In this document: positions 1 through 39,598 of the stretch, piece by piece
Position numbering within the stretch: the first letter of the stretch is position 1
Layout of the letters: the number at the start of each line of letters is the position of its first letter
Assembly: GCA_005772825.1 (NCBI GenBank)
Contig: SXIP01000085.1
Span: 1-39,598 of the forward strand
Source: Methylococcaceae bacterium
GTDB taxonomy: Bacteria; Pseudomonadota; Gammaproteobacteria; Methylococcales; Methylomonadaceae
DNA: 39,598 nt
Direction of reading: 5' to 3'
The notes under the pieces: generated by a model
The model's input: only the letters and a program-made list of their open reading frames with translations
What the model was told of the DNA's origin: nothing
Databases searched by the model: none
Made by a program: the position numbers and the translations under genes

Positions 1-1
1 A

Positions 2-2458
2 GCGGTGGGTTTGCGTGAAGTGCGTTATAACCCCTTGGGTGAAAACCACTTGCAAGCCGTCAAGGATGAAACCAACCCGTATTTCAGTTTTGACCCCAGC
101 AAATGTATCGTTTGCTCGCGTTGCGTTAGAGCCTGTGAAGAAACCCAGGGCACATTTGCTTTAACCATTGATGGTCGCGGCTTTGATTCCAAAGTGTCTC
201 CCAGCCAAAACCAGCCCTTCCTGGACTCCGAATGCGTATCCTGTGGCGCCTGTGTGCAAGCCTGCCCGACAGCCACCTTAATGGAAAAATCGGTTATTGA
301 TCACGGCCAGCCTGAGCATGCCATTGTCACAACCTGCGCTTATTGCGGCGTCGGCTGTTCATTCAGGGCGGAAATGAAAGGCGAGCAAGTCGTGCGTATG
401 GTGCCGAACAAAGACGGCAAAGCAAATCACGGTCACTCTTGCGTAAAGGGTCGCTTTGCTTTTGGTTACGCCACACATAAAGACCGCATCACCAAGCCGA
501 TGATTCGCGCCAGCATTAAAGACGCCTGGCAGGAAGTCAGTTGGGAAACGGCCATTAATCATGCCGCATCGGAATTAAAACGCATCCAGGCAAAATACGG
601 TAAAGATTCTATCGGCGGTATTACTTCTTCGCGCTGCACCAACGAAGAAGTGTATATCATGCAAAAACTGATTCGCGCCGGTTTCGGTAATAATAACGTC
701 GATACCTGCGCGCGGGTTTGCCACTCCCCGACGGGTTATGGACTCAAACAGACCTTTGGTGAATCGTCAGGCACCCAGGATTTTGACTCGGTTATGAAAG
801 CCGATGTAATTTTTGTCATCGGCGCCAACCCAACGGACGGGCATCCGGTTTTTGCATCGCAAATGAAAAAACGTTTGCGTCAGGGTGCAAAACTGATTGT
901 CGCTGACCCGCGTCAAATTGACCTGGTTAAATCACCGCATATACAGGCCAATTATCATTTGAAATTACGTCCCAGCACCAATGTGGCGTTGATCAATGCT
1001 TTGGCCTATGTTGTCGTCACCGAGAATTTGATCGACGAAGCCTTTGTTAATGCACGTTGCGATGTCGCATCCTTTGCAAAATGGAAAGCCTTTATTGCCC
1101 AGGATCACCATTCACCCGAAGCCAGTGAATCGATAACCGGTGTTCCCGCGGCAGAACTCAGGGCTGCTGCAAGACTCTATGCAACCGCCGACAACGCCGC
1201 TATTTATTATGGCTTGGGCGTAACCGAGCACAGCCAGGGCTCAACTACCGTCATCGGTATTGCCAATCTGGCGATGGCAACCGGCAATTTGGGTCGCGAA
1301 GGTGTGGGCGTAAATCCGTTACGCGGACAAAACAATGTTCAGGGATCGTGCGACATGGGTTCAGTCCCCCATGAATACCCCGGCTATCGCCACGTATCCA
1401 ATGACGAAACCCGTCATTTGTTTGAAAGCGCATGGCAGACCGAGCTGAGTTCAGAACCGGGCTTGCGTATCCCCAACATGTTTGAGGCGGCGCTGGACAA
1501 AACTTTTATGGGGATATACTGTGAAGGCGAGGATATTGCCCAATCCGATCCTGACATCAAACATGTTCATGCGGCCTTGCGCTCCATGGAATGCGTGATT
1601 GTGCAGGATATTTTCCTCAATGAAACAGCCAAGTTCGCCCATGTCTTCTTACCGGGCGCGTCCTTTTTAGAAAAGAACGGCACATTCACCAATGCTGAAC
1701 GACGCATTTCACCGGTGCGTAAGGTCATGAAGCCGTTGGCAGGTTACCAAGATTGGGAAGTTACGCAAATGCTGGCGAATGCAATGGGTTATCCAATGAA
1801 TTACAGCCATCCATCGGAAATTATGGCTGAACTTGCCAGCCTGACGCCGACTTTTGCCGGCGTCAGTTACGAAAAAATCGACCAACTGGGTAGCGTACAG
1901 TGGCCGTGCTACGATGAACAATCAGCCGGCACGCCGATCATGCACGAAGAAACGTTTATGCGCGATAACGGCAAGGGCTTGTTTATGCTCACCGAATTTG
2001 TTGCGACAACAGAAAAGGTCAACAGTAAATTCCCGTTAATCTTAACGACAGGCCGTATTTTGTCGCAATACAATGTCGGCGCACAAACGCGACGCACTGA
2101 TAATAACGTTTGGCATGCGGAAGATCGTTTGGAAATTCATCCGCACGATGCCGAAGACCGCGGCCTTAAAACCGGCGACTGGGTCGGTATCAGAAGTCGC
2201 GCCGGTGAGACCGTATTGCGGGCGTTGATCAGCGAACGTGTGCAACCGGGCGTCGTTTATACCACCTTCCATTTTCCGGAGTCGGGGGCCAATGTTATTA
2301 CGACCGATAATTCGGACTGGGCGACCAACTGTCCTGAATATAAAGTAACCGCCGTACAGGTTACCAAAGTCAGTCAGGCCTCGGAATGGCAGAAAAACTA
2401 CCATGAGTTTTCAGAAAACCAACTGGATTTGCTGGCTCAAGGCATGGCTCATGATTAA
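2..2458 (+). CDS. fdsA: NAD-dependent formate dehydrogenase, molybdopterin alpha subunit (5' truncated by window edge)
   Basis: Catalytic subunit of cytoplasmic NAD-linked formate dehydrogenase (formate + NAD+ to CO2 + NADH). The reading frame is open to the left edge, so the gene starts outside the window; an internal GTG at 5 gives 817 residues. Counting from that GTG, two ferredoxin-type 4Fe-4S motifs are visible (C34, C37, C40, C44 and C77, C80, C83, C87). A third 4Fe-4S site of the molybdopterin oxidoreductase fold follows (C111, C114, C118, C146). The segment VCHSPTGYG has the expected metal-ligand Cys (C239) followed by the catalytic His (H240). The C-terminal molydopterin dinucleotide-binding domain is present (about 690-790). 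The missing N-terminus should hold the 2Fe-2S domain. It overlaps fdhD by 8 bases and belongs to an fdsGBA-fdhD-fdsD type operon. In a methylotroph this enzyme supplies NADH from the end of C1 oxidation. Family assignment is very secure. Confidence 0.97.
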   Translation, partial: AVGLREVRYNPLGENHLQAVKDETNPYFSFDPSKCIVCSRCVRACEETQGTFALTIDGRGFDSKVSPSQNQPFLDSECVSCGACVQACPTATLMEKSVIDHGQPEHAIVTTCAYCGVGCSFRAEMKGEQVVRMVPNKDGKANHGHSCVKGRFAFGYATHKDRITKPMIRASIKDAWQEVSWETAINHAASELKRIQAKYGKDSIGGITSSRCTNEEVYIMQKLIRAGFGNNNVDTCARVCHSPTGYGLKQTFGESSGTQDFDSVMKADVIFVIGANPTDGHPVFASQMKKRLRQGAKLIVADPRQIDLVKSPHIQANYHLKLRPSTNVALINALAYVVVTENLIDEAFVNARCDVASFAKWKAFIAQDHHSPEASESITGVPAAELRAAARLYATADNAAIYYGLGVTEHSQGSTTVIGIANLAMATGNLGREGVGVNPLRGQNNVQGSCDMGSVPHEYPGYRHVSNDETRHLFESAWQTELSSEPGLRIPNMFEAALDKTFMGIYCEGEDIAQSDPDIKHVHAALRSMECVIVQDIFLNETAKFAHVFLPGASFLEKNGTFTNAERRISPVRKVMKPLAGYQDWEVTQMLANAMGYPMNYSHPSEIMAELASLTPTFAGVSYEKIDQLGSVQWPCYDEQSAGTPIMHEETFMRDNGKGLFMLTEFVATTEKVNSKFPLILTTGRILSQYNVGAQTRRTDNNVWHAEDRLEIHPHDAEDRGLKTGDWVGIRSRAGETVLRALISERVQPGVVYTTFHFPESGANVITTDNSDWATNCPEYKVTAVQVTKVSQASEWQKNYHEFSENQLDLLAQGMAHD

Positions 2459-3332
2459 TGGTTCGTCCTTGGAATTAGGATGGCCCAGTTATCAACAAAG
2501 CACCGTGGAACGCTGGCAAGATGGTCAGCGTTCCTTACAACAAGATTATATTGCTGAAGAAGTACCGGTTTCCTTAGTTTATAACGGGGTGCCGCATGTT
2601 GTCATGCTGGCCACCCCGACCAACCTGGAAGAATTCGCTCTGGGTTTTAGTCTGACGGAAGGCATTATCAGCAATCCGCAAGAATTATTATCAACCCGGG
2701 TTTATAACCGTTCAAACGGTATCGAAGTCCAGTTAAAAATTCCCGAGCAACGCTTTAGTTGCCTAGCCGATAAAGGCCGTAATTTAACCGGACGTACTGG
2801 CTGCGGCTTGTGCGGTGCAAGCACATTAAAACAGGCGATCCGCCAGCCTGCTCCGGTTCACGGTGGCTTGACCATAACAGCAAGTGATTTGCTTTCCGCG
2901 TTAAAAGACATCAAAAAACGCCAAAAACTGAACCAGTTAACCGGTTCTGTGCATGGCGCCGCTTGGGCGGTGCCCGGGCAGGGCATCATAGCGATACGCG
3001 AAGACGTAGGGCGACATAACGCGCTGGATAAATTAATCGGTTTTCTGTTGCGTACCGGTAAGGATTTAGCCGCCGGATTTGTGATTGTCACCAGTCGCGC
3101 CAGTTATGAAATGGTACAAAAAACCGCATCGGTCGGCATTACCCTGTTAGCCGCCATTTCGGCGCCTACCGGCTTGGCCATACGTCTGGCCGATGAAGCG
3201 GGATTGACTTTAATCGGTTTTGCCCGTGACGATCAACATGTTGTTTATACCCATTCCAGCCGCTTAACTCACCCGATACCTTTAGTACAACACTCCACAC
3301 CTTTAGTTGATTTAATACACCATGAAAATTGA
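2451..3332 (+). CDS. fdhD: Formate dehydrogenase accessory sulfurtransferase FdhD
   Basis: FdhD transfers sulfur from the cysteine desulfurase IscS to the molybdenum cofactor, which formate dehydrogenase needs for activity. The conserved CxxC is seen in GRTGCGLCG (C118, C121 from the start chosen here), and the C-terminal half has the family segments around REDVGRHNALDK and VTSRASYEMV. I chose the ATG at 2451, giving 293 residues. It sits in an ATGATTAA overlap with the end of the alpha-subunit gene and has AAGG about 8 bases upstream. An ATG at 2403 in the same frame would add 16 residues that do not look like the family. The gene lies between the alpha and delta subunit genes, as in other fds operons, and is probably translationally coupled to both. 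Confidence 0.95.
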   Translation: MINGSSLELGWPSYQQSTVERWQDGQRSLQQDYIAEEVPVSLVYNGVPHVVMLATPTNLEEFALGFSLTEGIISNPQELLSTRVYNRSNGIEVQLKIPEQRFSCLADKGRNLTGRTGCGLCGASTLKQAIRQPAPVHGGLTITASDLLSALKDIKKRQKLNQLTGSVHGAAWAVPGQGIIAIREDVGRHNALDKLIGFLLRTGKDLAAGFVIVTSRASYEMVQKTASVGITLLAAISAPTGLAIRLADEAGLTLIGFARDDQHVVYTHSSRLTHPIPLVQHSTPLVDLIHHEN

Positions 3333-3546
3333 AAGACTTATCAAAATGGCCAACGATATTAGTGACTTCTTTAACGCAGAGAGCGATAAAGAATTGGCTG
3401 CGGAAGGTGTAAAAAAGCACCTGTTGAGATCATGGGACCCCAGGATGCGCAAGGAAATCATCGCCTATTGCCAACAGGACGGCAGTGCGCTAAGCGCTCT
3501 CGCTAAAGCGGCAGTGATAAAGCTCGATGCTGAAAAAACCAATTAA
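3322..3546 (+). CDS. fdsD: Formate dehydrogenase delta subunit
   Basis: Small (74-residue) delta subunit of the NAD-linked formate dehydrogenase. In related systems it is associated with maturation or stability of the soluble FdsGBAD complex. Recognisable features are an N-terminal MANDISDFF-type segment after a short leader and a central motif around HLLRSWDPRMRKEI, typical of the family. The ATG overlaps the end of fdhD by 11 bases. An internal ATG at residue 9 (MANDIS) is an alternative start. It is the last gene of the operon: 150 bases without a gene follow. Confidence 0.92.
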   Translation: MKIERLIKMANDISDFFNAESDKELAAEGVKKHLLRSWDPRMRKEIIAYCQQDGSALSALAKAAVIKLDAEKTN

Positions 3547-3657
3547 AAATGTACTCAAGCAAATTGTACGACTGCCATAAGGTTTTTTGATATTTGACGC
3601 ATTTGCTCTATCTTGGTAATCCGGAAGTTTCTCAAGCTTCGTATTATGTTGCTCCAA

Positions 3658-3673
3658 TCAGATCCAAATCTGA
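3658..3673. promoter_or_regulatory. Short palindrome in front of the SRPBCC gene
   Basis: TCAGAT and ATCTGA are perfect 6-base inverted repeats separated by four bases, 23 bases before the next start codon. The size suits a dimeric repressor site, and a TetR-type regulator is encoded just downstream, but no matching copy was seen in front of the TetR gene itself. The link is speculative. Confidence 0.3.
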
Positions 3674-3696
3674 CCAGTTAAGTCCGTCATACAATC

Positions 3697-4188
3697 ATGC
3701 AAATTTATCAGCTTTATCGACAGCAGCAACTTAACGTAACCAATAAAGAGGCCTGGGATTTCTTTTCGTCCCCCTATAATTTGAATGACATCACTCCCGA
3801 TTTTTTTAATGTGGAAATTACCTCAAAAGTACCCGCCGACATTTATGCAGGATTGATGATCAGTTATCGAATGAAGGCCGTTTTCGGCATACCGATGACA
3901 TGGCTATCGGAAGTCAGCCACTGCCAAGAGCCGAAGCGCTTTGTTTATGAGCAACGCATCGGACCGTTTAAATTCTGGAGCCATGAAGTGTGTCTGACGG
4001 AATGCACAAACGGGATTGTGCTTGAGGATATTGTTTTCTACGCGATGCCTTTCGGCCGGCTTGGAGAGCTTCTCCAGACCGCAGTTATCGGAAATAAGCT
4101 CAGGCGAATTTTTGATGTTCGTCGCGACTATCTGCACAGCAAGTGGGGACAACATCTTAATGTAAAATCAGCGCAAGTCCTCTCCTAA
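3697..4188 (+). CDS. SRPBCC-family (START/Bet v1-like) ligand-binding protein
   Basis: This 163-residue protein resembles SRPBCC small-molecule-binding proteins of the cyclase/dehydrase type, often annotated as cell-division-inhibitor-like or polyketide-cyclase-like. The N-terminal pattern in which a tryptophan segment (AWDFFSSPYNLNDITP) is followed by a beta-rich stretch with PMTWLSEV and FVYEQRIGPFKFW is typical. The C-terminal helix would close the hydrophobic pocket. There is no signal peptide. The ligand cannot be deduced. It stands alone after the formate dehydrogenase operon and converges with the TetR gene (46 bases between stop codons). Confidence 0.72.
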   Translation: MQIYQLYRQQQLNVTNKEAWDFFSSPYNLNDITPDFFNVEITSKVPADIYAGLMISYRMKAVFGIPMTWLSEVSHCQEPKRFVYEQRIGPFKFWSHEVCLTECTNGIVLEDIVFYAMPFGRLGELLQTAVIGNKLRRIFDVRRDYLHSKWGQHLNVKSAQVLS

Positions 4189-4234
4189 GGAAGGGAGTAC
4201 AATGTCGTTTTATCAATTCCGGCGTCTAAATTGT

Positions 4235-4843
4235 TCATTGATTATCGGCGCCAGCATCCCAGCCCCGCATAAAATTCCCGACCAATAAAACGATCATCTC
4301 TTCGACTTCCTTGAGTTCAGCTTTATTTTGTCTGCCCGTTAGCGAAAGCATGCAAATGCCGTGAATACCTGCTCCTAAAGTGCGTGCCGCGCGGCTTTTT
4401 TGCAACTCCGGGCATTCAGGTACAAGCAATGCAAATTGGGCTTCAAGTCGGGCAAGAACCGCATTGAGCTTTTCCCGGTACCAGTCTGATGTCTCGTTAT
4501 TATCCGCTGCATGATAGGCTGTCAGCATGCTCCAGCGATTAAAATTCCGGGCGGCATAGTTTAAATAGGCCTTCGCGAGCGCTTCAATACGGTGTTCGGT
4601 TGCACAATCCAGCACCGGCATCAACTGCGCGGCAAGGTCATCCAATGTTCTTGCTTTCATGTGTATCAGCAAATCGCCCATACCGGCGAATACCATATAA
4701 ATACTGCCTACGGTATAGCCCATTTCCCTGGCGATCTTGCGCATCGTCAATGCCGAAAAACCCTGTTCGATTACAATCGATTCTGCGGCGTTCAGCACCA
4801 TTTCCTTAATTTGTTCCAGGCTGTGTTCGCTTCGTCTCGCCAT
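4235..4843 (-). CDS. TetR/AcrR-family transcriptional regulator
   Basis: The protein has 202 residues. The N-terminal helix-turn-helix lies at about residues 12-58, with the recognisable segment GFSALTMRKIAREMGYTVGS followed by IYMVFAGMGDLL. The C-terminal ligand-binding domain resembles the WHG-type TetR C-terminus. I chose the ATG at 4843 because GAGGG lies five bases upstream; a TTG at 4861 in the same frame is a weaker alternative. The ribosome-binding site lies inside a REP-like hairpin (4849-4875). Targets are unknown. Candidates are its own gene and the neighbouring SRPBCC gene. Confidence 0.88.
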   Translation of the reverse strand: MARRSEHSLEQIKEMVLNAAESIVIEQGFSALTMRKIAREMGYTVGSIYMVFAGMGDLLIHMKARTLDDLAAQLMPVLDCATEHRIEALAKAYLNYAARNFNRWSMLTAYHAADNNETSDWYREKLNAVLARLEAQFALLVPECPELQKSRAARTLGAGIHGICMLSLTGRQNKAELKEVEEMIVLLVGNFMRGWDAGADNQ

Positions 4844-4848
4844 GTTTT

Positions 4849-4875
4849 CCCTCTTCCCCAACCCCTTTGGAGAGG
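4849..4875. repeat. REP-like GC-rich hairpin, copy 1
   Basis: CCCTCTTCC pairs with GGAGAGG across a short spacer (one bulged T). The CCTCTCC/GGAGAGG hairpin resembles a common type of dispersed intergenic palindrome in proteobacteria and is related to the copy at 4983-5004. Its left arm contains, on the minus strand, the ribosome-binding site of the TetR gene. Confidence 0.5.
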
Positions 4876-4982
4876 CGGCTATCTAATTCATCACTTCTTT
4901 ACTGTTTTAGTTCAGGAATACCCGCTAACACTCTAAATATAAAGGCTAAAGAAAATAAAGCTTCAGTTTCCCCCTCACCCCA

Positions 4983-5004
4983 TCCCTCTCCCTCTGGAGA
5001 GGGA
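4983..5004. repeat. REP-like hairpin, copy 2; probable terminator of the ycfH operon
   Basis: TCCCTCTCC and GGAGAGGGA are perfect 9-base arms around a four-base loop. It is preceded by CCCCCTCACCCCA, the usual flank of this type of dispersed repeat. It lies 17 bases beyond the ycfH stop codon, so it could end the long lipid operon, although no clear T-run follows it on the minus strand. Confidence 0.6.
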
Positions 5005-5020
5005 GTATGAATATGCAAGG

Positions 5021-5809
5021 TTAAGCATTATTCAGTAGGCTTTCTTTAAACAGGCTACGGAAATTCCGGTTCGATTGTTCCGCTATTTCCTCCAGCGTTG
5101 TATTTCTTAATTCGGCAATATGCTCGGCGACATGGCGCACATACATCGGGTAATTGGGTTTGCCGCGAAACGGTACGGGCGCGAGATAAGGCGAGTCGGT
5201 TTCTATCAAATAACGGTCGGCGGGTACTCTTTTCGCCACGTCTTTAATATCTGTAGCATTGTTAAAGGTAACAATACCTGAGAAGGAAATATAGAAATTC
5301 ATAGCCAATGCTTTTTCGGCAAATTCCCAGTCTTCGGTGAAACAGTGAATGATGCCGCCTATTTCGGCAGCGCCCTCCTCTTCCAGGACGCGCAAGGTGT
5401 CGTGCTTGGCGTCGCGGGTATGAATGATGAGCGGCTTTTTTAAGATCTTCGCAGCGCTGATATGATTCCTGAAACGTTGATGTTGCCAGTCCAGATCCCC
5501 TGAACTACGAAAATAATCCAGGCCGGTCTCGCCGATAGCGATGACCTTATCGTTTCGGCCCAGGGCGAGCAACTCGTCGACATCAGGGTCTTTACCGTCC
5601 CGGACATTCGGGTGTACGCCGACACTCAACGAGATTTGCGGATAATCGGCGACCAAAGCCTGCATTGCCGGATAGGACTCCAGATCAATGGCGATACATA
5701 ACAGGTGTTCAATCCGGCTGTTTTTTACCGCCTGCATAAAACAGTCAAAACTATTTTGGTAGGGTTTCAGATCCAAACGATCCAGGTGACAGTGGGAGTC
5801 AATCAACAT
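5021..5809 (-). CDS. ycfH: TatD-family metal-dependent hydrolase/DNase (YcfH type)
   Basis: This 262-residue TIM-barrel metallohydrolase has the full set of TatD ligands: HCH at residues 6-8, E94 (IGETGLDY), H130 (IIHTRDA), H155 (IIHCF) and D205 (ETDSPYLAPVPFRGK). TatD proteins are 3'-5' DNases; YcfH is the paralogue found beside holB. It begins two bases after the pilZ stop codon and is the last gene of the run from yceD. Its role in cell physiology is not settled, but family membership is secure. Confidence 0.93.
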   Translation of the reverse strand: MLIDSHCHLDRLDLKPYQNSFDCFMQAVKNSRIEHLLCIAIDLESYPAMQALVADYPQISLSVGVHPNVRDGKDPDVDELLALGRNDKVIAIGETGLDYFRSSGDLDWQHQRFRNHISAAKILKKPLIIHTRDAKHDTLRVLEEEGAAEIGGIIHCFTEDWEFAEKALAMNFYISFSGIVTFNNATDIKDVAKRVPADRYLIETDSPYLAPVPFRGKPNYPMYVRHVAEHIAELRNTTLEEIAEQSNRNFRSLFKESLLNNA

Positions 5810-5811
5810 GA

Positions 5812-6165
5812 TTACATCGTATGCGTTGAGCGATCGGACGATAATGCGCCGGCCAGATAGTTTTCAATTTTAGCGCGTGTTACGCCGCCGTCCTGATCGA
5901 TGAATTGCACGCCGATACCGCACGCTCTATAGCCTTCCGCGCCGGGAGGCGTTTTCCAGATGACTTTACCGGCAATCGGCAGTCGTTCGGTTTCTTCCAT
6001 TAAGCTCAGCAGCATAAACACTTCCTGTCCCATTGCGTATTCGCGATTGGTGGGAATAAACAAGCCTCCGTTGGTCACGAAAGGCATGTAGGCTGCGTAC
6101 AGCGCATTTTTATCTTTGATTGAAAGTGACAATATACCTTGTCTGGGTGCGGTTGTTTCTGCCAT
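5812..6165 (-). CDS. pilZ: PilZ-domain type IV pilus protein
   Basis: This 117-residue protein resembles the original PilZ of Pseudomonas, whose gene also lies between holB and tatD-type genes and is needed for type IV pilus assembly. Typical segments are GILSLSIKDKNALYAAYMPF, NGGLFIPT and ERLPIAGKVIWKTP. The c-di-GMP-binding RxxxR and DxSxxG motifs are absent, as in that PilZ subtype, so direct c-di-GMP binding is not expected. The start is four bases after the holB stop. No other pilus genes are in the window. Confidence 0.87.
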   Translation of the reverse strand: MAETTAPRQGILSLSIKDKNALYAAYMPFVTNGGLFIPTNREYAMGQEVFMLLSLMEETERLPIAGKVIWKTPPGAEGYRACGIGVQFIDQDGGVTRAKIENYLAGALSSDRSTHTM

Positions 6166-6169
6166 GGCG

Positions 6170-7183
6170 TCATTTTCTCCGGTTAAGATCAGCCCACTGG
6201 ATTAAAATTTCTTCAATCATCAGTTGCTTGTTTATTTGAGTGTCCAGCCGTTGCCTGGTGATAAGTAATAAATCATATAACTTATACAATCCTTTTAATT
6301 CCAGCCGCCCTGAAAATTGCCGTAAGGGCTCATGGAAGTCTGGATTATATAAGCTATCCGGTCTTGCGTGATAAAAACATTTAATTAAGTCGATAATCCA
6401 GGAAGTCATCCAGAATACCAGCGGTGATTCGGGCAATTTATGCCAGTCTTCGGCAATGATGGCCGGGTGGTTGCGATGCGCGGCAATATCAAGCCATGCT
6501 TTAAAACAGTGATTCCGCACCTTGATGTAATCGTCTCCGGCGGCGTTGCCGGCTATCAGCGGCTGAGCGAGTTGTTGGGCCAGTAGCGGGGCGCCTTGAG
6601 CCAAGTTAAGCAACAGTTCCAGGTTTCCCACTATGGCTTGCTGTTTAAGCCAGGCCATTGCAACATCTTTATTTGGCTTGTCAATGACCAGTCTCTGGCA
6701 TCGACTGGCGATGGTTGCCGGCAATTTTGCCGGCTTATCGGTAATTAACAGGAAAATCGTGCGTTCGGTCGGCTCTTCCAGGCATTTCAGAAAGGCATTG
6801 GCTGCGTTTGTGTTCATAAGATCGGCAGGATCGATGATAACCACGCGATAGGTATCAAACTGCGGCTTTAAAGTCAGCTGGGTAATCAGCGAGCGTATCC
6901 GTGAGATGGTAATGGACTTGCCGGGCTCATCGGGCTTTATCAGGATAAAGTCGGGATGGGTGTCTGCCTTGAGCAACAAACAAGCGTCACAATGACCGCA
7001 CGCGAGGCCGTTAACTGTCGGGTTTGTGCAAAGCAGGGAATGCGCGAATTGCTGCGCCAGTTGCTGTTTGCCCAGACCTTTGTTACCGGTGATGAGCAAA
7101 CCCTGGGGAATACGCTGCTGCGTAATGTAACCGTACAGGCGATTCCAGTTTTGTCGATGCCACGGTAACAATGACCGCATCAT
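6170..7183 (-). CDS. holB: DNA polymerase III delta' subunit
   Basis: Clamp-loader subunit of the replicative polymerase (337 residues). Visible features are a Walker-A-like GNKGLGKQ (33-40), a zinc module with C52, C62, C65 and C68 (CGHCDAC), and the conserved NAANAFLKCLEEP segment followed by a SRCQRL sensor region. The start codon overlaps the tmk stop codon in an ATGA arrangement, which suggests coupled translation. Length and order (tmk-holB-pilZ-ycfH) are those of gammaproteobacteria. Confidence 0.95.
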   Translation of the reverse strand: MMRSLLPWHRQNWNRLYGYITQQRIPQGLLITGNKGLGKQQLAQQFAHSLLCTNPTVNGLACGHCDACLLLKADTHPDFILIKPDEPGKSITISRIRSLITQLTLKPQFDTYRVVIIDPADLMNTNAANAFLKCLEEPTERTIFLLITDKPAKLPATIASRCQRLVIDKPNKDVAMAWLKQQAIVGNLELLLNLAQGAPLLAQQLAQPLIAGNAAGDDYIKVRNHCFKAWLDIAAHRNHPAIIAEDWHKLPESPLVFWMTSWIIDLIKCFYHARPDSLYNPDFHEPLRQFSGRLELKGLYKLYDLLLITRQRLDTQINKQLMIEEILIQWADLNRRK

Positions 7184-7803
7184 CTTAATAAAACCCTTAT
7201 GACATCAACAATGGCGCGCTGCACATCGCTTAAAGGCTGGTTGGCCTTAATCAGTTTTACCCGTTCCGGGTGTAATTCGGCCTGTAATAAATAAGCCCGC
7301 CTGACCTGTTCAAAAAAACTGATTTTTTCTAGTTCAAACCGGTCCAGCATGCCGCGTTCCCTTGCCCGTTCCATACCTATCTCAACCGGTGCGTCCAGTA
7401 ATAGCGTCAAGTCGGGTCTTAAATTGCCTTGCACCAAGTTTTCCAGGCATTCGATGGTGCTGATTTTCATGTTTCGTCCACCGCCCTGGTAAGCGTAAGT
7501 GGCATCGGTAAATCGATCGCACAGTACCCAACTTCCCCTGGTCAGCGCCGGCTCGATAACGTGCTTGATATGTTGGGCCCTGGCTGCAAACATCAAGAGC
7601 AGTTCAGCGTGTTCGGAAATGGCTTCACTGTCCTTGTCCAGCAATAAGGCGCGTATTTTTTCCGCCAGTCGGGTGCCGCCTGGTTCGCGCGTAACGATGA
7701 CAGGAATATGATGCTGTTCCAGATAGTCCTTGATAAAAAGAAGATTGGTGGTTTTACCAACGCCTTCCCCGCCCTCCAGGGTGATAAACTTGCCGCGTAT
7801 CAT
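7180..7803 (-). CDS. tmk: Thymidylate kinase
   Basis: It phosphorylates dTMP to dTDP with ATP. The 207-residue protein has the P-loop GGEGVGKTT (11-19), the DR(F/Y) motif in CDRFTDATYAYQGGGR and the LID-region arginines in ERARERG. The ATG overlaps the mltG stop (ATGA), with AGGAAG just upstream, and the gene ends in an ATGA overlap with holB. Confidence 0.97.
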   Translation of the reverse strand: MIRGKFITLEGGEGVGKTTNLLFIKDYLEQHHIPVIVTREPGGTRLAEKIRALLLDKDSEAISEHAELLLMFAARAQHIKHVIEPALTRGSWVLCDRFTDATYAYQGGGRNMKISTIECLENLVQGNLRPDLTLLLDAPVEIGMERARERGMLDRFELEKISFFEQVRRAYLLQAELHPERVKLIKANQPLSDVQRAIVDVIRVLLR

Positions 7804-8822
7804 TTTTTCTTCCTTTGGAAATTATTCACTGCCACGTTATGGTCTTTTAAATTAGCGGAAAACTCATGCGTGCCGTCACCCCGGGCGACAAAATACAGGC
7901 TATCGCCATGATCGGGATGCAATACGGCAACGATGGCGTCACGTCCGGGCATGGCGATCGGTGTTGGCGGCAAGCCCTTGATGACATAGGTATTATAAGG
8001 TGTCGGTGTTTTTAAATCGCGGGCACCGATATTGCCCTGATAATTATCGCCCATACCGTAGATAACGGTGGGATCGGTCTGCAAAAGCATGCCTTGTTCG
8101 AGCCTGCGGATAAAGACACCGGCTATCTGTGGCCTTTCGACTTGCGCGCCGGTCTCCTTTTCGACAATGGAAGCAAGCACCAGCGCTTCATAAGGGCTTT
8201 TGAACGGCAGGCCTTCCGCCTTATTGAGCCACTCCTGTTGCACTACGTCTTGCATCTTGTCATACGCTCTTTTTAATAACGACAGATCGGAGGTATGCCG
8301 CTCAAAAAAATAGGTGTCGGGAAACAGCAGGCCTTCAGGATTACAGTTAACAGCAAGCGGGGGGCAAAAAAGACCTGCTAATGCGTTTTCAGTGCTTTCA
8401 TCTTCTGTATTCCGGAGCGTATGTTCAAGATAAGGATTACTCTCGACGGCCTGCACTATTTGTTTAAAACTCCAGCCTTCCGGAAAGGTAATGGCATAGT
8501 GTTTGGTTTTTCCCTGTTCAAACAGGGTTAATATGTCGGACATGGTCAATCCCGCGGCTAATTCGTATTCGCCGGTTTTGAGCTTTTTGACCGCTTTTTT
8601 CTGAACAGCAATGACCTTAAACCAGAACGGCCTGATCGCCAGGTTTTGGGCCAGTAACTTATCGGTGATTTGTTGGAATGAATCGCCTTTTTCAATTTCG
8701 ACCACGACCGGATGATCGATCACGGCAGGCGCTTGCAAAGCGCTTTGATAATCCAGCCACGCCCATTCGCAGATAAAAACCAGGATGACAAAAATCATAC
8801 CGATGATTTTATTAATCGCCAA
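7800..8822 (-). CDS. mltG: Endolytic murein transglycosylase MltG
   Basis: Inner-membrane YceG-family enzyme that cleaves nascent peptidoglycan strands. One N-terminal membrane helix (GMIFVILVFICEWAWL) is followed by a LysM-like domain and the catalytic domain. The glutamate lies in LASIVEKETG, and the family segments LLFPDTYFF and QTDPTVIYG are present. I prefer a TTG start at 8822 (340 residues) because GGGAG lies six bases upstream. A TTG at 8837 would add five residues. Either way the start lies within the end of pabC. It is the usual neighbour of pabC and tmk. Confidence 0.93.
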   Translation of the reverse strand: MAINKIIGMIFVILVFICEWAWLDYQSALQAPAVIDHPVVVEIEKGDSFQQITDKLLAQNLAIRPFWFKVIAVQKKAVKKLKTGEYELAAGLTMSDILTLFEQGKTKHYAITFPEGWSFKQIVQAVESNPYLEHTLRNTEDESTENALAGLFCPPLAVNCNPEGLLFPDTYFFERHTSDLSLLKRAYDKMQDVVQQEWLNKAEGLPFKSPYEALVLASIVEKETGAQVERPQIAGVFIRRLEQGMLLQTDPTVIYGMGDNYQGNIGARDLKTPTPYNTYVIKGLPPTPIAMPGRDAIVAVLHPDHGDSLYFVARGDGTHEFSANLKDHNVAVNNFQRKKK

Positions 8823-9717
8823 TCGGGACTCCCGCAATCAATGGTACAGAGCTATGCCCGGACGCGCTGAGAGTCCGGTGTTTGAATTGAGCCAGCCAAG
8901 CCTGAATTTGCCTGGTTTTTATGCCGACCGGGAAATAGTTACCGGCGATTTGCCTGACCGGCCAGATACCAATAATTGAGTTGCTCACAAAGATTTCATC
9001 AGCAGACATCAGGTCGTCTTTGCTAAACGTATGTTCAATAACCCGCCACTCATGTTCTGATGCTAGGCTGATTATGATAGAACGCATGATGCCTTCGATA
9101 CCCGACTTAGCCAGCGAGGCGGTATAAAGGCTGTTGTTTTTAACATAGAAAAGGTTCGTTCTGGTGCCTTCAATCACATGATCATTGCTATCCAGCATAA
9201 TGCCCTCTTCAATCGCCGGATCGCACCATTCAGATCGCGCCATGATCTGTTCAAGCCGATTCAAATGCTTGATGCCCGCCAGGGTCCGATTCAAGCCTAA
9301 ACGGGTGTCGCAGAAACGGGCAATAATGCCTTGCTCTTGATAAGCGGAAGGATAATCAGGAAAAGGATGCAGACTAAGGACCCGCGTAGGCTGGATTAAA
9401 TCGGGTGGACTATAACCGCGTCCACCGGACCCACGGGTGACTATAATTTTCAGAACAGCCTGGTTTAAATATTCGGAGGCGGATTGCTGAAAGCTGGATT
9501 GTTGGATAAGCGTTGCTGCTTCAAAACACAGCACTTCACGATTCGGAAAAGGAATATGCAGCCTGTCGCAGCCTGCCTGTAACCGGTCTAAATGCCGATC
9601 AAGAAAAACCGCCTGTCCATTACAAACCTCAATGGTTTCAAACAAGCCATCGCCATACTGGAAACCGCGATCTGTTACGTCAATAGTCTTCTTGCGTTCA
9701 CCATTGATGAGCATCAT
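8812..9717 (-). CDS. pabC: Aminodeoxychorismate lyase
   Basis: PLP-dependent fold-type IV enzyme that releases pyruvate from aminodeoxychorismate to give p-aminobenzoate (pABA). Recognisable parts are DRGFQYGDGLFET near the N-terminus, the PLP lysine in AGIKHLNRLEQ, and the C-terminal ADEIFVSNSIIGIWPV. About 301 residues from the ATG at 9717; a TTG two codons earlier is possible. pABA feeds folate and, in this organism, is also the aromatic precursor used by the beta-RFAP synthase at 27415-28377 for H4MPT. Confidence 0.92.
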   Translation of the reverse strand: MMLINGERKKTIDVTDRGFQYGDGLFETIEVCNGQAVFLDRHLDRLQAGCDRLHIPFPNREVLCFEAATLIQQSSFQQSASEYLNQAVLKIIVTRGSGGRGYSPPDLIQPTRVLSLHPFPDYPSAYQEQGIIARFCDTRLGLNRTLAGIKHLNRLEQIMARSEWCDPAIEEGIMLDSNDHVIEGTRTNLFYVKNNSLYTASLAKSGIEGIMRSIIISLASEHEWRVIEHTFSKDDLMSADEIFVSNSIIGIWPVRQIAGNYFPVGIKTRQIQAWLAQFKHRTLSASGHSSVPLIAGVPIGD

Positions 9718-9749
9718 CGGCAAGAAGCGTGTAGAAACCGCGGTACGGA

Positions 9750-10994
9750 TTACTCGTAACGCTTGAAAATCAACGTTCCGTTGGTACCGCCAAAGCCAAA
9801 TGAATTGGACATCGCCACATCGATCCGCATATTTCTTGCGGTATTCGGTACATAATCCAGATCACATTCGGGATCCCGGTTTTCCAGATTGATGGTAGGG
9901 GGGGCTATTTGATGCTTGATGCTTAATGCGGTCAACACGGCTTCAATACCGCCGGCAGCGCCCAGCATGTGACCAATCATCGATTTCGTTGAACTAATTG
10001 CTGCTTTGTAGGCGTGTTCGCCCAATGCCGATTTCATGGCTTGCGTTTCACCGAGATCACCGGCTGGCGTCGATGTGCCGTGAGCATTGATATAATCAAT
10101 ATCGTCGGCATTGAGTCCCGCATCACGCAGGGCGTTTCTCATACAACGTGCAGCACCTTCGCCTCCGGGGGAAGGCGTGGTTATATGATAAGCGTCACCG
10201 CTCATACCATAACCGACCAATTCGGCATAAATTTTGGCGCCACGCGCTTTGGCATGTTCCAATTCTTCAAGAACAACCACACCGGCGCCATCGCTTAATA
10301 CGAAACCGTCGCGATCCTTATCCCAGGGGCGGCTTGCGGCTTGCGGATCATCGTTACGACGTGATAACGCTTTTGCGGCGGCGAAACCACCCATTGCAGT
10401 CGGTGATGTGGTGCAGCGTTCGGCGCCGCCGGCAATCATGACATCGGCATCGCCGTATTGAATCAGGCGCGCCGCATCGCCAATGTTGTGGGTTCCCGTT
10501 GCACAGGCAGTGACAATCGCGAAATTGGGGCCTTTCAATCCATATTTGATGGAAAGATTGCCCGAAATCATGTTGATAATGTTGCCCGGAACAAAGAACG
10601 GCGAAATACGGCGCGGACCGCTTTTATCGTAGGTTGCATAACACTCTTCAATCCCGGTGATACCGCCTATGCCTGATCCGATAGCGACGCCGATACGCTC
10701 GGCATTCGCTTCGGTAACTTCAATACCTGAATCGTCAATGGCCTGACAACCTGCGGCGATACCGTAATGGATGAAACCATCCATACGATTTGCATCTTTA
10801 CCTTGTATATAACCGGTAATATCAAAATTTCTTATGACACCGCCAAAAGTAGTGGCAAAAGGAGAAATATCAAAGGAGTCTATTGGACTTATGCCGCTTT
10901 TACCGTTGACAATACCGTCCCATGTTTCCGAAACAGTGTTAGCTAAAGGCGTGACAGCACCTAATCCAGTTATTACAACTCGACGTTTGCTCAA
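9750..10994 (-). CDS. fabF: 3-oxoacyl-[acyl-carrier-protein] synthase II
   Basis: Elongating ketoacyl-ACP synthase of type II fatty-acid synthesis (414 residues). The catalytic triad is clear: C164 in [10 protein letters not shown]305 in [11 protein letters not shown] and H342 in [11 protein letters not shown]. The C-terminal [12 protein letters not shown] is also present. The reading frame begins with TTG and has no in-frame ATG nearby; the ribosome-binding site is weak. Together with the acpP-fabF hairpin this may keep FabF well below ACP. Confidence 0.97.
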
Positions 10995-11042
10995 TGTAAT
11001 GTACCGTAAGAAAAGTAAAGAAGGGGATAGAGGATTGGATAG

Positions 11043-11071
11043 TTAGTGGATGAACAGCGCTCATCCACTAA
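11043..11071 (-). terminator. Hairpin between acpP and fabF
   Basis: TTAGTGGATGA and TCATCCACTAA form a perfect 11-base stem with a seven-base loop, starting 10 bases after the acpP stop codon. No strong T-run follows on the minus strand, so it may be a partial terminator or an RNA 3'-end stabiliser that lets acpP be expressed above fabF. Confidence 0.65.
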
Positions 11072-11081
11072 ATAATAACTT

Positions 11082-11312
11082 TTAAGCGTTTTTTTCTACG
11101 TAATCAATAGCTTGCTGAACTGTTGTGATTTTTTCAGCTTCATCGTCCGGAATTTCGCATTCGAATTCTTCTTCAAGAGCCATAACGAGTTCTACCGTAT
11201 CCAGAGAATCAGCACCAAGATCATCTACAAATGAAGCATCGGTCGCGATATCTTCTTTAACACCCAATTGCTCTGCAACAATCTTTTTTACTCGTTCTTC
11301 AATGTTACTCAT
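11082..11312 (-). CDS. acpP: Acyl carrier protein
   Basis: Acidic 76-residue carrier of growing acyl chains. The phosphopantetheine site is S36 in [14 protein letters not shown] start at the ATG of MSNIEERV (11312), with GAGG about 10 bases upstream; an ATT-started extension is not needed. The gene sits between fabG and fabF as usual, with its own promoter (11420-11447) and hairpins on both sides, which fits the very high amount of ACP in cells. Confidence 0.98.
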
Positions 11313-11387
11313 AATTATTATCCTCAAACAATGTAAGCTTTAATTCTCTGGCTTACAATATTATTGTTATTAGTTTTGACTGAAATC

Positions 11388-11410
11388 CCGTCTCCGGCAA
11401 TTCCAGACGG
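11388..11410 (-). promoter_or_regulatory. Hairpin in the acpP leader
   Basis: CCGTCT and AGACGG form a 6-base stem with an 11-base loop between the predicted acpP promoter and its start codon. It falls near the expected 5' end of the transcript, where it could protect the RNA, or it could act as a weak terminator for read-through from fabG. Confidence 0.45.
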
Positions 11411-11419
11411 CGGTGGGGA

Positions 11420-11447
11420 ATTATACTTTATATTGCTGCAATGTCAC
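11420..11447 (-). promoter_or_regulatory. Sigma-70-type promoter for acpP
   Basis: On the minus strand GTGACA (11447-11442) and TATAAT (11425-11420) are separated by 16 bases. The -10 is consensus and the -35 has five of six matches. The predicted start leaves a leader of about 100 bases before acpP. It lies in the 139-base fabG-acpP gap, so acpP and genes after it need not depend only on the yceD promoter. Confidence 0.7.
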
Positions 11448-11451
11448 CATA

Positions 11452-12192
11452 TTAAGGCATAAACAAGCCACCGTTTACATGAATGGTTTCGCCGGTAATA
11501 TAGGCGGCGCCATTAGAAGCCAAAAATGAAACGGCATGGGCGATTTCACTGGCCTGACCCAGACGGGACAGGGGTATCGATGCCAATAAACCGTTCTTGA
11601 TGTCATCGCTCAATTCGCGGGTCATATCGGTATCGATAAAACCGGGCGCCACAGTATTGACGGTAATGTTACGGGACCCGACTTCTTTTGCCATCGATTT
11701 GGCAAAGCCGATCATGCCGGCTTTTGCAGCCGCGTAATTTGCCTGCCCTGCATTGCCGGTAGCACCGACAACCGAGGAAATGTTAATGATTCGGCCAGTC
11801 TTGGCTTTCATCATGCCGCGCAAAACAGCCTTACTCATGCGAAACACCGAGGTCAGATTGGTGTTGATAATATCATCCCACTCCTCGTCCTTCATACGCA
11901 TCAGCAAATTATCGCGAGTGATACCGGCATTGTTAACCAGTACGGTCGGCGCAACGAAATCATCATTAACTGTTTTAAGAACCTCGGCAATGGACTCTGC
12001 ATTACCAACATCAAGTTTCAAACCTTTGCCGTTTTCACCCAGAAAAGCCGAAATCGACTCGGCTCCACTTTCCGAAGTGGCTGTCCCGATTACGAAAAAA
12101 CCATCTTCAGCTAATCTTTCCGCGATTGCCCTGCCGATACCACGACTGGCTCCTGTTACTAAAGCCACTTGCTTGATTGCTTCTTTGGTCAT
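11452..12192 (-). CDS. fabG: 3-oxoacyl-[acyl-carrier-protein] reductase
   Basis: NADPH-dependent short-chain reductase of fatty-acid synthesis (246 residues). It shows the Rossmann motif TGASRGIG (13-20), NNAG (87-90), and catalytic S140, Y153 and K157 (ISSVVG, YAAAKAG). The ATG overlaps the fabD stop codon by one base (TAATG), indicating coupled translation. Confidence 0.97.
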   Translation of the reverse strand: MTKEAIKQVALVTGASRGIGRAIAERLAEDGFFVIGTATSESGAESISAFLGENGKGLKLDVGNAESIAEVLKTVNDDFVAPTVLVNNAGITRDNLLMRMKDEEWDDIINTNLTSVFRMSKAVLRGMMKAKTGRIINISSVVGATGNAGQANYAAAKAGMIGFAKSMAKEVGSRNITVNTVAPGFIDTDMTRELSDDIKNGLLASIPLSRLGQASEIAHAVSFLASNGAAYITGETIHVNGGLFMP

Positions 12193-13142
12193 TAGATAAG
12201 TTGCTCCACTGCTTTATTTAATGTCTGCGTGTCATAGATAGCCAAATGTTCGGCATCTTTAATAATGCGTTTGTTTAAACCCACCAACACCTTGCCCGGT
12301 CCGCACTCAACAAAGCAGGTCACGCCTTGATCATGCATAAACCGGATAGTGTCAACCCAGCGCACCGGCTTATATAATTGCTCTTTCAATGCATTACGAA
12401 TTACTTCCGGCGCACTGTGCGAGGCGACATCGACATTGTGAATCAAGGTCATTTGGGGGGTATTAATGGTCGTTTTCTGCAAATAGTCATTCAGCTTTTC
12501 CGCCGCCGGCTTCATCAATGCACAGTGGGAAGGCACACTGACCGCTATCGGGATCGCGCGCTTGGCGCCTTTTTCTTTTGCAGCGATCATCGCTCTTTCA
12601 ACTGCGGCGGCATTCCCTGCAATAACGACCTGGCCCGGTGAATTAAAATTGACGGCGGAAACCACTTCATCACCGGCAACATCGGCGCAAACCTTAACAA
12701 CAAGATGATCTTCGAGCCCCAAAATGGCCGCCATAGCGCCAATATCGGCGGGAACCGCCTCTTGCATCAAGCGTCCTCTTTCGGTGACCAGCTTTATGCC
12801 GTCTTCAAAAGACAATGCACCGGAACAAACCAGGGCCGTATATTCGCCGAGACTATGACCGGCCATCCAGGCGGGACGAACAGGGCTTTCCTTGCACCAG
12901 ACTTCCCAAACCGCAACGCCGACAGCCAGCATAACCGGCTGCGTATTATGCGTTTGATTAAGCTCCGCTTCCGTCGCTTGCGTGGCGATAAACCACAAAT
13001 CCTTACCCAACGCATCAGATGCACGCTCAAAGACCTGCCTTACCTCAGGAAAGTTTGCCGCCAGATCTGTCAACATGCCTACAGACTGTGAACCCTGCCC
13101 CGGAAAAACAAACGCCAAATTATAAGTTTGCTTGTTCATCAT
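12192..13142 (-). CDS. fabD: Malonyl-CoA:ACP transacylase
   Basis: It loads malonate onto ACP. The 316-residue protein has FPGQGSQ (13-19), the nucleophile S97 in GHSLGEY and H206 in VPSHCALM. Two consecutive ATGs begin the frame; either could be used. It is 13 bases downstream of fabH and coupled to fabG. Confidence 0.97.
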   Translation of the reverse strand: MMNKQTYNLAFVFPGQGSQSVGMLTDLAANFPEVRQVFERASDALGKDLWFIATQATEAELNQTHNTQPVMLAVGVAVWEVWCKESPVRPAWMAGHSLGEYTALVCSGALSFEDGIKLVTERGRLMQEAVPADIGAMAAILGLEDHLVVKVCADVAGDEVVSAVNFNSPGQVVIAGNAAAVERAMIAAKEKGAKRAIPIAVSVPSHCALMKPAAEKLNDYLQKTTINTPQMTLIHNVDVASHSAPEVIRNALKEQLYKPVRWVDTIRFMHDQGVTCFVECGPGKVLVGLNKRIIKDAEHLAIYDTQTLNKAVEQLI

Positions 13143-13155
13143 GAATACGCTTGAT

Positions 13156-14124
13156 TTAGTACTTAATTAATGCAGAACCCCAGGTGAATCCTGCTCCAAA
13201 AGCTTCGAGTAAAACCACCTGCCCGCGTTGAATGCGACAGTCACGAACCGCCTCATTAAAGGCAAGCAACACTGAAGCAGACGACGTATTGCCCTGAGTC
13301 TCAAGCGTCACAACAACCTGATCCATGGACATTTTCAGTTTTTTTGCGGTCGCCACAATAATCCGTATATTGGCCTGATGAGGAACCAGCCAGTCAATAT
13401 CGGATTTCTCCAGGTTGTTGGCTTCCAATGTTTCATCAACAATCCGTCCCAGCGTGTTAACGGCCACTTTGAATACTTCGTTACCGCGCATGCTGATATA
13501 ACTAGCCTCATCCTTATTGGCTTCAGTCGCTACCTGTGGATTCGGGCAATAGAGCATGTCTTCATATTCGCCGTCAGAATGGATATGCGTCGACAAAATT
13601 CCCGTTTCCTCTGAAACGCCCAACAATACGGCTCCCGCCCCATCGCCGAATAAAATACAGGTGCTGCGATCCGTCCAATCCACAATACGGGAACAAATTT
13701 CAGTGCCGACAATAAGAATTTTCTTGGCCGCGCCCGACTTAATATATTGATCGGCAATGCTCAACGCAAATATTGAGCCGGAACAAGCGGCCTGCACATC
13801 AAACGCCACGCAGTTTTTAATACCCAATCGCTGCTGAAGCAAGCAACCGGTACTTGGGTAAACACGATCGGGTGTTCCTGTGGCGACAATAATCAAATCG
13901 ATATCTTCAGGATCACAAGCAGCCGCTTCTATCGCTTGTCTTGCAGCGATTTCGGCCATGCTTGATGCGGTTTCATTGGGGCCTGCAATGCGACGGCTTT
14001 TAATGCCCGTCCGTTCAAAAATCCAGCTGTCGGAGGTATCTACCGTTTGCGATATTTGCTCGTTGGTACGAATTTCTTCCGGCAAATATCCGCCCGTACC
14101 GATTATTCTTGAATAACGAGTCAT
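13156..14124 (-). CDS. fabH: 3-oxoacyl-[acyl-carrier-protein] synthase III
   Basis: Initiating ketoacyl synthase that condenses acetyl-CoA with malonyl-ACP (322 residues). The triad is C114 (QAACSGSIF), H249 (VPHQANIRI) and N279 (QGNTSSAS). The ATG overlaps the plsX stop (ATGA), the standard gammaproteobacterial arrangement. Confidence 0.97.
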
Positions 14125-15149
14125 GCGCTTTCTCTCCGGGCCAAGGTCAGTTGAACCTGTTCGCTTATTTTCCGGATAACATCTTTTTTCACTTCCACCT
14201 CGGCAAGCTGAATCGCTGTTTTAAAGGCCAGCTCATCCGCTCCGCCATGACTCTTGATCACCAGCCCCCTGAGCCCCAGAAAGCTTGCACCATTATATAA
14301 ACGCGGATCTATGCGCTTTTTAAACAACTTAAGCACGGGATAGGCAATCAATCCAACCAGCTTGGTCATGCTGTTTTTATTAAACGCGTCCTTTAAAGCG
14401 GTGCCAATCATTTTTGCCGCGCCTTCAATTGATTTAAGCGCTACATTGCCGACAAAGCCATCGGCAACAATTAAATCAACCTTGACAGGGCCGGCATTGA
14501 GGGAATTGCCTTCGACATAACCGATATAATTTAAAGTCGAATTTTCCAGTAATTTTGCAGCCGCTTTGACCTGCTCATTGCCTTTGGTATCTTCTTCGCC
14601 GATATTTAACAGACCGACTTTAGGGTTCTCAATATTTTCTACTGCTTTGACCAGCTCAGTGCCCATCACTGCAAATTGAAAAAGATGTTCAGCGGTACAG
14701 TCTACGTTGGCGCCCAGGTCAAGCACATGGGTGTGACCGTATATTGAAGGCAATGTCGAAATAATGGCGGGGCGATCAACACCGGGAATCATTTTTAAAA
14801 CAAAACGCGCAGTCGCCATCAAGGCGCCGGTATTACCGGCACTGACACAAGCCTGCGCATGACCGTCACGAACCAAGTTAATGGCCACCCGCATTGACGA
14901 ATCTTTTTTATTTTTCAGCGCTTTGGACGGAGACTCATCCATGCCGACACACTCGGATGCATGCTGTATGGATAGCCGGTCTCCATAATCACAGCCGCTT
15001 TGCGCCAACCGTTGTTTGAGAACAGTTTCATCACCCACTAGAATCAGTTTTAAGTCTGGATTGTTTTTTAAACAATCCAATGATGCCGGGATGGTTACTT
15101 CGGGACCATGATCCCCGCCCATCGCATCAATGGAAATTATTAGACTCAC
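14121..15149 (-). CDS. plsX: Phosphate acyltransferase PlsX
   Basis: It converts acyl-ACP to acyl-phosphate for phospholipid synthesis. The N-terminal signature is [18 protein letters not shown] start at the GTG at 15149 (342 residues), directly before [12 protein letters not shown] longer frame from an ATG at 15206 would add 19 residues of no family character and would run through the hairpin at 15183-15204. GGAG lies 12 bases before the GTG, a rather long spacing. It is the first lipid gene after rpmF. Confidence 0.93.
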
Positions 15150-15182
15150 GCTGACGAATGACTCCACAGTTATTGAAAGAGA

Positions 15183-15204
15183 GCCGAACCGGATCGGGTT
15201 CGGC
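15183..15204 (-). terminator. Hairpin between rpmF and plsX
   Basis: GCCGAACC and GGTTCGGC form a perfect 8-base stem with a six-base loop. On the minus strand it is followed by TCTCTTTC, a modest pyrimidine tract. It could partly terminate after rpmF, separating ribosomal-protein and lipid-gene expression, and it argues against the longer plsX start. Confidence 0.6.
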
Positions 15205-15252
15205 ATAGAACATTACGCTATAAGCGGGAATGATTTGGTAATCTTCCCCGAC

Positions 15253-15435
15253 TTAATCTTCTTCTACGGCGCTTACAATTTGACGACCCTTAAAATAGCC
15301 ATCAGGAGTCACATGATGACGCAAATGTGTTTCGCCTGTGATTGGGTCTTGAGACAGGGCTCTGCCTGTTAAGGCATCGTGTGATCGACGTTGACCACGT
15401 CTTGAACGTGATACTTTACTTTTTTGTACGGCCAT
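15253..15435 (-). CDS. rpmF: 50S ribosomal protein L32
   Basis: Small basic ribosomal protein (60 residues) beginning [20 protein letters not shown], with the conserved [12 protein letters not shown] near the C-terminus. It is the cysteine-free form. GGAG lies seven bases upstream of the ATG, inside the last codons of yceD, and the two genes overlap by 20 bases, so their translation must be linked. Confidence 0.97.
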
Positions 15436-15961
15436 TTAAATCTCCAATGTTTTTTAGTTTGGCTAGGATGGAAAAAGGATTTTCAGGAGGCGACTGCACG
15501 TCACCCGATAATAAATCGTCGGTATTATGGCCGGCAACGGGAACAAAACACTTGTATTGATGCTTGGCAAATGTTGGCAAGGCAAGTAAAAGCTCATCTT
15601 CAACCAAGTCCTTGAGAAGTATTTTCTCTTCGTCAATAATTAACGGCTCGTAATCTTCCGGTAATCTGTTTGCCTGGTCTATTGAAGTCACTATGCCCAG
15701 CTTAACGGCAACATTGACAGGCCATTCCACCGCCTGCAAGCAATTTTGGCATTCCAGTTGCAGCGTCCCTTCTATTGTGCCTTCAATTTTGGCTAATCGA
15801 CCTTCCCTGGAAAAAAAAAGATCGACAGCAAGCGTACCCGTATCGTTGTGCAGTTTTTCCGCCAAACGATCGAGGTTAGATAAAGATAGTTGACCCTTTA
15901 ACTCGCCGCGCTTATCAGCCAAGTGTAAAGGATCTATGTATTCAGGCAATCGATCTAACAT
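15416..15961 (-). CDS. yceD: YceD (DUF177) ribosome-associated protein
   Basis: A 181-residue member of the YceD family, which is almost always encoded before rpmF. In plants a relative is needed for 23S rRNA accumulation; the bacterial role is less clear. Family features are the [10 protein letters not shown] segment (the CxxC of the family), PEDYEPL and [13 protein letters not shown]. The start is the ATG at 15961, only nine bases from a near-consensus -10 box. It is the first gene of the long operon that ends with ycfH. Confidence 0.93.
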
Positions 15962-15970
15962 AACCGCATA

Positions 15971-15999
15971 ATGATATATGTAAACGACAAATGCGTCAA
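15971..15999 (-). promoter_or_regulatory. Sigma-70-type promoter of the yceD-rpmF-plsX-fab operon
   Basis: On the minus strand TTGACG (15999-15994) and TATCAT (15976-15971) are separated by exactly 17 bases; each box has five of six consensus matches. The expected transcription start lies about three bases before the yceD ATG, which would give a nearly leaderless mRNA. Confidence 0.7.
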
Positions 16000-16136
16000 A
16001 CTTAAGCCCTCTTCGTTGCGTGATTAAACCTGTGATTGAACCGTTAAGACGCGATGACAGCTGTGTTAGTGAGTTCGAAGAATTCTCAAAGCGGGTATTG
16101 GCGTCATTTCATTGAAGCAGGAAGAGCAAGCCGTCA

Positions 16137-17069
16137 TTATTTAGCAGGACTCACTCTGTAAACCCCTGCCAATACAATAAACACACCCGCCAACTGCAGC
16201 GCGGTGACGGCTTCATCCAGCAGCCAATAGGCCAAAGCCAGCGTAACAATCGGTCCCGTCATACTGATGATTGATGCAGTTCCCGCCCCGACCCTTCGAA
16301 TTCCTGCATTCATAAAAAACGCCGGTAATACGGTCGAGAAAATCGCCATGATGAAGGCCAGACTGCAAACACGTTTCCATTCTGCATAAGGCAAGGCAGG
16401 CAATCGGTCCGGAGTAACTCCATATTGAACAGCAAAATGCGCCAAGGTCGCGATAACGGCAACCGTCATAGTATAAGCGGTAAAGCGAGCTGAGCCGATG
16501 CGATGCGTCATCACACCGCTACCCATGGTAAAACAGGCAAAAACAACGGCACTGCCGAGCACCAGACCTGAACCCAGCCAGACATGCGATGACTCAAGAG
16601 ACAAGTGCTCGACAAATACCAGCAGCAGGCCGGAATAGCTTAAGGTCAGCGCAATCACCGTTCGCGCCGTGATTTTGCGTTTGTGAACAAAGGCAGAAAA
16701 TATCACCACAAAGGTCGGGTACATGAACAGGATAACCCGCTCCAAGCCAGCCGAGATATATTGCAAGCCCATAAAATCCAGGTAACTGGAAATGTAATAG
16801 CCCATCAAACCTAAAACGACGATCACCGCCCATTGCTTTTTATCCAGCGACGCAGCATCCGACTTCCTGTTGTGCCAAACCGCAACCACTAGAAAAAACG
16901 GCAGTGAAAAGGCCATTCGTAGCGCCATCAAAGTAATGGCGTCGACGTCACTGCTGACCGCATAAGTCAGTTTGACAAAAATCGCTTTCGCGGCGAACCC
17001 TAAAGCGCCCAGCAATACCAAGCAAAATCCGATAATCGAATCGCGCTGGTGCAACGAGGCATTAGCCAT
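16137..17069 (-). CDS. EamA/DMT-family membrane transporter
   Basis: A 310-residue protein with about ten hydrophobic segments in two EamA repeats, typical of the drug/metabolite transporter superfamily. Examples are GFCLVLLGALGFAAKAIFVK at the N-terminus and LALAYWLLDEAV near the end. The substrate cannot be predicted. I chose the ATG of MANASLHQ (17069) because GAGGA lies five bases upstream; an ATG four codons earlier is possible. It overlaps the end of the MOSC gene by 8 bases. Confidence 0.88.
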   Translation of the reverse strand: MANASLHQRDSIIGFCLVLLGALGFAAKAIFVKLTYAVSSDVDAITLMALRMAFSLPFFLVVAVWHNRKSDAASLDKKQWAVIVVLGLMGYYISSYLDFMGLQYISAGLERVILFMYPTFVVIFSAFVHKRKITARTVIALTLSYSGLLLVFVEHLSLESSHVWLGSGLVLGSAVVFACFTMGSGVMTHRIGSARFTAYTMTVAVIATLAHFAVQYGVTPDRLPALPYAEWKRVCSLAFIMAIFSTVLPAFFMNAGIRRVGAGTASIISMTGPIVTLALAYWLLDEAVTALQLAGVFIVLAGVYRVSPAK

Positions 17070-17562
17070 AAAAATCCTCATCGGATAAGACAGTCAATTT
17101 ATCACCCACTCTGATGAGTCCGTCGCGCAACACCTGAGCAGTCAAGCCGCCGTGTCCACGCATCGCGTTATAGCCGCCAGCACCCAGTATGTCCTCCATT
17201 CTTGAGCAGGGATGACAGAAGCCGGTCGTTTGAAAACAAGCCTCGCCGATACGAAAACGTTGATTTTTTAGCGCCAGCAAGTTGATGCCCTTGATCACCA
17301 GATTGCGCCGTAAAACTTCAGGCGTAACCGGCCTTCCGGTGAAGGATTCCAATACCGACAGATGCTCCCACTGGATTAACGTCACCTGTCGCTTGCCGCT
17401 AGTGCCGTTATAGCGATCGCCCGCCAAGCCCGAATGCTGATTTACCATGACTTCATTCACTGTTTGCATGACGCTGCCGCGCGCCGGTCTTACGCCGATC
17501 CAAACCAGTTCGCCTGAACAGGGGAAGGTTTGCATCAGCTCGGCGATGGTTAAATTATTCAC
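17062..17562 (-). CDS. MOSC-domain protein
   Basis: A 166-residue stand-alone MOSC domain, related to the C-terminal domain of molybdenum cofactor sulfurase and to YiiM-like proteins. Seen are WIGVRPARG, a GDRYNG segment, LRRNLVIKG and a cysteine motif FCHPCSRMED that could carry sulfur. I use a GTG start at 17562, which overlaps the stop codon of the kinase gene in a GTGA arrangement; the ATG at residue 10 (MQTFPCSGE) is an alternative. A role in metal-sulfur or Mo-cofactor chemistry is a family-based inference. Confidence 0.85.
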   Translation of the reverse strand: MNNLTIAELMQTFPCSGELVWIGVRPARGSVMQTVNEVMVNQHSGLAGDRYNGTSGKRQVTLIQWEHLSVLESFTGRPVTPEVLRRNLVIKGINLLALKNQRFRIGEACFQTTGFCHPCSRMEDILGAGGYNAMRGHGGLTAQVLRDGLIRVGDKLTVLSDEDFYG

Positions 17563-18617
17563 CGGGTTTTTAACTGGTCTATCAATGATTGAATTGCGGA
17601 TTCCCGCGCGATGATACTTGCACACAAGCGAAATTGCTGAGCTGCGCGTTGCAGGTTTTGTTCGGGTTCGGTCACTTTAAAATAGCAATTGCCTTCCAGG
17701 TAGTCGGTATAAAAGCGAAGACCCAATTCAAATGGAATCAGCCGGATGGCCGGGTATAAATAACGGTAATCGTGTTCTGAAAAAAACGCACCGGCTTCTG
17801 CCAGGTAACTTTCCAACAGGGCGGCGCAAACTGCCAGATCAAACTCATCGGTCTCCAAAATATGGCAACAGGAACGCAGGCAATCGCCGATATCGTAATG
17901 CACGAGGCCCGGCTTGACGGTATCGAGATCGATAATACCGACGACTTTTTGGCCGTGCTTATCAAACAGAAAATTGTTTAGCTTAGGATCGCCGTGAATT
18001 ATCCGCAAAGGCAACAAGCCTTGCTGTTTTGCCGACTCCAGGTCATCGGCGATGTGCTCCAGGTCTTCGATAAATTCGGCGCAATAGCGGCTGGTTGTTG
18101 AGCTCGCTTGTGCCGGAGCTCGCCCTGAGACTTCGTGATAACGGCTTAAATAGCCCGGCGCAATATGAAAGCCCGGCAACGTATCATGCAATGATAAAGG
18201 ATCAAGATCGCTGACCAACCGGTGAAAATGCCCCAGCGCAAATCCGGCTTGGCCCGCTTCAGCCATAGCGGTGATGCTTTCCAGACTTTCGGTATCGGCT
18301 ATAAAACTGATGGCGCGCCAGTAATCCCCGCATTCATCGCAATAATAGGGATTGCCGGCTGTCGTGTTTAACAGCTCGGGTATTTGCAACCGGATCGATG
18401 CGCCGGATTTTTGTTCAAGATGCCGGTTAAGCGTGATCAGATTGTCGGTAATTTGCCCCGGATTTGGAAAGACCCGGCTATTTATACGTTGCAGGACAAA
18501 TGGCGCGCTTGCTGTGGTAACCAAAAAAGTATCATTGATCAGGCCGTTACCGATCGGTGTTATTTCAATAACCGCTTGTGCAAATTGTCCGGCTATCAAT
18601 GGGAGCGGTGCATTCAT
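17559..18617 (-). CDS. APH-fold phosphotransferase, NahK-like sugar kinase
   Basis: A 352-residue kinase of the aminoglycoside phosphotransferase fold. The catalytic loop is IIHGDPKLNN (H208, D210, N215) and the metal-binding DLD lies at 230-232 (GIIDLDTVKPG). The N-terminal FVLQRINSRVFPNPGQI matches the pattern I know from N-acetylhexosamine 1-kinase and relatives, so a small sugar or amino-sugar is a likelier substrate than an antibiotic. It overlaps pqiC and the MOSC gene by four bases each. Confidence 0.83.
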   Translation of the reverse strand: MNAPLPLIAGQFAQAVIEITPIGNGLINDTFLVTTASAPFVLQRINSRVFPNPGQITDNLITLNRHLEQKSGASIRLQIPELLNTTAGNPYYCDECGDYWRAISFIADTESLESITAMAEAGQAGFALGHFHRLVSDLDPLSLHDTLPGFHIAPGYLSRYHEVSGRAPAQASSTTSRYCAEFIEDLEHIADDLESAKQQGLLPLRIIHGDPKLNNFLFDKHGQKVVGIIDLDTVKPGLVHYDIGDCLRSCCHILETDEFDLAVCAALLESYLAEAGAFFSEHDYRYLYPAIRLIPFELGLRFYTDYLEGNCYFKVTEPEQNLQRAAQQFRLCASIIARESAIQSLIDQLKTR

Positions 18618-19213
18618 CGATAAACCTGCTGCAACGCGACCGATAACTCACGACTGAACTTGCCGAGCGTTTTACCCAGTGCGTCGACCGCAGCAGCGTA
18701 AGACGCGTCTGTCAATGGATGCTCGATGCGGGAGTGACCGTTGCTGATCAGGGTATGGGTTTGATCATTCATGATGGCCCAAGTAGCTTCAAGATTCGCG
18801 GACTGCTTGGGCGTAGTATCGAAGCGAGTAATATCGATAATAATATGGTAATTGACGGTTCCGAAGGCGCTCCAGGGATAGGCCCTGATAATCGCGTTCG
18901 GTTGTTGCGCCGCGAGATTTTGCGTTAATACCTGCACCAGATTATCTTTTAGCGGCGCAGCCCACTGGTGGAATTCAGCCTGATGTATGCTGTTGTTGCC
19001 GGTCCGGGTGACAATCTGTTTGCGCTCAAGCAAGGTCGGCAGGGTAACCGGGCCGATGCCGATCAGCCGTTGTTTGGCCGAATCGGTTACCGGCGCCGGG
19101 GATTGGCCGGTTGCTTCCAGTATATAAAAATGGGTCGACGGCGTTGCCGTGCAAGCCGCAACCAGAAGTACGGCAGACAGACGGGTAAAGCGCTTTAAAA
19201 CGGTGCTGATCAT
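18614..19213 (-). CDS. pqiC: PqiC-type outer-membrane lipoprotein (ABC transport auxiliary)
   Basis: A 199-residue lipoprotein of the YmbA/PqiC family. The signal peptide ends in the lipobox LVAAC (acylated C21). The body carries the segments FYILEATG and IGIGPVTLPTLLERKQIVTR typical of the family. PqiC forms a ring at the outer membrane that receives the PqiB needle and takes part in lipid transport across the envelope. It starts six bases after pqiB. Confidence 0.9.
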   Translation of the reverse strand: MISTVLKRFTRLSAVLLVAACTATPSTHFYILEATGQSPAPVTDSAKQRLIGIGPVTLPTLLERKQIVTRTGNNSIHQAEFHQWAAPLKDNLVQVLTQNLAAQQPNAIIRAYPWSAFGTVNYHIIIDITRFDTTPKQSANLEATWAIMNDQTHTLISNGHSRIEHPLTDASYAAAVDALGKTLGKFSRELSVALQQVYR

Positions 19214-19219
19214 GCGTTG

Positions 19220-20824
19220 TTATTCCTTTTTCTTGCCGCGAATCAAGGTATCCGGGTGCTGTTCCAGATAATCGGTGAGTTGCTTGACCGAACTGGCCGC
19301 CTGGGTCAGTTCCTGCAACATCTTATCGAGTTCGTATCGGGTGATGGAGCCGGGTTCCAGTGTGCTTAATACCTGTTGCGCCGACTGTATGGTTTTATCG
19401 GCATTAGCCAACGTAGTGGTTGCGCCTGCCAGCGTACCGTTAGCGGTTGTCAGCATGGTAGTCGCGGCTTTCGACGTACCTTGCAATGACTGTAGGGTTT
19501 TATTCGCTTCGGCGCTCATATCCTCCAGCGGCAGTTTGGCGATTTTATCCATAATGGTCTGCGCCGAATGCGTAAACTCATCCAGGGAACTGGGGATGGT
19601 CGGAAACTCGGGATAAACGCTTTTATTGTCGCTCAAAACAATCTTGCTTTGCGGATGAAAATCAAGAGCAACCAAGAGTTGCCCGGTAATCAGACTGCCG
19701 GTTTGCAATTGCGCGCGCAAGCCTTTTTTTATCAATTGCGCCATCATGTCTTTATCACTGATTTCCGGTCGGCTGTTCACTTCCTCTATGCGATCCGGCT
19801 CCAGTTCAACCGTTACCGGGATATGAATTTCTGCGGTCTTCTCATCCAGTTCCAGGCTGATATTGGTTACCTTACCGATCGGGATACCGCGTAATTGTAC
19901 CGGCGCGCCTTCGGTCAATCCGCGTACCGAGCCGTTGAAATACATGACGTATTTTAGTGTGTTGTTGTAGATGACCTGAGTGGATTGCTCATAGGTATCG
20001 TACAGTTGAAACATGCTGTTTTCTTCCTTGATGTCTTTTTCGCTATCCTGGGCCGAGGCTCGAAAGGCGATGCCGCCGCTTAACAATGAAATCAAGGGCC
20101 CAGTCCTAACTTTAAAGCCATCCGCACCGGCTGACAAATCGATACCGCTGTCTATCCAGAACCGGCTGTTCTTCCTGACAAACTGGTCATAAGGCGCATT
20201 GATAAAAACCGTCAGGTGAATAGCGTCGGCGTTCTCTGACAATTTATTGCTTAACACTTCGCCGACGATAATACCGTGAAAATTGATCGGCGTTCCCGGC
20301 TGCATGGAACCGAGATTATTGGTTTCCAGGATGAATTGCTTGCCTTCCGCATTGGTTTTCAGCAGGGGTGCCGTCGTCAGGGCATTAAAGTGCCTTTGCT
20401 TATTGCCCTCGCCGGGCTTGATGGCTATATAGGGACCGGACAACAAAGTGCCCAGGCCTGAAATGCCGCCTAAGCCGACTTGCGGCTTGACGACCCAAAA
20501 GCGGGTACCCTGCTTTAAATAGGCGTCCGTATCGCTGTTCATTTGCGCGGATACCTGTATGGTTTTCAGGTCGTTATCGATAGTGATGGCGCTGACCTTG
20601 CCAATGTCGACGCCCAGGTACTTGATCTTGGTTTTATCAATTTCAAGACCTTCGGCACTGGGAAAGCTGATCGTGATAACCGGACCTTTTTCGGAAGCCG
20701 ATTTATAGATTAACCAGCCGCTAACGATCAACGCAATGATCGGCAACAACCAGACCAACGGCAATTCGGTTTTTGGGTTGAGCGTCGCATCCGTGGCTTC
20801 GTAAGGATCGGTAAAGTTATTCAT
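19220..20824 (-). CDS. pqiB: PqiB, MCE-domain lipid transport protein
   Basis: A 534-residue protein with one N-terminal membrane helix (about 22-41) and three MCE/MlaD domains beginning near residues 50, 160 and 290 (for example IKYLGVDIGKV, INFHGIIVGEV and VQLRGIPIGKV). The C-terminal stretch is helical and would form the needle of the PqiB hexamer. It spans the periplasm and connects the PqiA inner-membrane proteins with PqiC. Confidence 0.95.
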   Translation of the reverse strand: MNNFTDPYEATDATLNPKTELPLVWLLPIIALIVSGWLIYKSASEKGPVITISFPSAEGLEIDKTKIKYLGVDIGKVSAITIDNDLKTIQVSAQMNSDTDAYLKQGTRFWVVKPQVGLGGISGLGTLLSGPYIAIKPGEGNKQRHFNALTTAPLLKTNAEGKQFILETNNLGSMQPGTPINFHGIIVGEVLSNKLSENADAIHLTVFINAPYDQFVRKNSRFWIDSGIDLSAGADGFKVRTGPLISLLSGGIAFRASAQDSEKDIKEENSMFQLYDTYEQSTQVIYNNTLKYVMYFNGSVRGLTEGAPVQLRGIPIGKVTNISLELDEKTAEIHIPVTVELEPDRIEEVNSRPEISDKDMMAQLIKKGLRAQLQTGSLITGQLLVALDFHPQSKIVLSDNKSVYPEFPTIPSSLDEFTHSAQTIMDKIAKLPLEDMSAEANKTLQSLQGTSKAATTMLTTANGTLAGATTTLANADKTIQSAQQVLSTLEPGSITRYELDKMLQELTQAASSVKQLTDYLEQHPDTLIRGKKKE

Positions 20825-20837
20825 AAGTAAAGTGATT

Positions 20838-21458
20838 CTATAGACTCTGTTGATTATCCCAAATCAGGCGCGGATCAAAACTTTTAGCGGCAAACATGGT
20901 GAGTACGACGACAGCGGCAAATGCCGTTGCCGCAGGACCTGCAATAACCTGGGAAACGCCGCCCAGATCGACCAGCGCAACCAGGATCGAAATCATAAAA
21001 ATATCCAGCATCGACCAACGTCCGACAAAGGCAATGACACGATACAGCATCGTCCATTTATAGGCATTCATTGGCCGGCGATAATGTACATTGAATAATA
21101 ACAGGCTGATACCCAGCAATTTTAATAAGGGCACCAGGATACTGGCAATCAGAACCAGAATGGCGATAGGAACCATGCCGCCGTCAATCAGCGCAATAAT
21201 GCCACCGAGTATGGTATGCGGCTCGCCGACACCGAGTTGCGTCACGGTCATAATCGGAAAAATATTGGCCGGAATATACAGCGCATAGGCACTAAGCAGG
21301 AATGCGCCTGTACGTTGCATGCTGTGAGGCTGGCGCGCATGGAGACGGCTGCCGCATACCCGGCAAACAGGGCTTCTATCCGCCGCCTGTTTTGTCAGGC
21401 AGCCGCAGTCATGGCAACGCAGCAATCCCTGCGCCAGTGCTCCTCTGCCAAGTTTCAT
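20838..21458 (-). CDS. pqiA: PqiA half-protein, second half
   Basis: A 206-residue inner-membrane protein with a rubredoxin-like zinc ribbon (CHDC at 15-18, CRVC at 32-35) followed by four hydrophobic segments. It corresponds to one half of the E. coli PqiA, which is a single protein of about 417 residues with two such halves. It overlaps the other half gene by four bases. Confidence 0.9.
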   Translation of the reverse strand: MKLGRGALAQGLLRCHDCGCLTKQAADRSPVCRVCGSRLHARQPHSMQRTGAFLLSAYALYIPANIFPIMTVTQLGVGEPHTILGGIIALIDGGMVPIAILVLIASILVPLLKLLGISLLLFNVHYRRPMNAYKWTMLYRVIAFVGRWSMLDIFMISILVALVDLGGVSQVIAGPAATAFAAVVVLTMFAAKSFDPRLIWDNQQSL

Positions 21459-22075
21459 GACGGCTGTTTCGAAACGGCGTCTATGCGTTGCCAGAACAGG
21501 TATCTATCCAGGCTGCTCGCCAGCATCGCGGTGATCACAAGCAAAGCGATGAAGGCATAAAGGCCGAAACCGAATTTCAGTTCGGACGTCGATGACAGTT
21601 TAACGCAGGCGACAATGATGCCCAGCATATACACCTCCAGCATCGCCCATTCATCAATGTGTTGCAGCCAGCGCATCCAGCGCGCCAGGAAACGATTCGG
21701 CTTATTAAAATAAAGATGGGCGCTGATCAGTAAAGACAGGATGATATTGATAAACGGAAACAGGATACTGGATAAAAACACCAGCAACGCCACAGGCCAC
21801 ATATTTTCCGCGATTAAATTGATGACGCCGGACCATAAGGTGCCGTCTTTGGTGTTGCCCAGCACTTTAATGCCTAACAGCGGTAATAGATTAGCCGGAA
21901 AGATCACGATGAGCCCGGCAATCGACAACGCCAAGGTGCGCTCAACACTTCGTTTGCTCGGACGCTGAAGCAGGTAACCGCAACGCGGGCAATGCACTTT
22001 TTCACCAACGGTCGGCGTAGCCGCGTTCAGTAACAAATCACACTCGGGGCAGGCGTCGAGTTTTATTTTATTCAT
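21455..22075 (-). CDS. pqiA: PqiA half-protein, first half
   Basis: A 206-residue inner-membrane protein with an N-terminal zinc ribbon (CPEC at 9-12, CPRC at 29-32) and four hydrophobic segments, including ALSIAGLIVIFPANLLPLLG. The PANLLP motif recurs as PANIFP in the second half gene, showing that the two are paralogous units. Presumably the two proteins form a heterodimer equivalent to full-length PqiA. It starts nine bases after the rhodanese stop codon. Confidence 0.9.
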   Translation of the reverse strand: MNKIKLDACPECDLLLNAATPTVGEKVHCPRCGYLLQRPSKRSVERTLALSIAGLIVIFPANLLPLLGIKVLGNTKDGTLWSGVINLIAENMWPVALLVFLSSILFPFINIILSLLISAHLYFNKPNRFLARWMRWLQHIDEWAMLEVYMLGIIVACVKLSSTSELKFGFGLYAFIALLVITAMLASSLDRYLFWQRIDAVSKQPS

Positions 22076-22084
22076 CTAACGCTG

Positions 22085-22417
22085 TTAATACCTAGCCACC
22101 GAACTGTCGCAAGTACATGACCAGGCATCAATCCCGCCGCTTAAATTAGCGATATTTTTAAATCCCGACTGCACCAGATAATGAGCTGCTTGTCGGCTGC
22201 GCATACCGTGATGACAAATCACGACAATCTGCTGATTACTATCCAGTTCTGCCAATCGTTGCGGCAAATGGTTAAGCGGAATCAATACGCTGCCTTCGAT
22301 ACGGGCGTAGCGGAATTCATGCGGCTCCCTGACATCGAGCAAAAACAGCGGCTCTTGTTGCTGGAGTTTGGTTTTTAATTCGGTTGCCGTTAATTCTTTG
22401 ACGGGTTGTTGGTTCAT
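22085..22417 (-). CDS. Single-domain rhodanese (sulfurtransferase)
   Basis: A 110-residue rhodanese domain with the conserved LLDVREPHEF (27-36), the active-site loop VICHHGMRSR (C68) and the C-terminal GGIDAW. It could be a thiosulfate or persulfide sulfurtransferase; the acceptor is unknown. The C-terminus has two further cysteines (CTC at 101-103), unusual for such short forms. It lies between the hydroxylase gene and the pqi genes in the same orientation. Confidence 0.9.
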   Translation of the reverse strand: MNQQPVKELTATELKTKLQQQEPLFLLDVREPHEFRYARIEGSVLIPLNHLPQRLAELDSNQQIVVICHHGMRSRQAAHYLVQSGFKNIANLSGGIDAWSCTCDSSVARY

Positions 22418-22463
22418 AGTCTTTGATTTTTGTCCGGTAAGGTGTTCGGCGTTTGATAATAAT

Positions 22464-22946
22464 TTATTCCGGTGCTGTGTTTTTCACACGGGTTCCCAGC
22501 ACATAATCGAACCAGGGCCAGGTAACGCACCAGTTCGCGTTGCAATTATCGCCGAGATGATGCTCGTAATGCCAGCGTAAATGCCGACGCGCCCAGACCG
22601 GATCGAGGTGCGCCCTGCGATGCTTGTAATAATAAAGCGCTAAGGATACATATACGGCACCGGTAAAAAAAGGCGACAGCAATACAAGCGGCGCATGCAG
22701 CAGGACGATAACCGCTAACACCACCAATTCCTTGCTTTGGGTGTTCCAGCTTGTTAACTCCAGCTTTTGGTAACCCGGATCGATCATGCCGTTTTGCAAA
22801 GAAACGGCATGATGTTCAAATAAATGATAAGCCCAAAAACTCTGCCTGTTTTTTCCCAGCGCGTGCAGGATATATTTGTGCATCAGCCATTCACCGGCAT
22901 TGGCATACAACAGACCCAGGATAAATTGCATAACCTCGAATGACAT
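22464..22946 (-). CDS. Membrane fatty-acid hydroxylase/sterol-desaturase family protein
   Basis: A di-iron membrane oxygenase of about 160 residues. The histidine clusters are complete: H23/H28 (HKYILH), H41/H45/H46 (HLFEHH), H109/H113 (HRRAH) and H126/H129/H130 (HYEHH). Hydrophobic segments lie between them. I start at the ATG of MSFEVMQF. An ATG at 23021 in the same frame would overlap hemF by 41 bases and add an uncharacteristic basic leader. The substrate may be a fatty acid, a carotenoid or a hopanoid-like lipid; the sequence does not decide. Confidence 0.78.
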   Translation of the reverse strand: MSFEVMQFILGLLYANAGEWLMHKYILHALGKNRQSFWAYHLFEHHAVSLQNGMIDPGYQKLELTSWNTQSKELVVLAVIVLLHAPLVLLSPFFTGAVYVSLALYYYKHRRAHLDPVWARRHLRWHYEHHLGDNCNANWCVTWPWFDYVLGTRVKNTAPE

Positions 22947-22980
22947 GCCGGGGATCAACTCACTCTGCAATGACCAACAC

Positions 22981-23907
<927 letters not shown>

Positions 23908-24159
23908 TTATGTCTACCAGTCATTAATCTACCGGTAATTAAATGGTTACAGTTGCAATAATACCATTTCTTCAGATTGATCCACCAAGTAAAGCGGTAT
24001 AAAGGGTTTAATCACGAAACAGAGCCAGATAAACCATAAACCGCTTCATTTAGAATTAAAACCGCGACGTTATTCGATTGACACTTGACCGAAACAATTG
24101 AAACAAATCTCTGTTTTTCGGAAATACTTCAGAAACACTAATACCTCACAATTTATCCC

Positions 24160-24180
24160 AACTCGCCGCTAACGTGAGTT
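24160..24180 (+). promoter_or_regulatory. Duplicated dyad element, copy 1
   Basis: AACTCGC and GTGAGTT surround the loop CGCTAAC. The same 7-7-7 hairpin recurs at 25811-25831 before the paralogous gene with changes that keep pairing (A-T to G-C, T-A to T-G, G-T to G-C). It lies 241 bases before the start codon. It may be a structured leader RNA or a protein-binding dyad. Confidence 0.55.
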
Positions 24181-24255
24181 AAGTAAATCTCTCGATTCAA
24201 GGGCCTGGGATAAAAACACTTTATTCACCCCGTTGCAATCAACAAACAGGAAAAA

Positions 24256-24297
24256 ATGAACGCTATACAAATTTTTTGGCAATTGTTTAAAGACTGA
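24256..24297 (+). CDS. Possible 13-residue leader peptide
   Basis: ATG at 24256 opens MNAIQIFWQLFKD and closes with TGA at 24295. AGGA lies four bases before the ATG, a fair ribosome-binding site. Its stop codon falls inside one arm of the inverted repeat 24288-24360, so ribosome position could affect folding of the leader of the collagen-like gene. No such peptide is seen before the second paralogue. Existence is tentative. Confidence 0.25.
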   Translation: MNAIQIFWQLFKD

Positions 24298-24360
24298 CTG
24301 ATTCTAGTGAATGAAGCGATTCAATTGCAGATTCTAACCCGGTTAGGCATACAGTCTTTA
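24288..24360 (+). promoter_or_regulatory. Nested inverted repeats, possible three-way-junction leader
   Basis: TAAAGACTG (24288-24296) and CAGTCTTTA (24352-24360) are perfect 9-base inverted repeats. Between them lie TGAAT/ATTCA (24308-24323) and CTAACC/GGTTAG (24334-24346). In RNA these would give a closing stem and two inner hairpins, 61 bases before the start codon. I do not recognise a known riboswitch consensus. Confidence 0.4.
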
Positions 24361-24421
24361 CGCATTGTTTTTCTGAAAAGTTAATTTTTTGTAATTTAAA
24401 TCTGAAAACAGGACATTTAAC

Positions 24422-25618
24422 ATGAACACAAATCTTGATACCTCCAAAAAACAATCGCTCATGTCACGCCGCGTTAAACTGAGCAGACGAGCATCCCTGT
24501 TAGCAACGCTTGCCGCTCTTCCGGTGATGGCGGTCGCGCAACCGATATTACTGGACGATATTTATTTTAGCGGCGGCGCGCCTTTCAATAATAACTCACT
24601 GGCTGTTCAGGGTGGCGGCGCTCCGAAGACAACTTATCTCAAATTCAACAAGGCGATTAATGTACCGGCGGGGACCACGTCAGCCAAAATAGCCAAAGCC
24701 ACGCTCAAACTTTATGTGCAATCGGTCACTCACGCCGGCACTTTCCGCGTGTTTCCGGTCGATCCGACCTCCCCGACAGCAGTAACCGAGCCCGGTCCTT
24801 TTGCCGCACCAGTGCTGGGCCCTACCCCGGTCGGCCCTGCAGTAACGGTGAATAAAAAAGACGAATGGGTCAGTGTCGATATTACCCCGTTAGTGAAAAG
24901 CTGGTTCCCGCCCGCTGCTATAGGCAACAAGGGTATCGCTTTAGTGGGTAGCGCCCTGGCTAACTTCGCCTTTGATAGCAAGGAGTTTAACGGCACCAGT
25001 CACGAAGCCGTGCTGGAAATAGAATACGTAGGTGAAGGTCCGACAGGCCCGACCGGACCGACCGGGCCGCAAGGCGCCGCCGGCCCACAAGGCCCCGCGG
25101 GTCCTGTTGGGCCGGTCGGGCCAACCGGCGATACAGGCCCCACCGGCGCAACCGGAGCTACCGGAGCTACCGGCGCAACTGGAGCAACAGGTCCTAGCGG
25201 CGTCATCAACGCCGGCTTTATCGAAACCGACGGATTTGTCCCTGCATCAGCCATCACGACAAATATTACAATGATTACGGCGCCGCTTGCGATGACCATC
25301 ACGGGGCCTAACCAGGTAATACACTTTACCGCTCATAGAGCCTTGGGATCTACAGCCGTAGGCGGAGCTACGGCAAGCATCATGCCCTGTTACCGTGTCA
25401 CCGGCTCAGGCGATGTAGGACTGGTTACAACGAACCTGTTCCTGACTAATATGCATGTCACACAAAATGATCGCTCGGAATTCACGGTCAGTCGAGTCAC
25501 CCCTGTCCTGGCCCCAGGTTCCTATGATGTCGGTATGTGCGCTTCTTCCAGTGTTCCCGCCAATTGGAATTTCAACGAGGATGGCTACACCTCCGCGCTG
25601 GTTATCCAAAAACCATAA
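24422..25618 (+). CDS. Secreted DNRLRE-domain protein with collagen-like stalk, paralogue 1
   Basis: A 398-residue exported protein. The signal peptide has a basic start including SRRASLL (Tat-like) and a likely cleavage after AVA. Residues about 40-202 resemble the DNRLRE/CBM96-type beta domain of surface proteins ([41 protein letters not shown]). Then come 18 uninterrupted Gly-X-Y triplets, including five GAT units in a row. The C-terminal tip of about 130 residues has two cysteines (MPCYRV and VGMCAS) that the paralogue shares and may form a disulfide. A surface or extracellular trimeric stalk is inferred from the collagen repeat; the ligand is unknown. AGGA precedes the ATG. Confidence 0.85.
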
Positions 25619-25630
25619 CGTTTAATAAAC

Positions 25631-25662
25631 ACGGCGCAATAGCGATAAACCTGTTGCGCCGT
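25631..25662 (+). terminator. Hairpin after collagen-like gene 1
   Basis: ACGGCGCAA and TTGCGCCGT form a perfect 9-base stem with a 14-base loop, 12 bases after the stop codon. There is no T-run, only TATGTT. A sequence-related hairpin follows gene 2, so the 3' end was duplicated with the gene. Confidence 0.7.
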
Positions 25663-25810
25663 ATGTTGGATACCGCAAAATACTTAGCGCCCCACTTCCT
25701 GACACCCTATTTATGTGGTAGCAGCGTTTTGCATACAGCCTGAAACAATAGCAACAAAGTTTCGTATTTCCGAAATAATCCAGAAACATAAACCCATCAA
25801 ACTGTACCCC

Positions 25811-25831
25811 GACTCGCCGCTCACGCGGGTC
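25811..25831 (+). promoter_or_regulatory. Duplicated dyad element, copy 2
   Basis: GACTCGC and GCGGGTC around the loop CGCTCAC. It is the counterpart of 24160-24180, with pairing kept despite changes at three paired positions. It lies 280 bases before the start codon of gene 2. Confidence 0.55.
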
Positions 25832-26111
25832 AAGTAGAAACCGATTCTGGAAATTAGTAATTAAAAACAAAATTTCATGGGTCGGCACTAAAAAACGACG
25901 GAAAAACAACAACTAACTTTCGAGGTAAGTTATTAAAGGTTATTTAAATCGAATCATGCTAGTATTAAAATCTCTCTGTACGATTTTCTCAGCAATCACC
26001 GACCACAACATGAGTGCATCGTCATAAGGAGGTTCAGCATAAAAATCTTTAAATATTATTTTATAAGACGTTGATTTTTCGTACTTTAACTTAAAAACAA
26101 GGAATATTATT

Positions 26112-27296
26112 ATGAAACACGATAGATCCAACTTACGCTCACTAATGGCACCGCACCGTGTGATGCTTGGCAAAAGAGCTTCTCTATTGGCCGCGCTTAC
26201 GGTTCTTCCAGCCATGGCGGTCGCTCAACCGATATTACTGGACGATATTTATTTCAGCGGTGGCGCGCCTTTCAATAATAACTCGCTGGCCGTACAGGGC
26301 GGCGCTGCAAAAAAGACGACTTATCTGAAGTTTAACAAAGCGGTTAATATACCGGCAGGCACCACATCAGCCAACATCGCCAAAGCCACGCTCAAACTTT
26401 ATGTACAGAATGTCACTAAAGCCGGTACTTTCCGCGTGTTTCCGGTGGATCCAACCTCCCCTACCGCGGTAACCGAACCGGGTCCTGCTGTAGAGCCTGT
26501 ATTAGGGCCAACGCCGGTCGGTGCTGCGGTGACAGTAAACAAACAAAACGAATGGGTTAGCGTCGATATTACTCCGCTAGTGAAAAGCTGGTTTCCACCG
26601 GCGGCGGTAGGTAACAAGGGTATTGCTTTAGTGGGTAGTTCCTTAGCCAACTTCGCCTTCGATAGCAAGGAATTTGCCGGCACCAGTCACGAAGCCGTGT
26701 TGGAAATAGAACTCGTAGGAGCTGGACCAACAGGTCCAACTGGGCCTGTCGGACCGGTCGGACCAACAGGCCCTACAGGTCCTACCGGTCCGACAGGCCC
26801 AATTGGTCCGATCGGTCCGATTGGGCCAATCGGTTTGACTGGCGATACCGGACCGACAGGCCCAACAGGACCTACCGGACCTAGCGGTGTTGTTGCAGCC
26901 GCTGACAATGCTGCGGGCGCCCCAAATCCTTTAACAGGCACCAGTTTTGCCACCTCAAACCTGCTAGCTCCGGTAACCGTGACGGTCGACGGGACCCAGG
27001 TGATACACATTACTTCAACGGCTTCATTAGGTACTACGCTTGGCGCTAGCGGTTTGGGTCTTCGCCCTTGTTATCGCGTCAGCCCTGCCGGTACGCTTAA
27101 CTTCGCCAACAGCGGACCGGACGGAATATCAGTATTGGCAGGCCAACGGGTATCAATGTCTGTTACCGGTATTACACCGGTCTTGGCGGCGGGTGCTTAT
27201 GACGTTGGTATGTGCGCATACGCTGCTACTCCCGGCAACTGGAACAACAATGAGTTTGCTGAAACGTCGGCGCTGGTTATCAAACCGGGTCTTTAA
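26112..27296 (+). CDS. Secreted DNRLRE-domain protein with collagen-like stalk, paralogue 2
   Basis: A 394-residue paralogue of the preceding gene. The signal peptide ([19 protein letters not shown]) and the N-terminal beta domain are nearly identical to paralogue 1. The stalk again has 18 Gly-X-Y triplets, but of a different composition (runs of GPT and four GPI units). The C-terminal tip is clearly diverged apart from the two cysteine segments (RPCYRV, VGMCAY) and the end (TSALVI). Conserved base, equal-length stalk and variable tip suggest the two proteins sit in the same surface structure and bind different partners (inference). AAGGA precedes the ATG at a fair distance. Confidence 0.85.
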
Positions 27297-27306
27297 TACT
27301 TGAACC

Positions 27307-27341
27307 ATACGGCGCAATGATTATCATCTGCTGCGCCGTAT
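27307..27341 (+). terminator. Hairpin after collagen-like gene 2
   Basis: ATACGGCGCA and TGCGCCGTAT form a perfect 10-base stem with a 15-base loop. It shares the ACGGCGCA core with the hairpin after gene 1. No T-run follows. Confidence 0.7.
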
Positions 27342-27372
27342 CACAGCCAACACATTGATATAGAAAATAGTT

Positions 27373-27409
27373 CAGAGACGCAGTCAGCAAATAATAGACG
27401 GCGTCTCTG
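27373..27409 (-). terminator. Hairpin after the beta-RFAP synthase gene
   Basis: CAGAGACGC and GCGTCTCTG form a perfect 9-base stem with a 19-base loop, six bases beyond the minus-strand stop codon. On the minus strand it is followed by AACTATTTTC. It probably ends the nucleotidyltransferase-HAD-synthase transcript in this convergent gap. Confidence 0.55.
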
Positions 27410-27414
27410 CTCCT

Positions 27415-28377
27415 CTAAACAACAAACACATCCCCACCGCTATTACGGGCGCTGGCGACACTAAAACTCAAATTATCAAACTGTGCGAATTGTCGTCTGG
27501 CCTGTCGGGTCAGCGCTTCCGCTTTATCCACTCCATCAACGGCACAAAATCCGGTCGGTCCCCACGAGGTTTGGCCGATGGCGACCGCGCCTTGTTGCGC
27601 CAGCCATTGCATGGCTGCCGCCACTTCAGGACTGGTAAAAATACCACCTTGAGCAGAAGCAAAGTGTTCGCCGACCGAACGCTGCAATTGACTAATGACT
27701 TCACCAAACTCAATGATGTTATTTTCAGCAACGGCGGGCAATCCTCGCATCAACAATAAGTAACACAAGCGCGCCGCTTCCAGTTGCGGAAAGGCCGGCA
27801 ATGCATTAAAAGCCTGTATTTCCTGCTGACCATGCAAGCCTTGGCCGCGTTGGTCCAGCACCAGGATAAAACGCCAGGTTTCGGGAATGTCCAGATGCAC
27901 CAACACCGGCGGGGTAATCGTCTTTTCGCCGCGGCCTCCATCAACGACCAACCCACCCTGTTCAAACACACCGATGCCGATGCCCGAACGCAAGCCCCTG
28001 TCCATGACCGAAGCAATATCTCGCACTGTCAGTCCCAGGTCATAAAACGCATTCAACGCAGAACCGATGGCCAGCGACATTTGCGTACCCGAACCCAATC
28101 CCACATGCTCCGGGATAGCGGACTCGATGTTGATATGGAGCTTATCGGACACATTTAAGGCATGGCACAACATAGTCAGACATTTGTCGGCGCGCTCGGC
28201 AGAGGGACCGGTAATCAGGCGTTGCCGTGCGCCCGCCATCGACAGGCGGGTGGCATGTTCATTGAGCGCAATACCGATGCTGCCGAAATGACGCCCTAAT
28301 GATCCGCTTAAATCGATAAAGCCCATGTGCAATCTGGCGGGGGCGTAAACGTTGACTTTAGAATGTTGGACTATCAA
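27415..28377 (-). CDS. Beta-ribofuranosylaminobenzene 5'-phosphate (beta-RFAP) synthase
   Basis: First committed enzyme of H4MPT synthesis. It joins a pABA-type benzoate with PRPP, releasing CO2 and pyrophosphate. The 320-residue protein belongs to the GHMP-kinase-like beta-RFAP synthase family: YAPARLHMGFIDLSGSLGR near the N-terminus and the glycine-rich HVGLGSGTQMSLAIG at 91-105. The C-terminal part has QTSWGPTGFCAVDG. It is last in a minus-strand group after the HAD and nucleotidyltransferase genes (83-base gap). pABA could come from pabC in this window. Confidence 0.93.
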   Translation of the reverse strand: MIVQHSKVNVYAPARLHMGFIDLSGSLGRHFGSIGIALNEHATRLSMAGARQRLITGPSAERADKCLTMLCHALNVSDKLHINIESAIPEHVGLGSGTQMSLAIGSALNAFYDLGLTVRDIASVMDRGLRSGIGIGVFEQGGLVVDGGRGEKTITPPVLVHLDIPETWRFILVLDQRGQGLHGQQEIQAFNALPAFPQLEAARLCYLLLMRGLPAVAENNIIEFGEVISQLQRSVGEHFASAQGGIFTSPEVAAAMQWLAQQGAVAIGQTSWGPTGFCAVDGVDKAEALTRQARRQFAQFDNLSFSVASARNSGGDVFVV

Positions 28378-28460
28378 ACTTATGTTTCATTGTGGTACGG
28401 AAAAGAGCGGAAATTATACCTGATCCGTTTCCGCTATGGGTGAACTAAGCGAGCACGGAG

Positions 28461-29129
28461 TTACTTTGAGTCTTTAATGCAAGCCAACACCTGGGTCAAA
28501 TCGCTCAGCATCCAATCGCACAGTTGAACAGTTGAGGGATCAACAGGCAAACACGACGGAATAAACACCGACTTGGCCCCGGCCCTGGATGCCGCCAGGA
28601 TACCGGCATGAGAATCCTCAAGAACTAGACACCGGTTTATCGGCACTTGTAACGATGCTGCCGCCTTTAAAAAAATATCCGGGTCCGGTTTGCCTGACGG
28701 GACATCATCCCGACTGATGATGATTGGGAAAGCATCGGGGATACCGGCCAGCATCAGGCATTCACGGGCGTTGTCGGCGCGGCTATTGGTTGCCAGACAA
28801 TAAGGTAGTTGTTGCCGGACGATAAATTCCAGCAATTCGCTAAAGCCGTGCTTGATTTTTATACCCTGCCTGCCGACAGTGTCGCGCCAAATATGAGCGG
28901 CTGTGCGGTTAAATCCCGGCAAGTCAAAATCAGGACCGCACAAGTCAATCAACATGCGCGTTATAGCAACGCCGTTCAGTCCCGACAGGGACAGGCAAAA
29001 TGCGTCCGAAAGCTGATAACCCATCACTCCAGCAGCTTGTTGCCAAGCAACGTGGTAAGTGCTTTCGGTATCCAGCACCAGTCCGTCCATATCAAAAATG
29101 ACGGCGGCAAAATCGGCTGACTCAAACAT
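28461..29129 (-). CDS. HAD-superfamily phosphatase (beta-phosphoglucomutase-like)
   Basis: A 222-residue HAD hydrolase with the nucleophile motif VIFDMDGLVLDTE (D13, D15), a helical cap, the threonine/serine motif in CLATNSRA, the lysine in PSGKPDPDIF and the acidic motif VLEDSHAGI. The substrate is unknown. It overlaps the nucleotidyltransferase gene by 8 bases and precedes beta-RFAP synthase, so a cofactor-phosphate or nucleotide by-product is a possible target (inference). Confidence 0.88.
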   Translation of the reverse strand: MFESADFAAVIFDMDGLVLDTESTYHVAWQQAAGVMGYQLSDAFCLSLSGLNGVAITRMLIDLCGPDFDLPGFNRTAAHIWRDTVGRQGIKIKHGFSELLEFIVRQQLPYCLATNSRADNARECLMLAGIPDAFPIIISRDDVPSGKPDPDIFLKAAASLQVPINRCLVLEDSHAGILAASRAGAKSVFIPSCLPVDPSTVQLCDWMLSDLTQVLACIKDSK

Positions 29130-30051
29130 GAATCACCTTGATATATTCACCGTGCGCTTCACGCGTGGACCCGACCAAGATACGTTTACGGCCGTCCGCA
29201 GTTTGCTCCACGATACCCGATACTTCGACCGTTTCACCGGCAACAGCCTGGCCGGTATAGGTGGCGGTAAAACTGACAACAGCATCGATATGTTCATGGT
29301 CTATTTTAAACCGGGCCGGATAATCAAAAGCATGCGTGTCATCAACAATCTTGCACTGCAAGGTGATGGCGCCGTGTTTTTGATGCCTTGCAGGCTTGGA
29401 TCGCGGAGCATCGTCAATAAAATTCAAATCAAACTTTCGTCCGTTAATGACCGCTTTATTGACTTTGCGCCGTTCATGCCAGACATATTCGGCAAAACTT
29501 AAATCACAGGAACGGCGTTGGTAAGATTGTCGCCAATCGTGTTCATTCAGCGCCTGCAAGTGCCCGCTGTCAATCAATTTTCGGATAATGGCCCGACATT
29601 GATGAAAAACCGTCCTGCCGTAACAGATTAAATCAATGTCCGAACTGTGTTTCTGCACGCCTATCAATAGCGAGCCGGTGATTCCGCATTGCGTTAAGTC
29701 CAGGCCGTGTTCTTGCAATAGCCCGCAAAGTTGCAGCAGGTCCCTTTCAACCGCGTCATGCTGATTTGACTGCATGATGTGTTGCAGTCGCTGTCTGGGT
29801 CGATGATGCTTGACGATGCGGCTTGTCGCGACGGCGTGTAAATGCGCATCCAAGACCGGCGAATAGTGCAGATAATCGGGATGATGTCGCTGCAAAAAAG
29901 CGTTTGCCGCTTCAGTGGCAATTTTTTCCCAACCGGCGGTTCGCTGCACATAGCGTAAAAAACACAGCACTTTGCCGTGTTCGGTACCGTGTTCCACGAT
30001 AGCGAAACGTAATCCTTCAGCGGTTTCTATAAAGTCTTTGGCGAAAAACAT
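29122..30051 (-). CDS. Predicted nucleotidyltransferase, archaeal-like, in the H4MPT island
   Basis: A 309-residue protein with a polymerase-beta-type nucleotidyltransferase core: GS at 126-127, D138 and D140 in SSDIDL, and a third acid D208 (KFDLNF). The N-terminal part (FIETAEGLRFAIV then VLCFLRYV) recalls predicted nucleotidyltransferases common in archaea, as far as I remember them. The C-terminal region (about 220-309) looks like a separate small beta domain. No characterised function is known to me. It is first of a minus-strand group with the HAD and beta-RFAP synthase genes, and divergent from the ATP-grasp/mch genes. Confidence 0.7.
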   Translation of the reverse strand: MFFAKDFIETAEGLRFAIVEHGTEHGKVLCFLRYVQRTAGWEKIATEAANAFLQRHHPDYLHYSPVLDAHLHAVATSRIVKHHRPRQRLQHIMQSNQHDAVERDLLQLCGLLQEHGLDLTQCGITGSLLIGVQKHSSDIDLICYGRTVFHQCRAIIRKLIDSGHLQALNEHDWRQSYQRRSCDLSFAEYVWHERRKVNKAVINGRKFDLNFIDDAPRSKPARHQKHGAITLQCKIVDDTHAFDYPARFKIDHEHIDAVVSFTATYTGQAVAGETVEVSGIVEQTADGRKRILVGSTREAHGEYIKVIHV

Positions 30052-30070
30052 GTCGGCTTTGTGCGGTTAT

Positions 30071-30118
30071 CGGGTGAACGGGTTGTGTTTATTTTACCGG
30101 GTTCACTATCGCCGGGTT
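30071..30118. promoter_or_regulatory. CGGGTT direct repeats in the divergent C1 intergenic region
   Basis: CGGGTT occurs at 30079, 30098 and 30113, with a CGGGTG variant at 30071. GTGAAC (30074-30079) and GTTCAC (30101-30106) form an inverted repeat in the same stretch. They lie between two divergent C1-island genes, a good position for a shared operator. No known regulator site is recognised. Confidence 0.3.
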
Positions 30119-30205
30119 AACATATACCAGTTATTTTTACATTTACCATTCTCTGCACTTCAGCATGAGAACCGGTCAGACAACGCGGGCATCAGCAAGT
30201 TTCCT

Positions 30206-31315
30206 TTGCAATCAATTGAATTCATTATCCTTATTTCCTGTTCGGGGCGTATGCTTGCGCAGGCGGCAAAGATGGAAAACCTGAAACCGCTGGTTATTGA
30301 CTTGTTTGCCGATCTCGATACGAGACATTATGCTGAAGATTTCCGTCAGGTCCCTTCACTGGCCAAAGCCGATATAACATCGGCGATAGACTACTTTATT
30401 GAACGCTATGCCGTAACGCATGTTATTTACGGCAGCGGTTTCGAATCGTATCCGGAAAGCCTGTTTTATCTGGATAGCCGACTTATCATTCTGGGTAATA
30501 CGCCTGAAACTTTTTTATCCTTGCAAAATAAGCCGTTTTTTTTTGCGGAATTGGCGAAGTCGGCTATCCCCTACCCTGCCGTTGCTTTTCATGCGCCCGA
30601 TTTTGTCGATGACTGGCTGGTTAAGCCAATGCAGGGCCAAGGCGGTGCGGGAATAAAGCGCTACCGACCCTGCGACCGACTGGAATCATTCATTTATTGG
30701 CAACAATATCAACACGGTACACCGCATTCGGTGTTGTTTTTGGCAGACGGAGACAAGGCTCAAGTCATTGGGTTTAATCGCCAATGGCTGATCGATTTGG
30801 GTCAAGATCGGGAATTTATTTTTTCCGGCGTTATTAACAGCAGTGATTTATCGAATACTCAGAAACGACTGGTATCCGATTGGCTAAACAAACTTGTACC
30901 GGCATTCAGACTTAAGGGATTAAATTCGCTGGATTTTATTCTAACTGACGAGCATCTTTCCGTGCTCGAAATTAATGCGCGGCCTTCGGCCAGTATGCAG
31001 CTATATAATGATGATTTATTGATCCGGCATATCACCGCCTGCATCGCAGGCTTGAGTTCCGAAGACATAGCCCCCATTGTGCGTAATGGCCCGCGTTATA
31101 CGGCTTATCAAATTGTCTATGCAATTCGCGATGTAATAATCCCGGACCGATTTGACTGGCCTGACGGCTGTATGGATTTACCTGACACTGGAGTTATCTG
31201 TCGCGCAGGACAGCCCATTTGCAGTATTATTGCCCACCAAAATGACTCAGAGCATGTCCAGGCGCAGCTTCTGAGTCTACAACAATTCATCATCACTAAA
31301 CTGGAAAGGTTTTAA
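30206..31315 (+). CDS. ATP-grasp protein of the H4MPT/methylofuran island (OrfY-like)
   Basis: An ATP-grasp-fold protein of about 369 residues. The glycine-rich ATP-binding loop is [12 protein letters not shown] (139-150) and the metal-binding end is [12 protein letters not shown] (253-264). The N-terminus should begin with a strand like [16 protein letters not shown], and TTG at 30206 is the only usual start codon close to it. The frame stays open back to 29972, but that part overlaps the divergent gene and looks noncoding. ATP at 30251 (ATG) is an alternative. The ligase substrate is unknown. It ends five bases before mch. Confidence 0.8.
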
Positions 31316-31320
31316 CCCCC

Positions 31321-32304
31321 ATGGAATATCAAGCTAGCGTTAATAAATTGACTCAACCCCTGGTGCAGCATTTGCTCGCCAATGCCGATCTTTTGCGAGT
31401 GGCAGTACAGCGCCTGGAAAACGGTTGCACAATTATCGATGCCGGTATCAAGGTACCGGGCGGATTGGAGGCGGGACGCATTATTGCTGAAATTTGTCTG
31501 GGCGGCATGGGTACGGTCACCATCAGTCACAGTGCTTATACCGATAACTGGCCATTGTCGGTTAACGTTCATACCGGCAATCCGGTTCTGGGTTGTCTGG
31601 GTAGTCAATATGCCGGCTGGAGCCTGTCGCATGAAAAATATTACGCCTTGGGTTCAGGGCCTGCCCGCGCGATGGCAACCAAGTTAAAAGACGGCAAGCA
31701 GGAGCCGGTTGAAGAGCTATATAAAGAGTTAGATTATCTGGATACAGCCGATACCACCGTGCTGGTCATTGAAAATGACGCCATTCCGCCGCTGGCTATC
31801 GTTGAAAAAGTCGCGGCAGCTTGTAAAGTCGACCCTGCAAACCTGACTATTATCGTGACACCGACCAGCAGTCTGGCTGGTGGCGTTCAAGTGGTGGCGC
31901 GCGTACTGGAAGTCGCGATGCACAAAGCCCATGCCCTGCATTTCCCGCTCGAGAATATTATTGACGGTAGCGGCAGTGCGCCGATCTGCCCGCCGCATCC
32001 GAATTTTGTTAAAGCCATGGGCCGGACTAACGATGCCATTTTATTTGCAGGCCAAGTGCATCTGTTTGTTAAAGGCAGCGATGAAGCGGCGGAAAAATTG
32101 GCTAAGGAATTACCCAGCTCCACCTCTAAAGATTACGGCAAACCGTTTGCGGACATCTTTAAACAATACGAATACGACTTCTTCAAGATTGACGCCATGC
32201 TGTTCAGTCCCGCCAGCGTCATCGTGACGGCTGTGGATTCAGGCAAGAGTTTCCGCGCCGGCAAGCTGGACAATGCGTTATTGGACCAGTCATTCGGGTT
32301 ATAA
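31321..32304 (+). CDS. mch: Methenyl-H4MPT cyclohydrolase
   Basis: It reversibly hydrolyses methenyl-H4MPT to formyl-H4MPT in formaldehyde oxidation. The 327 residues match the family throughout: [12 protein letters not shown] at the start, [29 protein letters not shown], and [20 protein letters not shown] followed by TNDAILFAG. It lies directly after the ATP-grasp gene and before the DUF3147 gene, and is a hallmark of H4MPT-dependent C1 metabolism. Confidence 0.98.
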
Positions 32305-32315
32305 CTTACGCGTCG

Positions 32316-32666
32316 ATGCTTTATTACGTCCTGAAGTTTGTTATTTCTGCGCTGGTCATCGTACTGGTGTCTGAAATCGCAAAACGGAGCAGCGGGTTTG
32401 CCGCGCTCGTTGCCGCTTTACCGTTGACATCTCTACTGGCGATGGTCTGGTTGCACTTGGATGGCGTAGATTCAACAAAAATTGCCGAGCTTTCCAGCCA
32501 GATTTTTTGGCTGGTATTGCCCTCGCTGCTGTTGTTCTTGCTGTTGCCGCTATTACTTAAACAGGGTTTGGGATTCTGGCTCAGCCTGGGTCTTTCGGCG
32601 GCGGCGACCGTTGCCTGTTATTTTGTTTTGTTACCGCTGCTACGTCGAATCGGGGTGCAGCTATGA
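32316..32666 (+). CDS. DUF3147-family small membrane protein
   Basis: A 116-residue protein with four hydrophobic segments ([53 protein letters not shown] and LGLSAAATVACYFVLLPLL). The second segment with its ALPLTSLLA is the signature I know for DUF3147. Its function is unknown. It sits in tight order between mch and the RimK-like gene (11- and 16-base gaps), so it is probably co-expressed. Confidence 0.8.
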   Translation: MLYYVLKFVISALVIVLVSEIAKRSSGFAALVAALPLTSLLAMVWLHLDGVDSTKIAELSSQIFWLVLPSLLLFLLLPLLLKQGLGFWLSLGLSAAATVACYFVLLPLLRRIGVQL

Positions 32667-32682
32667 TTTTTAAGGTTTTGAT

Positions 32683-33597
32683 GTGGGTCGATTAGTTATT
32701 TTCACCGATGATCCCGGTTGGCATGGCAAGCAATTGCGCCTTGCTTTTGCCGGCCTCGGTTACAGCACTGAGTTTGTATCGTTAACAGAATGCCGATTCA
32801 GTATTGAACCCGATCAGCAACCGTTAATTATCCCCGGCTTTGAGCAAGCCTTGCCTGATGCGGCCTTTGTACGCGGCGTACCGGGCGGTTCGCTGGAAGA
32901 AGTGGTTTTATACCTGGATATTCTTCATGCCTTAAAAGCGATGTCTATCCCCGTTTACAATGACGGACACGCCGTAGAACGCAGTGTCGACAAAGGTATG
33001 ACCAGCTTTTTGCTGCATAACGCGGGATTGCCTACACCGGCCACCTGGGTTTTGCGTAATCGGGCCGATGCCTTGGCGATTGCTGAGGCGGAATTGAAAA
33101 AAGGCAATTTTCTGATCAGTAAACCCTTATTCGGTTCGCAAGGCGAAGGAATTCGCCGCATTGAAAAAATGACCGATTTATTCTGGCTGACCGGCAGTAA
33201 AGGCGTCTATTATCTGCAACGATTTGTGCATTGTGCGGGCGTGGGTTTTTCCGATAACCGCGTATTTGTGATTAACGGCTGTACAGTTGCAGCGATGCGC
33301 AGGCGAGGTAAATCATGGTTGAACAATGTTGCACGCGGCGCGAGTTGTGAACGTATTGAACCGGATACCGAATTAGCTGAGTTAGCAGTTAAAGCAACGG
33401 CTGCACTGGCAATGGATTATGCAGGTGTCGATATTATTCAAGATAAGGAGGGACATTATATGGTCATTGAAGTCAACAGTATTCCTGCATGGAAAGGACT
33501 GGAAAGTGTTTGCGATATCAATATCGCCGCATTACTGGCAGATGATTTAATCAGCCGCCGAGTCAAAATGACTAAAATCATTGCCGCTGTTTCATGA
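32683..33597 (+). CDS. RimK-like ATP-grasp ligase of the H4MPT island (Orf5-like)
   Basis: A 304-residue ATP-grasp protein of the RimK/MptN type. A lysine and glycine-rich loop lies at 147-157 (KPLFGSQGEGI) and the metal site at 261-272 (VIEVNSIPAWKG). It also shows NDGHAVERSVDKGMTS and a LPTPATWV segment typical of amino-acid ligases. RimK relatives add glutamate; in archaea MptN adds glutamate to H4MPT. Adding glutamate to a C1 cofactor is therefore likely but not proven. The GTG start at 32683 has AAGG eight bases upstream. It overlaps the next gene in an ATGA arrangement. Confidence 0.88.
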   Translation: MGRLVIFTDDPGWHGKQLRLAFAGLGYSTEFVSLTECRFSIEPDQQPLIIPGFEQALPDAAFVRGVPGGSLEEVVLYLDILHALKAMSIPVYNDGHAVERSVDKGMTSFLLHNAGLPTPATWVLRNRADALAIAEAELKKGNFLISKPLFGSQGEGIRRIEKMTDLFWLTGSKGVYYLQRFVHCAGVGFSDNRVFVINGCTVAAMRRRGKSWLNNVARGASCERIEPDTELAELAVKATAALAMDYAGVDIIQDKEGHYMVIEVNSIPAWKGLESVCDINIAALLADDLISRRVKMTKIIAAVS

Positions 33598-34448
33598 TTT
33601 CTCCAAAGCTTCTCAGCGATTTTTATCAACAGGCTTGCGAGGAAGAATTGCAGGCGTTTAAGCCAGGTAACGTCAGCATATATGCCGATGGTCATGATAT
33701 GACCGTGGCTGATTTTAGAACAAGCGCCGAAGTTAGCGCCGCCCCGCTTTGCAATCCCGATTATAGTTTGGGCGAAAAAATATTTTACGCCGTCAAGGCC
33801 ACGCGTGAGGCTGTCGCTTGTAATACCAATTTAGGTATTATTTTATTGTGCGCTCCCCTCATCCAGGCAATCAATTATATACAGCCGGGAATGACATTAA
33901 GACAAGCATTGCATCAGGTTCTGGCCTCAACAACGGTGGAAGATGCCGACTGGGTTTTTAAAGCAATATCGCTAGCATCGCCCGGCGGCTTGGGCGAATC
34001 GGATGAACAGGATGTTAAATCAAAAGCCTCGGTTACCTTGCTCCAGGCCATGAATTTAGCCAGTGCAAAAGATCGTATTGCACTTCAATATAGTTCCGAT
34101 TACAAAGATGTTTTTGATTTTGCAATTTTCATGTATAATGATTTTATGGCTAAATGGGGAAGAAGGTGTTGGGCAACTGTGGCCGTTTATGCAGGGTTGC
34201 TAAGTCAATTTCCCGATAGCCATATAGTAAGAAAATTCGGCAATCAGCACACTGAAATGGTTGCTGAACAGATGATTCTGCTTAGCAAAGAGTTAACTAG
34301 AACGGATAATCCTGAGCTCATTATGCCGTTGCTTCATCAAATAGATCAGGAGCTTAAGTCAAAAGGTTTAAATCCCGGTACTACGGCAGATATGACTGTA
34401 GCGACAGTATTAGCAGTATTTTTACAAGATTATATTGGCAACATTTGA
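33594..34448 (+). CDS. CitG-like (triphosphoribosyl-dephospho-CoA synthase family) protein of the H4MPT island
   Basis: A 284-residue all-helical protein related to CitG/MdcB, which transfer a ribosyl-triphosphate group to dephospho-CoA. Seen are AFKPGNVSIYADGHDM, SLGEKIFYAVKATREAV, CNTNLGIILLCAPL and SPGGLGESDEQDV. No citrate lyase or malonate decarboxylase genes are near. This branch (Orf7 of methylotroph clusters) is a constant neighbour of fae and mch, so it probably handles a ribosyl or nucleotide intermediate of H4MPT or methylofuran (inference). Its ATG overlaps the preceding stop (ATGA). Confidence 0.88.
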   Translation: MISPKLLSDFYQQACEEELQAFKPGNVSIYADGHDMTVADFRTSAEVSAAPLCNPDYSLGEKIFYAVKATREAVACNTNLGIILLCAPLIQAINYIQPGMTLRQALHQVLASTTVEDADWVFKAISLASPGGLGESDEQDVKSKASVTLLQAMNLASAKDRIALQYSSDYKDVFDFAIFMYNDFMAKWGRRCWATVAVYAGLLSQFPDSHIVRKFGNQHTEMVAEQMILLSKELTRTDNPELIMPLLHQIDQELKSKGLNPGTTADMTVATVLAVFLQDYIGNI

Positions 34449-34539
34449 CCCGGAGTAATTGCCGCGGACGGATTGAATCTAACATTATCTGAAATTTTTT
34501 TCAATTTTTTTTAAATTTTCTTCATAGGGGAAAACAAGC

Positions 34540-35055
34540 ATGGCAAAAATCAATAACTTACGTGTTGGCGAATCTTTAGTTGGCGATGGCAATGAAGTTG
34601 CTCATATCGATCTGATGGTCGGACCTAGAGGTTCAGCAGCTGAAACCGCATTTGCAACCTGCTTAACCAATAACAAAGACGGTTTTTCCAGCCTGTTGGC
34701 TGTTGTTGCACCTAATTTGATGGTTAAACCTGCAACTGTTATGTTCAACAAAGTAACAATTAAAGGTGGCAAGCAAGCTGTTCAAATGTTTGGCCCAGCG
34801 CAACGCGGTGTTGCCATGGCTGTTGCTGATTGTGTGGAAGACGGTACAATCCCAGCAGACGAAGCAGACGATTTATTCGTATCAGTTGGTGTATTTATAC
34901 ACTGGAATGCAGAAGACGATGCAAAAATCGAAAAATTCAACTATGAAGCAACAAAAGAAGCCTTAAAACGCGCTGTTGCCGGCTCGCCTACCGCAGCCGA
35001 AGTTGTTGCACAAAAATCTACCGCCAAACATCCGTTTGCAGCTAACAACGTATAA
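34540..35055 (+). CDS. fae: Formaldehyde-activating enzyme
   Basis: Fae condenses formaldehyde with H4MPT to methylene-H4MPT. The 171 residues fit the family, with the N-terminal [20 protein letters not shown] carrying the catalytic histidine, and [24 protein letters not shown] lies eight bases before the ATG, and codons look biased toward T/A-ending forms compared with neighbours, as expected for a very highly expressed gene. The T-rich 91-base gap upstream may hold its own promoter, but none is clear. A strong terminator follows at 35165-35194. Confidence 0.98.
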
Positions 35056-35162
35056 GCTTTAGTGTGGGTTATAACAAACAGTCAAAGTCCTATTTCTTCA
35101 GAATACACCTATCTAAGGTATTGAAGAATAACCCAGACTCAGTTTAACCCAGACAAAAGCTG

Positions 35163-35885
35163 TTAAAAATACCCCGGTTTACCGGGGTATTTTTTGCCTG
35201 AAACATTCAATATATCTTCACGTATAATTGCCCCTGAATGCAACGCGCTGGCAATAAGCGCGAGCTCAATACCTATCTGTTTTAACGCCGCTAAATCAGC
35301 GCTATTTCTTATACCTCCGGCAGCAACAAACCTTTTATCAGGATATTGCCTGCAAAAGTTGTTTAACTTGGTTAAATCAGGGCCACAGTTTCCGCCTACG
35401 CAATTCAGCGTCATGATAATAACGATGTCCGGCCATAGGGCCTGATTGTAAAAAAGACTCTTTGCTCCCAGCGCTTCAGCAGCAGAATAGTCCAAAGAAA
35501 GAACAAAGTTATTATTGAAGGATTTAAGCTCAAAAATTGTTTCATCGTTATAAGACTCACTTCCCAACACCGGCAAATAATTACCGGGTTGCCTTGATAC
35601 CTTGCTGTACACCTGATAACCACTATCCACCCAAAACATGATTTTTGGAAAAGCGGCCAATATATCGCTGATTAATTGTTTATGGTCACCCTGTCCGGTA
35701 ATGGCATTCAAATCGGCAATATAAAATGTGTCGAAATCATAAATACGCAGGAACGCGTTGATAACCTGATAAACATCCGATGATTCACACAGCCTGCTCT
35801 TAATCGGCTGGTAATGCTCACGCTGTCCTTGCTTGGCATGAACAACAATGCCGTCTTTCAAATCGATTACCGGAATTATTTTCAT
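35163..35885 (-). CDS. HisA/HisF-related TIM-barrel protein of the C1 island
   Basis: A 240-residue relative of the histidine enzyme HisA. It keeps IPVIDLKDG with D8 and the second aspartate in LSLDYS (D132), and a phosphate-binding AAGGIRNSADL (188-198), so catalysis is plausible. Such HisA-like proteins occur in archaea and methylotrophs with H4MPT and are not part of histidine synthesis; no his genes lie here. I start at MKIIPVIDL (35885); a longer frame to 35948 adds 21 uncharacteristic residues. The last codons and stop lie inside the terminator hairpin shared with fae. Confidence 0.88.
   Translation of the reverse strand: MKIIPVIDLKDGIVVHAKQGQREHYQPIKSRLCESSDVYQVINAFLRIYDFDTFYIADLNAITGQGDHKQLISDILAAFPKIMFWVDSGYQVYSKVSRQPGNYLPVLGSESYNDETIFELKSFNNNFVLSLDYSAAEALGAKSLFYNQALWPDIVIIMTLNCVGGNCGPDLTKLNNFCRQYPDKRFVAAGGIRNSADLAALKQIGIELALIASALHSGAIIREDILNVSGKKYPGKPGYF
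35165..35194. terminator. Bidirectional terminator between fae and the HisA-like gene
   Basis: AAAAATACCCCGG and CCGGGGTATTTTT form a perfect 13-base stem with a TTTA loop. It ends in a T-run on the + strand and has an A-run before it, so it can work in both directions. It covers the last codons of the minus-strand HisA-like gene. Confidence 0.93.
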
Positions 35886-36055
35886 AAAATAAATGTTGTT
35901 GCGGGACACGGGATACAATAGCACAGACTGAGATACACTTAACATCACACCCGCAAACCACTCTGATAACCGACTCTTCCGACCTAAAAAACGAGTATTT
36001 TTAATTCATTTATGCTTATGATGAATACCGAATATTTTCAACCCTTGATCCCGTC

Positions 36056-37030
36056 ATGAAAATATTGATTTTCGAATATATCAGCAGTGGTGGCTTCAAT
36101 AAGCAGGAATTGCCTGAATCCCTGGCCGATGAAGGGCGCTTGATGCTGCAAGCCTTGCTTGATAACTTCACGACAATAAAAGACATGGAACTCACAGTTA
36201 TGCTTGACAGCCGTCTCGCCGACTCAATCAATACAGCAGGAATAAATACCGTCATTATCGGACCGGACCATAACAGTGAAGAAGAATTTGTCCGCCTAGC
36301 CAGCCATTGTGATGCCGTATGGCCTATAGCACCCGAATTTGATGGTCTACTCCAAACGCTGTGCCGAACCGTTGAATCGATGGGCAAGCTATTATTGACA
36401 TCGCCTCCCGATATGGTCGCCATTACCGGCAACAAGTTTTATACTTGGCAACACCTCAATCAGCAGAGCATAGCGACTGTTCCAACCCGCTTGTTTGACG
36501 GCGTGAATTATGCCCCCGGAGAATGGATAATAAAGCCTGTTGATGGCGCGGGCTGTGCGGACAGTTATTTGATCATCGATCAGCAAGACTTTGACCTGAT
36601 GTCCGTACGAAACGGGCAATACATTATTCAACCACATATAACGGGTAAAAAAACCAGTTTATCCTGCCTGTTTAAACAAGGCCAAGGCTGGTTATTGTGC
36701 GCCAACTTGCAGCATTTCAGCATTATCGACAAGCAATATCATTTGTCGGAAATCACAGTGAATTACCCTGGCGATTTACGCTTATATCGGGATATAGTCG
36801 AAAACATCGCCCGCGCCTTACCAGAACTATGGGGTTATGTCGGTATTGACTTGATAGAAACACCGGAACATATCTTAGTACTGGAAATAAACCCGAGACT
36901 GACCACCTCATTTACCGGCATATACGAAGCTACAGGCATTAATGTTGCTGAAGCGGTACTGCAATTACTCAACGGCCAGCCTGCATTAAGGGCAACCAAC
37001 AATCAATCCATCACTATCAGGGTAAAATGA
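36056..37030 (+). CDS. ATP-grasp ligase of the C1 island (MfnD-like)
   Basis: A 324-residue ATP-grasp protein with the N-terminal strand MKILIFEYISSGG, the ATP loop IIKPVDGAGCADS (158-170) and the metal site VLEINPRLTTS (275-285). The start motif and length resemble MfnD, the archaeal tyramine-glutamate ligase of methanofuran synthesis (family recall, not checked). A role in attaching glutamate to the aromatic part of methylofuran is likely. Its stop overlaps the next start codon (ATGA). Confidence 0.85.
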   Translation: MKILIFEYISSGGFNKQELPESLADEGRLMLQALLDNFTTIKDMELTVMLDSRLADSINTAGINTVIIGPDHNSEEEFVRLASHCDAVWPIAPEFDGLLQTLCRTVESMGKLLLTSPPDMVAITGNKFYTWQHLNQQSIATVPTRLFDGVNYAPGEWIIKPVDGAGCADSYLIIDQQDFDLMSVRNGQYIIQPHITGKKTSLSCLFKQGQGWLLCANLQHFSIIDKQYHLSEITVNYPGDLRLYRDIVENIARALPELWGYVGIDLIETPEHILVLEINPRLTTSFTGIYEATGINVAEAVLQLLNGQPALRATNNQSITIRVK

Positions 37031-38073
37031 ACTCATATATTATCGGCTGGGATATAGGCGGTGCCCATGTCAAAGCAGCGGTCATGAATCAAGCGGATGA
37101 AATTATTGCCGTTGTCCAGAAGCCCTGCCCGTTATGGAAAGGCTTGGCACAATTGCAACAAGCCGTAATGACCATCATGCGAGAGCTACCCGCAATAGAG
37201 TACTGCCATGCCATCACGATGACAGGGGAACTGGTTGATTTATTTGCCGACAGGGATGATGGCGTTAAGCAAATCATTGCCGCCATGCGTGAGTTCTTAC
37301 CCGAAACCGAGCTATTAATCTTTGCAGGCTATGCAGGTATGCTACCTGCTGCACAAATTGAACCCCGGCATTATCAAGCAATAGCCTCTGCCAACTGGTT
37401 GGCAAGTGCCATCTTTGCTGCGCAAAAAGTCAGCACTGGATTATTTGTTGATGTGGGCAGCACTACAACCGATATACTGTTGTTTAATAAAGGCAACGTA
37501 TTGGCAGAAGGTTACACCGATTACCAACGCTTAATATCACAAGAACTGATTTATACAGGGATTGTCAGAACCGCAGTCATGGCCGTTGCGCAAACCGCCA
37601 TTGACGACGGCAAGGAAATCGGCATCATGGCGGAATATTTCGCAACCATGGCGGATGTTTACCGTTTAACAGGCCAGTTGAATGAAGCGCACGACCAAAC
37701 CGAAACAGCAGATGGCGCGGAAAAAACCGTCAACGCCAGCGCCAGACGATTATCGCGCATGATAGGCTGCGATTTTTCTCCTATCGAACTACCGCGATGG
37801 CAACGATTCGCTGAAAACATACGCGCCCAGCAATTACAAAAAATCCAGCGAGCTTGTCAGCGCCAATTATCCCGACACCCATTGGCCGACAATAGTCCAT
37901 TGGTAGGCGCCGGGATAGGACGGTTCCTGGTGCGACAAATTGCAACATTATCTGCTCGCCCTTATCTGGATTTTTGTGATTTATTTTCCGAATCGTCCAA
38001 GCAGACAGCCATAAAACCAGCCGATTGCGCACCGGCAGTGGCTATAGCCTGCCTAGCCAAAGAGTTTTGCTAA
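37027..38073 (+). CDS. H4MPT-linked C1-transfer pathway protein (MfnF-like)
   Basis: A 348-residue member of the actin/ASKHA-like family annotated as probable H4MPT-linked C1 transfer pathway protein. Its N-terminus is IIGWDIGGAHVKAAV and a second phosphate loop is GLFVDVGSTTTDILLF (about 138-153). As I recall, the archaeal member MfnF joins the furan and tyramine-glutamate parts of methanofuran, so this gene and its MfnD-like neighbour probably act in consecutive steps for methylofuran. Translation is coupled by an ATGA overlap. Confidence 0.9.
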   Translation: MNSYIIGWDIGGAHVKAAVMNQADEIIAVVQKPCPLWKGLAQLQQAVMTIMRELPAIEYCHAITMTGELVDLFADRDDGVKQIIAAMREFLPETELLIFAGYAGMLPAAQIEPRHYQAIASANWLASAIFAAQKVSTGLFVDVGSTTTDILLFNKGNVLAEGYTDYQRLISQELIYTGIVRTAVMAVAQTAIDDGKEIGIMAEYFATMADVYRLTGQLNEAHDQTETADGAEKTVNASARRLSRMIGCDFSPIELPRWQRFAENIRAQQLQKIQRACQRQLSRHPLADNSPLVGAGIGRFLVRQIATLSARPYLDFCDLFSESSKQTAIKPADCAPAVAIACLAKEFC

Positions 38074-38140
38074 TCTTGTGGAATGCGCTACCTTGTTGCG
38101 GATTTTATGGGTTTACTCTATTGGGTAAGCATGGTTTTCT

Positions 38141-38171
38141 GGCTCGCTCAATCTATCGTAGAATGAGAGCC
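38141..38171 (+). terminator. Hairpin after the MfnF-like gene
   Basis: GGCTC pairs with GAGCC, and inside it TCA/TGA and TCTA/TAGA continue the stem with small bulges and a TCG loop. It lies 68 bases after the stop codon, without a T-run. It may end the C1 transcript or be a processed 3' end. Confidence 0.4.
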
Positions 38172-38251
38172 GCACACAAACACCGTGTATCGCCGCCATT
38201 TGGCTTCATCCGTTCCACGCCAATAACTATCATTTTTTACCGATAAAATGC

Positions 38252-39493
38252 ATGAATCTGCGATTTAAAAAAACTCTTTTACTGATTATTACTCTACATA
38301 CAGCCGGCTGTTCCAGCCTCGGCAAAGGCGTTGCCGAAGCATTTCTCGAAAAACAGCAAGCAACCGATACCCGTACCTGTGAAATCTGGGGTGAACCCTT
38401 CAACGGAATCGCGCCCTTTCTCGACAATAAGGCGGGTAAAATGAAGGTTCTCATGGTGCATGGAGTCGGTGACCATCTACCGGGATACTCTACACAATTT
38501 GTAGAAAAGCTGTCCAAGGAACTGGATTTACCGGTGATGTCCAAACAATATAAAAATATTACCCTGACGGACCGGCTTGGGAAAAACAAAAACCTGGGCA
38601 ATTTAAGAGCTGTTCGCTTGTTAAGCAAAGACCGAAGTAAAGAGCTGTTGTTTTATGAATTGACGTGGTCCGCCATTACCGCCGAACAAAAAGAAGTGCT
38701 TGCCTACGATAACTCGGGCGAATATTCCTTTCGCAGAGCGGAAATCAACGATCTGATGAAGAAGTTTTCCAATGATACAGGCCCGGACCCCATTATCTAT
38801 CTGGGTGAAAGTCGGGAAGATATTCTGGTTTCATTTGGTCAGGCGTTTTGCTGGATGACCAAAAGTAATTGGAACGGCTTGCCCGATGATGTCGTGCAGG
38901 CTTGCTCATTTAATGACGATTCGGCTGTAAAAAATATTACTTTTGATCAATATGCCTTTATTTCCCATAGTCTCGGCAGCCGCATAATAATCGACGGCAT
39001 GCAGCGTATCGCTTCGTTGCTGAATCAGCGCGACGTCGACTTCAAGGACGCATTAAGGAAGAAGACGATCCCAATTTATATGATGTCCAATCAACTGCCC
39101 ATGTTGCAATTAGGGCGCAAACTACCGGAAGTAAGCAATCAAAAACCGGCCTATTGCCTGCCTGAAGGCGAAAAGTATAATCAGCGCATGCTCACTAAAA
39201 CACCCATCATCGCTTTTAGCGATCCCAACGATCTGTTGAGTTATGCCATTCCGCATGGCTTTGTAGAAAAATACCTGGATTCAAGGCTCTGCATAGATGT
39301 CACCAATATTAACATCAATGTGGCAACCATCATCGACGCGTTCGGCTTGGGGAAATTCGTCAATCCCCTGGAGGCACACATAGGCTACGACACCGACGAC
39401 AGAGTCATATCGCTAATCGCCAAAGGCATAGGCAATACGAATACTTCACGGATAGTTAGCGAACGATGCCGTTGGGTTGAAACCATAGACTGA
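38252..39493 (+). CDS. Lipoprotein with alpha/beta-hydrolase fold
   Basis: A 413-residue exported lipoprotein. The signal peptide (LRFKKTLLLIITLHTAGC) ends in a lipobox with C20. The hydrolase part shows an oxyanion-type VHGVGDH (69-75) and a nucleophile elbow SHSLGSR with S240; downstream SDPNDLLSY and AHIGYD could supply the acid and histidine. It resembles PGAP1/lipase-like esterases, but I do not know a characterised close relative. It follows the C1 island by 178 bases and need not be related to it. The lack of a clear ribosome-binding site makes the exact start uncertain. Confidence 0.72.
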   Translation: MNLRFKKTLLLIITLHTAGCSSLGKGVAEAFLEKQQATDTRTCEIWGEPFNGIAPFLDNKAGKMKVLMVHGVGDHLPGYSTQFVEKLSKELDLPVMSKQYKNITLTDRLGKNKNLGNLRAVRLLSKDRSKELLFYELTWSAITAEQKEVLAYDNSGEYSFRRAEINDLMKKFSNDTGPDPIIYLGESREDILVSFGQAFCWMTKSNWNGLPDDVVQACSFNDDSAVKNITFDQYAFISHSLGSRIIIDGMQRIASLLNQRDVDFKDALRKKTIPIYMMSNQLPMLQLGRKLPEVSNQKPAYCLPEGEKYNQRMLTKTPIIAFSDPNDLLSYAIPHGFVEKYLDSRLCIDVTNININVATIIDAFGLGKFVNPLEAHIGYDTDDRVISLIAKGIGNTNTSRIVSERCRWVETID

Positions 39494-39522
39494 ACTCACA
39501 ATTGCTGTGCTTAAAAATAAAT

Positions 39523-39552
39523 TTTAGATAATTAGAAAATATTGTGTATAAT
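39523..39552 (+). promoter_or_regulatory. Promoter of the tRNA gene
   Basis: TATAAT (39547-39552) is a consensus -10 box 11 bases before the tRNA. TTTAGA (39523-39528), 18 bases upstream, is a four-of-six -35 box. The A/T-rich stretch before it could act as an UP element. Confidence 0.7.
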
Positions 39553-39563
39553 AGCGGTTCTTC

Positions 39564-39598
39564 GCTGGTGTAGCTCAGTTGGTAGAGCAGCTGATTTG
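39564..39598 (+). tRNA. tRNA-Thr (probably UGU anticodon), 3' part beyond the window
   Basis: The acceptor 5' strand GCTGGTG, TA at 8-9, D-stem GCTC/GAGC with loop AGTTGGTA, and anticodon 5' stem GCTGA followed by TTTG are seen. The loop gives anticodon TG-; the acceptor and D-arm fit tRNA-Thr of gammaproteobacteria, so TGT is most likely. The gene is cut by the window end after anticodon position 2. Confidence 0.85.

Follow-up and report, generated by a model that had tools for sequence, protein, structure and literature searches.

In the 39,598-nucleotide stretch of Methylococcaceae DNA analysed here (the window), two adjacent genes probably encode secreted, homotrimeric lollipop adhesins, each with a CBM96-type base, a collagen stalk and a tip that would bind a target outside the cell, from a family that would have grown by duplication and recombination. 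In this family the length of the stalk is free to vary and proteins exchange their tips, so that it resembles a changeable set of adhesins and not a fibre of fixed length.

Architecture of the gene pair and its host

Both open reading frames lie on the + strand, at 24422-25618 (398 aa) and 26112-27296 (394 aa), and both proteins are laid out as signal peptide, CBM96/DNRLRE base, Gly-X-Y stalk and a tip of about 135 aa, as follows.

24422..24541, + strand: signal peptide of protein 1 (aa 1-40), by sequence reading (basic n-region, hydrophobic core, small residues preceding Q)
24542..25033, + strand: base of protein 1, CBM96/DNRLRE (aa 41-204); PF24517 E=3e-7 and NF033679 E=7e-10, both above cut-off
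25037..25207, + strand: collagen stalk of protein 1, 18 G-X-Y triplets and closing GVI; Pfam Collagen E=5e-8
25208..25618, + strand: protein 1 tip of 136 aa, with stop codon; shares homology with the protein 2 tip and with the end of a Chitinophagaceae protein
26112..26228, + strand: signal peptide of protein 2 (aa 1-39), by sequence reading
26229..26720, + strand: base of protein 2, CBM96/DNRLRE (aa 40-203); PF24517 E=8e-9 and NF033679 E=2e-12
26724..26894, + strand: collagen stalk of protein 2, 18 G-X-Y triplets and closing GVV; Pfam Collagen E=1e-7
26895..27296, + strand: protein 2 tip of 133 aa, with stop codon; 38% identity with that of protein 1

An earlier note on this DNA had described a tandem of secreted proteins with this architecture and with nearly identical DNRLRE domains, and the open reading frames together with the Pfam and NCBIfam matches confirm it; the signal peptides were assigned by reading the sequence for a hydrophobic core, without a dedicated predictor. 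The signal peptide of protein 1 may be a Tat signal, since it includes SRRASLL. Identity between the two proteins is 89-90% in the base, 68% in the stalk compared residue for residue and 38% in the tip (44% across its C-terminal 99 codons), and the signal peptides have diverged as well (61%). Pfam Collagen and CBM96 both exceed the gathering score in both proteins, and the uninterrupted Gly-X-Y run matching PF01391, by which membership of the collagen-like family was tested, is present in the pair.

The two bases resemble CBM96/DNRLRE proteins above the cut-offs of both databases, scoring 30.7 and 35.9 bits against PF24517 (cut-off 26) and 39.2 and 47.3 bits against NF033679 (cut-off 34). The base profile also matches TGF-beta family propeptides, a likeness that was reported for CBM96 by Dali as well (PMC9971899), and it gave no match to the CBM96 crystal structure 7VBO. 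The founding member of CBM96, TM6-N4, binds alginate through residues that have been published, and the members named in the same paper occur within lyases, disaggregatases and S-layer proteins (PMC9971899), whereas the CBM96 domain of the pair is the base of a collagen stalk. By analogy, it may anchor the protein on acidic polysaccharide.

The host is a methanotroph, as its genome carries pmoA above the cut-off. Two divergent pmoA-type genes were seen (G000:C209:14307-15023 and G000:C224:13626-14309), scoring 358.7 and 313.5 bits (cut-off 318). The gene adjoining the pair belongs to the beta-RFAP synthase family of the tetrahydromethanopterin pathway. The assembly is 77% complete in 292 contigs, and is the sole genome of its genus in the comparison.

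Stalk length across the family

The earlier note had counted exactly 18 triplets in each gene, in GAT runs against GPI runs, and had suggested selection on stalk length. The count and the composition hold, as 18 triplets precede the common closing GVI or GVV in each protein, making 19 strict G-x-y units each by regular expression, with a GAT run in protein 1 and a GPI run in protein 2. The equality is weak evidence, since 19 is the modal value, found in 6 of 35 members overall and in 4 of the 9 complete members encoded here; for two members drawn at random from the set of 35, the probability of an equal triplet number is 0.044. Comparison of nucleotide identity across shifts gave no positional homology of the two stalks at equal register, with 0.62 at register 0, 0.54-0.66 at other shifts and the best value at shift +3 (0.66).

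Homologues with widely varying triplet numbers, which the earlier note itself regarded as speaking against its proposal, were looked for and found, and selection on stalk length is not upheld. The eight other paralogues in this genome have 19, 26, 11, 19, 33, at least 21 (at a contig end), 17 and 20 strict triplets, and the range among family relatives is 6 to 64. Large differences are seen even between close relatives, namely 6 against 19 triplets in L045 and L071_1470 (bases 92% identical), 10 against 17 in L053 and L058 (90%) and 48, 44 and 64 in L042, L043 and L044 (90-96%), and the base nearest to the pair in the tree, L030 of the relative genome G049, is followed by 53 triplets. The one nuance in favour of the earlier view is a common length class of 15-20 triplets, chiefly of Lcl_C-tipped members. 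A minimum stalk length for a stable helix has been proposed for Lcl, and such a minimum would account for this class without selection on the exact number.

Tip exchange and tip divergence

With the eight further CBM96-collagen paralogues, the family has at least ten members in this genome. Their tips are Lcl_C in three (two above the cut-off, one at 23.9 bits against 34.9) and BclA_C in one (above the cut-off), while another has a weak Pectinesterase match below the cut-off and the rest are unnamed. Among 200 further genomes from the same taxonomic family, 20 carry such proteins by a search with the base and 23 by a search with a paralogue, and the tips of these relatives add an H-type lectin and a phage collar domain. 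By BLAST clustering, 18 tip clusters were distinguished among 37 proteins, three of the clusters being single truncated or very short tips. On the maximum-likelihood tree of the bases the tip labels require 19 changes, and Lcl_C alone requires at least three by well-supported branches.

A clear case of exchange is found in the relative genome G023, where L053 and L058 are neighbouring genes. The L053 base is 90-94% identical to those of L058 and L071_2 (pS 0.13-0.17), but the tips are only 45-47% identical (pS 0.60-0.63); for L053 against its neighbour L058, pS is 0.17 in the base and 0.60 in the tip. Inversely, the 242-aa tip of L053 has 65% identity with that of L011_4039 in the genome studied here, with bases just 36% identical. 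L053 is thus a tip swap between base lineages, and the junction, judged from domain boundaries, would lie in or beside the stalk. The tip shared by L053 and L011:4040-5776 on their distant base lineages, 240 aa in length, includes a phage-fibre-like linker.

For the pair itself, dN is 0.066 and dS 0.83 in the base, against a dN of 0.56-0.64 in the tip, about 9 times that of the base, where dS is saturated. Positive selection on the tip was considered and dropped given this saturation and an omega below 1, as is also the case in the base. Synonymous sites differ more in the tip (pS 0.70) than in the base (pS 0.50; 95% interval of the difference 0.07-0.33), so base and tip differ in age, through conversion that homogenised the base or through replacement of a tip. 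Gene conversion of the base fits the contrast within the pair equally well as tip replacement. The changing tip of the earlier note is borne out in that tips diverge faster than the base, but point evolution is not the whole story, as some of the change among the family's tips comes from recombination by module exchange.

Neither Pfam nor, at significant scores, PDB contains a relative of the pair's tips. A search with the tip found no other copy in 200 genomes of the taxonomic family, a profile search none in 200 genomes from the order or some 400 from the phylum, and there was no match in 50,697 phage records; neither tip nor base matched viral contigs, and a plasmid-borne tip was rejected as plasmids gave no match. 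The only other relative found, in a limited pattern scan, is the C-terminal end of a longer secreted protein in a Chitinophagaceae MAG (39% identity over about 120 aa), and on this single match a transfer of the tip between phyla is plausible. Identity with BclA_C was rejected, as hhalign gave no profile link between the pair tip and the BclA_C-type paralogue tip (probability 0.2%), and when the L030 tip was tried as a distant relative a 15-residue motif alone was aligned (probability 9%). AlphaFold monomer models of the tip and of the full-length protein were too poor to rely on (pLDDT 42-43). As regards a trimeric jelly-roll of the BclA (C1q/TNF-like) type, the tip was modelled as all-beta with about 10 strands (pLDDT 42), and Foldseek on this poor model returned noise only, with no match at E < 0.03.

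A common upstream element

A composite element precedes the first gene and a degenerate copy of it precedes the second, as found by DNA alignment and blastn of both upstream regions.

24091..24137, + strand: composite element GAAACA-N3-GAAACAAAT-N12-GAAATA-N5-GAAACA, 331 bp upstream of the first gene
25742..25788, + strand: degenerate copy of the element, 370 bp upstream of the second gene

The element is 47 bp long with GAAAC-type units at 0, 9, 30 and 41. Its first 18 bases had 12 matches in the genome at two mismatches or fewer, against 0 for the reversed control, and the degenerate copy before the second gene is a 13th beyond these. In eleven of these 12 cases a gene in the same orientation follows at a distance of 117-449 bp, and its protein has a visible signal sequence; no clear gene goes with the twelfth (L119). 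At one mismatch or fewer ten matches were found here, and one or two in 9 of 200 relatives. The contigs that carry the other collagen paralogues contain none of the 12. The element looks like the mark of a lineage-specific regulon of secreted proteins, a prediction from the sequence.

Some copies of the element, which was recorded in the window and at L108-L119, are followed by a palindrome-like AACTCGC..TTAAC.GCGAGTT. Among the genes behind the element, L132:9776-11944 encodes a secreted methanotroph protein matching the middle domain of hydrazine synthase alpha (PF18582, E=1e-9), and L135:747-2894 encodes NHL repeats with a glycoside hydrolase 26 domain. A riboswitch or other RNA in the common upstream region was considered and found no Rfam match.

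Relation to known collagen-like proteins

Lcl, a collagen stalk with an Lcl_C tip, is a proven trimeric lollipop adhesin exported by the T2SS (PMC11162425), which binds its ligand C-terminally and mediates aggregation (PMC11162425; PMC6460258). Proteins combining collagen with DUF1566 have been named in Methylomonas and Methylobacter (PMC11162425), a paper that mentions neither CBM96 nor DNRLRE, and our literature search found none on CBM96-collagen proteins of methanotrophs. The remark of the earlier note that it knew of no described system of this layout in methanotrophs has to be qualified by these Lcl-type proteins. The pair shares with the Lcl of Legionella a predicted secretion, the collagen stalk, the C-terminal globular tip and polymorphic stalk length; three paralogues in this genome have a tip of Lcl_C/DUF1566 type, and a T2SS is present. 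In place of the 30-residue amphipathic helix of Lcl, however, the pair has a CBM96/DNRLRE domain of about 160 aa, and its tips, with no Pfam match, are not Lcl_C. Collagen-like adhesins were already known, and what is new here is the CBM96-type base replacing the amphipathic helix.

BclA is a Bacillus exosporium protein located on spores. It too has a collagen stalk with a C-terminal tip (PF18573), of the type seen in one paralogue here, but the pair tip has no sequence link to that paralogue's tip. The streptococcal Scl1 and Scl2, which are LPXTG-anchored with the head N-terminal, likewise carry a variable head on a collagen stalk; the pair has weak NCBIfam matches to them over the collagen part only, and does not come near the equivalog cut-offs (41 of 325 bits).

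By analogy to Lcl, the pair should be exported as secreted trimers. The T2SS operon on contig C84 ends in gspD, directly followed on the same strand by a CBM96-collagen paralogue (L067:6813-7715, G000:C84), which favours the T2SS as a possible export route. A conserved linkage was discarded, as gspD was not beside the family genes of relatives in the stretches examined.

Proposed function and alternatives

In the adhesin reading the CBM96-type base probably binds acidic polysaccharide or the cell's own envelope and would so retain the protein at the surface, a short collagen triple helix on it would display a trimeric beta-rich tip, and the tip would bind something extracellular such as partner cells, surfaces or polymer. 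Tandem duplication would provide copies, recombination in or beside the repetitive collagen-coding segment would attach new tips to the common base, and stalk length would drift via repeat slippage or recombination above some minimum.

The view of the earlier note, a fibre of selected fixed length in which 18 triplets are kept while the tip adapts, has in its favour that the counts are equal although the triplets differ, that 19 strict units occur more often than any other count in the genome and that 15-20 is the main class of Lcl_C-tipped members. With 11-33 triplets among this genome's paralogues and 6-64 across the family, 6 against 19 and 10 against 17 in near-identical neighbours, 44, 48 and 64 on three bases 90-96% alike, and the missing register homology within the pair, a fixed stalk length was rejected; this view is highly improbable, and for the family as a whole largely refuted. 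Even further from likely is an origin as phage tail fibre remnants, since the PHROGs matches to tail fibres, which have their centre in the collagen part, and the phage collar tip of one relative are opposed by the signal peptides and the CBM96 base, by the absence of the tip from phage records and of tip and base from viral contigs, and by annotated neighbour genes that are housekeeping.

The pair might instead be matrix cross-linkers, with base and tip both binding polysaccharide in the extracellular matrix, and not tethered adhesins with a foreign target. Trimeric binding at both ends would cross-link, a CBM96 base and the H-type lectin or Lcl_C tips of some relatives agree with such a role, and Lcl, which assembles into large oligomers, drives both aggregation and biofilm (PMC6460258); the pair's tip, however, has no relative of known ligand, and we consider cross-linking rather unlikely. 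Divergence of the pair tips after tandem duplication with no exchange, the base being kept alike by purifying selection and gene conversion, comes close to an even chance. Homology between the two tips has persisted, dN in the tip exceeds that in the base about 9 times while omega stays below 1 in each, and conversion confined to the base would yield the same pattern, the signal peptide on its other side having diverged too. Selection alone is insufficient, as base and tip differ in synonymous divergence, and clear tip exchange is seen elsewhere in the family in L053.

Extending the adhesin reading beyond the pair, we tentatively propose, at clearly less than even confidence, that the adhesin repertoire of some gammaproteobacterial methanotrophs is cassette-like, in that one CBM96 base is carried on collagen stalks and tips are recombined at the repetitive stalk, sometimes from other phyla, and that in the present species the newest pair is co-activated with about ten other secreted proteins via the common upstream element. 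Methanotrophs live in consortia, and how partners or surfaces are recognised is poorly known; a fixed base with a collagen spacer and exchangeable tips offers candidate genes for this recognition. The family also serves as a natural experiment on how domains are shuffled along a collagen link, and protein engineers may find in it trimeric scaffolds that differ in length.

Follow-up and report, generated by a model that had tools for sequence, protein, structure and literature searches.

A three-domain nucleotidyltransferase paired with a HAD phosphatase near the C1 genes of methanotrophs, and its possible place in methanopterin synthesis

The stretch of DNA analysed here (the window) comprises 39,598 nucleotides of contig SXIP01000085.1 from a Methylococcaceae bacterium (assembly GCA_005772825.1) and contains an island of C1 genes (Table 1). 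The gene under study, NT, has an ATG start and lacks internal stops, whereas stops interrupt the opposite strand over these positions. A first-pass annotation, made from the letters alone, had described it as the first gene of a group with a HAD phosphatase and a beta-RFAP synthase, embedded in a C1 cofactor island, and our data bear out both descriptions: the group lies on the minus strand, and OrfY, Mch, Orf5, Orf7 and Fae are encoded alongside. The beta-RFAP synthase, MptG, catalyses the first committed step of H4MPT synthesis; the protein encoded in the window reaches 171.8 bits against TIGR00144, over the cut-off of 113.5, and 188.7 bits against NF040726, under the cut-off of 328. NT and the phosphatase are coupled in an operon, in which the 8-bp overlap of their reading frames suggests translational coupling. 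The block NT-HAD-MptG is inverted relative to OrfY-Mch in the window and collinear with it in other genomes. On the plus strand, a gene encoding a small membrane protein lies between Mch and Orf5. Next to mptG, a tandem pair of paralogous genes (24422-25618 and 26112-27296) encodes proteins that combine a CBM96/DNRLRE domain with collagen-like repeats.

Table 1. Features of the window around NT (positions in the window; strand in brackets).
Feature	Position	Strand	Basis
NT, three-domain nucleotidyltransferase, 309 aa	29122..30051	(-)	ORF, alignments, AlphaFold model
NT, N-terminal small beta-barrel, residues 1-97, weakly Sm/KOW/SH3-like	29761..30051	(-)	best Z 5.2
NT, Pol-beta-type nucleotidyltransferase core, residues 98-215	29407..29760	(-)	AlphaFold model and structure comparison
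NT, C-terminal OB-fold, residues 222-309	29125..29388	(-)	SSB, RPA and HIN-200 OB matches, Z 7-8
Codons of catalytic D138, I139, D140 of NT	29632..29640	(-)	alignments
Codon of catalytic D208 of NT	29428..29430	(-)	alignments
8-bp overlap between the end of NT and the start of HAD, ATGTTTGA	29122..29129	(-)	
HAD-IA phosphatase of 222 aa, the neighbour most regularly found with NT	28461..29129	(-)	HAD_2, E 5.7e-27
MptG, beta-RFAP synthase family	27415..28377	(-)	TIGR00144, NF040726
ATP-grasp protein at the OrfY/MyfA position, transcribed divergently from NT, start uncertain	30149..31315	(+)	
Mch, methenyl-H4MPT cyclohydrolase	31321..32304	(+)	
Orf5/MyfB-like glutamate ligase of the RimK/MptN family	32683..33597	(+)	
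Orf7, CitG family	33594..34448	(+)	PF01874, E 1.6e-66
Fae, formaldehyde-activating enzyme	34540..35055	(+)	
Orf17-like protein of the HisA/HisF family	35163..35948	(-)	
MfnD-like ATP-grasp protein	36056..37030	(+)	
Orf9/MfnF-like protein	37027..38073	(+)	

The acidic residues that the first-pass annotation had singled out as catalytic, D138, D140 and D208, are placed as it had given them and are invariant, both in a 19-member alignment (19/19) and among the non-Streptomyces members of a wider one (55/55). NT thus possesses the G-S ... D-x-D ... D catalytic set of the Pol-beta nucleotidyltransferase superfamily. The window protein scores 15 bits against Pfam NTP_transf_2, under the cut-off of 21, and has no match in NCBIfam; PF01909 is matched by 18 of the 19 members at E up to 1 (best 1.1e-6), and the PADLOC model PDC-S09 by eight (best E 0.0065). 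An AlphaFold model, for which 33 sequences from the window and from genome contigs of relatives served as input, has a mean pLDDT of 91.7 and consists of a beta-barrel, a Pol-beta-type core and a C-terminal OB-fold. Residues 98-215 superimpose on TUT7 with Z 8.0 (88 aligned residues, 3.0 A) and the core on DNA polymerase beta with Z about 7, values at a level where common arrangements and chance similarity still score, so that the assignment of the core rests on catalytic motif and fold together. The first 99 residues, when modelled alone (pLDDT 87.5), gave only weak Sm/KOW-type matches with a best Z of 5.2, and this likeness may be merely a common arrangement. Fold searches with the domains returned nothing at E below 0.001, no relative of NT was found among solved structures, and our literature search found no paper on the gene. 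In comparison with the Pol-beta superfamily (PF01909 / PF18765), NT shares the G-S motif, the D-x-D, the third Asp and the superposition of the core, but differs in the Sm-like barrel and the OB-fold that flank it. Judged by its alignments and its predicted structure, NT is an intact nucleotidyltransferase of an uncharacterised three-domain family outside any curated family.

The domain architecture itself can be read in a way that is independent of any cofactor. OB-folds and Sm-like barrels are typically found in proteins that bind nucleic acids, and NT might be a terminal or repair enzyme that binds RNA or DNA through both barrels, with a C1 neighbourhood that is historical. Its OB-fold resembles those of SSB, RPA and HIN-200, LysRS chains head the Foldseek list, the N-terminal barrel is weakly Sm/KOW-like, the core is similar to TUT7 and poly(A) polymerase, and in genus g194 NT adjoins the gene of the CCA-adding enzyme (L043, L201). 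We nevertheless regard such a role as rather unlikely: the upstream neighbours of NT differ by genus and the HAD gene alone is constant, a HAD protein of the beta-phosphoglucomutase/sugar-phosphatase type would hardly be expected to act as an RNA phosphatase, and the families listed for the 19 members include no match to the PolyA_pol head or its RNA-binding site (PF01743, PF12627). The charge of the protein argues weakly in the same direction, as the OB domain is net negative in 18/19 members and the pI is at or below 7.0 in 14/19. Weak matches of two of the 19 members to a model of the MntA antitoxin (best E 0.017), and the position of NT in an operon with C1 genes, would also be consistent with an enzyme that regulates C1 metabolism by nucleotidylating a protein, as MntA or GlnE do. 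This explanation appears improbable to us, because the HAD gene is the sole constant neighbour, which would probably leave NT without a standing HEPN-type partner, and because the neighbouring phosphatase is of a small-molecule type.

Full-length homologues of NT outside the methylotrophs are encoded on linear plasmids of Streptomyces (nucleotidyltransferase-domain proteins, e.g. WP_331761115.1). A tblastn search in plasmids recovered 20 Streptomyces records with 25-27% identity to NT; by BLASTP, one of these homologues shows 27% identity over 246 aa, and a profile of two Streptomyces sequences aligns with NT in hhalign along its full length (275 columns, probability 99.5%, E 2.8e-22). In contrast to NT, the two homologues examined have a His in the place of D208 and have lost the N-K of the basic stretch. 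On two of the plasmids (L143, L144), the NT-like protein without the third Asp is encoded together with an APH-type kinase and a methyltransferase. To our knowledge Streptomyces lacks H4MPT. Among the genomes drawn from the class, NT was restricted to those with mch; the presence of these remote homologues in Streptomyces would speak against such a restriction, although they are devoid of the third Asp. The first-pass annotation had also compared the N-terminus with archaeal predicted nucleotidyltransferases (COG1665), whose N-terminal, core and C-terminal motifs may resemble those of NT. Viral contigs, phages and plasmids yielded no archaeal homologue, and a match in Haloarcula was rejected as chance, for it lies inside a GDP-mannose dehydratase.

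The distribution of NT follows that of mch in one direction only. Among 219 genomes drawn from the gammaproteobacterial class, mch is present in 32 and NT in six, all of which (6/6) also possess mch; none of the 187 mch-negative genomes has NT. The association is significant by Fisher's exact test with all six genomes (6e-6) and without the window's order (4/4; 3e-4); if each family is counted once, the probability that the two outside hits alone arise by chance is about 0.02. The co-occurrence thus represents few independent lineages, namely the window's order and two further families, f80 and f140, which account for four of the six NT-positive genomes and whose proteins are 44-47% identical to the window NT. 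Had NT been common in bacteria without H4MPT, the first-pass annotation would have considered its cofactor hypothesis refuted, and the class draw gives no sign of this. On the other hand, 26 of the 32 mch-positive genomes lack NT. In a draw of 299 genomes from the phylum, a protein search for NT recovered the window's own genome only, whereas Mch (PF02289) was found in 14 genomes of a phylum draw of the same size (299); the 13 other mch-positive genomes, all outside the order, gave no credible match to the 19-member NT profile when searched at E up to 10 (13/13; best 0.63 over 24 positions). Because 26/32 and 13/13 mch-positive genomes are without it, NT is not an obligatory or core step.

Within the order (201 genomes) both genes are present in 172 genomes, NT only in four (G512, G535, G565, G572), mch only in four (G316, G555, G566, G571), and neither in 21. 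Each of the eight discordant assemblies is a draft in 280 or more contigs, and the four with NT only have at least 340. Of the double negatives, 19 are named and two derived from totals; the named ones comprise G366 from the window's own family and 18 genomes from families f77 and f78, and the table is for this reason confounded by phylogeny. In the own family, NT is present in 188 of 201 genomes; among the 13 without it, nine have mch (drafts of 200-610 contigs) and four do not. Leaving the remote Streptomyces homologues aside, NT occurs with mch in 6/6 NT-positive genomes of the class and in 172/176 of the order. NT is accordingly nested inside the mch-positive set and is accessory instead of core to the H4MPT pathway. 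For the cofactor step that had been proposed, this nesting and the pairing with HAD and mptG speak in favour, and the many mch-positive genomes without NT speak against.

Neighbouring genes were scored at the best 80 loci of 555 relatives, all of them in the window's order and as close kin not independent, and a locus was counted only if its flank was long enough or the gene was found. Under this rule the HAD gene is present at 67/76 loci, MptG at 58/71, OrfY at 24/55 and Mch at 25/54, and HAD follows directly downstream of NT on the same strand at 51/75. The gene order NT-HAD-MptG-OrfY-Mch is common in the window's family. In the remainder of the order, HAD lies within 2.2 kb downstream of NT on the same strand at 22 of 26 loci (the exceptions are L044, L047, L050 and L204, the last with only 183 bases downstream), and MptG is found at one of the 26 (L045). 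Beyond the own family, NT has no C1 genes beside it in most genomes of the order and is also separated from Orf7 in most genera. The pairing of NT with HAD is thus retained far from C1 genes, and NT-HAD-mptG also moves as a unit: in genus g164 the trio stands 22 kb (L055, G462) and 765 kb (L060, G358) from mch. Within the order, HAD is the constant partner of NT and MptG a frequent one. In families f80 and f140, NT has neither a HAD nor a C1 gene as a neighbour at any of the four loci; in f80, NT is immediately upstream of the gene for 6-phosphogluconate dehydrogenase (gnd) at both loci (L210:7300-8769, L212:7343-8809), and in f140 it adjoins a PpiD-type isomerase gene at both (the isomerase was profile-tested in one locus). 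In genus g187, the strand that carries NT also encodes a Fae-like protein, 3-6 kb upstream (L046, L189, L190, L196-L198); that of L046 (13457-14563) has 368 aa, with a Fae domain at residues 194-358 and an uncharacterised N-terminal half.

The phosphatase is closest to the beta-phosphoglucomutase and hexitol phosphatase families, under their cut-offs, and among 25 of its 35 matches listed it exceeds the cut-offs of generic HAD-IA models only. This affinity, together with the position of NT directly upstream of 6-phosphogluconate dehydrogenase at both f80 loci and the kinase and methyltransferase that accompany the Streptomyces homologues, would suit an NT whose substrate is a sugar or sugar phosphate of formaldehyde assimilation (the RuMP side) or some unrelated small molecule, while HAD serves as a sugar phosphatase. 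The pairing of mptG with NT at 58 of the 71 scorable near loci speaks against this possibility, to which we give only a small chance.

The explanation that we favour, with a probability of roughly 0.4, is that some methylotrophs use NT and HAD to modify their C1 cofactor on its pterin (H4MPT) side. NT would be a metal-dependent enzyme of the Pol-beta fold with two metal ions bound by D138, D140 and D208, and the conserved ERRK-NK stretch would bind the triphosphate. Support for the transfer of a group from a triphosphate, at its alpha-phosphate, comes from the catalytic set together with the basic E-x-R-K-x-N-K stretch. In this scheme the acceptor would be a ribosyl- or ribityl-bearing methanopterin precursor, held by the N-terminal barrel and the OB-fold, and one of its hydroxyls or phosphates would attack the alpha-phosphate of the donor, giving a phosphodiester and pyrophosphate. 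HAD would take off a sugar phosphate, either before or after this step. The substrate, the donor, the order of the steps and even the assignment of the product as a cofactor are what we infer here. The ribosyl 5'-phosphate made by MptG needs a later dephosphorylation, for which HAD would be a natural candidate. That MptG yields a ribosyl 5'-phosphate is stated in PMC6787355.

Comparative data on the cofactors are more consistent with the pterin. According to PMC8141765, the methanopterin of M. extorquens is without phosphate and hydroxyglutarate, and the methylofuran of Methylomicrobium album is that of M. extorquens, of the ordinary tyrosine type. Since M. album thus has an ordinary methylofuran, a step specific to Methylococcales is more easily placed on the pterin side than in methylofuran synthesis; if M. 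album has NT, as expected for its order, the step of NT would fall on the pterin side. A role in methylofuran synthesis was set aside on the same ground (PMC8141765). Several late steps of methanopterin synthesis are without an assigned enzyme, and an inventory of 2011 counted about seven unknown proteins for methanopterin (PMC3087415). As a gene pair that only some of the methanopterin-using bacteria possess and that is linked to beta-RFAP synthase, NT-HAD would be a concrete candidate. A role on the pterin side predicts that the methanopterin mass of NT-bearing methanotrophs differs from that of Methylorubrum. Should NT-HAD act on RNA or on sugars instead, this would still be the first function for the three-domain family.

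A more specific form of the pterin-side proposal involves Orf7. In the malonate and citrate enzymes, CitG/MdcB forms a triphosphoribosyl compound, which CitX/MdcG joins to a hydroxyl as a phosphodiester. By analogy, Orf7 and NT might be a cofactor counterpart of MdcG-MdcB or CitX-CitG that builds the phosphodiester tail of H4MPT: Orf7 would move ribose triphosphate from a nucleotide onto the ribityl chain of dihydromethanopterin, and NT would join the phosphoribosyl arm to a hydroxy acid, e.g. 2-hydroxyglutarate, with release of pyrophosphate. This idea was framed from the chemistry before weak MdcG matches turned up. These concern PF10620 (MdcG), a small-molecule family of specific function, matched by 4/19 NT members with a best E of 0.021; the window NT matches none of the MdcG/CitX models of NCBIfam, and the best member matches, at E 0.02-0.07, are not significant. 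In hhalign, NT and MdcG align over 43 columns that cover the motif only (probability 24%; 0.1% against CitX). MdcG and CitX are also missing from the fold-search lists, which has no bearing on the question. A homology with MdcG was therefore rejected, as the profile-profile likeness is limited to the nucleotidyltransferase motif, and what is left is an analogy: NT has this motif in common with MdcG, and a CitG-family protein, Orf7, is encoded in the same island. MdcG differs in its length: with about 220 aa it has no room for the additional OB-fold. Orf7 follows the CitG pattern overall, with NTNLG in the place of the NTH(R/K)G of MdcB/CitG. The motif-only likeness to MdcG, the NTNLG of Orf7 and the usual separation of NT from Orf7 outside the own family all count against the Orf7 scheme, which we consider improbable. 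If it were true, full H4MPT or a similar phosphodiester form would be the product in NT-bearing bacteria, those without NT, such as Methylorubrum, would stop at dephospho-H4MPT, and the missing last steps of methanopterin synthesis would be assigned in bacteria and possibly in archaea. By the formula of H4MPT, the masses of the two reduced forms are 776.263 (full) and 566.270 (dephospho), 209.993 Da apart.

As a minor observation, the gene of the CCA-adding enzyme is found immediately upstream of NT-HAD in genus g194 and immediately upstream of mch in family f80 (L043:10465-11715, L201:7245-8663, L214:9842-11071, L216:9000-10226), so that one housekeeping gene adjoins methanopterin-linked genes in two lineages.
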